Source: Opitutia bacterium ISCC 52
GTDB lineage: Bacteria; Verrucomicrobiota; Verrucomicrobiia; Opitutales; UBA2995
NCBI GenBank assembly: GCA_014529675.2
Contig: CP076040.1
Location: 3,677,894-3,741,893 of the forward strand
Length of the DNA stretch: 64,000 bases
Reading direction: 5' to 3'
Both the position numbers and the translations under genes were made by a program. Of the stretch, positions 1-64,000 are shown piece by piece. A model generated the notes under the pieces. The model was not told the DNA's origin and did not search any database. It saw only the letters and a list, made by a program, of their open reading frames with translations. The stretch's first letter is position 1; every line of letters begins with the position of its first letter.

Positions 1-458
1 AGGTGGACATCTTTAAGATCTTTAAAGACTACGAACTCTTTGGAGCGATGAACATCAACTACCTAAAGCTCGATGAAGTGCCCGAGTATAAGGCTGGTTG
101 GCAACCGGTATTGGATACCCTCCGTGCAGGACAGTTTTTCGTCACCACGGGCGAGGTCCTGATAACCGACTGTAGCTTCAATGGCAAAGAAAGCGGCGAA
201 ACGCTCTCAAAACGTTCTCTGAAAGCAGTACCATTGAAAGTATCTCTTGAATGGACCTACCCGCTTTCCCATCTCGAGGTGGTATCCGGCGACGGTGAAA
301 AAATCTATCGCAAGCGTATCGATCTATCTGATACTTCAGAATTTGGAAGCAAGGACATCCAAATAGACTTGGACCTTTCCAATCGCACGTGGGCAAGAAT
401 TGAAGTTTGGGACATCGCCAAGAATGGTGCCTTCACTCAACCTGTGTGGATCGATTGA
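1..458 (+). CDS. C-terminal part of a CehA/McbA-type (PHP-like) metallohydrolase, truncated by window start
   Basis: The reading frame is open from the first base and ends with TGA at 456-458; the N-terminal catalytic part lies outside the window. The visible 150 residues match the C-terminal beta-sandwich end typical of CehA/McbA-family metallohydrolases: an 'LRAGQFFVTTGEVLI' segment, a 'FNGKESGETL' turn, a hydrophobic 'WTYPLSHLEVV' strand, and the closing 'IEVWDIAKNGAFTQPVWID', which is characteristic of this family's last strands. None of the metal-binding histidines are in view, so activity cannot be judged. The GTG at position 3 is not taken as the start. Family placement rests on these motifs alone. 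Confidence 0.6.
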   Translation, partial: VDIFKIFKDYELFGAMNINYLKLDEVPEYKAGWQPVLDTLRAGQFFVTTGEVLITDCSFNGKESGETLSKRSLKAVPLKVSLEWTYPLSHLEVVSGDGEKIYRKRIDLSDTSEFGSKDIQIDLDLSNRTWARIEVWDIAKNGAFTQPVWID

Positions 459-539
459 GTCGAGTAGATCACGGGTGGCTTGAATATGTTACCCTTTCAT
501 TGGTTTAAATAGAAGAATCACTATTAATAGCAAAGGAGT

Positions 540-656
540 AAAAGGCAGTACCCCCCCAGAAGAACCGCATGGCGTAGCTGAGTCGCCAAAGAAATAGACA
601 TGATTTAAGATCAGGCCGCATGAGTCCGCTACAATGGCGGGAGGATGCGGCCTTTT
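540..656 (+). ncRNA. Candidate structured intergenic RNA or attenuator-like leader
   Basis: Two hairpins can be drawn. The first is TGGCG (570-574) with CGCCA (584-588). The second is AGGCCGCAT (613-621) with ATGCGGCCT (645-653), followed by TTTT. A second copy of CCGCATG at 565-571 could compete with 616-622 for the same partner at 645-650, so two alternative folds exist. It could be a small RNA, a leader, or the 3' end of the preceding transcript. No known riboswitch class was recognised. Confidence 0.25.
613..656 (+). terminator. Rho-independent terminator
   Basis: A perfect 9-bp inverted repeat AGGCCGCAT / ATGCGGCCT is followed directly by a T run (653-656). An inner CCGC/GCGG pairing (626-629 with 637-640) can extend the stem. 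It lies about 155 bp after the metallohydrolase stop codon, so it either ends that transcript or ends a short RNA transcribed from the gap. Confidence 0.6.
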
Positions 657-720
657 CTTAGCCTGGCTTTGTCAGTTGATTAAAGCTTTTATACACTTGA
701 ATGAAAAGAAGTGCTAACCA

Positions 721-999
721 TTGGAGAACATAGAAGCTTACATAGGGCAGGCATCTCGTACAGAGCGTCGCAACGCATTTAAAATGCGAATCAGCGAGCT
801 ACCAGAAGATGTAGAGCTCAGCGAATCGTTTGGCAGCTACTCACTCCATTTTGAAGTCAAGGATAACACGATATTCGTCAAGCGCTCAATTAAGCTGCAA
901 TCCCAACGCGTCACTTTGGAAGACTATTCCGTTCTTGAATCTTTTTATCAGAAACGAATTAAGGCCGATCAATCAACCGTCGTGCTGGAACGCTCATAA
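721..999 (+). pseudogene. Orphan C-terminal fragment of a DUF3857/DUF3858-type transglutaminase-like protein
   Basis: The 92-residue frame resembles only the last ~80 residues of DUF3857-containing transglutaminase-like proteins: an 'ELPEDVELSESFGSYSLHF' strand pair, 'VKDNTIFVKRSIKLQSQRV', and 'DYSVLESFYQKRI...VVL'. An in-frame TAA at 715-717 closes the frame immediately upstream, and the only starts are a TTG at 721 or an ATG at 784. The DUF3857 and transglutaminase-core domains are absent from the preceding sequence. Its last 31 bp overlap the convergent gene at 969-1778. I read it as a gene remnant. A short expressed protein is possible but less likely. Confidence 0.45.
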
Positions 1000-1778
1000 G
1001 GTTCATCTTGTGCCAAGTTCCCCATTTCCTCTGCGTAGATGGGCAATTCGAAAAAGCTCGGATCAATCTCGCGATTGATGACCAGTTCAGTGATGGTTAA
1101 CTCGGCCTCGTAGGCAGGATTGAGATACCGAATTTTTCGAGGGAAACGAAAGCCTTCCTCCTCTTCAAAATCGTAGTAGCGCTCAGTCGCTTCAAATTCA
1201 CTTTCGGGGCCCGCTGAAACCAAATGTATCTTCTGGAAGAGATCACCGTTCGATTTAAAATACCAATGCTCTTCCTTTCCATCTTGATCGGTGAAAATCA
1301 ACTGAATGGTCTCATTGCCTTCGATGATTTCCGGAGGCCCTAAACGGATGCTTGAATATTCACCTCGCAAGTTGAGATCTCGCTGAAGATTAGCATCGTT
1401 CAGGAGCTCATCAACTTCTGTGTAATGAAGGGGTCTCTCACCTGCGATCGGATGCCATTCCCAAGCTTGGTTGCCATTGAGAGCATTCCTTATTTCTCCC
1501 AATACAGGGAAGTGTTGTATGGAGTATACCCTGTCCGGCGCTTGCATTTTTTGGGCCATAGGAATCCTCAACCCTTGCGATTCGAGCTTCATGATTCCAT
1601 CTACTTCAATACTGGTAATTGTCAGGAGTCGGTCTCGCCCCCCTTGAGAATCCACATAGTCCTGCAACACCGCATCGACCTTCTCGTCCTCCTCTAAAGC
1701 ACTTGAAGCAATGAGACCTTGAATGACAAACAGTCCAGCCCAACCGATCAGGAATATCCGGCTAGGCTGCATCCTCAT
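969..1778 (-). CDS. Secreted LolA-like (outer-membrane lipoprotein-sorting-like) protein
   Basis: 269 residues with an N-terminal signal peptide (positive 'MRMQPSR', then 'IFLIGWAGLFVIQGLIASSA'). The mature part has the pattern of LolA/LolB-fold proteins of the 'outer membrane lipoprotein-sorting' group: an initial helix with a 'GG' turn ('DSQGGRDRLL'), alternating beta strands with 'MQAPDRVY', 'NGNQAWEWHP' and 'HWYFKSNGDLFQKI', and a closing 'IDPSFFELP'. It probably binds a hydrophobic ligand in the periplasm, but no ligand can be named. Its start overlaps the end of the broken S41 peptidase (1762-1778), a pairing that suggests they once formed an operon. Whether it is still expressed without an intact partner is unclear. 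Confidence 0.6.
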   Translation of the reverse strand: MRMQPSRIFLIGWAGLFVIQGLIASSALEEDEKVDAVLQDYVDSQGGRDRLLTITSIEVDGIMKLESQGLRIPMAQKMQAPDRVYSIQHFPVLGEIRNALNGNQAWEWHPIAGERPLHYTEVDELLNDANLQRDLNLRGEYSSIRLGPPEIIEGNETIQLIFTDQDGKEEHWYFKSNGDLFQKIHLVSAGPESEFEATERYYDFEEEEGFRFPRKIRYLNPAYEAELTITELVINREIDPSFFELPIYAEEMGNLAQDEPYERSSTTVD

Positions 1779-2624
1779 CCTCCATCCGCTGTCGATTCAT
1801 CCACTCCAAAGCTTCTGTCATGGGCAGATCGACTCCTTGTTCTAATTGATCGAAACTGGGAACCAACACTTCATCTGGAACCACTCCATTTTTCTCAATT
1901 CGATAGCCACCCGGGGTATGATAGTCACCTACCGCGTACTGAAATAAATCCCCACTCGGCAACTTTTTGAACAACGATGGCAAGGACTGCCCATCGAAGA
2001 TTCTCCAAAAACCCGTGCACGACCCACCTCCTGCAATCCTGCTGCAAACATTTCGGAGGTCGAAGCGGACGAGCCATCGACCAGCACGGCCACAGGCCCC
2101 GAAAAACGCTTTCTCTGTGGAAAGCCCTGATAGGTCATGTGCCCTTTCTTCAAATTGAGTTTACCCAGGTTGGTTGGCTCATCCACCAACAATCCGCTGA
2201 TCCCGGTGGCCATTACGGTTAAGCCCCCGAGATTCGATCGAAGATCAATAATGAGTCCTTGGGCCTGCTCGGAAGCTTGTTCAATACTTGCTCGAATTTC
2301 GGCCATCAAATTTGGAACGAAGTAGTTGAAGCGGACATATAGAATGTCGTTCTCCAAATAGCGCTGTTCAAATTCGATACGATGAGAAGGGAGGTGACCG
2401 ACAGAATCAGATAGCTCCCGTGAATCGGCGGTCGGCATCATGTAGACTTTTAGCGCCCGCTTTCCGGGAGGATACCAATCGGTTCGAATTCGTTTTACGG
2501 TCCCTCCTTGGATAACTTCGTTCAGGTGACGCTGTATATAAAAGGATTTGATCTTATCTGGTAACGGTTTGCGCGCGAAATGTTTTACCAAGCCTTTGAT
2601 GGTACGTCTATGGATTGACTTCAA
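1762..2624 (-). pseudogene. S41-family (C-terminal processing / tricorn-like) peptidase, truncated and frameshifted
   Basis: Two minus-strand frames together spell the S41 catalytic domain. The upstream frame (2624 down to 1929) holds 'YVRFNYFVPNLM', 'GLIIDLRSNLGGL', 'VAVLVDGSSASTSEMFAAGL' with the presumed nucleophile serine, and 'VFGESSMG'. It then runs into nonsense, while the second frame (1983 down to 1762) continues with 'LPSLFKKLPSGDLFQYAV', 'GVVPDE' and the expected C-terminal helix. Loss of one base near the GGGC at 1992-1989 explains the break. The N-terminal helical/PDZ part is also missing: the frame opens only after a TAG at 2675-2673 and starts with a TTG. Two independent lesions argue for a true pseudogene rather than a single sequencing error. 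Confidence 0.65.
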
Positions 2625-2844
2625 ACGCCTCTTGCCGCGACAAATACCCCCAAGAAACCGATTGAGTGACCGCTATATATAAAAAGCTCAACAAGGCCGT
2701 CCTGGTACAATATTTAAACTTCCTATACATTTGAGGGTTAAAAGACTCCTAATTCGGGGGGTAAAATTCAAATGTTTATCATCTAAAGGCTTCAACTTGC
2801 GGTTTAACCTAAGCAAATCTTTATTCGAGCCATCATTGTTACTT

Positions 2845-3555
2845 ATGAGCTTCGATTCCATACATACTATCAGCTTTGACGCCACTGGCACTTTATTTGA
2901 CCCAATACCATCCATTGGAGGTATCTATGCCGAGGTGCTGCACCAACACGGTGTATTCATAAGCGAACCTGAACTGGAAATGCGCTTTATGGCGGAATTC
3001 CACAAATCCCGCTCTTGCCCGATGCCCGTCATCAATGAAGCGCACGAAAAGAATCGCTGGCACAATGTGATAGCGGAAATTCTGGGTGACGACTTCTCCG
3101 ACTTTATTTTTGAGGATCTCTGGCAAACCATGGGAGAAGGCTTTCGTTGGAAAACGAAGAGCAAAGTATTACGCACGCTAACCTCATTGAAAGAAGCCGG
3201 GTTTAAGCTGGTGCTGTCTTCCAATTGGGATAAGCGCCTTTATTCTATACTTAAGCAACTGAATCTACTGTCTCATTTCGACCATGTATTTCTCTCAACC
3301 GAGCTCGGGGTCGAAAAGCCAGCGGAGGCATTTTACTCCAAAATCGCCGAAGAAATTAAAGTGGATCCAATTCATCTACTTCATGTGGGGAATAGTCAGG
3401 CCAATGATTACAAACCGGCCTTGAGATCTGGATGGAACGCTCTTCTCCTGCACAACCGGATTCCTCATGGCATGGAGCCCGGAACGGTTCTTGGCTCTGT
3501 AGATCAACTGCCAGAGATTTTGCAGTCAGAGCAAGCAGTAGTTGCGGATATTTGA
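2845..3555 (+). CDS. HAD-superfamily hydrolase, HDHD3-like
   Basis: The ATG at 2845 is chosen because upstream in-frame residues are low-complexity and unlike the family. From there, 236 residues show the HAD order. Motif I is 'ISFDATGTLFD', with Thr where phosphatases usually carry the second Asp. A helical cap covers roughly residues 20-95. Motif II is 'VLSSNWDKR', the motif III lysine is in 'GVEKP', and motif IV is 'VGNSQANDYKPA'. This is the pattern of haloacid-dehalogenase/HDHD3-type small-molecule phosphatases; the substrate is unknown. It stands alone between the decayed S41 gene and the DUF721 gene. About 220 bp upstream hold no gene. Confidence 0.75.
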   Translation: MSFDSIHTISFDATGTLFDPIPSIGGIYAEVLHQHGVFISEPELEMRFMAEFHKSRSCPMPVINEAHEKNRWHNVIAEILGDDFSDFIFEDLWQTMGEGFRWKTKSKVLRTLTSLKEAGFKLVLSSNWDKRLYSILKQLNLLSHFDHVFLSTELGVEKPAEAFYSKIAEEIKVDPIHLLHVGNSQANDYKPALRSGWNALLLHNRIPHGMEPGTVLGSVDQLPEILQSEQAVVADI

Positions 3556-3616
3556 GCGAATCAGGTCCCGTGTAACGGGATTCCCTCGACAGGTGGGAAC
3601 GGTCACTTAAACCTAT

Positions 3617-4021
3617 GTGGCAGTTCAACTAACCAGCGACCGCTCCATGCGCCACTATTTTAGCCGCAAGACCAATAACCTGATTGCTTCCTTCAGAGGA
3701 CTTCCCCCCGACCGATCAAGGGCGTGGAACAAGAAAGTGAAGGATCTGGATGACGTGATGGATACGCTGGTAGACCGCTTCAAACTTGGAAGCACCCAGC
3801 CAGAGGAGACCATCACTAATGAATGGGTATCCCTTGTGGGTGAGAATAATGCCAAGTATGCAAACCCTTGGCGGCTAGAACGTGGCAGGACGCTTTACGT
3901 ACAAGTAAGCAATCCAGTCGTTAAACAAGAAATGCAGTTCAGTAAAAAGGTCCTCTTGAAACGGCTAAACAACCTCCGGGGGTGCGAGAAAATCCAGGAG
4001 ATCATTTTTCGAGCGGGGTAA
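3617..4021 (+). CDS. DUF721 (DciA-like) protein
   Basis: 134 residues from a GTG at 3617, with an AGGTGGG tract about 20 bp upstream. The C-terminal half carries the DUF721 signature: 'WVSLVGENNAKYANP', 'LERGRTLYVQVSNPVVKQEM' and 'LLKRLNNLRGCEKIQEIIFR'. This is the same order as in DciA, the helicase operator that loads DnaB in bacteria lacking DnaC/DnaI-type loaders. The N-terminal half is basic and helical. If it acts as DciA it works at replication initiation and restart; this role is inferred from the family. No replication gene is next to it, and it is separated by 200 bp from korA. Confidence 0.65.
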   Translation: MAVQLTSDRSMRHYFSRKTNNLIASFRGLPPDRSRAWNKKVKDLDDVMDTLVDRFKLGSTQPEETITNEWVSLVGENNAKYANPWRLERGRTLYVQVSNPVVKQEMQFSKKVLLKRLNNLRGCEKIQEIIFRAG

Positions 4022-4221
4022 CTCAAAGTAGCATGGAGGATCAAACTGCATCCCTTCAATTGAACTTCTTTTGGATCGCCCAAAATCGCCTGAAAGCGGA
4101 TTTAATTTCAGTTCCTCCCAGAGTAATCAAAACTAATACCTATAGTGGTTGACTAACAGGAAATAACATTTTGGATTGGCGCGTTTTACCCAAAGTTCAA
4201 TCCCCGCATACTACTAAAAAC

Positions 4222-6075
4222 ATGGGCACAGAGTCCACTATTACTGACGAGTTTAAAGAACTAAAAACAGTCGTTATCCGCTTCGCAGGAGATTCAGGTG
4301 ACGGCATGCAAACTATCGGGGAACGATTTACGGACAGCAGCGCTGCTTTCGGTAACGATCTGGCGACTTTTCCGGACTTTCCGGCAGAGATTCGAGCCCC
4401 GGCTGGAACCATTCCCGGCGTATCTGCATTCCAGATACAATTCGGAAGCACGGAGATCCTGACCCCCGGAGACGCTCCCGATGCGCTGGTAGCGATGAAT
4501 CCGGCTGCTCTGGCCGTTCATCTGCGTGACCTGACTGAGGGCGGCATGCTAGTGGTCAACTCAGCGGCCTTCACTGAGGCAAACCTCAAAATGGCGGATT
4601 TCGAAAGCAATCCTCTCGAAGACCCAGAGCTCACAAGCAAGTACGAGCTGATCCAGGTTGATATCAATCATTTCACCCAGGAATCACTCAAGGATACTGA
4701 GCTCACAGCAAAAGATAAGCTTCGCTGTAAGAACTTTTTCGCCCTCGGATTCATGTATTGGATCTACAGCCGTCCGATTGACAACACGATTGATTTCATC
4801 CGGGAAAAATGGAGCCGCAAGGCACCTGCTCTCGCGGAAGCCAATATCACGGTTCTTAAAGCCGGTTATTACTTCGGGGAGACGACCGAGACATCACGCA
4901 ACCGCTACATGGTCGCCAAGGCCGAAGTAGAAACAGGCACCTACCGCAAAATCTCTGGAAATGAAGCACTGGTACTCGGCTTGATCGCTGGAGCCGAAAA
5001 GGCAGACCGCAAGCTCCTTTACTCGGGTTACCCTATAACACCGGCCTCTTCGATTCTCGAAATGCTGTCGAACTACAAGCACTTCGGTGTAAAGACGGTG
5101 CAGGCTGAAGATGAGATTGCTGCGATTGGAGTCGCGATCGGAGGAAGTTTTGCTGGAAATCTGGGAATTACTGGAACCAGTGGACCAGGAATGTGCTTGA
5201 AAGCGGAGTTTATCGGCCTGGCAACTTCGACAGAGCTCCCATTGGTCATTATCAATGTTCAACGCGGAGGCCCCAGCACTGGCCTCCCGACTAAGACGGA
5301 ACAAAGTGACTTGCTCCAAGCTGTTTACGGCCGCCATAGCGATGCTCCGATACCGGTCATTGCAGCTAACAGTCCTTCCGATTGTTTCGAAACAGCTATT
5401 GAGGCAGTGCGCATTGCACTCACCTTTTCTACACCTATTATCGTCCTTAGTGATCTCTATCTAGCGAACGGTGCTGAACCTTGGAAAATCCCATCAGTGG
5501 ACGGGATAGATGAGATCCAAAAGCCGATCGCAGCAGAAGGAGGTAACTACACCACTTTCGCCCGTGACGAAAAGACCTTGTCTCGCACCCTGGCTATTCC
5601 CGGTCAAAAAGGTAATGAGCACCGGATCGGTGGATTGGAAAAAGACGAAGGAGGCAGCGTAAGCTATGATCCTGACAACCATGAGGAAATGACTCATATC
5701 CGTGCAGAGAAGCTGAAACGTATCGCAGATTCATTCCCTCCCACTCAAATCCTTGGAGAAAAGAGCGGAAAAGTGCTCGTTCTCAGCTGGGGAGGAACTT
5801 ACGGGTCCATAACCGCGGCCGTAAGCGCTATGCAAGCGGAAGGGTTTTCAGTGAGCAGTGTTCACTTAAAACACTTACATCCAATGCCCAATGACTTGAA
5901 GGACATCATGGACGGCTTCGACCAGATTCTGGTTCCTGAATTAAATATGGGTCAGCTTGACGTCCTTTTGCGTTCACAATTCCTGGTAGACACTGTTGCT
6001 TACAATAAGGTTCAAGGGCAGCCATTCAAAGTGAAGGAATTGACCAAGAAGATCCACGAACTACTACAAGACTAA
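4222..6075 (+). CDS. korA: 2-oxoacid:ferredoxin oxidoreductase, fused gamma-alpha subunit
   Basis: About 617 residues from the ATG at 4222. A TTG at 4171 would add a 17-residue non-homologous tail and, although AGGA lies upstream of it, I prefer the ATG. The N-terminal ~190 residues are the gamma domain, opening with 'IRFAGDSGDGMQTIGERF'. The alpha domain follows with 'GNEALVLGLIAGAEKA', 'YSGYPITPASSILE', the invariant 'QAEDEIAAIGVAIGGSFAG' and 'TSGPGM'. With KorB it converts 2-oxoglutarate or a related 2-oxoacid, CoA and oxidised ferredoxin to acyl-CoA, CO2 and reduced ferredoxin. The substrate cannot be fixed from sequence alone. korB starts 33 bp downstream, so the two are one transcription unit. 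Confidence 0.85.
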   Translation: MGTESTITDEFKELKTVVIRFAGDSGDGMQTIGERFTDSSAAFGNDLATFPDFPAEIRAPAGTIPGVSAFQIQFGSTEILTPGDAPDALVAMNPAALAVHLRDLTEGGMLVVNSAAFTEANLKMADFESNPLEDPELTSKYELIQVDINHFTQESLKDTELTAKDKLRCKNFFALGFMYWIYSRPIDNTIDFIREKWSRKAPALAEANITVLKAGYYFGETTETSRNRYMVAKAEVETGTYRKISGNEALVLGLIAGAEKADRKLLYSGYPITPASSILEMLSNYKHFGVKTVQAEDEIAAIGVAIGGSFAGNLGITGTSGPGMCLKAEFIGLATSTELPLVIINVQRGGPSTGLPTKTEQSDLLQAVYGRHSDAPIPVIAANSPSDCFETAIEAVRIALTFSTPIIVLSDLYLANGAEPWKIPSVDGIDEIQKPIAAEGGNYTTFARDEKTLSRTLAIPGQKGNEHRIGGLEKDEGGSVSYDPDNHEEMTHIRAEKLKRIADSFPPTQILGEKSGKVLVLSWGGTYGSITAAVSAMQAEGFSVSSVHLKHLHPMPNDLKDIMDGFDQILVPELNMGQLDVLLRSQFLVDTVAYNKVQGQPFKVKELTKKIHELLQD

Positions 6076-6107
6076 GGCCTGAATTACTACCCGGAGAATC
6101 CTACCCA

Positions 6108-7136
6108 ATGGCAACTGAAACGATCGAAGAAAACCCGCTGACCAAAAAAGACTTTGTTACACCCAATGATGTTCGTTGGTGTCCAGGTTGCGGCGATTAC
6201 GCCATCCTGAACTCACTACAGCGCACATTGCCCGAACTGGGAATCCCCAAGGAGGACTACGTGGTTGTAAGTGGAATTGGCTGCTCTAGCCGTTTCCCCT
6301 ACTATATGAATACCTATGGATTCCACACCATTCATGGTCGTGCTCCAACGGTAGCAACAGGAGTCAAGGTGGCCAATCCGGATCTTAGCGTTTGGATGAT
6401 CACCGGCGATGGTGACGGACTCAGTATTGGTGGTAACCACCTGATGCATGCGCTTCGCCGCAACATCAATATCAACATCCTCCTTTTCAACAACCGGGTC
6501 TACGGCCTGACCAAGGGGCAATACAGCCCTACTTCACCTGTTGGCACCCGCACCAAGACCACTCCGACCGGCTCTATTGATAATCCGCTGAACCCCATCC
6601 TCTTTGCATTAGGCGCCGAAGCTACTTTCATTGCTCGCACGATTGACACCAATCCGAAGCATATGATCGAAACCTTCAAAGCGGCTCAGGCACACAACGG
6701 TGTATCCTTCGTAGAGATCTTCCAAAACTGTGTCATCTTTAACAACAAGACCTGGGACCCTGTATACGGACGCCGATCGCGAGACGACAATATGCTCTTC
6801 TTAAAAGAAGGCGAACCCATGGTTTTCGGCAAAGAAGAGAAAAAAGGTATTGTTTGGAATGGCAATCAACCAGAGGTAATTCCCCTGGGAGACGCATCTC
6901 CTGAAGAAAAAGGGGTCATGATTCACACACCTGATCGCCCTGGATCCCTTTACCCCGCCATGCTGGCTGAAATGACCCATCCTGAATTCCCAACCCCGGT
7001 CGGAACCCTTCGTCAGGTTGAAAAACCGACCTATGACGCACAGATTCAAAATCAGGTCCAAGAAGCGATAGACAGCCAGGACGGAAAGCCCGATTTACAA
7101 GGCTTGGTAAACGGCGCCAATACCTGGACAATCTAG
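6108..7136 (+). CDS. korB: 2-oxoacid:ferredoxin oxidoreductase, beta subunit
   Basis: 342 residues. The cluster-binding 'WCPGCGDY' near residue 25, 'GIGCSSRFPYY', and the thiamine diphosphate/Mg binding 'GDGDGLSIGGNH' followed by 'NINILLFNNRVYGLTKGQ' identify the beta subunit. A further cysteine in 'EIFQNCVIFN' completes the usual Fe-S ligand set. It forms the catalytic thiamine- and 4Fe-4S-bearing partner of KorA. The start has a GGAG about 13 bp upstream. A terminator follows within 60 bp, so korAB is a two-gene operon. The presence of ferredoxin-linked KorAB suggests low-potential ferredoxin metabolism or replacement of the NAD-linked dehydrogenase complex. Confidence 0.88.
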   Translation: MATETIEENPLTKKDFVTPNDVRWCPGCGDYAILNSLQRTLPELGIPKEDYVVVSGIGCSSRFPYYMNTYGFHTIHGRAPTVATGVKVANPDLSVWMITGDGDGLSIGGNHLMHALRRNININILLFNNRVYGLTKGQYSPTSPVGTRTKTTPTGSIDNPLNPILFALGAEATFIARTIDTNPKHMIETFKAAQAHNGVSFVEIFQNCVIFNNKTWDPVYGRRSRDDNMLFLKEGEPMVFGKEEKKGIVWNGNQPEVIPLGDASPEEKGVMIHTPDRPGSLYPAMLAEMTHPEFPTPVGTLRQVEKPTYDAQIQNQVQEAIDSQDGKPDLQGLVNGANTWTI

Positions 7137-7166
7137 TATCGTCCAAGGCGCTTCCACCTAACATTC

Positions 7167-7191
7167 GATCAGGGCCGGAAGGCCTGATTTT
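7167..7191 (+). terminator. Terminator after korAB
   Basis: ATCAGG-G-CC (7168-7176) pairs with GGCCTGAT (7181-7188) with one bulged G and a GGAA tetraloop, followed by a short T tract. It lies 30 bp after the korB stop codon. Confidence 0.55.
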
Positions 7192-7199
7192 ACTCATTA

Positions 7200-7381
7200 G
7201 TTTGGGGGCAGAAAAAACTTGCCAACAAAATAGAGCACGCCCATTTTTACGCGCTTACCGTTAGGGCGGAGGCCTCCGACAAGGACCTCTCTCCGCGACA
7301 CCTTCCAAGGAAAACGGTGGATTTGGCTCCGGCTGAGTCCAGGCATCTACGCCAAACGTCGTGAATATCTAAATTATTATT
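7200..7381 (+). promoter_or_regulatory. rpsO 5' leader, structured; possible S15 autoregulatory element
   Basis: This 180-bp gap holds no gene. Several pairings can be drawn, including GCGGAG (7266-7271) with CTCCGC (7291-7296) and the internal palindrome GGAGGCCTCC (7269-7278). The sequence just before the ATG (AAATTATTATT) has no Shine-Dalgarno. Ribosomal protein S15 represses its own mRNA in many bacteria through unrelated leader structures, so a regulatory fold here is plausible but unproven. Confidence 0.35.
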
Positions 7382-7654
7382 ATGTCGAATACAGTAAAAG
7401 TTGATAAACAACCCATCATTGAGAAGTTTCGCAAAAGCGATGCTGACACTGGATCCTCTGAGGTGCAAATCGCACTGTTAACTGCGAGGATCGCACACCT
7501 GACTGACCACTTGCGTGTTCACCGTAAAGATTATCACTCCCGTCGTGGACTGATTGCTATGGCGAGCCGTAGACGCAAGTTGCTGGATTACGTAAAAAAG
7601 CACGATCTCAACAAGTATAAGCAATTGTTGGAAGAGTTGAATCTCCGTCGCTAA
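7382..7654 (+). CDS. rpsO: 30S ribosomal protein S15
   Basis: 90 residues, the usual S15 length. The family pattern is plain: 'DTGSSEVQIALLTARIAHLTDHL' in helix 1-2, 'HRKDYHSRRGLIAMASRRRKLLDYV', and the closing 'YKQLLEELNLRR'. S15 binds 16S rRNA at the helix 20/21/22 junction and nucleates assembly of the platform of the small subunit. rpsO followed by pnp is a widely conserved order; here 176 bp separate them, which is enough for a processing site or a second promoter. Confidence 0.96.
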   Translation: MSNTVKVDKQPIIEKFRKSDADTGSSEVQIALLTARIAHLTDHLRVHRKDYHSRRGLIAMASRRRKLLDYVKKHDLNKYKQLLEELNLRR

Positions 7655-7830
7655 TTTCGTAATTACCCAACCAACCCATTGCATGGATGCATCCCCTATC
7701 CCCAAAGAGGCAGGCGGATTATCTATGCGTACAAACAGAAGAATGGCGGGTTCGGTGATCGCAGGCAATTAAGCCTCATATCACTCCATCTTGTAAGTCC
7801 CCGCCTGTAACACAGAGAGAAAATACATAA

Positions 7831-10008
7831 ATGAAACAGACACACTCAGTTACAGTCGACGGACTCGGAATGACGTTTTCGACCGGCGATATAGCTAAAC
7901 AATCCAGTGGTGCCGTAACCGTTGGGCTTGGCGAAACCAGTCTCTTCGTATGCGCCACCGTGGCCGAAGAACTGCGCCCTGACCAAAATTGGTTTCCACT
8001 AACTGTAGATTATCGCGAAAAATACTCTGCTGCAGGACGCTTTCCTGGTGGCTATTTTAAACGCGAAGGTCGCCCAAGTGAAAAGGAAATCCTAACTTCA
8101 CGCCTTTGCGACCGTCCATTACGTCCGCTTTTCCCGAAGGGTTTCATGAATGAAATCCAGGTTATCGGAATCCTGCTCTCCACCGACTTGGTGAACGACG
8201 CAGACATCCTGATGGTAAACGGAGCTTCAGCCGCAGTATTGATTTCAGACATTCCCTGGAATGGACCTGTAGGATGTATCCGCCTGGCACAAATCGAAGG
8301 TGAATTCGTAGTCAACCCGACGAACGAGCAGCAGTGCGATTCTGACCTCGACCTCATCTATGTAGGAACCGAGACAGAGATGCTCATGATTGAAGGATCT
8401 GCTGATCAACTTCCTGAAGCTCGATTCATCGAAGCATTGGAATTTGCTCAAGAAGCCATCCAACCCATTATCGCAGCTCAACGTGAGCTGGCTAAGATTG
8501 CCGGTAAGGAAAAGCGTGAATTCCCACTCTACAACGTAACAGAAGAAAACCTTCAGTTTGTCCGCGAGCTAATCGCAGACCGTTTGAAGGAAGCAGTTAA
8601 TACTGCGAAGAAATCTGAACGACGTGCAGCTATCAAGGCTCTGAAAGAAGAAGCTGGTGAAGCGATGTTGGAAGCACAAGGGGAAGAAAACTACGAAGCC
8701 AGCCAACTCAACATGGCGATGGAAGTGCTTCAGGAAGAAGTTTATCGTGGGGGTATCCTTAACGACGGTAAACGCGCCGACGGAAGAGCTCCATTGGATC
8801 TTCGCCAAATCACTTGCAAAACTGATATTCTTCCAACGGTTCACGGTTCTTCCGTGTTTACACGTGGAGAAACACAATCACTTGGACTGCTTACCTTGGG
8901 TGGCATGAGCGACGCTCAGTCTCTCGACGCCATCACAGGCGGAAGCAAAGAAAAGTCATTTATCCTACACTATAACTTCCCTCCCTACTCTGTAGGTGAG
9001 ACGGGACGGTTTGGTGTTCCTGGCCGTCGTGAAATCGGTCATGGTGCATTGGCAGAACGTTCACTACTTCCGGTAATCCCGGCAGAAGATGAGTTCCCAT
9101 ACTCCATGCGTATCGTATCCGAAATCATGGAGTCCAATGGATCCACTTCCATGGCTTCTGTTTGTGCCGGTTGTTTAGCGCTCATGGATGCAGGTGTTCC
9201 TATCATCGCTCCAGTAGCCGGTATTTCCACTGGTCTGGTAACCGAAAAAGATGCTGACGGAAACTACACCAAGAAGATCATCATGACCGACATCATCGGT
9301 GACGAAGATCACTTTGGCGATATGGACTTCAAAATCTGTGGTACTCGTGAAGGGATCACTGGATTCCAATTAGACTTGAAGATTAATGGTCTTCCAGCCG
9401 ATGTCATGAGAGAATCGATCGCGCAATCTTTCGATGCGCGGATGAAGATCCTCGATGCTATGGCTGAAGCGATGCCAGAAGCACGTGCGGAAGTTAAGGA
9501 CAACGCTCCTCGTATCCAAACCATCCAAATCGATCCTGAAAAGATCGGCCTGTTGATTGGTCCTGGCGGCAAAAACATCCGTCGCATGACTGAAGTCTCT
9601 GGAGCCAACATCGAAATCGATGACGACAACAGCGGTAAGGTCTATATTTATAGCAATAGCAAACAATCGCTGGAGATCGCCCACAACGAAATCAAGATGC
9701 TCACAGCTGAAATCGAAGTAGGTGAAATCTACCGCGGCACCGTAAAGTCAGTTAAAGACTTCGGTGCATTCGTAGAAGCGCTCCCAGGGAAAGAAGGATT
9801 GGTTCACATTTCTGAACTGGCCGACTTCCGCGTTCGCAAGACCGAGGATGTTGCCAAACTCGGCGACGAGATCTGGGTCAAATGTATCGGTATCGATGAC
9901 AAGGGTCGTGTAAAGCTGAGCCGCAAGGCTGCTATGGCTGAACGTGAAACAGACAACGACAACGATGATTCAGAACCTGAAGAAGAATCAGCGAACGAAG
10001 ACGAGTAA
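7831..10008 (+). CDS. pnp: Polyribonucleotide nucleotidyltransferase
   Basis: 725 residues, the standard PNPase length. It has two RNase PH-like halves (about residues 10-220 and 310-540, the second with '[13 protein letters not shown]' and '[15 protein letters not shown]'), a KH domain with '[13 protein letters not shown]' (about 555-615), an S1 domain '[19 protein letters not shown]' (about 625-695), and an acidic tail rich in Asp, Glu and Asn. It degrades RNA phosphorolytically 3' to 5' and can add tails. The acidic tail may be a docking region for other degradosome parts; this is inference. It is followed at once by a strong terminator. Confidence 0.96.
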
Positions 10009-10029
10009 GTCGCACAGTTATAAGATTTT

Positions 10030-10060
10030 AAAAAAGCCCGCCAATTTGGCGGGCTTTTTT
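10030..10060. terminator. Strong terminator after pnp, possibly bidirectional
   Basis: GCCCGCCA (10036-10043) pairs perfectly with TGGCGGGC (10047-10054), flanked by an A run on the left and a T run on the right. It can therefore terminate pnp on the plus strand and the small minus-strand gene at 10108 on the other. Confidence 0.85.
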
Positions 10061-10107
10061 ATTACGAACTAACAGCAACAAAAATTAGTATTCCGACCGG
10101 GGAAGGG

Positions 10108-10335
10108 TCAGGCTTTCATCTTCTTTACCTTAATAAAGCGGCAGATGCGGTTGGACTTTTCCTCTTCAAAAATTTGATCAAGGAATTCCTCACCTGAAAC
10201 CACGATGAAAGACGAAGGCACTTCCGGGTCGGTTTCGATGGAGACATTCGACTGGTAGGCGCTCGTAGCAAACAGACAAAGACTGGCAAAGCCTGCCGCT
10301 ATAATACGTTTTCCGACCATCGAATTCTTCAACAT
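10108..10335 (-). CDS. Small secreted protein of unknown function
   Basis: 75 residues from the ATG at 10335. An upstream in-frame ATG at 10362 is possible, but its codons contain what looks like the Shine-Dalgarno (GGGAGGGAG). The N-terminus is a plausible signal peptide: basic 'MVGKR', then 'IIAAGFASLCLFATSA'. The rest is short, with an acidic middle ('EEFLDQIFEEEKSN') and a basic end ('RFIKVKKMKA'). I recognise no family. It is divergent from surE and shares the 150-bp gap that contains an 11-bp inverted repeat. It may be a real small gene or chance. Confidence 0.4.
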   Translation of the reverse strand: MLKNSMVGKRIIAAGFASLCLFATSAYQSNVSIETDPEVPSSFIVVSGEEFLDQIFEEEKSNRICRFIKVKKMKA

Positions 10336-10437
10336 GAGATTTAAGTGAAACTCCCTCCCCATAGCACCTCAATCGATTAAGCCTCCCCTACCCCCTATTT
10401 AGGCGTATCCCCCATACCCTTATCAGGGGGTGACGGA

Positions 10438-10477
10438 AGTTTTCTGCATTTTTTCCCATAAATCATTGCAGAAAACT
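10438..10477. promoter_or_regulatory. Long perfect inverted repeat upstream of surE
   Basis: AGTTTTCTGCA (10438-10448) and TGCAGAAAACT (10467-10477) are perfect 11-bp inverse copies 18 bp apart, ending 35 bp before the surE start. A second dyad CCCCCT/AGGGGG (10391-10396, 10425-10430) lies just left of it. No T run follows, so it is not a terminator. It could be a protein-binding site for two dimers or a hairpin in the surE leader. Confidence 0.45.
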
Positions 10478-10512
10478 AATCGCACAGGTGTTTTAAGCAC
10501 ATTTCAACGCCC

Positions 10513-11355
10513 ATGCCTTCCTTTCTAATCACAAACGACGACGGTATTCAGATATACTTCCTCCGATCACTAGCAGCAGCCTTATTGGAATTTGGAGAGG
10601 TCTACGTCGCTGCCCCCAAAAATGAACAAAGCTGGGTAGGGCGTGCCATGTCTCGAAACCGCGACATTGCCGTTCGCAAACTGGAAGATTACCCTGCGAC
10701 CGAAGCCTGGGAGATCGATGGGACACCCAGTGATGCCATCAATATAGCATTGGGCCATTTGATGCCGCATAAGCCAGATGTAGTCGTATCGGGTATCAAC
10801 GTGGGCTGGAACGCCATGGTACCGGTTTTGTATAGTTCAGGAACTGTTGCAGGAGCCCTCGAAGGAGCAAGCTGGGGAATTCCCGCCGTAGCCCTCTCGA
10901 TGTACATCCATGAGGACCATTTTGAAAAAATTAAAGAGGACTCTGTAAACCCTGACGAAAGCGTGCGAAACGGTATCGATATAGCAGCTCAACTTGGAGC
11001 GGAATTCTCCAATACAAAAGTGGGCGAAGCCAATGAGGATAGTGAGGTGTATAACGTAAACTTCCCCATGAGTCCCAAGCTGGATTCTCCTTGGATCGCT
11101 ACCCAACCCGGAAAGATCCATTTCAAGAGTCTATTCCAGAGATATGACGATACCTCTTTTCGGTTTGCGTACGAAGAACGCATGCCAGGTTCGGAGGCAC
11201 GTGAACTACCCAGCGATTACGAGACTTTCCTCAACGGCAATATCAGCCTTTCAGTTCTGAACTTCAATCAGCTCGGTAAACGCTTTTCTCTCGAAAAAAA
11301 AGCTAGTCCACCAATTGACAAGGCAACATGGCCGCATCACGCATTCCATGAATGA
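10513..11355 (+). CDS. surE: 5'-nucleotidase SurE
   Basis: 280 residues, close to the usual 250-270. The hallmark 'ITNDDGIQ' (metal-binding Asp pair, residues 6-13), 'AAPKNEQSWVG' with the metal-ligand serine, 'DGTPSDAINIAL' and 'SGINVGWN' are all present. It is a divalent-metal nucleotidase that removes phosphate from nucleoside monophosphates under stress. It is not beside the usual pcm gene. Its last 53 bp overlap the 3' end of the convergent gene at 11303-12718. The C-terminal ~25 residues, which lie in the overlap, look unlike the family and may have been extended by drift of the stop codon. Confidence 0.88.
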   Translation: MPSFLITNDDGIQIYFLRSLAAALLEFGEVYVAAPKNEQSWVGRAMSRNRDIAVRKLEDYPATEAWEIDGTPSDAINIALGHLMPHKPDVVVSGINVGWNAMVPVLYSSGTVAGALEGASWGIPAVALSMYIHEDHFEKIKEDSVNPDESVRNGIDIAAQLGAEFSNTKVGEANEDSEVYNVNFPMSPKLDSPWIATQPGKIHFKSLFQRYDDTSFRFAYEERMPGSEARELPSDYETFLNGNISLSVLNFNQLGKRFSLEKKASPPIDKATWPHHAFHE

Positions 11356-12718
11356 TCTTTTTGTCAGCTGGACAGAAGGTTGCCAGGATACCAGACAACA
11401 CAGCTTTATCTCCATCGACGAAAAAGTATGGGCATAGGCGAATTCGACCCTGCATAGGAAACGTAGTTTCTGGATCCGCGTAGACTGGATGGGACAATCG
11501 TTGAGGCTTCTGGTATTCTTGAAGCACATGCAGATGGTTGTCACTCATCTCCACCGCTTGTTGAATTCCTTCCGACCAGTCGTCGCGAGAGGAATCACTT
11601 CCTAGAGTCACGCTACGCGCGCCCCAGGCAGTCTCATGGAAGCCACTTATTTTGATAATCAAGTTTCGCTCCTTTTGGGAGGCCTCATTCAGGTCTGTCC
11701 ACTCACGTATCGGGTTTCCTCCTACGAGAGGCCCATCTAATACAGCAGTAGGAGGCAACGGGGTATGGTCCATAACCCAGCTTTTCGGAATAGCTTTCGA
11801 TAGAGCTCGAAACGATCGCTTGGGTAAATGCTCCCGCCAATACTGAGAGAGCATACCATGGTGAAATAAGCCGAGACTCAACTTCTCCTCTTGAAAAGCG
11901 CGCATGGGCGGAGTTAATTCCACCAACTCCTGCTCAAGTGCTTCAAAGAAGTAAGGCAGGGTCTTTAAGTTGGGCAGATCAAAAAGCTCATAAAAGCGAT
12001 AGATCACATCCACCTTCTCGGGATTTCCATCGATAGATACATTCAAGGCTTCACCGAGCGGATATACCTCATCGGGATGAAAACAAAAGACGCGTTTTCC
12101 CAGTTTTTGAAGCTCTTCACACACCCAAACCATTTCAGGGCGGTAAGTCGCAGCTTCATCACTCACCACAATAACAATCATCGGAGCGTGTTTGTCCGGA
12201 GCCTTCGTGGCGAGTGCCTTATAGAATCCAGAGAGCATCGCATCCTTATCTCCAATGATTTGGTCGCTCACATCAGAGTAGAGTCGGTTTAAGAAGGCGG
12301 TCAGGCCAATACCTCCAGGAACTGAATCGATTTCAGTGAGCGCAAAGCCATCTTCAGTGACCAAAAGATCCGGTCGAATAACAGAAGGCAATTGACCACG
12401 AGTTACTTTACAACGTCCGTGCTTGATCAGGTGATGCGGCTTACCTCGGTCCAAGTAATCTGCCACCCAGGGAGCTATCAGATTCTTATTCCGGAGGAGA
12501 TTCTTTCCTTCAGTGCAGCGAAGATAAAGCGTTTCTAGGGCTTTGTGAAAATCGAGACACGCTTGCCCCAGAGTTTCAATCTCACGCAACTGGTTCTGAG
12601 TAATCGGCCAAGCGTGAGGGGATAGTTTCCAGGTCTTGTCCTCGAATAGTGGAGTCTGCTCAAAGGTTTCTTTGAGATGCTCGAATGAGTGACCGCTTTG
12701 TTCCAAGGGAGTGGTCAT
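11303..12718 (-). CDS. Conserved protein, circularly permuted ATP-grasp-like; function unknown
   Basis: 471 residues. The segment 'IRPDLLVTEDGFALTEIDS' followed by 'VPGGIGLTAFLNRLY' (about residues 113-150) resembles the nucleotide/metal-binding core of circularly permuted ATP-grasp or glutathionylspermidine-synthase-like proteins. Later parts have 'IIKISGFHETAWGARSV', 'VLQEYQKP' and 'GRIRLCPYFF', also compatible with an ATP-grasp fold in which Glu/Arg/Asn coordinate ATP-Mg. The ligated substrate is unknown. It stops 3 bp into the prfB side (start 12718, prfB stop at 12722), so it is probably co-transcribed downstream of prfB. Family assignment is tentative. Confidence 0.5.
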   Translation of the reverse strand: MTTPLEQSGHSFEHLKETFEQTPLFEDKTWKLSPHAWPITQNQLREIETLGQACLDFHKALETLYLRCTEGKNLLRNKNLIAPWVADYLDRGKPHHLIKHGRCKVTRGQLPSVIRPDLLVTEDGFALTEIDSVPGGIGLTAFLNRLYSDVSDQIIGDKDAMLSGFYKALATKAPDKHAPMIVIVVSDEAATYRPEMVWVCEELQKLGKRVFCFHPDEVYPLGEALNVSIDGNPEKVDVIYRFYELFDLPNLKTLPYFFEALEQELVELTPPMRAFQEEKLSLGLFHHGMLSQYWREHLPKRSFRALSKAIPKSWVMDHTPLPPTAVLDGPLVGGNPIREWTDLNEASQKERNLIIKISGFHETAWGARSVTLGSDSSRDDWSEGIQQAVEMSDNHLHVLQEYQKPQRLSHPVYADPETTFPMQGRIRLCPYFFVDGDKAVLSGILATFCPADKKIIHGMRDAAMLPCQLVD

Positions 12719-12721
12719 TTA

Positions 12722-13865
12722 TCAATCCTCCATCTGAATGTCCTTATTGCGCGTAGTCGGACAACCGGCACGCAACCAACTATAGATAAATCGATTAATA
12801 TCCCCATCCATGACTCCTTTAATATCGGAAGTATCTACACCTGTTCGCAAGTCCTTAACCATCTGGTAGGGCTGAAATACATAACTACGGATTTGATTGC
12901 CCCAGCCGATTTCACCTTTCTCGCCATAGAACTTATCCAACTCAGCCCGCTTTTCATCCTGTTCTTTTTCATAAACTCGGGACTTTAGCATGCCCATGGC
13001 AGTGGCGCGGTTTTTATGCTGTGAACGACCATTTTGGCAGGTAACAACAATTCCAGTTGGAATGTGAGTTAAACGAATGGCTGACTCAGTCTTATTAACG
13101 TGCTGCCCTCCTGCACCACTCGCTCGGTATGTGTCTTCGCGTAAATCCTCTTTTCTGAGTTCAATACCTACATCGTCGACAATCTCGGCGATCACATCCA
13201 CTGAACAGAAAGAGGTGTGCCTTTTCTTATTGGAGTCGAACGGAGAAATCCGAACCAAACGATGCACGCCCCGTTCGGCTTTGGCATATCCATACGCATT
13301 CAATCCGGAGATCATCATCGTAACACGACTTAATCCCGCCTCTTCACCCTGCTGCATATCCTGAACGTCAACAGTATAACCATTCCGCTCAGCCCAGCGA
13401 GTATACATACGATAAAGCATTTCAGCCCAATCACAGGATTCAGTTCCTCCTGCTCCTGAGTGAATGGTCAGGAATGCATTACTATTATCATGTGGACCAT
13501 TGAGGAACGAAGCGATCTCCAGCTCTTCCAGTTCCGTGAGTAGAGTTTCAACCGTTGAGAGAAGCTCTTTTGAAAATTCTCCATCCTCGTCGGCTTCCTC
13601 CTCATCAACCAGTTCGGCAATGGCATTGAGATCTTCGAGTTTGGCGTTGTAGGCGACGATTCCACTTATCGCACGTTTGAGAACATTCATGTCGGCGACT
13701 GTTTTCTGCGCGGTTTCCTGGTTATCCCAAAAACCCGGTTCAGCCATAGTCGCTTCCATAGAAGCTACCGAAGCTTGTTTTCCTTCTACGTCAAAGATAC
13801 CTCCAAAGATAACCGCCACGTTTGTTAATCTCTTCTATCTTGCTACGTGTTTCAGGAGTAATCAT
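12722..13865 (-). CDS. prfB: Peptide chain release factor 2, made by +1 programmed frameshift
   Basis: The gene begins at the ATG at 13865 with a 24-codon first frame (MITPETRSK...GGYLWRYL) that ends at TGA 13793-13791. A +1 shift continues as '[12 protein letters not shown]' to the stop at 12722, giving about 380 residues. The large frame alone would start from a GTG at 13819 and lack a proper N-terminus. RF2 identity is shown by the codon-recognition 'SPF' in '[10 protein letters not shown]' (UGA/UAA reading) and the peptidyl-hydrolysis 'GAGGQHVN'. It releases peptides at UGA and UAA. It is divergent from the RibD-like gene at 13961. Confidence 0.93.
13790..13806 (-). promoter_or_regulatory. 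prfB +1 recoding signal
   Basis: Read on the minus strand the site is TTGGAGGTATCTTTGAC. A Shine-Dalgarno-like GGAGGT sits directly before AT-CTT-TGA-C. This is the same arrangement and spacing as the classical release factor 2 autoregulatory site: the internal Shine-Dalgarno strains the ribosome, and slow UGA decoding when RF2 is scarce lets it slip from CTT to TTT and then read GAC. Confidence 0.92.
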
Positions 13866-13960
13866 AAGAAACTGAAAGATAAGAACTCCCAGCCTATTGC
13901 AAGCCCGAACACCTTTTCTTTCCCTTGCTGCCTTCAAGACAGCCATCAAGCTACCGAGAC

Positions 13961-14503
13961 ATGGAAATAATCGCCATAGCGGCCATGTCCCTCGATGGTT
14001 TTATTACTCAGGGTGATGAACCTGGAACTGCGTTCACCTCCCAGGAGGACAAAGACTGGTTTGGGAAAACAATGAGCGAATTCCCCATCAAGGTTTTGGG
14101 GAGAAAAACCTTCGAAGTCTCCAAAGATTTTATCTTGGCCCATTCACAAGCGAGTGGACCAGGATTGCGAGTCGTGATGACCCGGGATCCTACAAACTTC
14201 AGAGACTGCTATATTCCTGATCGCCTTGAATTTAAAGACAGTTCGGTGGATGAGATCGTTGCGTCTTTGAAGCAGCGACCATTGACCGATTCGAGGGTAG
14301 CCGTTCTAGGAGGAGGAGCCGTCTACAGTGCATTTTTAAACGCAGGACTGCTTGATGAATTCTGGATCACCCTTGAGCCTCAGCTCTTCGGATCCGGCAC
14401 GCCCATCGCCACAGAGCCATCTCTCGCTACACTAACGTTGAAAGAATCCATTCAATTGGGCCCTTCCACCCTACTCTTGAAGTACAAATGCGCTAAATCA
14501 TGA
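13961..14503 (+). CDS. Dihydrofolate reductase / RibD C-terminal-like oxidoreductase
   Basis: 180 residues from the ATG at 13961; an upstream in-frame ATG at 13925 adds only a basic, non-homologous tail. The pattern '[17 protein letters not shown]' at the N-terminus, '[11 protein letters not shown]' and '[27 protein letters not shown]' is that of the RibD C-terminal/DHFR-like NADPH-dependent reductases, with the glycine-rich 'LGGG' as the nucleotide-binding turn. Members of this group reduce small molecules such as pyrimidines or pteridines; the substrate here is unknown. Its 3' end overlaps the convergent cysH by 11 bp. Confidence 0.75.
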
Positions 14504-15236
14504 AGTCCGACTGACCGGACAATTCATGCAATCCACACTCACGCTTCTGACCATTGAATCGTGTTTCCTCGGCCGTCATACCTTCTAACAGTCGGGAAGT
14601 ACTATGCTTATCTCCGATGGAAACATACCCCTGCTCCCACAATGGATGATATGACAGATTGTTGTTGGTCAGATACTGATAGATCTCCCGGTCAGTCCAA
14701 TCAATGATCGGATGAACCTTGGTGATGTTGCCCTGCTTCATAACCACGTCCAAATGCTTGCGGGTAGACGATTGCTCACGGCGCAACCCAGCCAACCAGC
14801 CCTTGGCATTGAAATCCACCAAGGCACGATTCATGGGCTCCACCTTGTTCATAAGATTGTACTGGGCCAAAGCTTCCTCACCTTGCTCCCAGCGCTTTCC
14901 ATAAATGGCTTCCTGCCGGGCAGCGCTCATCAATGGCTGATAGACGTGCAAGTTGAGATTCAGCTTTTCCTTCAGAGAATCAACAAATTGGTATGTTTCG
15001 GGAAACATATACCCCGTATCAACCATGATAATCGGAACCTGCGGCGCTGCCACCGATACCATATGAAGCATCACCGCCGACTGAGCGCCAAAGCTGGTAC
15101 TCATGATCAACCGATCCCCAAACTGGTCCACCGCCCAACGAATACGCTCCTGGGCGCTGGAATCCTCCAAGGGATTGCTAGCTGGATCGACTTCGGTCAC
15201 TGATTTAGTGTTTTTGACTGGTAGAGCCTGGTTCAC
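14493..15236 (-). CDS. cysH: Phosphoadenylyl-sulfate (PAPS) reductase
   Basis: 247 residues, the usual length. The PP-loop '[14 protein letters not shown]' (about residues 45-58), '[16 protein letters not shown]', '[11 protein letters not shown]' and the C-terminal 'RECGLHE' are the CysH signature. The only cysteine of the active-site region is in ECGLH; the paired cysteines that hold a 4Fe-4S cluster in APS reductases are absent, so this should be the cluster-free, thioredoxin-dependent PAPS type. It reduces PAPS to sulfite in assimilatory sulfate reduction. No other sulfate assimilation gene lies in the window. Confidence 0.88.
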
Positions 15237-15271
15237 TGTTATTCTTTAGTTTTTTAGGTAATAAAGTAATA

Positions 15272-15291
15272 AATAGCCCTATTTGGCTATT
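15272..15291. terminator. Hairpin between metal ATPase and cysH, weak terminator candidate
   Basis: AATAGCC (15272-15278) pairs with GGCTATT (15285-15291) around a 6-base loop, in a very AT-rich 88-bp gap. On the minus strand the stem is followed by TATTTATTACTTTATT rather than a clean T run, so it may end the ATPase transcript only weakly. Confidence 0.35.
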
Positions 15292-15325
15292 AACAACCTC
15301 ATAGTGCATGTTTTTAAGGTCCTTT

Positions 15326-17572
15326 TTACTGCTCGCTTGAGACCAGTAATCGCAGGCTATTCAGGCAGACAACCACTGTGCTACCCTCATGGGCAAGAAC
15401 GCCTATCGTTAAAGGAATCAGGCCAAATAAAGCCGCTCCAGCCATGAGAACAACCGTTCCAAGAGAAATGACCAGATTCTGCTTAATAATGCGCTTGGCT
15501 TTACAACTGAGCTGAAATGCGGTGAGGAACTTCTCAATCTTGTCATTCATGAGAACGACTTCACTCTGCTCGAGCGCGGCATCACTTCCCCGAGCACCCA
15601 TAGAAACCGCTACATAAGCAGCTGCCAGGCTGGGAGCGTCGTTCACTCCATCACCGACCATGGCTACCTTGTTACCTGCTTCTGTTAGCTCGGTGATGAT
15701 TTGGACTTTATCTTCGGGCATTAAACCGCTTCTGACTTCCTGGACTCCGATTTCCTGCCCGACCGCTTCGGCCGCGCTGCGACGATCTCCAGTTAGCATG
15801 AGCGTTTTGAGTCCCAGAGCCTTAAGTTTTTTCAAGGTATCCCCCGAATGCTCGCGAATCTTGTCCTCGAGCAGAATCCTTCCAATCAAGTCTTTCTGAA
15901 ATACCCACACTTCAGTCACCGAAGGCGGTGGTTCTTCCACATGCTCGATCCAGTCTGCGAGAGGTCCATCTGCCATCAACTCTCGTCGACCTAGAAAGAT
16001 GGATTCGTCCTCAACTTGACCGCGAAGCCCCCGCCCACTGACCGATTGAAAATCTTCAACTGGGATCGCATTAAGCCCCTTCTTTTTACCGTGGCTCACA
16101 ATGGCACGGGCAATCGGATGGTTAGACTGCATTTCTAAGCTATAAGCTCGTTGTAGAACTGCTTCCTCTTTGCCCGCCGGAAAGCTCTCTACATCTCGAA
16201 CAGCTAATTCACCTTGGGTGAGCGTACCGGTTTTATCCATGGCAACAACATCCACCTCGGCCAATTTCTCAATCGCCGCCCCACCCCGAAATAGAATCCC
16301 CTTTCGAGCTCCCCAGGCAATGGCCGCCAAAATGGCTGAGGGAATGGAGAGCACTAAGGCACACGGACTAGCGACCACAAGAAAAGTCATCGCCCTGTAA
16401 AAGGCGGACAAGGAACTTTCAGTATTTTTATAGAGTGGAAGATCCAACACCAACCATGAGAACAAAAAGAAGGCCAAGGTGATGCCTAAGATAAGGTAAG
16501 TGTAGCCCGTCCCAAACTTGTCAGTAAATCGTTGGCTCGGGGCTTTTAGGTGCTGCGCGTCCTGGATAAGGCGGACAATTTTCTGCAGAGAACTTTCCGT
16601 CGCCTTTCTCAGAACTCGCACCTGAACCGCCCCCCAAAGATTCAGAGTACCGCTATATACGACGTCACCCTTCAACTTTTCAACGGGGGTCGCTTCCCCG
16701 GTAAGGTTGGACTCGTCTGAGGCCGTCTTACCCGAAACCACTTCCCCATCTACGGGAAACAGTTCATCCGGTTTTACGGCAATAGTCATTCCCGGTTCTA
16801 CCGACTCAATGGGCTTAATGGACGCCTCACCCTCTTCGTCTAAAACCGTCGCCGTTTTCGGGGCAGCCTTGGTTAAAGAATCAATTTCTCTATACGTACG
16901 GTGCTCAGCAAATTCTTCCAGCGCACCCGACAATGAAAACAGAAATAGAAGAAGCGCACCCTCGGCCCATGAGCCTATGCTAACCGCGCCCAAAGCGACC
17001 GCCAGCATGAGAAAATGAATGTCGACTTGGCCACGCTTGAGATTCTCGAAGGTGTCCAAAGCGGCATCCCAGCCTCCAGAAACAATGGCCAGACCATACA
17101 ATAGGTAGCCAAGCCAAGAGGGAGTCGCTTCCCAAAACCCAAGCCCAAAGGCTGAGATTAGAAACACCCCACAGGTCCCAGCCAGCACCGCTAATAACTT
17201 CCACTCTTCCTCCGTTTCATCACCCTCATCTTCGGACGGCCAATCATATTCTTTCCAGGTCCAAAGAGATCGCACAGCAGGACACTGAGTCTTCTCCAAC
17301 ACGGTCTGATCCGATTCAGTCCTGAGCCAAAGCCCTTCGGCTGGGAAACGGGATTCGATTCCCGACCGGGCTTTCATTTGACGTTCCACGCCATTGAGCA
17401 GTTCACGTAAGGCTGACTCGATCTCATCCAATTCCCCCTTTCCAAAGGTGGCCACAGATACAGTGTGGGATTCAGGGCTAATACGAATGGCCTGCACGTC
17501 CTCTTGGTCGCGCAGGAAGGTCCTCAGATCTTCCATCCAGGATGATTTACACTTACCTCCTTTTTCAGCCAT
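15326..17572 (-). CDS. P1B-4-type heavy-metal transporting ATPase
   Basis: About 748 residues from the ATG at 17572; a TTG at 17608 would put the start only 6 bp from a palindromic operator. Order: a short degenerate HMA-like N-domain with one Cys ('GGKCKSSW') instead of CxxC, an acidic stretch ('SEDEGDETEEE'), transmembrane helices, 'TGEATPVEK', the transmembrane metal motif 'SPCAL', the phosphorylation motif 'DKTGTLT', 'NHPIA', 'GDGVNDAPSLA' and the last-helix 'HEGSTVVV'. SPC plus HEGST defines subgroup P1B-4, whose known members export Co, Fe(II), Zn or Ni. With the Fur/PerR-like palindrome upstream, iron or peroxide-linked metal efflux is my preferred guess. Confidence 0.85.
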   Translation of the reverse strand: MAEKGGKCKSSWMEDLRTFLRDQEDVQAIRISPESHTVSVATFGKGELDEIESALRELLNGVERQMKARSGIESRFPAEGLWLRTESDQTVLEKTQCPAVRSLWTWKEYDWPSEDEGDETEEEWKLLAVLAGTCGVFLISAFGLGFWEATPSWLGYLLYGLAIVSGGWDAALDTFENLKRGQVDIHFLMLAVALGAVSIGSWAEGALLLFLFSLSGALEEFAEHRTYREIDSLTKAAPKTATVLDEEGEASIKPIESVEPGMTIAVKPDELFPVDGEVVSGKTASDESNLTGEATPVEKLKGDVVYSGTLNLWGAVQVRVLRKATESSLQKIVRLIQDAQHLKAPSQRFTDKFGTGYTYLILGITLAFFLFSWLVLDLPLYKNTESSLSAFYRAMTFLVVASPCALVLSIPSAILAAIAWGARKGILFRGGAAIEKLAEVDVVAMDKTGTLTQGELAVRDVESFPAGKEEAVLQRAYSLEMQSNHPIARAIVSHGKKKGLNAIPVEDFQSVSGRGLRGQVEDESIFLGRRELMADGPLADWIEHVEEPPPSVTEVWVFQKDLIGRILLEDKIREHSGDTLKKLKALGLKTLMLTGDRRSAAEAVGQEIGVQEVRSGLMPEDKVQIITELTEAGNKVAMVGDGVNDAPSLAAAYVAVSMGARGSDAALEQSEVVLMNDKIEKFLTAFQLSCKAKRIIKQNLVISLGTVVLMAGAALFGLIPLTIGVLAHEGSTVVVCLNSLRLLVSSEQ

Positions 17573-17614
17573 TGGAAGAAAGGGTGAAGGGACTCTAAAA
17601 ACAATCAATCCAAT

Positions 17615-17629
17615 TTAGAATGATTCTAA
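17615..17629. promoter_or_regulatory. 7-1-7 inverted repeat resembling a Fur/PerR-family operator
   Basis: TTAGAAT-G-ATTCTAA is a perfect 7-1-7 palindrome in the 116-bp divergent gap between the metal ATPase and the DinG-type helicase. The known PerR box is TTATAAT-N-ATTATAA, so only one symmetric pair differs. Fur-family regulators (Fur, Zur, PerR) bind this architecture, and PerR is known to control P1B-4 ATPases in Firmicutes. The regulator itself is not in the window. Confidence 0.5.
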
Positions 17630-17688
17630 TCGAAGAACAGGAATTGTTTTGCATCGACACTGCCTGAACGGAAGCCTTGATCTCCAGA

Positions 17689-19749
17689 ATGATAGGTTTT
17701 CAAAACGAAATCGAAGCAGAGTCCGCCCCGGAACTGCTATTTGATTTGGTTCAAAAGACCTTCGGTGAGGATGGTTGGCTGCAAACGGAATTGGGCATGG
17801 AATACCGTCCCCAGCAAGAGACCATGGCACGAGAAGTCGTGGGTGCCTTCAACAACGATCAACCCTTACTATTTGAAGCTGGAACTGGAGTCGGCAAAAG
17901 CCTCGCTTACCTGATCCCTGCCATCTTGCTAGCAGTTCACCAAAAGCGCCAGGGGATCGTTGCTACCCATACCATCTCTCTACAGGAACAGATCAAAGAC
18001 AACGATCTGGAGATCTGTCGCACGCTCTTCAAGAAGGTGCCGGAACTTGCTGTTTATGCTGAATTCAAAGTCGCATTCCTGATAGGCAAAGGAAACTACC
18101 TTTGCAGCACTCGCTTAGATCAAGCCATTGCGCAGAAGACGGAACTCATTCCTTCCGACGAGCAGACTGAGTTGGAACGCATCGTCAAGTGGTCCATGGA
18201 AACCCAAGTAGGCATTCGCCAGGAACTGATGCCTCCACCCTCCTTTGACGTCTGGGAGTGGGTGAATGCAGACTCATCGGCCTGCAGCAAAAAGCACTGC
18301 GATCCGAAAACCTGTCATTACCAAAAAGCACGTGCCCGCATACGGGACGCTCATCTGCTCATCGTAAACCATAGTCTGCTTTTTTCTCTACTTGGTTCGG
18401 GCAAACCAGAACCCAAAGGCCGCGGTATTCTCTACCCTGAAGACTTTGTGGTTCTGGACGAAGCGCACACCGTTCCGGCGGTTGCGACTGAACACTACGG
18501 CATGGGGCTCAGCTCCTACGGAGTGAATCGCCTGCTTTCATTTCTCTACAATCCCAAACGCAGAAAAGGCCTCCTTAAAAGACACGGCACCAAAGGTGAT
18601 TGCGACCTGGTCATTCGCGTGCGCAACGAGGCCGATCATTTTTTCAGACAAGTCGGAGATCTATTCCTGGAAAAGAGGCAGATCGCCCGCATTTACAAAC
18701 CAGATTGGCTGGATCCTTCTCTACTACCTCAACTACGCGGACTGATTGTACGCATCAAAGAGATCGCTATTCACTTAGATGATGGGCCGGAGAAATTAGT
18801 CGTGGAAGATCATCGTGACCGGTTATCGGATCTCCACAACGGCATCAAACAGTTCATAGCACAATCGTTAGAAGATCAGGTCTACTGGGTCGAACGAGGA
18901 GGACGAGGAGGCAAAATCATCTATCTTAGAAGTGCGCCCATCGATGTCTCCGAGTATTTAAAGCAAAGTCTGTTCATGCAGGAAACCGGGATTCTGCTCA
19001 CCAGTGCTACTTTGGCTACGGGTGAGTCTATGGGAAATTTTCAGAAACAGGTCGGAGCTGAGAAGGAACTGGCGTTTCAAGTCACCTCACCATTCGACTA
19101 TCAACGCAACGTCCAGATTTTCATTTCCGAAGACGCGCCAGCACCCAACGCCAAGGACGGACGTCAGGACCTTGACTACATGGAGAACATGATCCTCTTC
19201 AGCGTCGAGCAAATGGAGGGTGGCACCTTGGTTCTCTTTACCAACTACTACGATCTAAATCAAATTGCCCGCCGCATTGAGCCCGAGCTGGAGAATCTCG
19301 GACGTCCTATGTTTCAGCAAGGACGTGATTATTCACGATCCGAACTCACTCGGGAATTTGCCAAGGCCGGCAATGGAGTTCTTCTCGGCACAGAAAGCTT
19401 CTGGGCCGGAGTCGATGTTCCCGGTCCTTCGCTATCACAGGTCATCATCACTCGACTGCCTTTCGAGAATCCTTCGCACCCGGTTGCCGAAGCCAAAAGC
19501 GACTGGATAAAAGAACAAGGCAAAAGCCCATTCATCGAGCTGACCCTACCCGATGCATTAATCAAATTCAGACAAGGCATGGGCCGCCTCATTCGGAAGA
19601 AAGATGACAAGGGCATCATCACTATCCTGGACTCACGGATTTTCACCAAGCGATATGGCATCCAATTTTTGAATACATTACCAAAAAGAGACTATCACAA
19701 ATTCAGCCTCTCTGATCGAGACTGGGTTTTTGAACACGCCCACTACTAG
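17689..19749 (+). CDS. dinG: DinG/XPD-type ATP-dependent DNA helicase
   Basis: 686 residues from the ATG at 17689 (a TTG at 17677 is less likely). Superfamily 2 motifs: 'EYRPQQETMAREV' (Q-like), Walker A 'FEAGTGVGKSLAY', 'VATHTISLQEQ', Walker B 'VVLDEAHTV', 'LTSATLATGES', 'FTNYYDLNQIA', and motif VI 'QGMGRLIRKKDD'. Between Walker A and B four cysteines (one in 'NYLCSTRL', three in 'ACSKKHCDPKTCHY') match the XPD-like 4Fe-4S cluster. Such enzymes unwind DNA 5' to 3', resolving R-loops and forked structures. It is divergent from the metal ATPase and followed by a terminator 180 bp downstream. Confidence 0.85.
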   Translation: MIGFQNEIEAESAPELLFDLVQKTFGEDGWLQTELGMEYRPQQETMAREVVGAFNNDQPLLFEAGTGVGKSLAYLIPAILLAVHQKRQGIVATHTISLQEQIKDNDLEICRTLFKKVPELAVYAEFKVAFLIGKGNYLCSTRLDQAIAQKTELIPSDEQTELERIVKWSMETQVGIRQELMPPPSFDVWEWVNADSSACSKKHCDPKTCHYQKARARIRDAHLLIVNHSLLFSLLGSGKPEPKGRGILYPEDFVVLDEAHTVPAVATEHYGMGLSSYGVNRLLSFLYNPKRRKGLLKRHGTKGDCDLVIRVRNEADHFFRQVGDLFLEKRQIARIYKPDWLDPSLLPQLRGLIVRIKEIAIHLDDGPEKLVVEDHRDRLSDLHNGIKQFIAQSLEDQVYWVERGGRGGKIIYLRSAPIDVSEYLKQSLFMQETGILLTSATLATGESMGNFQKQVGAEKELAFQVTSPFDYQRNVQIFISEDAPAPNAKDGRQDLDYMENMILFSVEQMEGGTLVLFTNYYDLNQIARRIEPELENLGRPMFQQGRDYSRSELTREFAKAGNGVLLGTESFWAGVDVPGPSLSQVIITRLPFENPSHPVAEAKSDWIKEQGKSPFIELTLPDALIKFRQGMGRLIRKKDDKGIITILDSRIFTKRYGIQFLNTLPKRDYHKFSLSDRDWVFEHAHY

Positions 19750-19926
19750 CCCAAACATTTGAATCGCCTTCAAATACGCACCTAATGAAATTTAAAATGG
19801 CATCCATTGTGAACATTATTCTTCAAAATCAAATTCGAAAACATAGCGGACTTATAAATTCGCGCATTAGAAGGCTAAAATCGACATGTGCGAATAGCTG
19901 TGTTCCAGCCTACAATTTGCTCAGTC

Positions 19927-19948
19927 GCGTAGATGCCTACGCTTTTTT
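19927..19948 (+). terminator. Rho-independent terminator
   Basis: GCGTAG (19927-19932) and CTACGC (19937-19942) form a perfect 6-bp stem around a 4-base loop, followed by six T (19943-19948). It lies 178 bp after the helicase stop codon; nothing coding was recognised between them. Confidence 0.75.
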
Positions 19949-20011
19949 GTCAAATTGCAAGCTGCGCCTTGCTTTCCATCACATCTCGATTTTTGAAATG
20001 CTTAGGAACCC

Positions 20012-20554
20012 ATGAATAGCGATCCACGCCTAGAACAACTGCACGCCTCCGTTGCGACGACTCCCTACTCTGCGCAAGTTACTTCTCTTTGCATACGTAA
20101 GGATGACGGTATCCGGCAGCACCCGGACAAGATCGACATAGATATTGAGAAAGGAGTCATTGGCGATCGCTGGGTTTGGAGAACCTGGAAACACTTACCT
20201 AATGGAGACTCGGATCCTCGGGTACAAATCGCGGTTTGTAACAGCCGTATCATCGAATTGCTGCAGAAAGAGAAAAACAACCCTTACCATCCTGGTGACA
20301 ACATCATGGTAGACCGCGAATTAGGAGCCGACGAATTTCCTGTGGGTGGACGCTTTAAGGTGGGAGAAGTCACCTTGGAAGTCACCGATGTTTACAACGA
20401 TGCCTGCGCCAAATTTGCCGGCGAATTTGGCAAGGACGTCCTCAAGTGGATTAATGTCTCTGACTACCATGACCTGAATCTCCGCGGTATCTATTGCCGC
20501 GTCATAGAGGGTGGATGCGTCCGCCTGGGAGATAAACTGGAATTGAAAATGTAG
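20012..20554 (+). CDS. MOSC-domain protein
   Basis: 180 residues. The MOSC (molybdenum cofactor sulfurase C-terminal) pattern is visible: 'GVIGDRW' near residue 50, 'QIAVCNSRII', 'YHPGDNIMVD', 'GGRFKVGEVTLEVTD' and the conserved cysteine in 'NDACAKF'. MOSC proteins move sulfur or handle molybdenum-cofactor-dependent reduction of N-hydroxylated compounds. The protein stands alone and carries no partner domain. Its stop codon lies inside a REP-like sequence that begins the RAYT element (20551-20576), so the last residues may have been altered by that insertion. Confidence 0.8.
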   Translation: MNSDPRLEQLHASVATTPYSAQVTSLCIRKDDGIRQHPDKIDIDIEKGVIGDRWVWRTWKHLPNGDSDPRVQIAVCNSRIIELLQKEKNNPYHPGDNIMVDRELGADEFPVGGRFKVGEVTLEVTDVYNDACAKFAGEFGKDVLKWINVSDYHDLNLRGIYCRVIEGGCVRLGDKLELKM

Positions 20555-20576
20555 GAAGGTAGCTTGCTGCCGATTC
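20551..20576. repeat. REP-like terminal repeat, left end of RAYT element
   Basis: The sequence GTAGGAAGGTAGCTTGCTGC... (20551-20576) is the inverse counterpart of 21116-21141, agreeing at about 21 of 26 positions. It has the form of REP sequences (GTAGGAG, then GAGCTTGCTC-type hairpin, then GATTC). It overlaps the MOSC stop codon. Confidence 0.6.
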
Positions 20577-20583
20577 AGCGTCC

Positions 20584-21060
20584 TCATCCCATCGGATGCT
20601 CCTTCAACCAAGACGGATACTCTACATCCTTGGTCACCATGCTTTTGAACCATAACCACTCCTCATTTCTACAACGAAAATTCAGCCCAGAAGGACTTGG
20701 ATTCTTCCACATATACATTAAGATGGGAAACAGATCCTCATCATTGCGAAATTTGTGATCAAAGGATGTCGGCTGCCAAACAGGTCCTTTCCGATTCAAG
20801 GCGTGATTAATCGCAATAGCAGATCGACTTTTTAGAATCTGGATTGCCTTGGTTAAAGAACTACCGTGGAGTTTGATAATAATATGAATGTGATCTGAAA
20901 TAACCACTGACGCAACTAAGTCGAAAATCTCCTTACATATCATCAAAGCATTAAAAACGTCCGTGGGAACACCGGGCTCTGTCAGTATCTTTTGCCTATT
21001 CGTAGTACATACGGTGAGAAAGTAGCTTGCCCCTTCTTGCGAGAATCGACCTTTTCGCAA
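20584..21060 (-). CDS. REP-associated tyrosine transposase (RAYT, IS200/IS605 Y1-HUH family)
   Basis: 158 residues, typical of RAYTs. It opens with 'RKGRFSQEGASYFLTVCTTNRQ', has the HUH metal motif in 'VVISDHIHIIIKLHG', 'SLTKAIQILKSRSAIAIN', 'GPVWQPTSFDHKFRNDEDL', and the catalytic tyrosine in 'LMYMWKNPSPSGL'. The usual 'YirqNP' is replaced by 'YMWKNP'. It cuts and rejoins single-stranded DNA at REP hairpins. REP-like sequences flank the gene as an imperfect inverted pair, which is the classical RAYT arrangement. Nothing in the frame is broken, so it may be active. Confidence 0.82.
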   Translation of the reverse strand: MRKGRFSQEGASYFLTVCTTNRQKILTEPGVPTDVFNALMICKEIFDLVASVVISDHIHIIIKLHGSSLTKAIQILKSRSAIAINHALNRKGPVWQPTSFDHKFRNDEDLFPILMYMWKNPSPSGLNFRCRNEEWLWFKSMVTKDVEYPSWLKEHPMG

Positions 21061-21114
21061 AGCCTAGTAACCGGGACTCTTGCGCTCTTCCATTTGTCTA
21101 GACTCTGACACAAT

Positions 21115-21141
21115 GGAATCGGGAGCAAGCTCCTCTCCTAC
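21115..21141. repeat. REP-like terminal repeat, right end of RAYT element
   Basis: The sequence begins GGAATCGGGAGCAAGCTCCT and ends CTCCTAC. GGAGC-AA-GCTCC (21122-21133 region) forms a tight hairpin. It is the inverse of the repeat at 20551-20576. The 90 bp from here to the xerC stop hold only a short TTCGG/CCGAA dyad and no gene. Confidence 0.6.
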
Positions 21142-21233
21142 ATCATTAATGCATATTTTAATTTAGTAATGCAGATTATTACCGATTCGTCGGCCTAGGA
21201 AAGCTTCGGGAACGAAAGTCCGAAACTCCAAGC

Positions 21234-22160
21234 TCAGGCTCTAGGATGTGCTTTACTATGCGCTTCTTTTAACCGCCCCAGAGTCACATGGGTATAGACC
21301 TGAGTAGTGGAAAGGCTGGCGTGTCCCAACAAATCCTGAACAAGCCGCAAGTCTGCGCCGTGGTTGAGCAAATGCGTGGCAAACGAATGACGAATCTTAT
21401 GAGGTGTGAGATCTAGTGGCAGATCGGCCAGTGCCAGGTATTTCTTAATCAACAATTGCACCTGCCTGACACGGATACGCTGCTTTCGATTCCCCAGAAC
21501 CACGGGATCTTTAAAGCCACAGTGCTCTGAGAACTTCTGACGAAACTTATTGAGCACCAACATCGCGATTTTCCCCAATGGACAAAGACGCTCTTTGTTT
21601 CCCTTCCCTCGAATCTTGGCAACGCCTCGACGAAAATCGACATCCCCATAATTCAGTCCCGCCAATTCACTGACCCGAAGACCGGCTCCATAAAGCAATT
21701 CAAGTACCAGACGATCTCTCCAAGCCAACCACGGTCCCAAGCTCTCATTGTCTAATAATCTCATAGGACCCGACAAAAGCTCACTCATTTGCTTCTCGGT
21801 GAGAAACTTGGGTAGAGGTTTATCCAACTTGGGCAAAGCGATCCCAGTAAAGGGATTCTTTTGAATCGACTTTCGTGTTTGGAGATAGCGGGAGTATGTT
21901 TTGAGAGCAGAAAAATGGTTATGAATCGTTCGCCGTGAATGCGTTCCCTGACGCTGTATGAGAAAGCGTTTCAACAGGGTGGGTGATAAGTTTTCCCACA
22001 CTCCATCCCAACGGGTGTTTTGCTTCATCCATTGCGAGAAGTCACGAATAGCCTGGCTATAGTTTCTTACAGTATAGGCTGAAAGGCGTCGTTCTTTTTC
22101 AAGGTGCGACAAAAAAGCATCCAAATGCGGAAGGACCACTGCTTCGCTTTCCTCAGTCAT
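21234..22160 (-). CDS. xerC: Tyrosine recombinase XerC/XerD
   Basis: 308 residues. The N-terminal SAM-like core-binding domain (about 10-95) has 'FLSHLEKERRLSAYTVRNYSQ'. The catalytic domain shows Arg in 'GAGLRVSEL', Lys in 'IRGKGNKER', 'HKIRHSFATHLL', His in 'LLGHASLSTTQ' and the nucleophile Tyr in 'QVYTHV'. It should resolve chromosome dimers at dif with a second Xer protein. XerC versus XerD cannot be decided here. It overlaps the upstream metallopeptidase gene by 4 bp (ATGA), so they are co-translated. I looked for dif nearby and did not see a convincing site. Confidence 0.85.
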   Translation of the reverse strand: MTEESEAVVLPHLDAFLSHLEKERRLSAYTVRNYSQAIRDFSQWMKQNTRWDGVWENLSPTLLKRFLIQRQGTHSRRTIHNHFSALKTYSRYLQTRKSIQKNPFTGIALPKLDKPLPKFLTEKQMSELLSGPMRLLDNESLGPWLAWRDRLVLELLYGAGLRVSELAGLNYGDVDFRRGVAKIRGKGNKERLCPLGKIAMLVLNKFRQKFSEHCGFKDPVVLGNRKQRIRVRQVQLLIKKYLALADLPLDLTPHKIRHSFATHLLNHGADLRLVQDLLGHASLSTTQVYTHVTLGRLKEAHSKAHPRA

Positions 22161-22930
22161 GCGGTTTGCCCCAAGGAGATGATCGAGCGACCGACCTCAT
22201 TCAAACGTCGGTCATGCTGCTTGCTACGGGAGTCGTAAGTATTCAGAAGTCCCCAAAACTTTTGGGAGTGATTCATTTCTTTGAGGTGAGCCAACTCATG
22301 TAGGATCACGTAGTCTTGCATACCTACTGAAAGAAGAATCAAACGCCAATTGAGAGAAATACTTCGTGAAGATGAACAGGATCCCCACCGGCTTGACTGA
22401 TCTCTAACCGTTACGCGACTCGGGGGTTTGATCGATTTTTGTTCGCACAAGAAGAAAAGCCGTTCGCTCAGTTGTTTCTTTGCCAGTTCCTTGAGCGCCT
22501 CACGAATGCGCGCCTCATTAATGGCATAGGGATCATAGCGCAGAGTGACTTGGCCAAGATCGTAATTGTATTCACAAAATGGGCACAGATTGGTAAAACC
22601 AAATACGACGTTGCATTTCTTTCCATCCAGAGTGAGCACTGGCTTGTCTCGAAGATACTCCAAGATCGACTTGGGCTTGGGAGTCTTTGCCATTTGCTGA
22701 AGCAACCAATCTCCACATTGATCCAGAAACTCAAGGGCAGCCTTGATCGTCGCTCGCATGGGAATCGTGAGAAGCGCCTGATTTTGCTTATCCAAACTGA
22801 TGTAGATTCTACGCGACCTCCCGGAGCGACGAATCAAATACGGAATCATGACCGGCCCCTCAGCCGTCTGAACCGTATGGAAGCGTGTTTCAGTCTCTTT
22901 CTTCAATGGTATCGACAATCTGGTTAGCAT
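22157..22930 (-). CDS. YgjP-like (DUF45) zinc metallopeptidase
   Basis: About 257 residues from the ATG at 22930; an upstream ATG at 23017 would place 128 bp inside mazG and adds no homologous sequence. Family marks are 'IPYLIRRSGRSRRIYISL', 'DQSSRWGSCSSSRSISLNWRL' and the zinc motif 'VILHELAHLKEMNHSQKFW'. These are the traits of DUF45/YgjP proteins, related to SprT and Wss1-like proteases. It overlaps mazG by 41 bp at its start and xerC by 4 bp at its end, so mazG-ygjP-xerC is a compact operon. The natural substrate is unknown. Confidence 0.8.
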   Translation of the reverse strand: MLTRLSIPLKKETETRFHTVQTAEGPVMIPYLIRRSGRSRRIYISLDKQNQALLTIPMRATIKAALEFLDQCGDWLLQQMAKTPKPKSILEYLRDKPVLTLDGKKCNVVFGFTNLCPFCEYNYDLGQVTLRYDPYAINEARIREALKELAKKQLSERLFFLCEQKSIKPPSRVTVRDQSSRWGSCSSSRSISLNWRLILLSVGMQDYVILHELAHLKEMNHSQKFWGLLNTYDSRSKQHDRRLNEVGRSIISLGQTA

Positions 22931-23612
22931 ACCTTCGCAAGGCTGACTCGGGATCGATGCCAGCAACCCGGCATGCTGCTGCCAACTCAAACAGCTGCTT
23001 TCCTGCAGAGGCTTCACTTAAATCTTTGGCGGACTCATCAATAGACTCCGTGTCTGCGAGGGTGCCTGGATCGAGCTCTTTCTTTTGAATCTGTTTATAA
23101 ACATCACGGGCGCGAAGCAGTGACGGCAATTGAGGAGGTAGGTGCTTAAAGACCTTTCCTTCAGGTTGTTTCCCGTTTTTCTTCTCCGTCGCTTTGATCT
23201 CGTCCCACTTCTTAAGAACTGCAGCTGAGTCTTTCAGATCTAAATCCTTGGGACCAAACACATGCGGATGACGCCGGATCAATTTTTCATTCACCTCATC
23301 ACAGACCGCATCGAAATCGAACACTTCGTTCTCACTGGCAATCTGAGCGTGCATGATCACTTGCAAAAGGACGTCGCCCAATTCTTCACGCATGTGCTCC
23401 ATGTCAAGTGAGTCGAGCGTTTCAAGCAGTTCACAGCATTCGTCAATCAGGCAAACAGCCAAGGATTGGTGGGTCTGCTCAATATCCCAAGGGCAGCCAT
23501 CTGGGGCGCGCAAGGCGGCTACCGTTTCACGCAAAGCGTCGATAGAGCTCACAATTGTATTTTTTGGTTGGATAGGTTGGATTATTCGGTTCTTGGTTAT
23601 AACAGATTGCAT
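22890..23612 (-). CDS. mazG: Nucleoside triphosphate pyrophosphohydrolase MazG
   Basis: 240 residues, slightly shorter than the usual 260. The N-terminal MazG domain has 'LRAPDGCPWDIEQTHQSLAVCLIDECCELLE' in outline, with the EExxE...ExxD metal-binding pattern spread over 'DECCELLE' and 'EELGDVLLQ', followed by 'RRHPHVFG'. The C-terminal domain is present but short ('KQLFELAAACRVAGIDPESALRRYANQ'). It hydrolyses NTPs and dNTPs to the monophosphate and pyrophosphate, cleaning the nucleotide pool. The start lies 26 bp from that of the divergent trpC, so the two promoters must overlap. Confidence 0.88.
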   Translation of the reverse strand: MQSVITKNRIIQPIQPKNTIVSSIDALRETVAALRAPDGCPWDIEQTHQSLAVCLIDECCELLETLDSLDMEHMREELGDVLLQVIMHAQIASENEVFDFDAVCDEVNEKLIRRHPHVFGPKDLDLKDSAAVLKKWDEIKATEKKNGKQPEGKVFKHLPPQLPSLLRARDVYKQIQKKELDPGTLADTESIDESAKDLSEASAGKQLFELAAACRVAGIDPESALRRYANQIVDTIEERD

Positions 23613-23638
23613 TACAAATAAAGAACGGAATCCGAAAA

Positions 23639-24427
23639 ATGGACAAACTGACTGAGATCATGGCCTTCAAGCGGCAGGAAATTGCCGACCGCGTAAGGGA
23701 TGTACCTGAGAGCGAACTGAACGGTTTGATAGATGCCAACCGTCCATCTCTGTTCACCGCCCTTAAAGGTCATGACAAGGTATCTGTCATCGCGGAGATC
23801 AAACGGAAATCACCATCTGCAGGGAACATCGCCGCAGGAGCCTCTGCACTGACTCAAGCCACGAATTACGTTGAAGCTAGTACGGACGCAATTTCCGTGC
23901 TCACTGACACTGAGTTCTTCTCAGGCACCCTTCATGACCTTGAAGATGCGACTGGCTATATCAAAGAGAAACAGGCCGGAATACCCTGTCTTCGAAAAGA
24001 TTTTTTCGTTCACCCAATTCAGGTGGTAGAAGCAGCACAAGCTGGAGCCAGTGCCATTCTTATCATTGTCAGAGCTCTAAAAGATGAAGAGATCTCCACA
24101 CTCTACCAGAGTGCCAATCTGGCGGGTCTCGATTCCATTTTTGAAATTCATAATGAAGAGGATCTTGAGCGCGCCGTAGGAGCCGAAGCGAAAATCATTG
24201 GCGTCAACAATCGCAACCTTGCCACCTTCACAACTGATCTAGCACTCTCCGAAACTCTCATACCACAGATCCCTGATGCCTGCGCAAGCATAGCTGAGTC
24301 TGGTATTTTCACGATCGAAGATGTTGCCCGTGTAAAAGCGGCGGGAGCTCAAGCGGTGCTAATTGGACAAGCCCTGATGGAGCATGCCGACCCCGGAGCC
24401 TTCATCCGGCAGATCCACGAGCTATAA
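23639..24427 (+). CDS. trpC: Indole-3-glycerol phosphate synthase
   Basis: 262 residues, the normal length. The TIM-barrel marks 'VIAEIKRKSPSAGNI', 'ISVLTDTEFFSG', 'PCLRKDFFVHPIQV', 'GVNNRNLATF' and 'IAESGI' are intact; the catalytic Lys and Glu of the first and third are visible. It forms indole-3-glycerol phosphate from carboxyphenylaminodeoxyribulose phosphate in tryptophan synthesis. It is detached from other trp genes and is followed 12 bp later by rsmA. No leader peptide with tryptophan codons was seen in the 26-bp gap upstream. Confidence 0.93.
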   Translation: MDKLTEIMAFKRQEIADRVRDVPESELNGLIDANRPSLFTALKGHDKVSVIAEIKRKSPSAGNIAAGASALTQATNYVEASTDAISVLTDTEFFSGTLHDLEDATGYIKEKQAGIPCLRKDFFVHPIQVVEAAQAGASAILIIVRALKDEEISTLYQSANLAGLDSIFEIHNEEDLERAVGAEAKIIGVNNRNLATFTTDLALSETLIPQIPDACASIAESGIFTIEDVARVKAAGAQAVLIGQALMEHADPGAFIRQIHEL

Positions 24428-24439
24428 CACTGCGGGCGC

Positions 24440-25273
24440 ATGTCGACCTACCCGACTCTCACCGTCGTCAAAGAGATCCTGCAAACACAGGGACTGGCAC
24501 CGCGCAAACGACTTGGGCAGAACTTTCTCGTCGATGCCAATATCGCCCGTAAATCTCTCGAGCTAGCCAAAGTCAGTGAAGGAGATACGATTGTAGAGAT
24601 TGGACCAGGACTCGGAGCACTGACGCAATTGCTACTCGAAGCAGGTTCTCAGGTCTTCGCTATAGAAAAGGACTTTGGGTTGCACCGATTCATAGATGAA
24701 TCCATTGCCCCACGATTTCCAGAACAACTCAAATTGATGCAGGGAGATGCAATGGACCATCCACTGGCATCCTTAACTGACGCTCCCGCCCAAACCAAAA
24801 TTGTGGCCAACCTACCCTATGCCATCTCGACTCCATGGTTGGATTCGGTATTGGCGGGCCCGTTGCCGGAACGCATGGTCCTGATGCTACAGAAAGAAGC
24901 GGCGGATAGGTTTGTTGCCAATTCAGGGTCGGGGAACTTTGGCCCCATTTCTCTGTTCTTGAAGAGTGCCTACGAAGTGCACGAGATCCACAAGGTCGGT
25001 GCCCAATGCTTTTATCCGCTTCCAGATGTGGGATCTGCTCTGTTAAGCCTGAGGCGCTTGGAAAATCCCCTGGTATTTAAAAAGGAAATCAAAGAAGGGA
25101 TCCGGCAGATCTTTCGTCAGCGCAGAAAACAAATCAGCTCCATCGTTGCCAAAGCTCCGCTCCCTGATTCCTTTCAGGCTTGGTTGAAGGCCATGATCGA
25201 AAGCGGGCTCGCTCCCGAAACAAGACCCGAAGCGATTACCGAAACTCAATGGAAAGCATTGGCTGCTTGTTAA
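24440..25273 (+). CDS. rsmA: 16S rRNA dimethyladenosine transferase
   Basis: 277 residues. It opens with '[18 protein letters not shown]', has the SAM motif I '[15 protein letters not shown]', 'GDAMDH' and the catalytic '[13 protein letters not shown]' (NLPY). It adds two methyl groups to each of two adjacent adenines in the loop of helix 45 of 16S rRNA. The C-terminus shares its last 4 bp with the convergent ugd gene. It is 12 bp after trpC, so they are likely on one transcript. Confidence 0.93.
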
Positions 25274-26649
25274 GCAGACGGTTTTCCGATACCATAGGTT
25301 TTAAAACCAATCTTTTCCAAGGCGGCACGATCCAGGATATTTCGACCGTCGAAGATACAGGCCGGTTTCTCCATCGCATCATAAACGCGCTGGTAATCCA
25401 GATCCTTGAACATATCCCACTCAGTCAAGATCGCTACAGCATGCGCTCCTTCACAAGCGGCATAGGCGTCCTCAGCAATTTCGACATTGCGATTGGGAAT
25501 TCCATTCTCATCGACTTCAGATTCACTTAGATCGAGGAAAATATTATCCCGAGTCACTTGTGGATCGTAGATAGAAACCGTGGCATTCTCAGCGATCAGA
25601 TCCTGACAGACGTATATCGATGAAGACTCGCGGGTATCATTGGTATCTTTCTTAAACGCGAAACCGAGGATGGCGATCTTCTTGCCATTTACGGTGTTGA
25701 AAAGCGAGTGCACGATTTTACCTGAAAAACGCTTTTTCTGATAATCGTTCATCTCAACGACCTTACACCAGTAATCGGCGACCTCTTGCAGACCGAAGTG
25801 TTCGCAAAGATACACCAGGTTCAGAATGTCTTTCTGGAAACAAGATCCACCGAAACCAACAGAAGCCTTTAAAAACTTCGGCCCGATACGGCTGTCTGTT
25901 CCAATCGCTCTGGCAACTTCATCCACATCCGCACCTGTTTCTTCACAGAGTGCACTCATTGCATTGATAGAAGAAATACGCTGGGCTAGAAATGCATTCG
26001 CGGTAAGCTTGGAAAGTTCAGAAGACCAGAGATTCGTCGCCAAAATTCTTTCCCTGGGAATCCAGTTTGCATAGACACTGGTAAGCGTCTCGATCGCTTC
26101 CAGTCCTTCCGGAGTTTGGTCGCCACCAATTAAAACGCGATCGGCGTTGTGCAAATCTTCAATGGCTGTTCCCTCAGCAAGGAACTCTGGATTAGAAAGT
26201 ACTTGGAACTGAGCACTGTCGCTTTCATCCAAAATCTGTTTCAACGCGTCCGCTGTTCTTACCGGAATCGTAGATTTCTCAACTACGATCTTAGGCCCCT
26301 TTGCCATCTTGGCGATATCGCGGGCACATTTTTCTATGTAAACGAGGTCGGCTGCGCGTCCGGCGCCAATACCATATTTTTTGGTAGGCGTTCCGACAGC
26401 CACGACAATGATGTCAGCTTCGGCTATAGCCGTTTCTCGGTCGGTGGAAAAGAATAGGTTCTTTCCTCGCTGCTGTTCGACCACTTCGGCCAAACCCGGC
26501 TCAAAAACGGGAAGGTTTCCATTATTCCATGCATCAATTTTAGATGCATCAACATCCACAACTGTGACGTTTATGTGAGGGCATTTTTCTGCAATGACAG
26601 CCATGGTAGGTCCCCCTACATAGCCAGCACCGATACAACAGATTTTCAT
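25270..26649 (-). CDS. ugd: UDP-glucose 6-dehydrogenase
   Basis: 459 residues, longer than many bacterial Ugd (about 400) and nearer the animal/plant type. It shows NAD-binding '[17 protein letters not shown]', 'VAVGTPTKK', '[10 protein letters not shown]', '[11 protein letters not shown]', '[14 protein letters not shown]' and the catalytic cysteine in '[10 protein letters not shown]'. It oxidises UDP-glucose to UDP-glucuronate, feeding surface polysaccharide or glycolipid synthesis, including the glycosyltransferases at 53-62 kb; that link is inference. It converges with rsmA. Confidence 0.9.
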
Positions 26650-26679
26650 AACTTGGATAAGATAAGATTTGTGTAGAAA

Positions 26680-27942
26680 CTAATTAAACTGACGAATTAC
26701 TTTAGCCAAGCGCTTTCCGGCTTCCACCAAATCGTCGACTTCAAGTACTCCGTATGATGAACGCAGGTAGTTTTTCGGGCCTTCAGGAGCAAAACATAAA
26801 TTGCCCGGAACATAGAGAACACCTTCTTTTACAGCATTTTCAAAAAAAGCGCCTTCCATGGAGGTATCCAGCCCTTCCGGACCTTTCAGCCAGAGGTACA
26901 ATCCACCGTCAGGTTTTTGCCAACTCCAACCCACTTTTTGTAGCTCTTCTTCAACCAGCGTACGATGGAGTACTTCCATTTTTAATTGGTAGCGTTTGCG
27001 GCCTCGCTCGAGCTGGGCATCGTAATCACCTTGCTCGATTGCATGTTCCAAAATCGCCTGTGCGTAGTTGGAAGAACCAAAATCGTGGTGCCCTTTTACG
27101 CTGGTCATCTTGCTGAGAAGATCCGGGTGATCACAGATGGCGAAACCCGCCTTTAAACCCGTTGCGAACGATTTGGTGAACGTGCCAAAAAACAAACGGG
27201 GAAAAGCATCAAACGCCTCAATGGCAAAGACCGAAGTGGATGGGAACGGCTCCTCAAAATAGAGTTCCTGATAGGCCCCATCCTCCAAAATCGGAATCAT
27301 CAATCCCGCATCCCGGAGGATGTGGGCGACTTCAGCCTTCTTCTCATTGGTAAGGCAGCGGGTGGATGGATTTGAAAACCATGATTCCAGGTAGATACCT
27401 TTCACGCGCTTGTCTGTTCCATTGGCCTTCATGCCTTCCAATAAGGAAATGAGCCCTTTTGAATCCAGCTCATCGTCTTCATTGATTGGAATCCCGACCG
27501 CTTCGATCCCGAGCCCCTTGAGAAGCTCAAGAAAGACAAAGTAACTAGGACTCTCCACCAGTAGGATGTCTCCCGGATCACAAAGCACCTGCATCGCGAG
27601 ATAGAGAGCTTGTTGAGAGCCGTTCGTCAGCATCACATGATCCGGATGATAATCAGGACTCTGATGCTGGTCGAATTGACTCAAGCGCTTGGACACAAAC
27701 TTTCTCAAGCCAGGTCGTCCCAGCGTAGTACCATATTGCAGATACTGAGGAGGTTTTCCGCTCGTGGCCAACGCCACTGAAATATCTCGGACGGCTTTTA
27801 CAGGCAGTGCTTCGGTATCCGTAAATCCAGCAGCCAGGGACAGGAGATCTTTATTCTCTAATGCCACCTTCATTACCTCAGAGATAACGGGCGGCTCGGC
27901 CCATTGACCGATGCGTGAAAAACGAATGCTAGGAGAGCTCAT
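26680..27942 (-). CDS. Class I/II PLP-dependent aminotransferase (LysN/Aro8-like)
   Basis: 420 residues. Fold-type I marks are 'ISLAAGF'-like start ('LLSLAAGFTDTEALP'), 'QYLQYGTTLGRPGLRKFV', 'TNGSQQALYLAMQVL', 'GAYQEL' and the PLP-lysine in 'GTFTKSFATGLKAGF'. The family includes 2-aminoadipate/aromatic aminotransferases and the enzymatic half of MocR proteins, but there is no DNA-binding domain here. The substrate cannot be assigned. It lies 70 bp downstream of ftsH on the same strand, with a strong hairpin in that gap, and 30 bp upstream of ugd. Confidence 0.82.
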   Translation of the reverse strand: MSSPSIRFSRIGQWAEPPVISEVMKVALENKDLLSLAAGFTDTEALPVKAVRDISVALATSGKPPQYLQYGTTLGRPGLRKFVSKRLSQFDQHQSPDYHPDHVMLTNGSQQALYLAMQVLCDPGDILLVESPSYFVFLELLKGLGIEAVGIPINEDDELDSKGLISLLEGMKANGTDKRVKGIYLESWFSNPSTRCLTNEKKAEVAHILRDAGLMIPILEDGAYQELYFEEPFPSTSVFAIEAFDAFPRLFFGTFTKSFATGLKAGFAICDHPDLLSKMTSVKGHHDFGSSNYAQAILEHAIEQGDYDAQLERGRKRYQLKMEVLHRTLVEEELQKVGWSWQKPDGGLYLWLKGPEGLDTSMEGAFFENAVKEGVLYVPGNLCFAPEGPKNYLRSSYGVLEVDDLVEAGKRLAKVIRQFN

Positions 27943-27957
27943 AGGTAAAGCTGCACA

Positions 27958-27980
27958 ATGGCCCCAGTAGAGTGGGCCAT
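27958..27980. other. Perfect hairpin between ftsH and the aminotransferase gene
   Basis: ATGGCCC (27958-27964) and GGGCCAT (27974-27980) form a 7-bp stem with a 9-base loop, 16 bp before the aminotransferase start on the minus strand. No T run follows on either strand, so it is more likely a processing or translation-control hairpin than a terminator. Confidence 0.4.
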
Positions 27981-28012
27981 CAAGTATTAAGCTTAGCTAA
28001 GAAGCCCGGGCC

Positions 28013-30082
28013 TTAGGCCATTGCTCCAGCAGGATCAGTAGAAGGTCCGATCTCGGGCTTCTTCTCTTCCTTGGACTCTTTCGTTCCGTCCTCTTCTTCC
28101 TGATCCTTCTTCTTACGAATCAGGTCATTACTCTCGATGGGCGAAATAATTTTTCCTTCAGCCAATATTTCCTTCACATGCTTGCCTTCGATCGTTTCGA
28201 ACTCAAGCAGTGCTTCCGCTATAAGTCTCAACGCTTCGCGATGATCTTCAATCATCTCCTTTGCTCGATCGTATTGTTTGTTAACAATTGAACGAATAGC
28301 TTCATCAATGCGCTTAGCAGTTTCTTCACTATAGTTCTGTGAACGGGTAATTTCTTTAGCGAGGAACATGTGCTCAGAGTTTTCACCCAAAGCAACCGGA
28401 CCAAGATCGCTCATTCCCCAGTCACACACCATGTGACGGGCAATTTTCGTGGCCTGCTTGATGTCACCCGCAGCTCCATTGCTAAAGTCGCCAGTTTCGA
28501 TCTCTTCACCGAGACGTCCACCCATTGCCATACAGATATGGTTGAGAAGCTCTTTCTTCGACTGTCCAAGAATATCCTTCTTAGGTAAATACATAGTCAT
28601 TCCAAGAGCACGACCACGGGGAATAATAGTTACCTTGTGAAGGCCCATCTTATCGTCTCCAAGAACCGCTTGCACCAAAGCATGTCCAGCTTCGTGGAAG
28701 GCAGTCATACGACGGTCCTCATCGTCCATGAGCTTGCGACGCTCCCGTCCGAATGAAATTTTGTCACGCGCCTCGTCCATATCATGGCGATCAACTTCCT
28801 TCTTATCGTAGCGAGCTGCAATGAGCGCTCCTTCATTCAGAAGATTTGCCAAATCTGCACCCGAAAAACCTGGGGTGCCACGTGCGATGTCACGTAACTC
28901 AACATCGGCACCCAATTTGATTTTGTTGGCATGCACCTTCAAAATCTCTTCGCGGCCATTGAGGTCGGGCAGGTCGATCATAACTTGGCGATCAAAACGC
29001 CCTGGACGCAGCAATGCGTTATCGAGGACATCCGGACGGTTGGTAGCAGCGATGATAACAACACCTTCGTGTCCATCGAAACCATCCATCTCAACCAAGA
29101 GTGAATTCAAAGTTTGTTCTCGCTCATCGTTTCCTCCACCGAGTCCGGCTCCACGTTGGCGTCCTACCGCATCAATCTCATCAACAAAGACGATACAAGG
29201 TGCATGCTTGCGAGCTTGTTCAAACATGTCACGTACCCGGCTGGCACCTACACCTACAAACATTTCCACAAAGTCAGAGCCGCTGATGGTAAAGAATGGC
29301 ACTTCCGCTTCACCAGCTACTGCGCGAGCGATTAATGTTTTACCAGTCCCAGGAGGGCCTACCATGAGTATGCCTTTGGGAATCTGACCACCAATGCGTT
29401 GAAATTTTTTGGGATCTTTAAGAAAGTCGACAACTTCACCGACTTCTTCTTTGGCTTCATCGCAACCAGCCACATGTGAGAAATCGACTTTATCGCGTTC
29501 CCGTGTCAGCAAGCGTGCCTTGCTTTTTCCGAAGCTCATAGCTCCGCGACCCGCCATTCTCAATTGGCGAACAAAAAGGAAATAAAGAACCCCGATAATG
29601 ATGAGGAATGGAACCATTCCCAACAGAAGCTCGGTCATCAGACTGCTACTTTTTTCTTCGGCAAATTTTCCAGACTCTTGGAGCCGTTGGTGAACACTGT
29701 CAGTCAACCGTCCGTTGGCTTTGAAACGAATCGTGGTCTTTTCGGTTGCTTCAGAAGAAACATAGGTGGTCGATGCATCTGGATCAAGAGGCATACTTTC
29801 ACCCGGTTTGACCAATAATACACCTGTGACGATAGACCATTCTGGCCCTCCAGAGGGATCCGACTTGATTTTGCCAGACACGACATTTTCACGCTCCAGC
29901 TCGGTAAATACTTCGTGCAATCCCAATTCGATGACACCTTTATTGGTGCGAGGACCAAGAAGAAATAAGCTAGCGATAGCCATGACCACGATCAACCAGA
30001 TCATGGCCACCTTCGGCTGAAACCGGTCGGGTGGGCTATTTTTAAGTGGGCGACGGCCCTCTGAATCGTTTTCGGGAGGCAT
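28013..30082 (-). CDS. ftsH: ATP-dependent zinc metalloprotease FtsH
   Basis: 689 residues. The first transmembrane helix is about 25-42 ('[17 protein letters not shown]'), then a periplasmic domain of about 110 residues and the second helix ('[16 protein letters not shown]'). The AAA domain has Walker A 'GPPGTGKT', Walker B '[11 protein letters not shown]' and the second region of homology '[21 protein letters not shown]'. The protease zinc site is '[10 protein letters not shown]'. The tail is charged and rich in Lys/Glu. It degrades membrane and short-lived cytoplasmic proteins from the inner membrane. The order tilS-ftsH is conserved in many bacteria and appears here with serS upstream. 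Confidence 0.96.
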
Positions 30083-30127
30083 GTTGAAAGTTTTCTAGGT
30101 AAATTTTCTAAGACAATCTTAGTGTCC

Positions 30128-31549
30128 TTAAGTATAAGTCAATTGCAGTATTTCTTTAGTTTTTTCGGTAATACGACAGATATGGTTCACGGGAAGACCC
30201 GGGCACCAAACGATTAAACAGTCATTTGTATGGACCACGGGTAAGTGGATTCGTTCCTCCCTGGGGATTTTACGATCTACAAACATATCCTGTAACTTCC
30301 GGTTTCCTGGGGCGTTGAGGGGCTTGTAACGGTCCCCATGCTGCCAAGGGCGGACCACAAAAGAACTGTTATTAATAGATTCACTATCTATTAGAACCGA
30401 GCACATCTCAGAATATTTCCCTCTTTTCAAATCGGAGAGCACAGATGCCGAAGAATCATGCCAGGAACAGGACAAAGTTCGACCCTCGGGAAGTGCCACC
30501 GTTTGTCCCGGGCTCAATTGCAATGCCTCCCAAGATGGAGAAAGAAGCTCGGTTTCTTCTTCAAAGGCGATCTCCCCCTTGTTCAAACGGATAAAACCGC
30601 TGCCCGCGCTCCACTGCTTACTTTCACCTTCTATCACCGTTCGGGTCATATCCTCGATCATCGAGCGCTGGAACATGCCTCCCAGACTGAGGTGACTCAA
30701 CCAGTTGTGCAACCACCTGCGCACCAACGACCGAGGCGGAGGATTCCCAGGAAGTTGGGCGGGATTGCTTGCGGAGTCAGGAAAGCTAGCCTCATGAAGG
30801 AAATGCTCGACCAGGTCATCTGCGTCTTCCAAGTATTCGCGAACATTTGAAGCAGCCTCGGAAAGGTCAAATTGTGTGGCTTCCTGCCAGGCAGGAATAA
30901 TTTCATTTCGCAAACGATTCCGATCAAACTGGGATTCCAGGTTTGACCTGTCCTCCCTCCAGGCAATCTGACATTCAGCCAGACTCTCCAGTAACGCTTT
31001 CTTAGGCAAATCGAGCAGTGGCCGAACCATCACTTTTCCACTAGTAAATTCAGAAACCGGTCTAGGAGCTACCAGTCCAGCGAGATCACTCGAACGAGCG
31101 ATCCTCAACAGCATGGTCTCCAGAATATCTTCCTGCTGGTGACCAGTCACAATAATCGCCCTACCGTGAGCCGTTACAAAGGAATCGAAAAAAGCCTGGC
31201 GAGCTTCACGAGCATCGGCTTCAGACACATTTTTAGTCAAATCCCGGTCAGTCCAAGTAGCCAATTGAAACTGCAATTCAAGATCCTTGGCCAAGGCATC
31301 TACGAACGATGCATCCTCCTCAGATGAAACTCCCCGCAATTGATGGTTGAAGTGAAGGACCGTCAGTCGATCGCGCAATTGCGGAAAATGATGATACACG
31401 ACTAAAAGGGCGGCAACTGAGTCTGCGCCCCCGGAACAAGCCACACCGATGTGGCAAGTGGACTGTTCTAAATAGTCGACCGCCTGGGCATGTAGCTCCG
31501 ACTTGGGATAGAATGCACCCAATGCCTCTGCTTTGGCAGCCCCATTCAT
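30128..31549 (-). CDS. tilS: tRNA(Ile)-lysidine synthase
   Basis: 473 residues. The PP-loop 'GVACSGGADSVAALLVV' (about residues 34-50), 'LHFNHQLRG', 'VTGHQQEDILETMLLRIAR' and 'WREDRSN' are TilS signatures. The C-terminal part has 'VVRPWQHGDRYKPLNAPGNRKLQDMFVDRKIP' in outline, typical of the substrate-binding domain. It converts the wobble cytidine of the CAU-anticodon isoleucine tRNA to lysidine so that AUA is read as Ile. It starts 9 bp after serS and is followed 45 bp later by ftsH. Confidence 0.93.
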   Translation of the reverse strand: MNGAAKAEALGAFYPKSELHAQAVDYLEQSTCHIGVACSGGADSVAALLVVYHHFPQLRDRLTVLHFNHQLRGVSSEEDASFVDALAKDLELQFQLATWTDRDLTKNVSEADAREARQAFFDSFVTAHGRAIIVTGHQQEDILETMLLRIARSSDLAGLVAPRPVSEFTSGKVMVRPLLDLPKKALLESLAECQIAWREDRSNLESQFDRNRLRNEIIPAWQEATQFDLSEAASNVREYLEDADDLVEHFLHEASFPDSASNPAQLPGNPPPRSLVRRWLHNWLSHLSLGGMFQRSMIEDMTRTVIEGESKQWSAGSGFIRLNKGEIAFEEETELLSPSWEALQLSPGQTVALPEGRTLSCSWHDSSASVLSDLKRGKYSEMCSVLIDSESINNSSFVVRPWQHGDRYKPLNAPGNRKLQDMFVDRKIPREERIHLPVVHTNDCLIVWCPGLPVNHICRITEKTKEILQLTYT

Positions 31550-31557
31550 ACGTTTCC

Positions 31558-32820
31558 TTATCCTAAATATTCCTGCCCAAAGTAAGGCACTAATACTTCG
31601 GGGATTTTAACACGTCCGTCTTCCTGCAAATTATTTTCCAAAATCGCGGCTAATACACGCGGCACGGCGAGCCCAGAGCCATTTAGGGTGTGCACATGGA
31701 TAGGTTTCTCACCCTTTACGCGATAACGGATGTTTGCACGACGTGCCTGGAAAGCTTCAAAATTGCTGCAGCTGGATACTTCCAACCATCGTTCCTGGCC
31801 TGCGGCCCAGACTTCGAGGTCATACTTTTTACTCTGAGTAAACCCAAGATCACCGCTACACATGAGTAATACACGGTAAGGGAGTTGCAGTTTTTGCAGA
31901 AGTGACTCGGCATGAGACTTTAAACTTTCGAGCTCATTGTAGGATTCATCGGGATGGACCCACTTGACCAATTCAACTTTATCAAACTGGTGTGTACGGT
32001 TAAGACCTCGGACATCCTTGCCATAACTGCCCGCTTCTCGACGAAAGCAAGGAGTATAGCAGGCTCGAAAAACAGGTAAATCATCCGCTTCTAAGATTTC
32101 ATCCCTGTAAAAGTTCGTTACCGGAACTTCCGATGTTGGGATCATGTAAAATCCTTCCTGAGGAATCACATACATCTGTCCCTCCTTGTCTGGAAGCTGT
32201 CCCGTCGCTCTGGCACTTGCCTCATTAACGACTAAGGGAGCCATCAATTCTTCGTAGCCAGCATCCCTGGCCTCATCGAGATAGAAATTAATCAGGCTAC
32301 GAATCAATCGTGCCATACCTCCTTTAAAAAATGGCCACCCAGCTCCAGTGACTTTGACACCACGAGGGAAGTCGGAGAGTTCATTAAAAATGTCGGCATC
32401 ATAGTGAGCTTTCGCGTGAGGGGATGCACTGGCAGAATCTCCCCACGTGGAGTCGACAACATTTCCAGATGGATCGGGGGCAACCGGAACGGAATCATGA
32501 GCGATATTTGGCACGGTTAGGATAAGTTCTTCCCATGTTTCCTCCAAGTCCTTCAAAGCGGTATCTCCCTGCTTCACTTCAGCAGCCACACCTCGCATCT
32601 CTTCAATCTTCTGCAGAAACTCGGGCGACCCTTTCTGTAAGGCCGCCATTTCAGAGTTTACACTTTTCTGCTGGGCGCGCAATTGCTCGACTGAAGCAAT
32701 CAGCTTCCGTCGTTTAATATCCATTTCCAGAATGGCGTCCAAGTCACAGTCATTGGCCTTGTCAGCGATAGCCTTGCGGACGCGGTCCGGTTCTTCTCGC
32801 AGGATCTTAATATCAATCAT
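31558..32820 (-). CDS. serS: Seryl-tRNA synthetase
   Basis: 420 residues. An N-terminal coiled-coil arm (about 1-110, with 'LRAQQKSVNSEMAALQ') binds tRNA(Ser). Class II motif 2 is seen in 'PCFRREAGSYGKDVRGLNR' plus 'THQFDKVELVKW', and motif 3 in 'NGSGLAVPRVLAAILENN'. 'TSEVPVTNFY' is also conserved. It charges serine onto tRNA(Ser) (and tRNA(Sec) where present). It is the first gene of the serS-tilS-ftsH run. The 203-bp gap upstream (32821-33023) holds no tRNA or other gene that I can see. Confidence 0.95.
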   Translation of the reverse strand: MIDIKILREEPDRVRKAIADKANDCDLDAILEMDIKRRKLIASVEQLRAQQKSVNSEMAALQKGSPEFLQKIEEMRGVAAEVKQGDTALKDLEETWEELILTVPNIAHDSVPVAPDPSGNVVDSTWGDSASASPHAKAHYDADIFNELSDFPRGVKVTGAGWPFFKGGMARLIRSLINFYLDEARDAGYEELMAPLVVNEASARATGQLPDKEGQMYVIPQEGFYMIPTSEVPVTNFYRDEILEADDLPVFRACYTPCFRREAGSYGKDVRGLNRTHQFDKVELVKWVHPDESYNELESLKSHAESLLQKLQLPYRVLLMCSGDLGFTQSKKYDLEVWAAGQERWLEVSSCSNFEAFQARRANIRYRVKGEKPIHVHTLNGSGLAVPRVLAAILENNLQEDGRVKIPEVLVPYFGQEYLG

Positions 32821-33023
32821 GGATCATCCAGGTTAAAAAGCGCGCTACCCTAGCCGTGAGCTGTCTGGAATTCCAAGTATAAAGTCGCTGTCAAAGTGTG
32901 CAGAGACAACAATGGGCAATTTACCAGGCAAATCAGGACCTAGAGCATCTCCATCCTAGGGCTTGCCAATCCTTTGATGAAATTCAAAGCTGCACCCCGT
33001 CCTACTAAAACCAACTTTATTCA

Positions 33024-35000
33024 GTGCTCTTACTCATCAAATCTGCCGGTTGGATTCTAGCCACACTTCCCAGGCAATATGCACAGCTGCTTTCAATCGT
33101 CCTCGGTGATCTGATTTATTTTTCCCCGACACGCTGCCGTAGGACGATTCTATCGAATTTTCACCACACTTTTCCCGATAAGCCTACGGCGTGGAGAAGA
33201 GTACAGGCACGCACCAGTTGTCGCAGAACGGTGGAAACGTACCTATTTAAGTTAGCTCTCCCCTTTTTCTCGGATGTTCGACTGGATCGCACCTTGATTG
33301 CGACTGAAGACGCTACCGAGCTTCTAAGCCAATATACGAACCCGGCGAAACCTTTGATCGGGGTGACCATCCATAGCAGTTTGATGGAAGCTGGTTCGCT
33401 CGTTCCGAGAACCATCGATGTAGACAACCCTGAAGTGGGAGTCCTTTACGAGGCACACAAAAATAAAAAGCGGGATGCTTATCGGAAGGCACATCGAGCC
33501 AAACATGGGGTTACATTGATAGATGCAGCCGATGGCATCCATCAGGCGAGAACGCTCATCAAGAACAACGGGTGGATGATTCTGGTCATCGACCAAAGTG
33601 TGGAGTCATCGGGCTATTTGAGTTTTTTCCTAAACCGAACTGCATCCACTGCGGGCTTCCACCAGCTCCTCGCTCAGAATTACGAGGCGGATGTGTTGGC
33701 ATTCTATGGAGAGAGAACCGGGTTCTGGGAAGGCAATCTCCAAGTCGAAAAGATTGCGGAAGGAAAGAAAGACGAAACGGTAGTGCTTAAAACCAACCAA
33801 TGGCTGGAGAACAAATTGTTAAACGATGAGCTTTTCAGGCAGGACTGGATGTGGCTTCAAGAAAGATGGGATGGACAAGTAGACCCCTCCCAAAACCTGT
33901 CTATCGATCAGAACCGAAATCTCGTTGAAGAAAGTCGGACATTTTATAACTGGGACCAACTTCCAAAAAATAATCGGATCTGGTTTCGCATGCCCAATCA
34001 CCTGGGTGACCTTGTAAAGTGGATTCCTTTTATCAGAACGATTCGCTCCTCCAGACCCGACGCCGAAATCTCACTCCTTGTAAAACGCCAATTTGCCCCC
34101 TTGGTAGAAGCACTCCAAGTCTGTGATAAAATCATTGAAATCCCGAAAAGAAATAGCCGCTACATCGCTAATTTTTTCCGGCTTAGGAATCAATTTCCAG
34201 ATACCTATTATCAGCTAACCACTTCTTTGGCGGCAGATATTGAAGCCCGACTTGTGAATGCTCCTCGCAGGTATGGCATTCTGTGGCCAGGAGCAAAGCG
34301 ACCACTTCTCACCGACACCTTTAAGATGGATCCAGGTTGGGATGAACGGAAGAATCATCAAACCGCACTGTGGGAAAACTTTCTGCGGCATTTCGGGCTG
34401 CAGGGAGACATTGACTTCAGTCCTTTAAGGTTGGCCCCGGCGAATGAAGTCATCAATCCGCTCCGCTGTTTACAGACAGAATCACGCGAAGCCCCTTACT
34501 TCGGCTTGATCTGTGGAGCTGGAAATCACCCAGAGAAATGTTGGCCCGTCGATTACTGGATTGAATGCGTAGCGTCATTGATGGACCTATATCCAGATAG
34601 CAATATCTGCTTGTTTGGCGCAAAACCCGACTTACCGGTTAGCCGTCAAATCATCGAGCGGTTTGAACCTGGATCCATTCATGATTTTACAGGCTCTACA
34701 AACTTGATGCAATTTGTCATGGCCGTTCGCTCTTGTTCCGTCGTCATCTCCAATGACTGCGGCGGCGTTCATCTTGCGAACGCTTTGGGCATTCCCACGA
34801 TAGGTTTATACGGAATTACAAATCCAGTATTCACAAAACCCGTATTCAACAGTACAGTAAAAGTAGTACAGCCGTCTAACTGCCCTCGATACGGAGGTGC
34901 TTCTTCGAATCTCATTTGCTTATCACAGGTCATTGAGGCCGTTTCGGACATCGTTAAGCAACCGGAGCAGCCACAAAGAGAAACCACGATGGTCTCCTAG
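33024..35000 (+). CDS. Fusion of lipid A-type acyltransferase (LpxL/HtrB-like) and family 9 glycosyltransferase
   Basis: 658 residues from a GTG. Residues about 1-290 are an LpxL/HtrB-like acyltransferase with the HX4E motif in 'VTIHSSLMEAGSL' and 'WMILVIDQSVESSGY' as the acyl-acceptor-side motif. After a short linker, residues about 315-640 are a family 9 (heptosyltransferase-like) glycosyltransferase: 'IWFRMPNHLGDLVKWIPFI', 'YFGLICGAGNHPEKCWP', 'DFTGSTNLMQFVMAVRS' and 'ISNDCGGVHLANALGIPTIGLYG'. These two steps, late acylation and core sugar addition, are normally separate proteins of lipopolysaccharide synthesis at the inner membrane. The fusion suggests coupled acylation and glycosylation of a lipid A-like acceptor. 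Confidence 0.8.
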   Translation: MLLLIKSAGWILATLPRQYAQLLSIVLGDLIYFSPTRCRRTILSNFHHTFPDKPTAWRRVQARTSCRRTVETYLFKLALPFFSDVRLDRTLIATEDATELLSQYTNPAKPLIGVTIHSSLMEAGSLVPRTIDVDNPEVGVLYEAHKNKKRDAYRKAHRAKHGVTLIDAADGIHQARTLIKNNGWMILVIDQSVESSGYLSFFLNRTASTAGFHQLLAQNYEADVLAFYGERTGFWEGNLQVEKIAEGKKDETVVLKTNQWLENKLLNDELFRQDWMWLQERWDGQVDPSQNLSIDQNRNLVEESRTFYNWDQLPKNNRIWFRMPNHLGDLVKWIPFIRTIRSSRPDAEISLLVKRQFAPLVEALQVCDKIIEIPKRNSRYIANFFRLRNQFPDTYYQLTTSLAADIEARLVNAPRRYGILWPGAKRPLLTDTFKMDPGWDERKNHQTALWENFLRHFGLQGDIDFSPLRLAPANEVINPLRCLQTESREAPYFGLICGAGNHPEKCWPVDYWIECVASLMDLYPDSNICLFGAKPDLPVSRQIIERFEPGSIHDFTGSTNLMQFVMAVRSCSVVISNDCGGVHLANALGIPTIGLYGITNPVFTKPVFNSTVKVVQPSNCPRYGGASSNLICLSQVIEAVSDIVKQPEQPQRETTMVS

Positions 35001-35002
35001 TA

Positions 35003-35953
35003 TTAGCTGTGAGCTAACAGGGCTCGCACGAACTGCTCTACCCCACCCGAAAGCCCTTCAAGATCATAGCCACCCTCCAGAACGGCGACCACCTTCCCAT
35101 CACACAAGTCGTCCGCTTCTGAGAGCAGGGACTCAGCCATGGCTGCAAAATCCTCGTCCTCTAGCATGACAGCTGCCAATGGATCTCTTCGATGGGCATC
35201 GAATCCCGCCGAGATTAGAATAAGCTGAGGTTTAAAAGATCGCATAGCTGGAATCACCTGCTCCTTGAGCAAGGTTTCGTAGGTGGAACCTCCCGCACCG
35301 GAAGACACAGGTAAGTTTAGCGTATAGCCCTCACCAACTCCTTGACCCCTTTCGTTTAGCATCCCTGTACCGGGATAAAGCGGACTCTGATGAATACTAC
35401 AAAAGTACACAGAAGCATCTTCATAAAAACTATCCTGCGTGCCATTCCCATGATGAACATCCCAATCAAAGATAAACACACGCTCCAGGCCATGTTTCAG
35501 CATCGCATGACGAGCTCCTACCGCGATGTTGTTAAACAAACAGAAGCCCATAGCCACAGACCTGCGTGCGTGATGCCCTGGAGGTCGATTCACGCTGAAG
35601 GCATTGGCAGCCCTTCCTTCACATACAGCATCCACCGCATCGACCACTGCACCTGAGGAATGCAATGCTGCCTCATAGGATTTCTTGGATAAAATGGTAT
35701 CCGCATCCAGTGGACCACCACCGCCCGAGGCAGCAATTTCAACTAATTCGATGTAATCTCTACCATGCGTCGTTTCTATGGTTTCCAAAGGTGCTGCTTG
35801 GGGTGTCTGCCAGACCACATCCTTCTTGAGCCCCGTTTCCTCAAGCCTGTCCAGAATCGCTTGAATCCGAGCACTTCGTTCCGGGTGCCCAGGGCCGGTG
35901 TCGTGTTCTAAGGATAGTGGATGATAATAAATGTGAGTATCTGTTGTATTCAT
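35003..35953 (-). CDS. Histone deacetylase-family (AcuC/APAH-like) amidohydrolase
   Basis: 316 residues from the ATG at 35953; a longer frame to 36055 adds a basic tail with no family match and overlaps the preceding gene. Class II HDAC-like marks are present: 'GPGHPERSARIQAIL', 'RPPGHHARRSVAMGFCLFNN' with the charge-relay histidines, the zinc site 'VFIFDWDVHHGNGTQDSF', 'YPGTG', 'SAGFDAHRRDPLA' and 'LEGGYDLEGL'. It should deacetylate proteins, polyamines or other N-acetyl compounds in the cytoplasm. Its 3' end lies 2 bp from that of the acyltransferase fusion. The same-strand neighbour upstream is the acyl-CoA transferase/GNAT pseudogene, hinting at acetylation turnover. Confidence 0.85.
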   Translation of the reverse strand: MNTTDTHIYYHPLSLEHDTGPGHPERSARIQAILDRLEETGLKKDVVWQTPQAAPLETIETTHGRDYIELVEIAASGGGGPLDADTILSKKSYEAALHSSGAVVDAVDAVCEGRAANAFSVNRPPGHHARRSVAMGFCLFNNIAVGARHAMLKHGLERVFIFDWDVHHGNGTQDSFYEDASVYFCSIHQSPLYPGTGMLNERGQGVGEGYTLNLPVSSGAGGSTYETLLKEQVIPAMRSFKPQLILISAGFDAHRRDPLAAVMLEDEDFAAMAESLLSEADDLCDGKVVAVLEGGYDLEGLSGGVEQFVRALLAHS

Positions 35954-35999
35954 TCTTATTAAGCTTAGAGGACTAGGTGGCCATTTAACAAGGCCGGTA

Positions 36000-37916
36000 T
36001 CAGTCAGAGATTTCCACTGGTGAAATGTCCGAATCCTCCTTCTGAGAGCCCTCAAACGGGATAGTCAACACATACACACCTTCTTCCAACTTACTCTTAA
36101 CGGAGTATCCACAGTCATGAAACACATGAAGCATGCGTTTATTTTTCGTGAGGACATTGGCCGTGAAGCCTCCAATGCCATTGAACTGAGCAAACTCTGT
36201 TAGCGCGCGCAGGAGATACCTGCCGATGCCTTGCCCCTGCCAATCATCTCGAACGAGAAAAGAAGCCTCGGCGATATTACTACGGGGATCATTATAATAG
36301 TGGGCGATACCCACCATCTCTCCTGACTCATCCGAATCCGTAAGTACAACCATCGCCATATTCTGGTTATAATCTACCCGGAGCAGTTCTTGCAGCTTTT
36401 CATGGGGCATCGATTTGATCAGATGAAAGAACCGGTAGTGGATACTATCTTGGGACAGCTGGTAGAACAGTTCCCGCACCAGGCTCTCATCTGTTAACTT
36501 TAGTGGTCGGCAAAATAATCTCTTTCCATCCCTCGTCTCAAACCATTGCTCAAAACTGTCTGGATACTGAGGCAATTGAAACGGCAATTCAATCTGATCA
36601 GAGTAGACCAGGTTACGAGCCTTCGCCTCTCCGAACAGCCACGGTCTAAACTTCGGATGAGCTATCTGAATCAATGCCATGGCCCTTTCGCGCATGCTTT
36701 TCCCGTGCAGGTAAGCACAGCCATACTCGGTCACAATATAATGAACATCACCACGGCTGGTCACAACACCGGCACCCGATTTTAGATGAGGCACAATGCG
36801 TGAGATCGTTTCATCCCTTGCGGTGGACGGGAGTGCGATGATGGCTTTCCCGCCTTCAGAACGAGCCGCTCCTCTTACGAAATCAACCTGACCACCAATT
36901 CCACTGTAGAACATGTCTCCCAAGGAATCGGAGCAAACCTGCCCCGTTAGATCGACTTCTATGGGCGCATTAATGGAAATCATCTTATGGTTTTGCGCCA
37001 CTACGAACGGATCATTGGTGTACTCCGTAGGATGAAATTCTATTAGCGGATTGTTATCAATAAAGTCATACAACTTGCGCGACCCCATGACGAAGCTAGC
37101 CACAATCTTACCCGGGTGGATGGTCTTGCATCTATTATTAATGATCCCCTTTTCAATGAGCGGGATGACTCCGTCACTAAACATTTCAGTGTGTATACCA
37201 AGATCTTTCAGTCCGTAATCAGAAAGATAGTATAATACTGCATCTGGGATCTTTCCGATACCCAACTGAAGCGTGGAACCATCCTCTATTAGAGCTGCAA
37301 TGTGTTTTCCAATTCGACTGCAGAGTTCATCCGGAGCTCCTTGAGGTGCCTCCAGCACAGGTCTGTCACTCGGCACAAGCACATCGATGTCATCCACATG
37401 AATAAAACAATCTCCCAACGCCCGCGGCATTTCGGAACATACCTCCGCAATGACCATCTTCGCCGACTCCGCGGCAGACTTTACGATATCAGTTGAAACA
37501 CCATAGCTGCAGTATCCGTGATCATCCGGCTCACTTACCGTAATCAGTGCGAAGTCAATCATCACACGACGCTGCCGAAATAAACGCGGTATCTCAGATA
37601 AAAAGATCGGCGTATAGTCAGCCCGACCTTCAGCAACGGCGTTTCGCACATTGGGGCCAATAAAATAGGCATTATGACGAAAGCGTTTTCCCAGCCGTTC
37701 CTCCGCATAGGGCGCAACTCCCAGCGTGAGAATGTGTACGATTTCCGTATCCGTGAGACCCTTTAAAGCCGACAATTCCTTAACAAGATCGAGTGGTTCG
37801 CTCGCACCCGAACCAATGAATACCCGCCTGCCAGGCTGGATGCATCTCTATGCAGACTCAGCATCCTTGATCTTTTCCTGATACCGTTCCTGCCGGTTTC
37901 CCTTTTGCTGTTTCAT
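36000..37916 (-). pseudogene. Acetyl-CoA hydrolase/transferase with C-terminal GNAT domain, interrupted by in-frame amber
   Basis: The expected start is the ATG at 37916, preceded by a good Shine-Dalgarno (AAGGGGAGAG). The frame reads 22 codons (MKQQKGNRQERYQEKIKDAESA), meets TAG at 37850-37848, and continues in the same frame with 'RCIQPGRRVFIGSGASEPLDLV', exactly the conserved N-terminal segment of 4-hydroxybutyrate CoA-transferase-like acetyl-CoA hydrolases. The rest is intact: 'GIGKIPDAV', 'HTEMFSDGVI', 'IGGQVDFVRGAARSEGGKAI', then a GNAT domain with 'DDWQGQGIGRYLL' (acetyl-CoA loop). A single nonsense change, readthrough, or a sequencing error explains it. Restart at the TTG at 37775 would lose the first ~45 residues. 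Confidence 0.75.
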
Positions 37917-37982
37917 GGCATTCTCTCCCCTTAGGAAAACTAGGGCGATAAGCACAAAGAATCAACCGCGATCTCTTTTTCT

Positions 37983-40900
37983 TCAGGAAACTCCCCAACC
38001 ACCACCGCCCGGGGTAAGCATACGAAGTCGATCACCGGCTTGAAGATCGACCGTAACTGCGGAGTCGAGCGATTTCGGATCTTCACCTTTTCGAAGAAGC
38101 CGTTGCTCACCCGCCTGACCAGGCTGGCCGCCACACAAGCCATAGGGTTGTTCTTTCCGGTGCTGCGTGAGGAGAGACAAGGTGACCGATTCGGTAAACT
38201 CCAATTCCCGAATAACTCCTTCACCACCGGAGTATTTCCCATCTCCACCGGACCGGTTGCGGAGAGCAAATTGTCTGAGCTTTACCGGGTAACGATATTC
38301 GAGAATCTCAGGATCAGTAATGCCGGTATTGGTCATATGCGTGTGAATACCACTCTCACCGTCAAATCCGTTACCGGCACCCGCACCTCCTGCGATGGTT
38401 TCGTAGAAACTCACCTTCTCATTACCAAAGATGAGGTTGTTCATAGTTCCCTGGCTGCAGGCCACCACCTCGAATGCCAACAACAATGTATCCACCAATC
38501 GCTGACTGGTCTCCACATTGCCAGCCACTACCGGAGGACATGCTGCAGGATCTTCGGGAAATGGAGGATTCAATAATCCGTTAGGGATATCTATCGTCAC
38601 AGGTCGCAAGAGTCCTTCATTCAAGGGCATGGGTTGATTCAGCCAGACTCTAAGAAAGTAGACCACCGCACTAAATACAATACCAGGTGTGGCATTGTAG
38701 TTTCCTGGATGCACACCTCCCCCATCAGAAAAGCTCAAAGTCAATGAGTCCCCAGCAACCCTGGCATTTACTTCGATCGGTGTGCCGTCGTCTAACTTCT
38801 GTTTGGCTCTGTATTCACCATCCGTCATTGCAGACAGTTTATGACGAAGGCTCGCTTCTGCTCGGGATTGAATCCCATTCATGAAACCGGTAACTTTGGA
38901 GGCTCCGTGTATTTGCAACAACTCCTCCAGATCATTTTTACCCTTCAAGTTGGACGCCACTTGCGCTTTCAAGTCCGATAGATTTTCTTCGACCCGTCTC
39001 GAAGGATAGGGCCCGTTTTTCAAGAGGGACTCCACAGGACTTAAATCTAGAACGCCTTCCCGCATTATGATGGTTGGCGAAACCACTACTCCTTCCTCAG
39101 CAAGTGATCGAGCAGCAGGCGGCATGGACCCAGGAGAAACACCCCCCAATTCAGCATGGTGGGCGCGATTCACAAGAAAGCCAATCAATGCATCTGTATC
39201 CGAAAACACAGGACAGACGATAGTCACATCAGGAAGGTGCGACCCACCAACGCCCGGGTGATTAGTAACTACCATTTCACCAGGCGCCCAAGTATGCGTT
39301 TTACTCAACGTGCGAACACACATTCCCAGCGCGCCCAGATGAACCGGAATATGAGGGGCATTCACCACCAGACCACCTTGATCATCCAACAAACCACATG
39401 AAAAATCGAGCCGATCCCTCACATTGGTCGAAACGGCCGTACGTTTCAATCGCACACCCATTTCTTCTACCAGCGATTGAAATCGATTGCTGAATAACTC
39501 GATCTCCACTTCACGCGATGTTTTTAAGATCTCTTTTTCTGAGCTACAGTTCTCCAAGCGCAACGTCCCTTGACTCCCAATCCTCCCCTGCCAGTCCGTA
39601 TCAATAAATAGGGTACTGAAAGGGTCCTGTATGATTGCAGGACCCAACACAAGATCCCCAGAAGCTAATTTGTCTCGATTGTATACATTCGTCTCCATCC
39701 ATTTCCCGGCGCTGAATGACATCAACTGCTTCTCAGGATTCAGAGTATTATTTGTGTCAGGAAAGGATTCATTCTCCTGAGCCGAATGCGGCGTGGCTAC
39801 AACCGCCCGAACACTTACCACTTCCACTCTTGTGAGATCAGGCTCATAGCCAAAAGTAGCCTGATAGTTTTTCTCAAAAAGCTCCAAGGAGCAGGCTCCT
39901 TCCTTTGCATCAATATCAAGGGTAGTTTCCTGCCCTACTAAGCGCATACTCAATATGAGACGGCTAAGAGATGCCTTTAAGCGATCTTCTTCTTTCAAGC
40001 TTAAAAGCGCCTGATCAACCAGCTCGGCAGCCACAGAGTTTGAGGTCTCTTCCCAGTCAGAAAAAGAACAGAGCAATTGGCGCTCAGCAAAAGCCTCCAA
40101 AACTGCACGAGACAGTCCTGCCGCACTTAACAATCCTGCGTCTTCTGGAATGAGGATTGTTTTCATATTGAGTTTTTCAGCGATGCCACAGGCATGTTGC
40201 CCACCCGCACCGCCAAAGGCAACTAACGCATACTCTGCCGGATCATACCCCTCCCCAGTCGAAACCTTACGAATCGCATCTGCCATGTTTTCATTCGCGA
40301 TTTCTAATAAGCCAGAAAGTAACAAATGCTCTTCCTTCTCTGAATGAATCCCCAAATCAATCCCGAGCTCTTTCAAGCGCCGGTGACTGTCTTCTTGATC
40401 AACTGGAATTCCAAACTGATCGGAATCCATGCGGCCAAGCAGCAGGTTCACATCTGTAACGGTGAGTGGCCCACCGGTGCCGTAACAGGCAGGACCTGGT
40501 GAAGCGCCCGCACTTTCGGGACCTACCCGAAGACGTTCCCCATCAAATTGACAAATGGATCCACCTCCAGCAGCTACCGTCTCAATTTTCAGACTGGGAG
40601 CCATTACCCGTGCATCACCGACCCGTGTTTCAAACTGATAGGCCAAGGCTCCGCTGTAACGTGTCACATCCGTACTTGTACCTCCCATATCAAAGCCAAT
40701 AATTTTATCGTAGCCAGCACGGGAGCCTACGTCGACAGCACCCACAACTCCGCCGGCCGGCCCACTAAACAAACTGTCTTTGGCTCGAAAAGTCTCTCTC
40801 GACACCAATCCCCCTGCACTCGTCATCACCGATAAACCATCCCTACCGAACTGGCTTTCAATCCGATCAAGATACCGGTTTAAGATGGGTGACAGAGCTG

Positions 40901-41732
40901 CATCCACCAAGGTGGTTTCCGCACGAGGCAGAATCCTGATAAATGGAGCGCAATCATAGGAACTCACAATCGTCTCAAAACCGGCAGTTTTCAAAAATGC
41001 GCTGAGCTTTGATTCCTGTGAGGCATCCTGATACGCATGCATGAGACAAACCGCCGCCGAATCGATCCCTTGTTTCAACAATGACGTTATCCTTGGTAAA
41101 AGTTCATTCGTAATAATTTCGCCGGTGTCTTCATTGATAGGAACCTCAACGACCGCTTCATAGAGAGGCTCTGGTCGACAAATGTTGAGATCAAATAGAT
41201 CCGGACGTTGCTGAGTATTAATTCGCAATAGATCTCCTAAGCCTTCATTAATAAACAACACGGTTCGCGCAACTTTCCTCTCGAGTAGAGCATTGGTCCC
41301 GCGAGTCGTTGCAAGTCGAAGACGAGATGGCGGTAGTGGTTTATTCCCAGGCGTCCCACTTATCACTCGAGCACCAAGTTCAGGAGCTTCACCATCAAAG
41401 TGTAATACTAAAAGATCTCCCCGGGTAAGGCCAGCATCGATATCATGCGAAACGATCAGTGTTCGAGTCGACGTATCATAACCGGTAACTCGGGATCTAT
41501 AATTGCCAGAAGCAGCTTGAACCTCGAAGCCTACAAAGAAGTCATCTGGATACACCTCGGAGAGGTCTGTCTTAATTTTTCGAGTATCCAGATCTTCTAT
41601 ACTCGTCCGAAGCGTGCTGCTACTCAAAACTTTGACTCGATGCCACTTACCATCTGGATCAAGCGCCAAGCAATCGGTGAAGGTCCCTCCAGTATCGATC
41701 CAAAAGTCCCAGCAAGCTTCCTCTACAACCAT
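37983..41732 (-). CDS. 5-oxoprolinase-like, fused hydantoinase A/B protein
   Basis: About 1,249 residues from the ATG at 41732; a TTG at 41756 would overlap the pilin gene. The N-terminal HyuA half (about 1-700) has 'WIDTGGTFTDCLALD', 'RLATTRGTNALLERK', 'GFDMGGTSTDVTRY', 'FGGAGGQHACGIAE'. The HyuB half (about 735-1249) has 'RLDFSCGLLDD', 'HIPVHLGALGMCV', 'NHPGVGGSHLPDVTIVCPVF', 'PGNYNATPG' and ends 'LTPGGGGWGVS'. Such fused forms are the ATP-dependent 5-oxoprolinase type, opening 5-oxoproline to glutamate, or open related cyclic amides (hydantoins). It follows two pseudopilin genes and precedes the acetyl-CoA hydrolase pseudogene on one strand. The exact substrate is not provable from sequence. 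Confidence 0.82.
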   Translation of the reverse strand: MVVEEACWDFWIDTGGTFTDCLALDPDGKWHRVKVLSSSTLRTSIEDLDTRKIKTDLSEVYPDDFFVGFEVQAASGNYRSRVTGYDTSTRTLIVSHDIDAGLTRGDLLVLHFDGEAPELGARVISGTPGNKPLPPSRLRLATTRGTNALLERKVARTVLFINEGLGDLLRINTQQRPDLFDLNICRPEPLYEAVVEVPINEDTGEIITNELLPRITSLLKQGIDSAAVCLMHAYQDASQESKLSAFLKTAGFETIVSSYDCAPFIRILPRAETTLVDAALSPILNRYLDRIESQFGRDGLSVMTSAGGLVSRETFRAKDSLFSGPAGGVVGAVDVGSRAGYDKIIGFDMGGTSTDVTRYSGALAYQFETRVGDARVMAPSLKIETVAAGGGSICQFDGERLRVGPESAGASPGPACYGTGGPLTVTDVNLLLGRMDSDQFGIPVDQEDSHRRLKELGIDLGIHSEKEEHLLLSGLLEIANENMADAIRKVSTGEGYDPAEYALVAFGGAGGQHACGIAEKLNMKTILIPEDAGLLSAAGLSRAVLEAFAERQLLCSFSDWEETSNSVAAELVDQALLSLKEEDRLKASLSRLILSMRLVGQETTLDIDAKEGACSLELFEKNYQATFGYEPDLTRVEVVSVRAVVATPHSAQENESFPDTNNTLNPEKQLMSFSAGKWMETNVYNRDKLASGDLVLGPAIIQDPFSTLFIDTDWQGRIGSQGTLRLENCSSEKEILKTSREVEIELFSNRFQSLVEEMGVRLKRTAVSTNVRDRLDFSCGLLDDQGGLVVNAPHIPVHLGALGMCVRTLSKTHTWAPGEMVVTNHPGVGGSHLPDVTIVCPVFSDTDALIGFLVNRAHHAELGGVSPGSMPPAARSLAEEGVVVSPTIIMREGVLDLSPVESLLKNGPYPSRRVEENLSDLKAQVASNLKGKNDLEELLQIHGASKVTGFMNGIQSRAEASLRHKLSAMTDGEYRAKQKLDDGTPIEVNARVAGDSLTLSFSDGGGVHPGNYNATPGIVFSAVVYFLRVWLNQPMPLNEGLLRPVTIDIPNGLLNPPFPEDPAACPPVVAGNVETSQRLVDTLLLAFEVVACSQGTMNNLIFGNEKVSFYETIAGGAGAGNGFDGESGIHTHMTNTGITDPEILEYRYPVKLRQFALRNRSGGDGKYSGGEGVIRELEFTESVTLSLLTQHRKEQPYGLCGGQPGQAGEQRLLRKGEDPKSLDSAVTVDLQAGDRLRMLTPGGGGWGVS

Positions 41733-41743
41733 AGGTTTACCAA

Positions 41744-42361
41744 TCAGGAATCCCAACTCTTCAGTTCTGGATAATCATCCTTCTCCTCATCCGTCGTGTA
41801 GATGACGATGCGTTGGCGTAAATCCTTTTTCGCAGAATCCGGCAAACTGGCCTTGTTAATTCGGCCATCCAAGTTCGCATCCACCACAATATAAATGTGT
41901 GGGTTTCCAAAAGCATCTACGAGTCGCTCACCACCCCCAAGATCTTCCAACTCGGAAAGCTGCAGGTCGAAGTATCGTTTCAGCTTTGGGTTCGTCTTTT
42001 TCAGATCGGGGTCGGATTGAGGATCCTCGATGGCAGATCCGTCCGGCAGGCTCAGCGCCATAATCTCAGAGAAGCGCTGCCATTGATCGCCATTGTTTAG
42101 ATCGATCACACGATCTCCCGAGTCTGAATTGGTACCGATATCCGGATAGGCTCCATTGTCCTTTCGATAGACAGTCAGGGAAGTAATCAACTTTCCAAAC
42201 AAGGCCTCCGTCTTCGCGCGCTTGGCTTTATTCTGAATTCCAAATACGGCGGAAATCAATAGTCCCAACAAGATACTGATGATCGCAATAACCGTAATTA
42301 GTTCAACGATAGTAAAACCCTGGCGCCTTTTTCGGGGGTCTTTGCTCTTTGGAGAAATCAT
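41744..42361 (-). CDS. Type II secretion-like pseudopilin (GspG/type IV pilin-like)
   Basis: About 205 residues from the ATG at 42361. The prepilin cleavage site 'RRQG-FTIVELITVIAIISILLGLL' (processing after Gly) is unmistakable, with the conserved Glu five residues after cleavage. The mature part is rich in Asp and has a metal-binding-like 'DANLDGRINK' near the C-terminus, typical of calcium-binding pseudopilins. A prepilin peptidase is needed but is not in the window. It runs with the second pseudopilin upstream (38 bp gap). Planctomycete and Verrucomicrobial genomes often carry many such stand-alone pseudopilins. Confidence 0.8.
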   Translation of the reverse strand: MISPKSKDPRKRRQGFTIVELITVIAIISILLGLLISAVFGIQNKAKRAKTEALFGKLITSLTVYRKDNGAYPDIGTNSDSGDRVIDLNNGDQWQRFSEIMALSLPDGSAIEDPQSDPDLKKTNPKLKRYFDLQLSELEDLGGGERLVDAFGNPHIYIVVDANLDGRINKASLPDSAKKDLRQRIVIYTTDEEKDDYPELKSWDS

Positions 42362-42399
42362 ATTCAAAGAAAGGATCTAGAAGCAGGAGTTAAGCCGGG

Positions 42400-42915
42400 T
42401 CAACCATCGGGCCATAGGTTGTCATCATTTTCAGAGGCAGGTCCTTGACCATCCGGACTCGCCTTACCATCAGGTCCAGCAGAGAAAATGAGGAAGGAGC
42501 TGGCAGGACGCGCTCCCTCTCCCTTCAGATACTTATATACATATGGTTCCTCCCAGGGATCCAGTAGTTCAGCACTCTCATCGCTACCTATAGTAAAATT
42601 GCCAGCTTCCAGAAAAGGAGGATAAGGCGGCACCAAGGTATTTCCTTTGGGACCGAGCTTGCCGTCCAAGGCATCAAATAACTGCCGAGGCGTCCCAACA
42701 TCGGGATAATCTGAGAACTGGGCACGGTAGGCTTCCAAGGCTACAGAAATGGCAGTTAGCTCGGATGCGGCACGGCTACGATCACCGCGATTGAAAATGC
42801 CGTCGGAAATGGAAAATAAAAGCCCGGCAAGAATACCTACAATCAACAAGACGACCAATAATTCCACCAAGGTGAAGCCCTTGCATCGAAAGCATTCTGA
42901 AGAAGTTGAAGCCAT
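42400..42915 (-). CDS. Type II secretion-like pseudopilin
   Basis: 171 residues from the ATG at 42915; upstream in-frame residues are basic and unrelated. The cleavage motif is 'RCKG-FTLVELLVVLLIVGILAGLLFSI', followed by an alpha-helical stalk ('AASELTAISVALEAYRAQF', 'DYPDVG') and a beta globular end with 'DPWEEPYVYKYLKG', 'LIFSAGPDGKASPDGQG' and 'NDDNLWPDG', the GspG/PulG-type calcium-binding end. It belongs to the same operon as 41744-42361. The 255-bp gap to rho (42916-43170) holds the divergent promoters and no gene. Confidence 0.8.
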   Translation of the reverse strand: MASTSSECFRCKGFTLVELLVVLLIVGILAGLLFSISDGIFNRGDRSRAASELTAISVALEAYRAQFSDYPDVGTPRQLFDALDGKLGPKGNTLVPPYPPFLEAGNFTIGSDESAELLDPWEEPYVYKYLKGEGARPASSFLIFSAGPDGKASPDGQGPASENDDNLWPDG

Positions 42916-43170
42916 TAACTCTTCATTGGCATAAAAACGCCATTCGGAGACGAGCTTTTTCCCACTGAAAAGCAATGAAATACAGGGCGAATGCGTTGTT
43001 GACAGGGACCATTTCCACCTCAAGATAGCACGCATTCTGGTGAGACGGAAGAGCTGATTTGAGTGTTAATCAGCCGGTTATAGCCACCGTCCGGAACCAG
43101 ATTCATTTCCCTGTAAACAGAAATTTCTTTCACTTTCTGGACGCTCAGTTTTCATCAATTTACTATCTTT

Positions 43171-44298
43171 ATGGATAAATCCTCCTCCAATACCATCGAG
43201 GTTGAGGGAATCTTGAATCTCTTAAATAATAAGACCGGCCAACTTCTGGATCCGCTATATAACGGAAAGCCAAAACCAACGGACCCATTTGTGCCCAGAG
43301 AGTTGGTACGCCGCTTCAAGCTCAAAAAAGGACAATACATCAAGGGTGTTGCCTCCGCTGATCCCCGTTTCCCCAATCCCAAGGTAAAATTCATTGAATC
43401 GATCGACGGCCTGGACCTGGACAAAAGAAAACGCTGCTTCCAGTTCACCAGCCTCACTACGGTCGCTCCAGATAAGCAGTTAATTCTGGAAACCAAGGAG
43501 CACAAAATGACGCTGCGTTGCATCGATCTATTCTGCCCGATTGGAAAAGGTCAGCGCGGATTGATTGTTGCCCCACCCCGCACCGGAAAAACGACTTTGC
43601 TTCAGGACATCGCCATCGGAGTGCTGGAAAACCACCCTGAATGTCACGTGATGATGTTACTGGTGGATGAGCGCCCCGAGGAGGTGACCGACATGAAGCG
43701 CACCGTCGATGAGGCTGAAATATTCGCCTCATCCAACGATGAACCCGTAGAAAATCACATTAAAATTGCCGAGCTTTGTATCGAAAGGGCCAAGAATCTG
43801 GTCGAAGTCGGAGAAGATGTGGTGATCTGTATGGATTCCCTGACTCGCTTGAGTCGCGCCTACAATGCAGCCAAAGGTGGCGGCGGACGCACCATGACGG
43901 GTGGCCTCGATATTCGTGCATTGGAAAAACCACGACAGCTCTTCTCGGCAGCTCGCAATACAGAAGAAGGCGGCAGCCTGACCATTATCGCCTCCGCGCT
44001 GATCGAAACGGGAAGCAAGATGGACGACCTGATTTTCCAGGAATTTAAAGGTACCGGTAACATGGAAATGGTCCTCGACCGCAAGGTGGCGGAGCTCAGA
44101 CTCTGGCCCGCCATGAACATCAATTCTTCCGGTACTCGTAAGGAAGAATTGCTCATCGATCCGAAGAAGTTGGACACGATTCATTTCTTCCGGCGAGCAC
44201 TCGCTCCACTAAGGATTGAAGATGCCGCTGAGACCATGCTGACACGACTCTCGAAGACCACAACCAACGACGCTTTCTTAACGCTAATAAGTCGTTGA
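43171..44298 (+). CDS. rho: Transcription termination factor Rho, short and with divergent RNA-binding site
   Basis: 375 residues against about 419 in E. coli. The N-terminal helical domain is missing; the OB fold starts at once ('IEVEGILNLLNNKTGQLLDP'). The RNP1-type 'GFGFLR' of the primary site is replaced by 'KTGQLLD', losing the two aromatic residues that stack on cytosine. The ATPase part is orthodox: Walker A 'APPRTGKTTLL', 'LLVDERPEEVTDMKR', 'ICMDSLTRLSRAYN', Q-loop and R-loop region 'GGGGRTMTGGLD' and 'EFKGTGNMEM'. It is the hexameric RNA translocase that ends transcription. The altered primary site suggests a changed RNA preference. The 150-bp leader may take part in autoregulation. 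Confidence 0.9.
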   Translation: MDKSSSNTIEVEGILNLLNNKTGQLLDPLYNGKPKPTDPFVPRELVRRFKLKKGQYIKGVASADPRFPNPKVKFIESIDGLDLDKRKRCFQFTSLTTVAPDKQLILETKEHKMTLRCIDLFCPIGKGQRGLIVAPPRTGKTTLLQDIAIGVLENHPECHVMMLLVDERPEEVTDMKRTVDEAEIFASSNDEPVENHIKIAELCIERAKNLVEVGEDVVICMDSLTRLSRAYNAAKGGGGRTMTGGLDIRALEKPRQLFSAARNTEEGGSLTIIASALIETGSKMDDLIFQEFKGTGNMEMVLDRKVAELRLWPAMNINSSGTRKEELLIDPKKLDTIHFFRRALAPLRIEDAAETMLTRLSKTTTNDAFLTLISR

Positions 44299-44357
44299 CA
44301 GATAGGACCTATGATTTCCTGATAAAACGTTTCACAAAACACGGCTACAGACTCTAG

Positions 44358-46112
44358 ATGCAACAATTTGCAGACCAATGCACCGAAATGGCCCGTTCTA
44401 TGTTGGGCCATAATCTCGCCTCCATTAACCAGGACGGAACAATCACCCCGATCGACGGGGAAGAAAAACGAATCGACGAACCTGGCCATGCAGCATTGGC
44501 CATCGGAGAATTCTATCGGGCAACCGGTGAAACAGAGTTGGACGGACATGATCTAATCGATCTGGCAGCGCGTTGTATTACCGCTCAAGTGTTCGCTGAT
44601 CCCGTAGCAGAAAACGGTATCGCCTACGCGGCACTCGGACTCCTCTCCTTCGGCCCAGCCAAAGACCGCAACCCGGTTTGGGAACGTCTCGTCGAAGAAA
44701 CCCGTACTCGCTTAGATCGACTGCTGCTTGCTCGCTCCGATCACGAAAATCATTGGCAGGCCTTCAATATCGCAAAAGCAGTTGCTCGCTACAGCATGGG
44801 TCTGTCGAAGAAAGACGAAACTGGAAAACTGATAGACCGCTTTCTTGAGCGAATCGGCGAAAAGAGTTCAGGCAACTTCCATGACGACGGAGAAGACGGA
44901 AAGGGTGTATTCAACATCTACGGTGTACTCTCATTCATTTGCATCCGCCAGGCGCTACAGCTACACGCGAATATTCATCTACGAGATCGCAAACTTCCAA
45001 GTCTGAGAACCCATGCGGAGAAATATCTTCGCCTACTCCCTGACCTCGTTCGCGAAGATGGACTCGGTTGGTCATTCGGCCGTGGAGGTGGAGCTTACGG
45101 GCAAATGCATTGCATCAGTCTAATTCTGCAAGGATTTCGTGACAATTGGATCGCTCCCGAGAAGCAAGGCCAATACTTCGACCTACTGCGTCGTCTATTC
45201 TACTTTTTCTATCTAACTTTTCTCGATCAAGAGAACGGCAACCTAATCATCCGCGATAACCAAAGGGAAACTACCAAACTCCACACGACCCGGATGGCTG
45301 ACTTCGATGGTGCACGTTATCTAAGTCAATGGGCACGTCTGGCCAAGACGATCAATGCTCCAGAAGCTGCCGAAGGATTTAAGACGAAAAACACCGGCCG
45401 CTTCGTTATTTTCGATAAGAGCTCACGCAAGGAGCAAGGGCTATTCATTTACCGCAATGCCGAGTCCGGACTGCACGTAAATATCCCACTGACCCATACG
45501 GATGAGGAATACACGTCAGACTCACTGGCATTTCCTCACAGTCCTGGCATTTTTGACTGGCCAGTCAATCGCCAGCTCCCCGTGATGATCCCGGAACTAA
45601 AGTTCGGTGATGACTATATCATTCCCAGCTATTACGGCAAACGTTGCACCACGGGACTTGGCCTGCGTAATTCGATTTACTTCCGTTACGAGCAGCCTGA
45701 ATTGGTAAACACCCAACAGAAAATCGTTTCCGGTCTTGGAAGCTGTAAGGTTAATTGGAGCTTCAATAAGAACACTGTCACCAGTGAATTCATTTTCACG
45801 GTGAAACAGCCGGTAACTATGGAGCGTATGCGTTATATGTTGGTGATCGCTTCACCACACTCGCATAACCGTGTAGGCAATACCTTTACGCTTGGCCAGG
45901 AAGGCCTTCGCTGTTCGGTGATCAAAGATGATTTCCAAGCACAATGGGCACAAACGGAAGTTGTTACGGACGATCCGGAATACAAGACCCAGTGGGCCAA
46001 GATTCACTACTTGCAAACATTGGTAAGGGACCATCCCCTCAATATGCGACCAGGGCAACAGTACCGTCTCACGGTATCTTTCGAACCCGATCTCGCTCGC
46101 GCAGAGGGCTAA
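44358..46112 (+). CDS. Conserved protein, predicted alpha-toroid fold; function unknown
   Basis: 584 residues. The first ~330 are helical with repeated 'GHAALAIGEFYRATG', 'GIAYAALGLLSF', 'HWQAFNIAKAVARYSMG', 'FNIYGVLSFICIRQAL' and 'DGLGWSFGRGGGAYGQMH' segments, as in (alpha/alpha)6 toroids; the 'GWSFGRG' turn recalls DUF2264-type proteins. The last ~230 are strand-rich ('GLGLRNSIYFRYEQPEL', 'KPVTMERMRYMLVIASP'-like), as in polysaccharide lyases with a C-terminal beta sandwich. No signal peptide is visible, so it seems cytoplasmic. It lies between rho and hisF and is probably co-transcribed with hisF (12 bp gap). I cannot name its substrate. Confidence 0.55.
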   Translation: MQQFADQCTEMARSMLGHNLASINQDGTITPIDGEEKRIDEPGHAALAIGEFYRATGETELDGHDLIDLAARCITAQVFADPVAENGIAYAALGLLSFGPAKDRNPVWERLVEETRTRLDRLLLARSDHENHWQAFNIAKAVARYSMGLSKKDETGKLIDRFLERIGEKSSGNFHDDGEDGKGVFNIYGVLSFICIRQALQLHANIHLRDRKLPSLRTHAEKYLRLLPDLVREDGLGWSFGRGGGAYGQMHCISLILQGFRDNWIAPEKQGQYFDLLRRLFYFFYLTFLDQENGNLIIRDNQRETTKLHTTRMADFDGARYLSQWARLAKTINAPEAAEGFKTKNTGRFVIFDKSSRKEQGLFIYRNAESGLHVNIPLTHTDEEYTSDSLAFPHSPGIFDWPVNRQLPVMIPELKFGDDYIIPSYYGKRCTTGLGLRNSIYFRYEQPELVNTQQKIVSGLGSCKVNWSFNKNTVTSEFIFTVKQPVTMERMRYMLVIASPHSHNRVGNTFTLGQEGLRCSVIKDDFQAQWAQTEVVTDDPEYKTQWAKIHYLQTLVRDHPLNMRPGQQYRLTVSFEPDLARAEG

Positions 46113-46124
46113 GCACTTTTAGTC

Positions 46125-46892
46125 ATGTTGTCCTCGCGTATCATCCCCTGCCTGGATGTGACCGATGGTCGCGTAGTTAAGGGAGTAAAATTCAAAGAGC
46201 TTCGCGACGCTGGTGATCCAGTCGATTGCGCGAAAGCTTACGAAGCTCAGGGAGCTGATGAACTCGTATTTCTTGATATCACCGCTTCTAGCGACGAGCG
46301 AAACATCATGCACGATGTGGTCTCTCAGACCGCGGAGCAGTGTTTCATGCCACTCACCGTGGGAGGAGGACTTCGCAATACAGACGATATTCGAGCGATG
46401 CTCAATTCTGGAGCCGATAAGATCAGCCTCAACACAGCCGCTATCCATAATCCAAAACTGGTAGACCAGGCCTCCAATCGCTTTGGCAACCAGTGCATTG
46501 TCGTAGCCATCGATGCGAAACAAGTCCCGGGAGAACAAGCCTGGGAAGTATATACGCACGGCGGACGAAACAATACAGGCTTAGACGCTATCGAGTGGGC
46601 AAAAGAAGTCGTCAAGCTGGGTGCAGGTGAGATACTCCTGACCAGTATGGATCAAGACGGAATGCTCAATGGATATGATATCGAGCTGACGCGCCGCATA
46701 AGCGAATCCGTAGAAGTTCCTGTCATCGCTTCTGGAGGCGCCGGAAATCTCCAGCACATGGTAGATGTACTGGCAGAAGGCAAAGCTTCCGCCGTTTTGG
46801 CAGCCTCTATTTTCCACTTTGGCACTTACAGCATTAGTGAGTGCAAAGATTACCTGGCCAATAATCAGATTCCAGTTCGTCAATTAGGCTGA
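46125..46892 (+). CDS. hisF: Imidazole glycerol phosphate synthase, cyclase subunit
   Basis: 255 residues, the usual length. The TIM barrel opens with '[19 protein letters not shown]' (catalytic Asp), has 'FLDITAS', '[15 protein letters not shown]', '[11 protein letters not shown]' with the second catalytic Asp, 'LTSMDQDG' and '[14 protein letters not shown]' (phosphate binding). It makes imidazole glycerol phosphate and AICAR from PRFAR using ammonia from HisH. HisH and the rest of the his genes are not in the window. Confidence 0.95.
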
Positions 46893-46948
46893 AGTCTTCT
46901 TTATTTTAGCCCACTTGACAGGTTCTATATACTGGGAGGCTAACACCC

Positions 46949-47824
46949 ATGCGTTTCCAAAGATCATTCATTTACCTAAGTTTTCTAACGGTTCTTTTGA
47001 GCCCTTTGATGGCCTTGTCCAAACCGAGGGTGATTGTATCGATTCCACCACAAAAAGGCTTCATTGAAGCCTTGGTAGGGGAGGCTGTGGATATCCAAGT
47101 GCTATTACAGCCAGGACAAAACCCGACAAATTTTGCCCTAAGCCCTAGACAGCTAAGAGAACTCTCAGAAGCCGAAGCTTATTTCTCTGTGGGTGCACCT
47201 ATGGAGGATTTTATTCTGCCACGCATTGAATCTAATTATCCTGACATTCGAATAATCGATACGAGTGCCGGCATCCGGAAACGTAGTTTGGAAGACCACT
47301 CACATGACGGAGATCACCATGAGCATGCTCATTCACACGTCGCCGATCCTCATGTATGGCTAAGCCCTGGATTGGTAAAGATTCAGCTACGTCACTACAG
47401 TCGCACCCTCAAGGAACTGTTACCTGAGCTCGGTTCCGACATCGATCTACGAGCCTCACAATTTCTATCTGAAGTTGACCTGGTAGACAAAGAGTTAGCG
47501 AACCAACTTAAAGGACTAAAAGGCACAAACATTTTTGTTTACCATCCTGCATTCGGCTACTTCTTGGAACGTTATGGACTTCGTCAGGAAACCGTCGAAA
47601 TCCGTGGAAAACAACCCAGTCCACAACAGATTAAAAGGTTGATAGAGCATGCCAAAGAACAGCAGGTAAAAGTAATTTTCGTTCAACCACAATTTCGAAG
47701 ACATTCAGCACAAGCATTAGCAAAGGCCATCGGAGGGACCGTCGAAATCATTGATCCTCTCGCTGAAAATTACTTGGACAACCTCAGGCACATGGGAGAG
47801 ACCATTGCCAAGAGCTACCGTTAA
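46949..47824 (+). CDS. znuA: Zinc/manganese ABC transporter, periplasmic binding protein
   Basis: 291 residues with a signal peptide ('MRFQRSFIYLSFLTVLLSPLMALS'). The cluster A-I fold shows 'QVLLQPGQNPTNFALSPRQLREL', a His-rich mobile loop 'DHSHDGDHHEHAHSH' (about residues 117-131) typical of zinc-binding ZnuA, the ligand region 'DPHVWLSP', and 'FVYHPAFGYFLERYGL'. It captures Zn(II), or Mn(II), in the periplasm and hands it to ZnuB. It is the first gene of a three-gene transporter operon. I found no clear Zur box in the 56 bp upstream. Confidence 0.85.
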   Translation: MRFQRSFIYLSFLTVLLSPLMALSKPRVIVSIPPQKGFIEALVGEAVDIQVLLQPGQNPTNFALSPRQLRELSEAEAYFSVGAPMEDFILPRIESNYPDIRIIDTSAGIRKRSLEDHSHDGDHHEHAHSHVADPHVWLSPGLVKIQLRHYSRTLKELLPELGSDIDLRASQFLSEVDLVDKELANQLKGLKGTNIFVYHPAFGYFLERYGLRQETVEIRGKQPSPQQIKRLIEHAKEQQVKVIFVQPQFRRHSAQALAKAIGGTVEIIDPLAENYLDNLRHMGETIAKSYR

Positions 47825-47827
47825 TTC

Positions 47828-48586
47828 ATGGCTGATTCGAATCCACTGGTTTGTTTTAAAAAGGTTTCCCTATCGTATGGGAACAACCATGTGCTTTGCG
47901 ATGCAGACTTCGATATCGAAGCCGGTGAGCCCCTCTGTGTAGTCGGTCCCAATGGCGGAGGAAAAACAACGCTTCTGAAATTGATCCTTGGGCTTAAACA
48001 ACCCGATTCAGGATCTATCACCGTATTAGGATCCGCCCCAGACAAAGCAAGAGGTCAGGTCGGATACATGCCACAAGTTCTTGAGTTTGATCCTAAGTTC
48101 CCGATCACGGTCGAAGAAGTGATTGGAATGGGAATGCTAACATCGGGATTCGGTGGTTTTAGAAAAGCTAAAAACCGGCAACAGATCCAAGATGCGATGG
48201 ATGCAGTGGACATTAATCATCGGGCTGATGAACAGTTTTCCGCATTATCAGGAGGACAGAAACAGCGATCGCTTATTGCACGCGCGATGGTCTCCAAGCC
48301 GGCATTGCTACTACTAGATGAACCGACAGCCAATCTGGACCTTACTTTAGAAGACAAGCTGTTGGAGACATTGCTACAATTCCACTCAGATATGAAAATC
48401 GTGATGGTCTCTCATGACCTTGGGTTTGTTTCAGGTGCCGTTAAGCAGGTGCTCTGCGTAAATAAGCATGTCCACACCCACCCTACCGAATCGATTTCAG
48501 CAGAGCTGGTTGAAGAACTCTATGGAGCCAGTCCACGGCGTATCTTGCATGCGTCGGATTTGGGGCATGACCATCACCATCACTAA
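47828..48586 (+). CDS. znuC: Zinc/manganese ABC transporter, ATP-binding protein
   Basis: 252 residues. Walker A 'VVGPNGGGKTTLLKLILG', the ABC signature 'FSALSGGQKQRSLIARAM', Walker B 'LLLLDEPTANLD', and the switch His in 'MVSHDLG' are all present. The C-terminus ends with a histidine tail ('LGHDHHHH') that may bind metal. It drives import through ZnuB. It starts 4 bp after znuA, and its stop codon overlaps the znuB start by one base. Confidence 0.9.
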   Translation: MADSNPLVCFKKVSLSYGNNHVLCDADFDIEAGEPLCVVGPNGGGKTTLLKLILGLKQPDSGSITVLGSAPDKARGQVGYMPQVLEFDPKFPITVEEVIGMGMLTSGFGGFRKAKNRQQIQDAMDAVDINHRADEQFSALSGGQKQRSLIARAMVSKPALLLLDEPTANLDLTLEDKLLETLLQFHSDMKIVMVSHDLGFVSGAVKQVLCVNKHVHTHPTESISAELVEELYGASPRRILHASDLGHDHHHH

Positions 48587-49422
48587 TGGGATCTCTGGGA
48601 GACATATTTTTTGACGACTCACTTTCCTTTATGAGTCAGGCCCTCCTACTGGGATTATTAGCGAGTATTCCTTTCGGGACCATGGGGAGCCTAGTCGTTG
48701 CCAGGCGGATAAGCTATCTCGCAGCAGCGATTGCCCATGCCGTATTGGGCGGTATCGGTTTCTCGTTGTTTGCGAAACATCAATGGGAATGGACTTGGAT
48801 TCAGCCACTCACAGGTGCTCTGATGGTAGGAATACTGGCCGCGCTGCTTGTAGGCTGGATTAGCATCAAGCATCGGGCATACGAGGATACTTTGATCGGT
48901 GCCATCTGGTCGCTAGGCATGGCGATAGGCTTGTTGTTTATTTTCAAAACGCCCCAGTACGTGGATCCAATGAGTTATCTTTTCGGAGATATTTTAATGA
49001 TCTCCTCAGTAGACATAACGCTTGTTCTGGTACTCTGCGCAATCGTTGTTGGATTTGTGATTTATAGCTATCAGCCTTTGGTTGCACTCTGTTTTGATGA
49101 AGAGTTCGCCAAGCTGCGAGGCATTCAAACGACCTCTCTCTATTTGCTGACCTTGTGCCTGGTCGCAATTACCATCGTTTTTTTAGTGAGCATGGTGGGG
49201 GTCATCCTCGTAATTGCTCTATTAAGCTTACCGGCTGCTATGGCTGGACTCTTTTCGAGAAAACTTTGGCAGATGATGGTAGGAGGGACGGTGATCTGTA
49301 TGCTCTTCACATTTTTGGGAACGTGGCTGAGTTATTCATGGGATCTCCCTACGGGCCCGTTCATCATCTTACTATGCGGTATCAGCTACCTTTTGATGCT
49401 GATCCTGAAAAAAGCGCGATAG
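48586..49422 (+). CDS. znuB: Zinc/manganese ABC transporter, permease
   Basis: 278 residues with eight or nine hydrophobic helices, beginning 'FMSQALLLGLLASIPFGTMG' and including 'MVARRISYLAAAIAHAVLGG'-type (here 'VVARRISYLAAAIAHAVLGGIG') and 'LLFIFKTPQYVDPMSYLFGDI'. These are the marks of the ZnuB/MntB/TroC permease family (ABC-3). It sits in the inner membrane and translocates the metal. It ends the transporter operon; the following 126 bp contain two dyads and no gene. Confidence 0.88.
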   Translation: MGSLGDIFFDDSLSFMSQALLLGLLASIPFGTMGSLVVARRISYLAAAIAHAVLGGIGFSLFAKHQWEWTWIQPLTGALMVGILAALLVGWISIKHRAYEDTLIGAIWSLGMAIGLLFIFKTPQYVDPMSYLFGDILMISSVDITLVLVLCAIVVGFVIYSYQPLVALCFDEEFAKLRGIQTTSLYLLTLCLVAITIVFLVSMVGVILVIALLSLPAAMAGLFSRKLWQMMVGGTVICMLFTFLGTWLSYSWDLPTGPFIILLCGISYLLMLILKKAR

Positions 49423-49451
49423 TGGGTCTAAAAGGGCGGTAATTAGATGAA

Positions 49452-49467
49452 ATGACAGAATTGTCAT
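49452..49467. promoter_or_regulatory. Dyad upstream of the YHYH operon (1)
   Basis: ATGACA-GAAT-TGTCAT (49452-49467), a 6-4-6 palindrome 97 bp upstream of the YHYH gene start and 30 bp after znuB. It could be an operator for the YHYH operon. Confidence 0.35.
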
Positions 49468-49494
49468 GAACTAGTGTCACTTTTGTTCATCAAA

Positions 49495-49512
49495 ATACCG
49501 TTATATCGGTAT
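49495..49512. promoter_or_regulatory. Dyad upstream of the YHYH operon (2)
   Basis: ATACCG-TTATAT-CGGTAT (49495-49512), a 6-6-6 palindrome 37 bp upstream of the YHYH gene start; its AT-rich centre may also be a -10 region. Two dyads in 60 bp suggest a regulated promoter. Confidence 0.35.
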
Positions 49513-49548
49513 ACGCAAACGCCTCCTAGTGATCCAACACCCATCGTC

Positions 49549-50487
49549 ATGTTAGTTTTCTCCAAAGTATTTCTGATATTCCTGTTATGTCATTCCCTTC
49601 TATTCGTTTACGTATTCGGACAGGATGAAACGAGCCTGAGCGTAGAATCCGATGAAGAAGGATCGGTCAACCTGACCCTTTCAGGAGAAGAAGGCACGTT
49701 TTGGACCATTCAACGATCCACAGAGCTTTTCGATTGGGAAAATGTTACCAGTGCTGAGCAGGTAGAAATCGGCAACGATGGTCGCATAAACTTTAATTTG
49801 ACTCTGACTGAACTCCCCAAGGTTTTTTACCGTGCCTTCGAAGACGATGGTATACCCGCCGCTTTCAAGTTATTCGATGAGAAGATGGAGATGTATATCG
49901 ATGGCGACTACATGGTCATTGAATCAGACAATGTTCCCAACCACCCAAGCCCTTATTTTTCAAACAGTGATTCCCGTTATGAGGCCTACAACGGAAGCAA
50001 TAATCAAAACCCTAACAACATCGACGAACAAACGTTCGTCTATAGAATCCCGCTCAAACCGAGCGAAGCCACCAATAAGTCCAACACCAATCTAGGGTCT
50101 ATTGGTATCGCGATCAACGGAGTCTCCTTGTTTAATCAATATGCTGGGCCCAACAATCAATCCCTGACCAACGAGATAAATAGTTTCGATCAATACAACG
50201 GTCACCCACAACGCACAGGGGTATACCATTATCACTTTGAGCCGATCTACTTATCATCCGAACATGGCCGAGGAGCCTTTCTTGGATTCCTACTGGATGG
50301 CTTCCCAGTCTATGGTCCGGAAGAAAACGGGGTGATGCTAACCAGCGATGATTTGGATGAATACCACGGCCATTTCGGAATCACTCCAGAATACCCTGAT
50401 GAGATCTATCACTACCATTTCACAGAAGATGACCCTTATCTAAACGGGGGCCAATTCTTTGGAACTCCGGGAACGCAAACCAACTAG
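49549..50487 (+). CDS. YHYH-domain protein, secreted
   Basis: About 312 residues from the ATG at 49549; a start at 49474 would add a non-signal tail. A signal peptide is visible ('MLVFSKVFLIFLLCHSLLFVYVFG'). A first domain (about 30-105) has the 'TIQRSTELFDWENV' pattern seen in many Verrucomicrobial exoproteins. The YHYH domain follows, with 'GIAINGVSLFN', the metal-like 'GVYHYHFEPIYL' and a repeat 'IYHYHFTEDDPY', plus 'LLDGFPVYGPEE'. The function of YHYH domains is unknown; their His pairs suggest metal binding. It is the first gene of an operon with a YwqK-like and an SCO protein. Confidence 0.75.
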   Translation: MLVFSKVFLIFLLCHSLLFVYVFGQDETSLSVESDEEGSVNLTLSGEEGTFWTIQRSTELFDWENVTSAEQVEIGNDGRINFNLTLTELPKVFYRAFEDDGIPAAFKLFDEKMEMYIDGDYMVIESDNVPNHPSPYFSNSDSRYEAYNGSNNQNPNNIDEQTFVYRIPLKPSEATNKSNTNLGSIGIAINGVSLFNQYAGPNNQSLTNEINSFDQYNGHPQRTGVYHYHFEPIYLSSEHGRGAFLGFLLDGFPVYGPEENGVMLTSDDLDEYHGHFGITPEYPDEIYHYHFTEDDPYLNGGQFFGTPGTQTN

Positions 50488-50491
50488 TATC

Positions 50492-51043
50492 ATGCAACGC
50501 TCGTTCCTTACATGGTTGATAATTACCTTATGGTTACCCGTTTTCGGAAGCGGTGAGCTTTCGCTTACAATCGGAACCGAGGGCCTGGTTCGCAAACAAG
50601 GACTCATGGTTTATAACAATGAGCTTCTTTCAGGTTATACCTACGACCTCTACACCAACGGTAATATAAAGCTGAAGACCCATTGGGTGAATGGTAAGCG
50701 CCACGGGAAACAACTCAGTTGGTTTGAGAATGGTAAGATCAAAGAAATCCGTTTCTACAGAAACAATCGAAAGGATGGCCAACACCAAGGATGGTTTGCG
50801 GACAGCACACCGCGGTTTGAATACCATTTCATCGACGGCCAGTATCATGGGAGCTCTAAAGAATGGTATCCCGATGGGTCGATTGCTTCGGAACACAATT
50901 ACGAAATGGGAAAAGAGGTAGGAGCTCAAAAAGTGTATGAAGCCAATGGACAAATTCGCGCTAACTATGTCGTAAAAGACGGTTACCGTTACGGACTCGT
51001 TGGATCCAAAAATTGTATCACTTCACCCACTGCCCAGCTATGA
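50492..51043 (+). CDS. YwqK-like MORN-repeat protein, secreted
   Basis: 183 residues from the ATG at 50492, 4 bp after the YHYH stop. A signal peptide ('MQRSFLTWLIITLWLPVFGSG') is followed by MORN-type repeats: 'YDLYTNGNIKLKTHWVNGKRHG', 'SWFENGKIKEIRFYRNNRKDG', 'YHFIDGQYHGSSKEWYPDGS', each with the GxxHG-type turn. It ends 'YRYGLVGSKNCITSP' with a lone cysteine. Such proteins are called YwqK antitoxins by annotation, but no toxin is present and this is a periplasmic operon protein. The stop overlaps the SCO start by 4 bp (ATGA). Confidence 0.7.
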   Translation: MQRSFLTWLIITLWLPVFGSGELSLTIGTEGLVRKQGLMVYNNELLSGYTYDLYTNGNIKLKTHWVNGKRHGKQLSWFENGKIKEIRFYRNNRKDGQHQGWFADSTPRFEYHFIDGQYHGSSKEWYPDGSIASEHNYEMGKEVGAQKVYEANGQIRANYVVKDGYRYGLVGSKNCITSPTAQL

Positions 51044-51687
51044 GAGTACGACCCTTATTATTTTTCGCGGTCCTGGCATTTGGCGGAATTGTTAGAGGAG
51101 AAGCATCAGCCACGCGTCTCCCCTACTACACCGAACCCACATTTACCCCTCGATGGTTTGATGAAATGCCAGAGGATCTGCACGAAATCCCATCCTTCTC
51201 GTTAACGGACCAATCTGGGCAAACGATCAATCAAGAGCAGCTCAAAGGAAATATATACATAGCCAACTTTTTCTTCACGGCCTGTCCAGGGATCTGCCCT
51301 AAAATGACAGCTAATCTACAGGGCATACAGAGGTCATTTGCTAATGAACCTCACGTAAAGATCCTTTCGCACAGCGTTGCACCCGGAGTAGATACGGTGA
51401 AGCAGCTCAAGGATTACGCCGAACGGAACGAAATAGATGGAACGAAGTGGCACCTACTCACCGGCTCACAGGATTCAATTTATACCTTGGCAAGGAAGTC
51501 TTATTTTGCGGATAAAGCTATTGGCTTCAACAAGAGCACGAAGGAATTCCTTCACACAGAGAACTTCCTGCTTATCGACTCCGAGGGAAGAATTCGAGGA
51601 GTATACAATGGCATCCGATCCTTGGATATGCAAAGGCTTACCACTGATATCCACACGCTGCTAAAGGAAACGAAGGCTAATTCATAA
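51040..51687 (+). CDS. SCO1/SenC family protein
   Basis: About 215 residues from the ATG at 51040. A signal peptide ('MRVRPLLFFAVLAFGGIVRGEA') is followed by a thioredoxin-like fold: 'IPSFSLTDQSGQTIN', the copper-binding CxxxC in 'FFTACPGICPKMTANL', and a third ligand His in 'FLHTENFLLIDSEG'. SCO proteins deliver copper or act as thiol reductants for cytochrome oxidase subunit II. It ends the YHYH-YwqK-SCO operon. A second SCO-like gene lies at the window's end, and no cytochrome oxidase gene is present. Confidence 0.85.
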   Translation: MRVRPLLFFAVLAFGGIVRGEASATRLPYYTEPTFTPRWFDEMPEDLHEIPSFSLTDQSGQTINQEQLKGNIYIANFFFTACPGICPKMTANLQGIQRSFANEPHVKILSHSVAPGVDTVKQLKDYAERNEIDGTKWHLLTGSQDSIYTLARKSYFADKAIGFNKSTKEFLHTENFLLIDSEGRIRGVYNGIRSLDMQRLTTDIHTLLKETKANS

Positions 51688-51751
51688 AGCATTAGACTGC
51701 CACTCTTTGCTTGTCGCAGTAATCCCTTGAAATCAGCATGTTGTTTTTCAC

Positions 51752-52480
51752 ATGCCTACCAAAGTCGATTGCCTTCCCTGGACAGACAATGTCCCCACCA
51801 CCCTACTGAATGATCTTCTCTCGGCTCATGGTTTCTCAGCGAGCGTCGAATCGACTCCGACCGAGCGCAGACGATGGTTTGTCCCACTCAACGATATTGA
51901 TAAACACCTGATCGACTGCGAACAGCTCTTGACCGATCCTGAAAGAGAGCGTGCAGATCGATTCCGTCACGAAGGCGCACGTAAACAATTTATTGTCGGT
52001 CATGCAGTTATTCATTTGCTGCTTAAACAGTATTTAGGAAACGAATACCCATCTATCCAATGGATGGAATCAGAGCATCATAAGCCTTTCATTCAATTGA
52101 GTGACTCATCTATTCCCCTGGAATACAATTTATCCCATTGCGAAGGATTTATTGCAGTTGCGTTGGGTACGATTTCCCAAGGGATCGATATAGAACAAAT
52201 CCGACACTTGAACGACCTGGAAGGTATCAGCAGACAAGTTTTCACAGAGAAAGAGTTAGCGGAAGTATTCGCTACCAACGATACCGAGAAAAAAAACCAA
52301 ACGTTCTTCAAGTTTTGGACCTGTAAAGAAGCTGCCCTGAAGGCACACGGAACCGGATTCATGAAAGACCCAAAGTCTCTCGAACTGCATTTTAAATCGG
52401 AAGTGGAACCTGCAGCCGAGCTCGTGTATTGGAGCGACTCGATACCAGGATATAGTGCAGCTTGGACTGAACGGGCCTAG
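51752..52480 (+). CDS. Sfp-type 4'-phosphopantetheinyl transferase
   Basis: 242 residues. The two PPTase motifs 'SQGIDIEQIRHLNDLEGI' (Mg-binding Asp and Glu) and 'FFKFWTCKEAALKAHGTGF' (WxxKEA) and 'EYNLSHCEGFIAVAL' are present, with the two-lobed length of Sfp rather than the short AcpS type. It transfers phosphopantetheine from CoA to a carrier protein serine. Its most likely substrate in the window is the ACP domain of the gene at 60099-60968, whose operon ends only 4 bp inside this gene from the other strand. Confidence 0.85.
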   Translation: MPTKVDCLPWTDNVPTTLLNDLLSAHGFSASVESTPTERRRWFVPLNDIDKHLIDCEQLLTDPERERADRFRHEGARKQFIVGHAVIHLLLKQYLGNEYPSIQWMESEHHKPFIQLSDSSIPLEYNLSHCEGFIAVALGTISQGIDIEQIRHLNDLEGISRQVFTEKELAEVFATNDTEKKNQTFFKFWTCKEAALKAHGTGFMKDPKSLELHFKSEVEPAAELVYWSDSIPGYSAAWTERA

Positions 52481-53208
52481 CCTCTTCCAAGAAATGGCAT
52501 GCTGATGGGAAGCACCGTACTTTCCAATACACTGACACCATTCGGTAATGTAGCCATTGAGAGGGCCACCTGAGCTAAGTCGTCCGCATTCATAACGCCC
52601 TCTTCATTTACTTTGTCCTCCCGTCCTTCCCAGATCGAGGTCATCGTGTTGCCGGGTTGTAATACACCTACAGAAATTCCATAGGAACGACCATCAAGCG
52701 CTAGAGAACGTGTCAATCCCTCCAAAGCAAACTTCGACGTCGTATAGGGAGCGGAATGAACCCTTGGCATTTTTGCCGACACTGAACCGATATTGATGAT
52801 GCGTCCACGCTTTTGTGGTTTCATCAATTTGAAGGCTTCGCGACTACATAGAAACGCGCCATCCAGATTCACACTCATCACATCTCGCCAGGTTTGAAAA
52901 TCTAGCTCATCAATCGGACCCCCTTTCGCAAGGCCGGCATTATTCACCACTATATCCAAGCGTGAAAACTGCGAAGCAACTTCACTAAACATGGATTGAA
53001 CAGCTTCTTCATCCGTCACATCACAGATGACTGCACTTGCCTGACCTCCATCCGCTTGAATCTCTGCGACTACTGATTGAAGTTTGTCATGTGACCTGGC
53101 GGCCAAGATGGCATGGGCACCTTCTTTGGTCAGTGCTTTGGCGATAGCGGCTCCAATGCCACTGCTTGCTCCGGTAATGACTGCAATTTGATTTTCTAGG
53201 CGAGACAT
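52477..53208 (-). CDS. Short-chain dehydrogenase/reductase, FabG-like (last gene of the acyl/glycosyl operon)
   Basis: 243 residues. 'AVITGASSGIGAAIAKALTKEG' (Rossmann TGxxxGxG), 'NNAG' in 'DIVVNNAGLAKGG', 'NIGSVSAKMP' with the catalytic Ser, and 'YTTSKFALEGLTRSLA' (YxxxK) define a classical SDR. It could reduce a 3-oxoacyl group or a sugar ketone. It is the last gene of the minus-strand run from 60968, separated by 77 bp from the previous glycosyltransferase. It overlaps the PPTase gene by 4 bp. Confidence 0.85.
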   Translation of the reverse strand: MSRLENQIAVITGASSGIGAAIAKALTKEGAHAILAARSHDKLQSVVAEIQADGGQASAVICDVTDEEAVQSMFSEVASQFSRLDIVVNNAGLAKGGPIDELDFQTWRDVMSVNLDGAFLCSREAFKLMKPQKRGRIINIGSVSAKMPRVHSAPYTTSKFALEGLTRSLALDGRSYGISVGVLQPGNTMTSIWEGREDKVNEEGVMNADDLAQVALSMATLPNGVSVLESTVLPISMPFLGRG

Positions 53209-53285
53209 AAGAAATAAGAACTAAAGATGAACGGAAAGAACACTTCTCAGAATTCGAGCAATTTGCCAACAGTGAAGGCTCATTC

Positions 53286-54521
53286 TCATAAATGAGCTCT
53301 TATAAATTCATCCACCCGGCTGGCCATAATCGGGAGCGTATGAAATTCCCTGATACGCCGTGCACCTTGCTCTATGATGCGTTGGATGTCTCCTGCATCA
53401 GCGACCTGAGAGATCCGACAAACGCGCGTAAGGTCACCTGAAACTTCAGGATCGAATAAATAACCCGTTGCAGGTTCCACCACCTCAGGAGTTCCACCCG
53501 TAGATGAAGCAATCACTAATACGCCAGAAGCCATTGCTTCAAGGACCGTTAATGCAAATGGCTCTTGCCAAATACTCGGAAACAACAACGTTCCAATTTG
53601 GCTATAAAACGTTTTGTGAAGGTCTGCGTGAGGCACTTGCCCCAACAAAGACACACAGTCCTTCAAAACTGAATCGTTCTGTATGTGTTTGAAAATCGCT
53701 CGCCCATAAGAGCTCCCCTTTAAGTCTGACGCCACCAGAAGTCGGACCTCAGCATCGTCCATGGCAAGCTCCCGAATCGCTTCCAAAGCCAAATCTAATC
53801 CCTTTTCTTTTTCTGGGCGACCGCAGAAACCGAAGATCTCACGTTTGTCGGTTGTATGAGGCACTTGAGGAAACTGATCGGAGTTGATACCCCAATGCAC
53901 GACGCTTTGATTTGGATTTGAGGCAAAGACGTTGGCTTGTTCTTTCTGAAGGAACCGAGAGCCAAATATGACACCCCGAAAGTTTGGTAATAATCCTGAC
54001 TCCTTGGGAGCAGTGGAATAAATTTCCTGGAGCTGTTGATCTCTCAGCTCACCCTGTCCGTCTTTCTTGGATTTAAAGTGAAAAATGTCAGATGCCAAAG
54101 GATCATTTGGCCAATGGTCTGATACAAAAACAAAGACAGGTGTTTCAGTCGCAAAAACGGATGTCCACTCAGGGTATATCAACCGTCGTGGATTGAATAC
54201 AAATACAACGTCTGCTTCTGCAGCCTTGGACTTAATACCCCGGCCGATTTGGTCGTGGTTTTTCAGAAGTACTCGCTTGGTTCTCCAACCTTCGATTTCT
54301 GGACCCAGTCTTCCAGGAAAGAATCCTGTTAGCGTTAAGGGATCTGTTTTAGGCGATTTCTCGTTTCTGACCGCCGAGAGAACTGTGTTCTTCCAAGCAC
54401 AACCTTCAGCCAAATGCTCCAGAATATTACAGGCACCCAATTCATATCCACCGGCATGATCCGGCGGGTAAGAATTGGAAATAGCCAGGCAATGGATGGG
54501 CTTCAACAGGTCTCCTTCCAT
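53286..54521 (-). CDS. Family 4 glycosyltransferase
   Basis: 411 residues. 'AISNSYPPDHAGGYELGA' is the glycine-rich N-terminus of GT4-type enzymes; 'FCGRPEKEKGLDLALEAI' and the C-terminal 'ALTVLEAMASGVLVIASSTGGTPEVV' with 'EPATGYLFDPE' (EX7E) bind the nucleotide-sugar. It should transfer a sugar from a nucleotide donor to a lipid or sugar acceptor at the inner membrane. It overlaps the preceding gene (54503-55567) by 19 bp, so they are co-translated. Confidence 0.85.
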   Translation of the reverse strand: MEGDLLKPIHCLAISNSYPPDHAGGYELGACNILEHLAEGCAWKNTVLSAVRNEKSPKTDPLTLTGFFPGRLGPEIEGWRTKRVLLKNHDQIGRGIKSKAAEADVVFVFNPRRLIYPEWTSVFATETPVFVFVSDHWPNDPLASDIFHFKSKKDGQGELRDQQLQEIYSTAPKESGLLPNFRGVIFGSRFLQKEQANVFASNPNQSVVHWGINSDQFPQVPHTTDKREIFGFCGRPEKEKGLDLALEAIRELAMDDAEVRLLVASDLKGSSYGRAIFKHIQNDSVLKDCVSLLGQVPHADLHKTFYSQIGTLLFPSIWQEPFALTVLEAMASGVLVIASSTGGTPEVVEPATGYLFDPEVSGDLTRVCRISQVADAGDIQRIIEQGARRIREFHTLPIMASRVDEFIRAHL

Positions 54522-55567
54522 TTAAGAATTGGTTTCACGGTATCTTTCCAGGTGCCCATGACTCGATCCGCAGCACTATTGGTGGCCGCAGCTAATGTCT
54601 TAGAATCGGATACCCAGATGATCATCGCTGTTTCCAACTCGCCAGGGCTTCGGACTCCGATGCAGGACTTGCCATCAATATATGCTTCAAGACTGGGTAG
54701 CCATCTGGTCATACAAGGAATTCCCAACCAAAGGGATTCAACAACCGGTAATCCAAATCCTTCCGTGATAGAATTAAATACGGTGAAGTGAGCTTTCGAA
54801 TACAAATCAAGTAACGTCTGGTCGCTTTGTTTAGACTGCAAGAAAACAGCATAGCCGGCCCTCTGAGCCTTCTTTATCTTTTTAGCAATGGGCTTACCGA
54901 AGTGTGGGTTAATCCGGCCAACAAAATGTAGCTCAAAGTCATAGCCTCGATCCCAAAGACCGCAGGCGACTTCAAGAAGCTCCTCCTGATTCTTACGTGG
55001 TTCGATGATACCAACGTTGACTAGCACAGGAATAGTTCCTGGCTGATGCTTCCATTCAATTTGAGAGGGGTCGAAAAAGTCAGCCCCCAATCTCAGAAGA
55101 TCCATTTCGGATCTAGGATCCACCCCAGCACTTTCCCAATAGTCTGTCAGATCATTTTGGCTGGCCTGAGATACGCTGAAAATCTGATCCAAACCTGCCA
55201 AGTCGTGCATGTATTGCGGATGACGTTCGACGCTCTTTGGCCAAGTAATGTCCGGATATTTATAGGGAATCGCATCATGAAATACAGCAGCGCTCTTCAC
55301 TCCTGATTCAATAAGTAGCTGATACAAGCCCGGTCGATTGTCAGACGAAAAAACTTCAGGAGTTAGAAAATGATCTCGCGGAGTCAGAACGGCCTTTTCT
55401 CGGCTCCCTGCAAGCTGGAAGCATTTCTTTCTTTGAATCCACTCTACAGGTACAAGTTCGTCGGCCACATGTTCCTCAAGCGCCTGCCTCAGCCTTTCCG
55501 ATACTCGAATCAGCCCTGAGTGCTGCTTCGAACTCGTTGCTTTGGTGACGTCATAAAAAAGTGCCAT
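54503..55567 (-). CDS. Family 4 glycosyltransferase
   Basis: 354 residues. 'AAVFHDAIPYKYPDITWP' and 'ILVNVGIIEPRKNQEELL'-type segment ('PVLVNVGIIEPRKNQEELLE' in outline), 'ELHFVGRINPHFGKPIAKK', and 'FGLPVVESLWLGIPCMTRWLPS' (the 'EGFGLPVVE' nucleotide-binding turn) match WbaZ/mannosyltransferase-like GT4 enzymes. The N-terminus is short of the usual Rossmann glycine loop. It starts 14 bp after the gene at 55581 ends. Confidence 0.8.
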   Translation of the reverse strand: MALFYDVTKATSSKQHSGLIRVSERLRQALEEHVADELVPVEWIQRKKCFQLAGSREKAVLTPRDHFLTPEVFSSDNRPGLYQLLIESGVKSAAVFHDAIPYKYPDITWPKSVERHPQYMHDLAGLDQIFSVSQASQNDLTDYWESAGVDPRSEMDLLRLGADFFDPSQIEWKHQPGTIPVLVNVGIIEPRKNQEELLEVACGLWDRGYDFELHFVGRINPHFGKPIAKKIKKAQRAGYAVFLQSKQSDQTLLDLYSKAHFTVFNSITEGFGLPVVESLWLGIPCMTRWLPSLEAYIDGKSCIGVRSPGELETAMIIWVSDSKTLAAATNSAADRVMGTWKDTVKPILKWKETC

Positions 55568-55580
55568 ACGGAATAGAAGA

Positions 55581-56798
55581 TCAGGGGCTGTTTTCTACGG
55601 CAAACTGAAAGGCCTTGTGCAATTGGTTGGAATTTTGATGGGCATCAAAATTGGCTTCCACCCACTCGCGTCCATGAACTCTCAAAGATTCAAACAACTG
55701 ATCATCCTGAATAAGCAGACGAACTGCATCGACCCACTTCGCAGGATTGTCACCTGGCAAAATAAGACCGCTTTTCCTATCTTTAATGGCTTCTGTAGTA
55801 GAGCCTACGTCCGTTGAGAGAACGACCAATCCATGAGCAAGAGACTCACCGATCACATTGGGTAATCCATCCCGATCCCCTTTCGAACTGATGCGTCCGG
55901 TAAAAAAGAACAGATCCGCCCAGGCCAATTGTTCCTGAACTGCGTCAAAAGATAGCAGACCCCAGAATTCGACATCGTTGTGCAAGCCTGATTTATCACG
56001 ATAATCACGTAGGGCTTGATCTAAGCCCCCACTACCGACTATTCGCGCTTTGAAGTCTAGACCACTGGCTTTCAGTTCCTTGAAGATATCAATCTGATAG
56101 AAAAAGCCTTTCTTCTCAACGAGACGACCGACTGAAACAATACGAATAGTTTTCCGATTGTGACGCAGGGGTTTAAACTCTGGGAAATCAACCAGTCCGC
56201 GACGTATGACCCGTAGTTTCTTTTCGTCAGCCCCCAAGCGAAGTAACTGACGACCTGTATTGCCGGAAGAGCTATGAATCATAACGGCCTCTTTTAACTT
56301 TTCCTGCAGATGCCAATCGCCCCCATCTTCAAAGACATCGAAGGCATGGGCTCCCATTGAGAATGGGACGCCAGTCAGCGCACTTAAAAAGTATGCAGCT
56401 GATACCGGAGACGTGGCCCAGATTCCATGGATAAGATCTGGAGGATCTTTTTTGATGCTTACCCAATTTACGATGGCATAACCATAACCTAATGCTGTTT
56501 CAAAAAAGTTGAGCATGGAAGGCGGTTTATCCGTAAAGAACTTGCCCAAACTCTTTACCAAAGTCCCGGGTTGTCGAATAAGAGCCCAAGGTAGACTCCA
56601 AAGAAGGTGCAGTAACTTCCACTTCGGAAACGTACGGATCGGAACCCCTTTATACAACTGTTCCCCTCCCCAGAGGCTCACAATCTCTAAGTCGATGCTT
56701 CCAGGTCTGGCCCGAAGGCCATCTACCTCTCTCTGGATGAACTGCTCACTCAGCTTTGGGAAAGTAGTACATATATAGATGACCCGTAACGGTTTCAT
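55581..56798 (-). CDS. Family 4 glycosyltransferase, colanic-acid type
   Basis: 405 residues. 'VIYICTTFPKLSEQFIQREV' is the typical N-terminus of colanic acid/amylovoran-type glycosyltransferases, followed by 'PFSMGAHAFDVFED', 'IRIVSVGRLVEKKGFFYQI', 'ARIVGSGGLDQAL' and 'RDGLPNVIGESLAHGLVVLSTDVG' (E-x-D-G-LPN). It overlaps the MurG-like gene by 4 bp. Probable donor: a UDP- or GDP-hexose; acceptor unknown. Confidence 0.85.
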   Translation of the reverse strand: MKPLRVIYICTTFPKLSEQFIQREVDGLRARPGSIDLEIVSLWGGEQLYKGVPIRTFPKWKLLHLLWSLPWALIRQPGTLVKSLGKFFTDKPPSMLNFFETALGYGYAIVNWVSIKKDPPDLIHGIWATSPVSAAYFLSALTGVPFSMGAHAFDVFEDGGDWHLQEKLKEAVMIHSSSGNTGRQLLRLGADEKKLRVIRRGLVDFPEFKPLRHNRKTIRIVSVGRLVEKKGFFYQIDIFKELKASGLDFKARIVGSGGLDQALRDYRDKSGLHNDVEFWGLLSFDAVQEQLAWADLFFFTGRISSKGDRDGLPNVIGESLAHGLVVLSTDVGSTTEAIKDRKSGLILPGDNPAKWVDAVRLLIQDDQLFESLRVHGREWVEANFDAHQNSNQLHKAFQFAVENSP

Positions 56799-57967
56799 TT
56801 TCCATTAGCAGCTTCCCTGGCCAAGCCAATCAATTCATTCATCAATCGAGTGGGGTCTTCAATTACACCAATCTCTTTACACCGTTCCTGCATGAGCGCG
56901 TATTCCCTTCTATGGGTAAGCCACAAGCCCAATTGATAGTTCAAATCATCCAGGTTGGCAATGCGCACCGCCGCCCCTGCCCGATAAAAATACTTAAAGG
57001 TCAAACGCTCTTGCGGCATGATTCCACCGATCGTGTTGAAGATGATCGGCACACCAAAGAATAATGCCTCAGCACAAGTCGTGGCACCCCGGCTCACAAT
57101 AGCATGGCTCACTTGAATGAGGTGATGCATCCGCATGGAGTAGCCTTCCACATAAAGCTGAAAGTCCGGGTAACGCCGGTTCCACTCACGCACTCTTGTT
57201 ACAGTGGCTTCGTTGCGCCCACACACAAGAATGGCCTGAACGCGGCTGGAGTAACGTTTAAGCACTCGAAGCATTTCCAAGTGATTATGCGAGCCCATGC
57301 CACCTGCTGTTAGAAAAATAGTGAGCTTACTGGGTGATAAATTGAGGTCGTTGACGAGGAAGTCTCTACGCTCCTTCTCATCCATGATGCCTTCGTAAAC
57401 AGCCGGGTGCATTAAGTTTCCACGAACCAGGCAACGCTCAGGAGCCATCCCTTGTTGAATAGCATAATCTTGAGCAGTCTTGGTCCTTGAAAAGTAAAGG
57501 TCTGTTGTAGGCTCCACCCAATTTTTACTGTAGCCAAAGCCGCCAGAGAATTCTCCACAATAAGTGGCACATCGTACCCGATCCCCCAATACGCGTCTAG
57601 CTGCCTGAAAGTATCCCCGATTCAGAAAATCGTGCACACTGAAAATCAGGTGTGGCTGGTACTCACCCAGAAGGCGCTCAAAGAAAGCTTTACCGAATTT
57701 GATCTTATTTCTCTGCCAATAGCCGAACAACTCAACAATCAACCAATAGGGATTATGGAGCAAAGGAGCATACCTCTGAATAAAATTATAGAACCCTACA
57801 CCAAAGTGAGTCACCGCAGATGCCTCTTCCAAGGGTCTTTCAATACGTACTTCGACTTCCCCATCGTAGAGTTTGTGGCACCATGATTCGAATGCATCCG
57901 CACGTGCATCATGTCCCCCACCCGTGCGAGAGGTCAGGACAAGTATTCTTAAGGGTTCTTTACTCAC
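56795..57967 (-). CDS. MGDG synthase/MurG-like glycosyltransferase (family 28)
   Basis: 390 residues. The N-terminus 'RILVLTSRTGGGHDARADAF' is the GGGH glycine loop of monogalactosyldiacylglycerol synthases and MurG. 'IFSVHDFLNRGYFQAAR', 'LTAGGMGSHNHLEML' and the C-terminal 'IVSRGATTCAEALFFGVPIIF' and 'PQERLTFKYFYRAGAA' complete the family-28 pattern. Enzymes of this kind add a hexose directly to a lipid anchor, so this is the likely first sugar-to-lipid step of the operon. It overlaps both neighbours by 4 bp. Confidence 0.8.
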   Translation of the reverse strand: MSKEPLRILVLTSRTGGGHDARADAFESWCHKLYDGEVEVRIERPLEEASAVTHFGVGFYNFIQRYAPLLHNPYWLIVELFGYWQRNKIKFGKAFFERLLGEYQPHLIFSVHDFLNRGYFQAARRVLGDRVRCATYCGEFSGGFGYSKNWVEPTTDLYFSRTKTAQDYAIQQGMAPERCLVRGNLMHPAVYEGIMDEKERRDFLVNDLNLSPSKLTIFLTAGGMGSHNHLEMLRVLKRYSSRVQAILVCGRNEATVTRVREWNRRYPDFQLYVEGYSMRMHHLIQVSHAIVSRGATTCAEALFFGVPIIFNTIGGIMPQERLTFKYFYRAGAAVRIANLDDLNYQLGLWLTHRREYALMQERCKEIGVIEDPTRLMNELIGLAREAANGK

Positions 57968-58776
57968 GAAATCTTATAGTAGCTGCGAAGGGTGTAGCGT
58001 TTGAGTGCGTTAGGCAAAAGCCGGTTGGCCAAGGAAGCAATGCTTGTTTGAACAAAGGAGCCGGAATACCGAGTGCTATGCCTAAATTTACCGAGAGCAG
58101 AGATGAGGTCGGAGACAGCTGCGCTCGTCTCAGGGGCCTCGGCCATGAGCTTTTCGAGCTCATTCCAAACGGACTCACACTCTGAATCATTCTCCAGGCG
58201 CTTCTTCATACGCTTGTTGAATGAAGTCTGATAGTCACCAGGACGAAAATCAATGATCCAGGGCGGACGCTTCGGTGATTCAAGCATAAGCGATTGGGAA
58301 AAGGCAGAAAGCCCTGCCTTTGAAGCATTATAGGCGGTCATGTAGGGAATGGGCATTTCTCCTGCAACTGAGGAGATGTTTACGAGACTCCCCTGACCGC
58401 GACCAACCATCGCCCTGTAAGCAACGCGCCCCAATTGCATGGGACCTGTGAGCAATACACGGATTTGCTCTTCCACATCCTCAGCCGAAATCGTTTTCCA
58501 TCGTCCAAAGCAAGAGGCCCCTGCATTATTGATGACCACGTCAAAGCCGCCGGACTCACTATCCCAATGATCAAACCACTCTTTAAATTCTCTTTCCCTC
58601 GTAAGGTCTAGTTTGACCGGGGTGAATTGATCACTGGACTCCATTTTCTCTGGCTCACGCGATGTGCCCCACACACAAACTCCCTCAGAAATAAGTCCTT
58701 CAGAAAACGCCTTACCTAAACCGGAACTAGCTCCAGTTATCAATGCTCGAGAATACCGCTCGCCTAACGTTGGCAT
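57964..58776 (-). CDS. Short-chain dehydrogenase/reductase
   Basis: 270 residues. 'RALITGASSGLGKAFSEGLI' (NAD(P) loop), 'FDVVINNAGASCFG', 'VNISSVAGEMPIPYM' (Ser) and 'TAYNASKAGLSAFSQ' (YxxxK) define it as a DltE/FabG-like SDR. The C-terminal ~60 residues are basic and extended, unlike compact FabG. It overlaps the ketosynthase gene by 13 bp and the MurG-like gene by 4 bp, so it is most likely the ketoreductase acting on the chain the ketosynthase makes. Confidence 0.82.
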   Translation of the reverse strand: MPTLGERYSRALITGASSGLGKAFSEGLISEGVCVWGTSREPEKMESSDQFTPVKLDLTREREFKEWFDHWDSESGGFDVVINNAGASCFGRWKTISAEDVEEQIRVLLTGPMQLGRVAYRAMVGRGQGSLVNISSVAGEMPIPYMTAYNASKAGLSAFSQSLMLESPKRPPWIIDFRPGDYQTSFNKRMKKRLENDSECESVWNELEKLMAEAPETSAAVSDLISALGKFRHSTRYSGSFVQTSIASLANRLLPNALKRYTLRSYYKIS

Positions 58777-60026
58777 GAGCGGAAAATCAACGATGTGTTG
58801 GCCCCACCAAAACCACTGCTGTTACTCATCATGTACTCCGGTTTTTCCTGCTGTGTCGTCTGGATAATATTCAATGACTCAGCTTCTGGCATGAGTTCTT
58901 CAATATGAGCTGAGCCAGGAACAAAGCCATGCTTATAGCTAAGCATGCAAATACCTGACTCCAAAATACTGGAAAGCGACAACCCATGGCCCGTAAGCGC
59001 TTTGGTGCTACTGATCATTGGAGAGGTGCCGGTATTGAATAGTTCTTTCATGGCGATCACCTCGGACAAGTCTCCAATTGGCGTAGATGGAGCGTGGGCA
59101 TTCAGATAGCCAATTTTCTCAGAGGTAATCTGAGCGTCCTTCAAGGCAGACTGCATAGCATTTTGCAATCCACGTCCATCGGGGTGAGAGATGGCCACAT
59201 TATAGCCATCGGATGCCTGGCCCCAACCAACGATCTCGCCATAAGGAGTTACGCCACGACGTTGGACTTCCTCTTCAGACTCAAGAATCATGGTGACGCC
59301 TCCACCGGAGGAAACGAAGCCTTGTCGATTCTTATCAAATGGTCGTGCTGCCGAATCCGGGTCTGTTGAAAGACTCAAGGCCCGCATGACAGCAAACGGT
59401 ACGATACTATCGAAATTACAGTCCTCTGCCCCGACCACAAACATACGTTTTTGGCGTCCACGCTTCACCTCATCAAAAGCAAAGCCCAATGCATGGCCTG
59501 AAGAGGCACACGCTGAAGCAAATCCCGTTGAGGCACCCTGTATTTGATAATTTGATACCAAGTTAAAGCTTACAGTCCCAGCCACCGATGATACAATATT
59601 GAGGGGGTTGCAGCGCATGATCCCGCGCTTGTACATTTTATCAATGCTCTGGTAAAGGAATCGGGAAGAGCCAGCCGAAGCGGTATAGAGCCCCGTTTCA
59701 GGATTTGAGACATCGGACTCTTCCAATCCTGCCTGCTCGATGGCTTGCTTCATAGAGCAGTAGGCATACATCACGTGTGGGGAGAAACTTCGAAGCATTT
59801 CTCGTCTCAGACGATATTCCTTCGGATAGGTCCAATCCTCAGGGTCAAAGGATTCTAAATCGAAGTCTTTGACAGGGGCGGCCAACTTCACGGGTGATTC
59901 AGGAACCTGAAGAGGAGGAAATAGCTCCATTCCATGCTTCAATTCACGAAGATGGTCTACCACCGACTGCTCATCGTTTCCGATACTGCAGATAAAACCC
60001 AAACCTGTTACAAATACACGCGACAT
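58764..60026 (-). CDS. Beta-ketoacyl-ACP synthase with atypical active-site loop
   Basis: 420 residues with the FabB/FabF-type thiolase fold: 'RVFVTGLGFICSIGN', active-site Cys173 in 'GFASACASSGHALG', His311 and Lys342/His347 ('STKALTGHGLSLSS'), and the terminal 'NSSGFGGANTSLIF'. The loop at His311 reads 'NAHAPSTPIGD' instead of the usual NAHGTGTPxND. Catalytic Cys-His-His is intact, so condensation should occur, but the substrate pocket near the loop may be changed. It extends an acyl chain bound to the ACP domain encoded just upstream (72 bp). Confidence 0.87.
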   Translation of the reverse strand: MSRVFVTGLGFICSIGNDEQSVVDHLRELKHGMELFPPLQVPESPVKLAAPVKDFDLESFDPEDWTYPKEYRLRREMLRSFSPHVMYAYCSMKQAIEQAGLEESDVSNPETGLYTASAGSSRFLYQSIDKMYKRGIMRCNPLNIVSSVAGTVSFNLVSNYQIQGASTGFASACASSGHALGFAFDEVKRGRQKRMFVVGAEDCNFDSIVPFAVMRALSLSTDPDSAARPFDKNRQGFVSSGGGVTMILESEEEVQRRGVTPYGEIVGWGQASDGYNVAISHPDGRGLQNAMQSALKDAQITSEKIGYLNAHAPSTPIGDLSEVIAMKELFNTGTSPMISSTKALTGHGLSLSSILESGICMLSYKHGFVPGSAHIEELMPEAESLNIIQTTQQEKPEYMMSNSSGFGGANTSLIFRSCQR

Positions 60027-60098
60027 AACCTGTCAAAACAGGGGTGCATGGTCGCCGCATGGCAATCTGACAGGCAAGCAAATATTTCGGATAAACCG

Positions 60099-60968
60099 TT
60101 AGGCTTCCGTTGCTTCTGCCCAATCAAAAGTAACACTGATGTCCTCGGCCCAGGCTGCACTTTCTCCTTCTACCGTAATCTTGCCTTGAAATTTGGCGAT
60201 CGGGTGACGAATACTCTTAGGCTTGATGCTCAATGTGAGGGTCTCACCTGGCACACAAATCCGCTGGCAACGCACTGCTTCACAACCAGTAAACAAAATC
60301 TTTTTAGGATTAACCGGTTGTCCGGACTCACTTTTATGAGCGGTTACGAGGTAAAATACTGCCAACTGCCCCAACGCCTCGAGCATGATGCTAGCTGGAA
60401 AAATAGGATTCTCGGGGAAATGCCCTTTGAGGAACTCCTCCAATCCAGATATGGGATAGATGCCGATGGCCTCATTTTTCCCTACTGAGACTTCACTGAG
60501 GAACAGAAAAGGCACATGATGAGGGATGGCTGCCAAAATGGCTTCGACTCCGTAGTGCTTATTTTTCTCAGGAACTGGGATGTTACGGATCTTGGCATCG
60601 AGGAATACTCGAACATCATCCAAAGTGCGAAGATCGCGGAGTTCTTCGTTGTCGATTGACAGATCGAGGGACTCCTCAACCAACACAACGATCTCCATCA
60701 TAGTCAGTGAATCGATCCCGAGGTCATCAATTAGCTTGAGCGATCCATCCCCTTCTTTCAGCTTTGGGCGGATCTCCGGTTCCAGAAATCGCTCAATGAT
60801 TCCAAGAATGATTGTCGGGAGCAGACTCAACTTGCCTGACTCACGAAACTCAAAGGCAGCTTGACGCGTCTCCTCAGAACAACGCTTCAAACTATCAGCT
60901 AAATCACCTCGCTCATTATCAGATAAGGGGGCAACTGCAACGGTATCACTCTCAATCCCAGAATTCAT
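60099..60968 (-). CDS. Acyl carrier protein-FabZ-like dehydratase fusion
   Basis: 289 residues from the ATG at 60968; a TTG at 61046 would run into the divergent gene. Residues about 48-128 are a carrier domain with the phosphopantetheine Ser87 in 'DDLGIDSLTMMEIVVL' (DSL). Residues about 140-289 are a hot-dog fold: 'AAIPHHVPFLFLSEV' and 'GHFPENPIFPASIMLEALGQLAVF', with His183 and Glu197 where FabZ has its catalytic pair. FabZ removes water from 3-hydroxyacyl-ACP. It starts the minus-strand operon; only 40 bp separate it from the divergent glycosyltransferase. Confidence 0.83.
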   Translation of the reverse strand: MNSGIESDTVAVAPLSDNERGDLADSLKRCSEETRQAAFEFRESGKLSLLPTIILGIIERFLEPEIRPKLKEGDGSLKLIDDLGIDSLTMMEIVVLVEESLDLSIDNEELRDLRTLDDVRVFLDAKIRNIPVPEKNKHYGVEAILAAIPHHVPFLFLSEVSVGKNEAIGIYPISGLEEFLKGHFPENPIFPASIMLEALGQLAVFYLVTAHKSESGQPVNPKKILFTGCEAVRCQRICVPGETLTLSIKPKSIRHPIAKFQGKITVEGESAAWAEDISVTFDWAEATEA

Positions 60969-61008
60969 TTGTAATACGCCAACTATTTTAGCTTCATAGC
61001 CGTTGTAA

Positions 61009-62199
61009 ATGCTTATTTTGCAAAATAGAGCAGAGCGCCCGCCCAAGGCAAAGAGACGCCAAACGCGTCCTCTATTTATCCTGACGCACGAGTTTCACCC
61101 TCAAAAGGGAGGAATTGCCACATTTACTGAGGAAATGGCGCTTTCCTGCAGCCAGCAGGGATTTGATGTTGAGGTATGGGCGCCTGACAATGGAGGCGTG
61201 ATGAGCGACAAGCCCTGGCCCTTTAAAGTCCGTAGGCTGGACATGAAGGGAACGCAGGACCTTCCCTGCTTAATGGCGACCAGTAAGGAGATCATAGACA
61301 AACGCCGAGATTTGAGGCGTGCTGCAGTTTACTTGCCGGAACCAGGCCCCATCTCAGCCATGCTTTACCTCCAATTCTTTAAAGCATTCCAACCGGGGAA
61401 GCTCTTTCTTACCTTTCACGGATCAGAGATTCTCAACTACTATGGAAAAATCCACCATCGGCTTTTGCTGAAGAAATTGATCGCCAAAGCAGACCGAGTG
61501 AGCGCTGTATCCTCCTATACGCACCGGCTTTTGGTTTCTCGTTTTCCTGACGCAACCCACAAGACGGTGCTTACGCCCTGTGCTTTGCGCTCCGACTTTG
61601 TCGGCACAAATCATCAGAAGTCGGCGAATCAGGAAAAAGTAGTGATTCTGACTGTAGGCAGGCTACATCCACGAAAAGGACAAAGTTTCATCCTAAAAAC
61701 GCTCAACCTACTTCCAGAGCACCTGAAACCCAAAGTGGAGTTCTGGATGGTCGGCAATGGCAAGCACTCGGAGTATCAAAAAGAACTCCAGCGTCTAGTG
61801 GATCAGTCTGACATCAACGTGAAAATGCTTGGACAACTCGACGATATAAGTCTTCGAGCAGTCTACAAACAAGCGGACATATTTGCCATGACCAGCCTGC
61901 ACTACAAAAAGAGTATTGAAGGATTCGGGCTGGTTTACCTCGAGGCATCCGCGCATGGATTGCCCGTCGTAGCCCATCACATTGGCGGTGTTCCGGATGC
62001 GGTGGAGCATAACAAGACCGGTCTGCTAGTCCCTCCGGGAAATAAAAAGGCACTCGCTAAAGCCTTTACGGATTTAATTGAAAATCCGGAATTGCGGAAA
62101 TCCATGGGCCAAACGGGCCGCCAGTGGGTAGGAAAGTATCGCTGGGACAAGTCGGTAGACATGCTGTTCGGCCATGATGACTTGATCATCGAGTCCTAA
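61009..62199 (+). CDS. Family 4 glycosyltransferase
   Basis: 396 residues. 'LFILTHEFHPQKGGIATFTEEM' opens it, with 'KLFLTFHGSEILNYYG', 'VVILTVGRLHPRKGQSFILK', 'FWMVGNGKHSEYQKEL' and 'EGFGLVYLEASAHGLPVVAHHIGGVPDAV' (the EX7E region). It transfers a nucleotide-activated sugar. It is divergent from the ACP-dehydratase gene and is followed 12 bp later by a thioesterase, so it belongs to the same cluster on the other strand. Confidence 0.85.
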   Translation: MLILQNRAERPPKAKRRQTRPLFILTHEFHPQKGGIATFTEEMALSCSQQGFDVEVWAPDNGGVMSDKPWPFKVRRLDMKGTQDLPCLMATSKEIIDKRRDLRRAAVYLPEPGPISAMLYLQFFKAFQPGKLFLTFHGSEILNYYGKIHHRLLLKKLIAKADRVSAVSSYTHRLLVSRFPDATHKTVLTPCALRSDFVGTNHQKSANQEKVVILTVGRLHPRKGQSFILKTLNLLPEHLKPKVEFWMVGNGKHSEYQKELQRLVDQSDINVKMLGQLDDISLRAVYKQADIFAMTSLHYKKSIEGFGLVYLEASAHGLPVVAHHIGGVPDAVEHNKTGLLVPPGNKKALAKAFTDLIENPELRKSMGQTGRQWVGKYRWDKSVDMLFGHDDLIIES

Positions 62200-62210
62200 T
62201 TCAAACTGTC

Positions 62211-62618
62211 ATGATTCAGAACAAGACCGCCATCCGTGTACGCTATGTTGAGACTGACGCCATGGGATTCGCCCACCATGCGAATTACCTGGCGTGGTTC
62301 GAGCTAGCACGAATTGAGTTTATGGACGCCCTCGAAATGCCTTACAAAGAGATGGAGAAAGAGGGTTATTTACTACCGGTACTGGGAGCCCATTTGAAAT
62401 ACAAGAAGCCTGCGCACTTTGATGACCAATTAATCGTCATTTGTACCGCGAGAGAAAAACCACGGATTCGCCTCAAGATGGCATACGAGGTATTTCGAGG
62501 AGAGACACTGATAGCGACCGGATCAACAGAGCATGCGTTTATGAATCCCGAGGGCATGCCCATCCGACCTCCCCAAAAGTTCGTAGAGCTCTTTGAACAA
62601 AACGGAGCTAACGAATAA
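62211..62618 (+). CDS. Acyl-CoA/acyl-ACP thioesterase, YbgC-like hot-dog
   Basis: 135 residues. 'VRYVETDAMGFAHHANYLAWFELARIEFM' is the 4-hydroxybenzoyl-CoA thioesterase/YbgC motif with catalytic Asp in 'ETDAMG'. A single hot-dog fold follows ('DDQLIVICTAREKPRIRLKM', 'GSTEHAFMN'). It should release a chain from CoA or from ACP. Its 12-bp gap after the glycosyltransferase gene indicates shared transcription, which makes a chain-release role in the cluster likely, although YbgC-like proteins also have housekeeping roles. Confidence 0.85.
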   Translation: MIQNKTAIRVRYVETDAMGFAHHANYLAWFELARIEFMDALEMPYKEMEKEGYLLPVLGAHLKYKKPAHFDDQLIVICTAREKPRIRLKMAYEVFRGETLIATGSTEHAFMNPEGMPIRPPQKFVELFEQNGANE

Positions 62619-62622
62619 TTCC

Positions 62623-63153
62623 TCAAAGACCGACTTTGCGTCTGTATATCCGGATAATATGTGAGACGATGTCGTTTACGCCGCGACCATCCGTAAGCAC
62701 TCCAATTCCAGCCTTACTATAGATAGGTGTCCGCTCTTTCAACAATCGCTCAATCTCCACTTTCGGATCTTCTACATTGAGAAGCGGCCGGTTCTTGTTC
62801 GAACGTGTGCGTTCGTAAACCGTTTCCGGAGACGCGAATAAAGTAATGACTACCCCCTTGGCCTGAAGCATCTCGGTCAAACCAGGTTGAAACACCAAGC
62901 CACCACCGGTAGAAACCACACATCCCTCACTGTCATGACCCGATTCGACAAATGCTTTTTCCATGGCACGAAAGGCTGACTCACCTTGGGTCTCGAAAAT
63001 CTCGGGAATGCTTATTCCAGCTTTCGCCTCAATAGCATGATCGCTATCGATAAAGGTATACTCCAGCTGCTGTGCAAGCTGCCGCCCAATCGTCGACTTA
63101 CCGGTTCCCATAAAACCGACGAGATAAATATTGGGTCTGGAGCTATTTGACAT
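62623..63153 (-). CDS. aroK: Shikimate kinase
   Basis: 176 residues, the normal length. P-loop 'VGFMGTGKSTIGRQLA', 'FIDSDHAIEAKAGISIPEIF' with the shikimate-binding Asp, 'GESAFRAMEK', 'VVSTGGGLV' and the lid Arg in 'NKNRPLL' are all seen. It phosphorylates shikimate at O3 in aromatic amino-acid synthesis. It lies alone and converges with the thioesterase, 4 bp apart, marking the edge of the acyl/glycosyl cluster. Confidence 0.94.
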   Translation of the reverse strand: MSNSSRPNIYLVGFMGTGKSTIGRQLAQQLEYTFIDSDHAIEAKAGISIPEIFETQGESAFRAMEKAFVESGHDSEGCVVSTGGGLVFQPGLTEMLQAKGVVITLFASPETVYERTRSNKNRPLLNVEDPKVEIERLLKERTPIYSKAGIGVLTDGRGVNDIVSHIIRIYRRKVGL

Positions 63154-63250
63154 ATCTCTTTATCTGAAAGTGATTAATACGAATTACAAGCGTTCCTTCA
63201 TCAAAGAAGAGCTTAGCTCTGCTCTTTTCATAAGATAAAACCTTTATTAT

Positions 63251-63595
63251 ATGCCTCAGATATCCGTCATCACCAATCAACCAAAGCCCAAAGATGAAGC
63301 ATCGCTGAGAAAGCAGCTTTCGTCCCAATTAGCCGAGTGGCTTAACAAGCCGGAGTCCTACTGCATGGTGCATACGCAATTCGATGCTGGGTTATCCTTC
63401 GGAGGCACAGAGGAACCGGCAGCAACGGTAGAACTAGCCTCACTCGGGTTAAGTGAGGACCAACCCGCTCAATTAACACCTCTCATCTGCGATTTCCTAC
63501 TTCAGCAGCTAAACATTGAAGCCACTCGGGTATACATCCGTTTCGATTCTCCCGCTCGAACACATTGGGGATGGGATAAAAAGACCTTTGGTTAG
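63251..63595 (+). CDS. MIF/phenylpyruvate tautomerase-like protein
   Basis: 114 residues, the usual MIF length. Met is followed by Pro ('MPQISVITNQ'), whose N-terminal amine is the catalytic base of this superfamily once Met is removed. 'SYCMVHTQFDAGLSFGGTEEPAATVELASLG' and 'VYIRFDSPARTHWGWDKKTF' match MIF/D-dopachrome tautomerase, with 'NGxTF' replaced by 'KKTFG'. It may tautomerise phenylpyruvate or a similar enol. Its genomic role is unclear; the neighbours are aroK and an SCO gene. Confidence 0.8.
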   Translation: MPQISVITNQPKPKDEASLRKQLSSQLAEWLNKPESYCMVHTQFDAGLSFGGTEEPAATVELASLGLSEDQPAQLTPLICDFLLQQLNIEATRVYIRFDSPARTHWGWDKKTFG

Positions 63596-63613
63596 AACAG
63601 GCAGCAACTGCCC

Positions 63614-64000
63614 CTAGTTCCAGCCTTTGAGCATCACCTCAAGTCGATTGTATACGTCTTCTAATTTCCATCGCGTTCCAGGAATACGATGAAAGATCTT
63701 TCCTTGCGTATCCAAAACCAAGACCACCATGGAGTGGTTGAGAATGGTTTTTTCACTCGGAGCGACGACAACGCCGACCTGCTTGGTAAGATAGTCTAAA
63801 GTTTTCTTAGACCCTGTAAGCATCCAATACCCCCCATGATCGACACTCCGCTCGTCTAAGAATTCGTAGCACAATCCAGGCGTATCAAACTCTGGATCCA
63901 GACTGACAGATACCAAACACACTGAATCCGCCAATCCTGCGGCTTCTAGTTTATCCTGCAATTCTGCCATGCGATCAGCCGTGGCTGGACTCATCGAAGG
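63614..64000 (-). CDS. SCO-family protein, truncated by window end
   Basis: Partial, running past the window edge. The visible C-terminal ~127 residues show the thioredoxin-like fold of SCO1/SenC: 'VCLVSVSLDPEFDTP', 'WMLTGSKKTLDYL', the ligand His in 'TILNHSMVVLVLDTQGKIF', and a closing 'LEDVYNRLEVML'. The CxxxC motif would lie in the unseen part. The 'MSPATADRM' segment at the visible start corresponds to the 'CPTTTARM'-type region just after the CxxxC of SCO proteins. It is the second SCO paralogue of the window. Confidence 0.75.
   Translation of the reverse strand, partial: PSMSPATADRMAELQDKLEAAGLADSVCLVSVSLDPEFDTPGLCYEFLDERSVDHGGYWMLTGSKKTLDYLTKQVGVVVAPSEKTILNHSMVVLVLDTQGKIFHRIPGTRWKLEDVYNRLEVMLKGWN

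Follow-up and report, generated by a model that had tools for sequence, protein, structure and literature searches.

The YHYH-MORN_2-SCO locus

The window, by which we mean the whole stretch of 64,000 nucleotides that was analyzed, contains three genes in a row on the plus strand for a YHYH protein, a MORN_2 repeat protein and an SCO1/SenC protein, referred to below as the trio. A sequence-only reading had proposed that genes of these three families adjoin or overlap here, and this was confirmed by the open reading frames and by Pfam scores over the cut-offs. The features of the locus are as follows.

46949..49422, plus strand: zinc-uptake-type ABC operon (ZnuA, ATPase, ABC-3 permease), the upstream neighbor
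49452..49467, no strand: dyad 1, ATGACA-N4-TGTCAT, a putative operator, unproven
49495..49512, no strand: dyad 2, ATACCG-N6-CGGTAT, a putative operator, unproven
49549..50487, plus strand: YHYH protein (PF14240), exported, 312 aa; Pfam 89.4 bits, cut-off 25
50492..51043, plus strand: MORN_2/YwqK-like repeat protein, 183 aa; PF07661 51.7 bits, cut-off 29.6
51040..51687, plus strand: SCO1/SenC protein, 215 aa; PF02630 95.4 bits, cut-off 22.8

The YHYH and MORN_2 genes are spaced by 4 nt and the MORN_2 and SCO genes overlap by 4 nt (ATGA), so that coupled translation of the trio is likely. All three window proteins have a hydrophobic, signal-peptide-like N-terminus as judged by eye, and lipoprotein-like cysteines are found at the N-termini of the copies from Persicobacter. 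We chose the start of the YHYH gene ourselves: although the reading frame extends upstream to GTG 49474, it is ATG 49549 that opens the signal-peptide-like stretch. If GTG 49474 were the start, dyad 2 would fall within the gene. A 4'-phosphopantetheinyl transferase gene lies downstream of the trio.

Conservation and spread of the trio

Relatives were drawn from genome contigs, from genomes of the same family, order, class and phylum, and from plasmids; phyla beyond Verrucomicrobiota were reached via the plasmid collection only, and several carrier genomes are split into many contigs. The contig scan, by short exact peptides, confirmed 3 loci. The trio occurs in the same order and on the same strand in all ten carriers, eight from Opitutales and two on Persicobacter plasmids (Bacteroidota), and the gene order read from the window thus recurs in another phylum. 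The carriers are the window (G000), G007 (L139, where the YHYH gene is truncated by the contig end), L018, G283 (L053, whose length suggests that it is the contig of L020), G215 (L054), G268 (L055), G248 (L056), G833 (L313) and the Persicobacter plasmids L090 and L091. Across these carriers the gene junctions range from an overlap up to a separation of 197 nt.

Profile searches of 387 Verrucomicrobiota genomes found all three proteins in the same five genomes (G000, G215, G248, G268 and G283), at 508-550 bits for YHYH, 255-295 bits for MORN and 341-358 bits for SCO, scores that are high partly by construction because the profiles (A1-A3) include carriers. No such effect of construction explains the gap to the next best scores, which are 92, 78 and 151 bits, respectively, or the fact that the three lists agree. 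At the limits used, the full match lists hold 32 (YHYH), 40 (MORN) and 30 (SCO) of the 387 genomes, and at E 1e-60 the YHYH profile matches 7 of 372 genomes of the order. G007 also has a lone gene of the YHYH subfamily, without MORN and SCO genes on its 9.4-kb contig (L314). Overall, the trio is a rare yet real conserved unit, and apart from this extra G007 gene it was not seen split. None of 30 other YHYH loci with flanks (L059-L069, L071-L089) has an SCO or MORN profile match. A MORN-profile match adjoining the YHYH gene of L050 has no Pfam match and was not counted.

A phage origin was considered and set aside. Among the matches listed, 119 of 127 viral loci, which were fetched by YHYH motif patterns, have a YHYH open reading frame and none has an SCO or MORN profile match; scans with profiles A1 and A3 found no relative.

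In a tree of 51 bacterial YHYH domains, a set that omits partial and duplicate frames and those of at least 900 aa (including the contig-cut L139 row), the nine rows from operons group together with the solitary G007 gene at an SH-aLRT support of 99. The Persicobacter rows nest within those of Opitutales, with lower support, 84 and 90. Similarly, the ten operon rows form one group in a tree of 30 SCO proteins (support 96), adjacent to SCO proteins from Pontibacter and Spirosoma plasmids (SH-aLRT 93), and the other SCO proteins of the window genome fall apart from them on very long branches. Both trees are quick searches without bootstraps, midpoint-rooted and with few sequences from outside the phylum. 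Taken together with the plasmid location and the transposase genes near the L091 copy, they suggest that the trio was likely transferred between phyla.

The upstream dyads and the zinc transporter operon

The sequence-only reading had placed two palindromes in the promoter of the operon. Both are indeed present: dyad 1 (ATGACAGAATTGTCAT, 49452-49467) has exact 6-bp arms and dyad 2 (ATACCGTTATATCGGTAT, 49495-49512) has 8 of 9 pairs matched. When the 126-bp gap was shuffled 5000 times with dinucleotides preserved, a mean of 0.21 exact 6-bp-arm dyads (spacer 0-8) was found, and two or more occurred in 1.9% of shuffles, a figure uncorrected for the dyads having been chosen after the fact, so that they are weak evidence. 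Neither dyad is found in the 300 bp upstream of eight other copies of the trio, where the closest likeness (ATTACAAATCTGTAAT, in L313) is off by 2 of 12 letters and indistinguishable from chance. Their proposed role as promoter elements of the trio therefore did not hold up.

Allowing one mismatch, dyad 1 has 22 sites in its own genome (1 exact) versus 2 for the backward pattern, and dyad 2 has 14 (2 exact) versus 7. The genomic excess of dyad 1 perhaps results from codon usage. Ten of the other genomic sites were read (five per dyad), and all lie within open frames of at least 100 codons. With these ten sites in open frames and eight other upstream regions lacking the dyads, a regulon is unsupported, and as operators the dyads are unproven candidates. 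Promoter-like sites between 48500 and 52500 are at chance level (6 versus 5.8 expected); terminator-like sites number 8 versus 3.8 expected.

The ZnuA, ABC ATPase and ABC-3 permease genes end 126 bp upstream of the trio on the same strand. It is therefore true of the window that the trio follows a zinc transporter operon, as had been noted, but tblastn with the window ZnuA and ZnuB gave no match in the loci of the nine other copies, two of which (L139 and L018) show little or no upstream DNA. ZnuC matched only ABC ATPases, in one of the nine loci (L313). A zinc link as a general feature of the trio was thus rejected as unsupported.

The YHYH protein

The YHYH protein consists of a small N-terminal domain followed by the YHYH domain from about residue 97, and the PF14240 match falls in two stretches. 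It had been described as His-rich, which is overstated for 10 histidines in 312 residues, but these histidines do sit in fixed motifs. D214, H219, H227, H229 and D250 are invariant in all 51 bacterial YHYH rows. In addition, H273, H275, H288 and H290 are each present in 9/9 operon rows, compared with 4, 15, 27 and 18, respectively, of 41 other rows; all four occur together in the nine operon rows, in the solitary G007 relative and in two of the 41 others. No operon row has a cysteine in the YHYH domain, versus at least one in 34 of the 41 others. In a mostly viral YHYH alignment, none of the histidine columns reaches 90% conservation.

A metal site of three histidines and one aspartate has been proposed for YHYH proteins (PMC7824862), and we take D214, H219, H227 and H229, all present here together with D250, to be the residues meant. 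AlphaFold2 models are of middling confidence, both for the full protein (mean pLDDT 63.5, pTM 0.59) and for the YHYH domain (mean pLDDT 67.6, pTM 0.71). A PDB fold search with the full-length and domain models gave no match at E 0.001, and VIA-align 2 with the domain model gave none at Z 2. Four viral models, of which three carry the name YHYH protein, match the YHYH model at E 0.001; as the match is to other predictions, this likeness would give no indication of function.

Some other YHYH genes deserve mention. In G833 (L313:6615-9104, minus strand) a sulfatase (PF00884, SGSH_C) carries the YHYH domain as a fusion on its C-terminal side, and the MORN and SCO genes follow; the activator of type I sulfatases, the formylglycine-generating enzyme, is described as copper-dependent (PMC4505483). 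The solitary G007 gene (L314:741-2882, minus strand) is divided between two frames, one with the N-terminal domain and the other with the repeats and the YHYH domain, and is either a broken gene or an assembly error. The window genome has a second YHYH gene (L070:6149-6766, minus strand; C1:551208-551741) from another part of the family, which seems N-terminally shortened (profile 18-193) and has an opposite frame with CxxCH beside it. On a Loktanella plasmid (L092:3229-6651) a pair of genes annotated as PEBP family, a possible other partner of YHYH, lies between two YHYH genes. In L063:3589-6656 (minus strand) and L067:5854-9228 (plus strand) the gene for a longer YHYH protein precedes one whose product begins with a twin-arginine-like signal, as judged by eye.

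The MORN_2 and SCO proteins

The MORN protein had been described as ending in GSKNC. The motif is near the end, with 8 residues after it, and in the form G[ST]KxC it is found in 5/5 operon proteins and 0/15 other MORN_2 proteins of the same match list. It is also present in the MORN proteins of L018, L090, L091, L313 and L139, the last read from the DNA.

The putative copper ligands of the window SCO, C82 and C86 (CxxxC) and H172, are retained in 10/10 operon copies. The same set is present in 18 or 19 of the other SCO proteins in the set of 30, and because most of these keep it, it marks the SCO family rather than the operon. PDB relatives of the window SCO include Bacillus subtilis Sco1 and other SCO proteins, and it also scores 27.1 bits with AhpC-TSA in Pfam, a thioredoxin-type relationship.

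The window genome has three further SCO genes: a CusF fusion, its neighbor on the other strand, and one located by ctaA and a UbiA-family (ctaB-like) gene. The CusF-SCO fusion (L140:5245-6123, plus strand) and its neighbor (6299-7042, minus strand) lie tail to tail. The ctaA-linked gene (window 63614-64000, minus strand, running past the window end; L141:3511-4374) lacks the CxxxC cysteines (FTRGKVPSMSP) with a histidine left, the sole SCO in the tree set without both cysteines. The usual mode of copper binding may therefore not apply to this oxidase-linked SCO.

Copper genes around the trio

The sequence-only reading had suggested that the trio may handle copper in the periplasm. No copper gene adjoins the window copy; it is the surroundings of several other carriers that favor this suggestion. 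An azurin/plastocyanin-family gene lies directly upstream on the same strand in L054 and L055, and 1.6 kb upstream, beyond an opposite-strand gene, in L056. It is the only PF00127 match in G215 (L054) and G268 (L055) and the best of five in G248 (L056). These loci belong to one genus, so the three cases may be one event. Further, a PF00127 gene is found somewhere in 29 of the 34 genomes searched in the order, comprising 7/7 carriers and 22/27 non-carriers. In L090 an AraC-type regulator gene precedes the trio, and genes for DUF3347, CusB-like and outer-membrane efflux proteins follow it on the opposite strand. Around L091 we saw transposase genes and no copper gene, and around L053 and L313 no firm copper gene, a YHS-like match by L053 being under its cut-off. 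The related Pontibacter SCO (L125) has RND efflux, DUF3347, heavy-metal-associated, four-helix copper-binding and P-type ATPase genes as neighbors.

In the periplasm, copper passes between SCO proteins and PCuAC (PMC7558416), and in the sco operon of Streptomyces lividans SCO is accompanied by a PCuAC-like gene, whose role there is called undefined (PMC3603459). PCuAC (PF04314) has no match in the window genome, and Pfam gave none for protein P0001. In total, none of the seven carriers searched has a match, but the value of this absence as an argument is weakened by the fact that 25 of 27 non-carriers also have none.

Comparison with known systems

The trio resembles the SCO/SenC and PCuAC pair (PccA; a relay for cytochrome oxidases and NosZ) in having an exported SCO with CxxxC and a distal histidine beside an exported, here putative, metal-binding partner in one operon. 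It differs in that the partner is YHYH instead of PCuAC and in that a third, MORN-repeat protein is added. The copper-efflux cluster on the Pontibacter actiniarum plasmid (L125) holds the SCO nearest to the operon group outside it, but that SCO is preceded by the gene of a short hypothetical protein (156 residues and a stop), neither YHYH nor MORN. The PF14240 domain is known from bacteria, phages and diatoms (for diatoms, PMC11992049). With phage and other bacterial members, the operon YHYH proteins share the Asp/His core and the DG, LD and YxY motifs, whereas they lack the middle of the profile (about 110-154) and domain cysteines and have H273, H275, H288 and H290 fixed. The MORN protein has MORN_2 repeats in common with the YwqK family; unlike that family it is exported, carries a C-terminal G[ST]KxC and has no toxin gene seen adjoining.

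In the open-licence literature searched, we found a function prediction and no functional study for YHYH, and no paper there was found with both 'SCO family protein' and 'MORN repeat'. A copper survey of Bizionia (Bacteroidota) names SCO and azurin proteins, and no YHYH was seen there. Judged from these searches of open-licence literature alone, the trio is apparently undescribed.

Alternative explanations

The YHYH protein could instead be a secreted metal-dependent hydrolase with zinc or another metal in its Asp/His core, the SCO and MORN proteins serving its maturation or anchoring and copper being incidental. A Zn2+ site of three histidines and an aspartate, in a metal-dependent hydrolase of phage tails, is predicted in PMC7824862, and both the invariance of D214, H219, H227, H229 and D250 in 51/51 bacterial rows and the sulfatase fusion in G833 are consistent with an enzyme. 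We nevertheless regard this as unlikely: a strict SCO partnership is hard to account for with a zinc enzyme, the operon subfamily has extra histidines and no cysteines, the histidines fall short of 90% conservation in the mostly viral alignment, and the published claim is a prediction rather than an assay. Slightly less likely still is a thiol-disulfide module, in which SCO would act as an oxidoreductase on the MORN cysteine or on a client and YHYH would be a client or metal cap. The distal histidine copper ligand is retained in 10/10 SCO copies, the operon YHYH domain has no cysteine and copper genes are near several trio copies, all of which argue against such a module, despite the thioredoxin-type relationship of SCO (AhpC-TSA 27.1 bits), the fixed MORN cysteine and the proposal that some SCO proteins are reductases (PMC7558416).

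The ZnuA/ABC/ABC-3 genes, on the same strand and with their end 126 bp before the trio, would fit a role of the trio in zinc homeostasis, coupled with that of the ZnuABC-type operon. The lack of a ZnuA/ZnuB match at nine other copies (two with little upstream DNA) makes this explanation highly improbable. That the MORN protein is an immunity protein or antitoxin of YwqK type and the trio a toxin system, as the naming of the family after Bacillus subtilis ywqJ-ywqK (PMC8321402) might suggest, seems to us scarcely credible. The MORN protein has a signal-peptide-like start and a C-terminal motif of its own, and its gene sits between YHYH and SCO in 10/10 carriers with no toxin gene adjoining, gene context being the only check made for a toxin.

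A proposed periplasmic copper relay

We favor, tentatively and a little short of calling it probable, the view that the trio is a translationally coupled operon and encodes a copper relay of the periplasm, with SCO served by the YHYH and MORN proteins. SCO would be the copper, and possibly also thiol, chaperone. The YHYH protein would be a histidine-based metal-binding partner that collects or passes on copper, in a PCuAC-like place beside SCO, and the MORN_2 protein a repeat scaffold whose fixed C-terminal cysteine may act as a thiol ligand or as a point of contact with SCO. The client may be a cupredoxin or other extracytoplasmic copper protein, or the module may serve copper tolerance; cytochrome oxidase alone is probably not the client, given that three more SCO-family genes are present in the genome. 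We infer the metal, the direction of transfer, the YHYH and MORN roles and the client from what was obtained here, namely the gene order, co-inheritance, conserved residues and the copper-gene context in some other carriers.

Counted in favor of the relay are the trio order in 10 carriers of two phyla, its presence in the same 5 of 387 genomes, the SCO CCH set (10/10), the YHYH D/H/H/H core with four fixed histidines and no cysteine, and the MORN G[ST]KxC motif (5/5 versus 0/15), along with the azurin genes at L054-L056, the Cus-like genes at L090, the related SCO in the Pontibacter copper-efflux cluster and the precedent of SCO-PCuAC copper relays, which are established in other systems (PMC7558416, PMC3603459). 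Against it we count that no copper gene lies by the window copy, that the azurin cases come from one genus and azurin genes are common in the order, that the L090 Cus-like genes are on the opposite strand and L091 has no copper gene, and that PCuAC absence carries little weight, as well as the zinc-hydrolase prediction for YHYH, the G833 sulfatase fusion and the middling models that match no solved fold.

It is possible, if somewhat doubtful, that the YHYH subfamily represents copper-binding chaperones of a new periplasmic type, which load or relieve SCO together with a one-cysteine MORN scaffold and which have been passed between phyla (plasmid-borne in Persicobacter) and fused to a sulfatase in G833. 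If true, SCO would have yet another kind of partner in addition to PCuAC and the TlpA-type reductases. The strict SCO operon ties one YHYH subfamily to a concrete, testable metal, partner and compartment, and would add an unfamiliar set of SCO partners in bacteria where PCuAC was not found.
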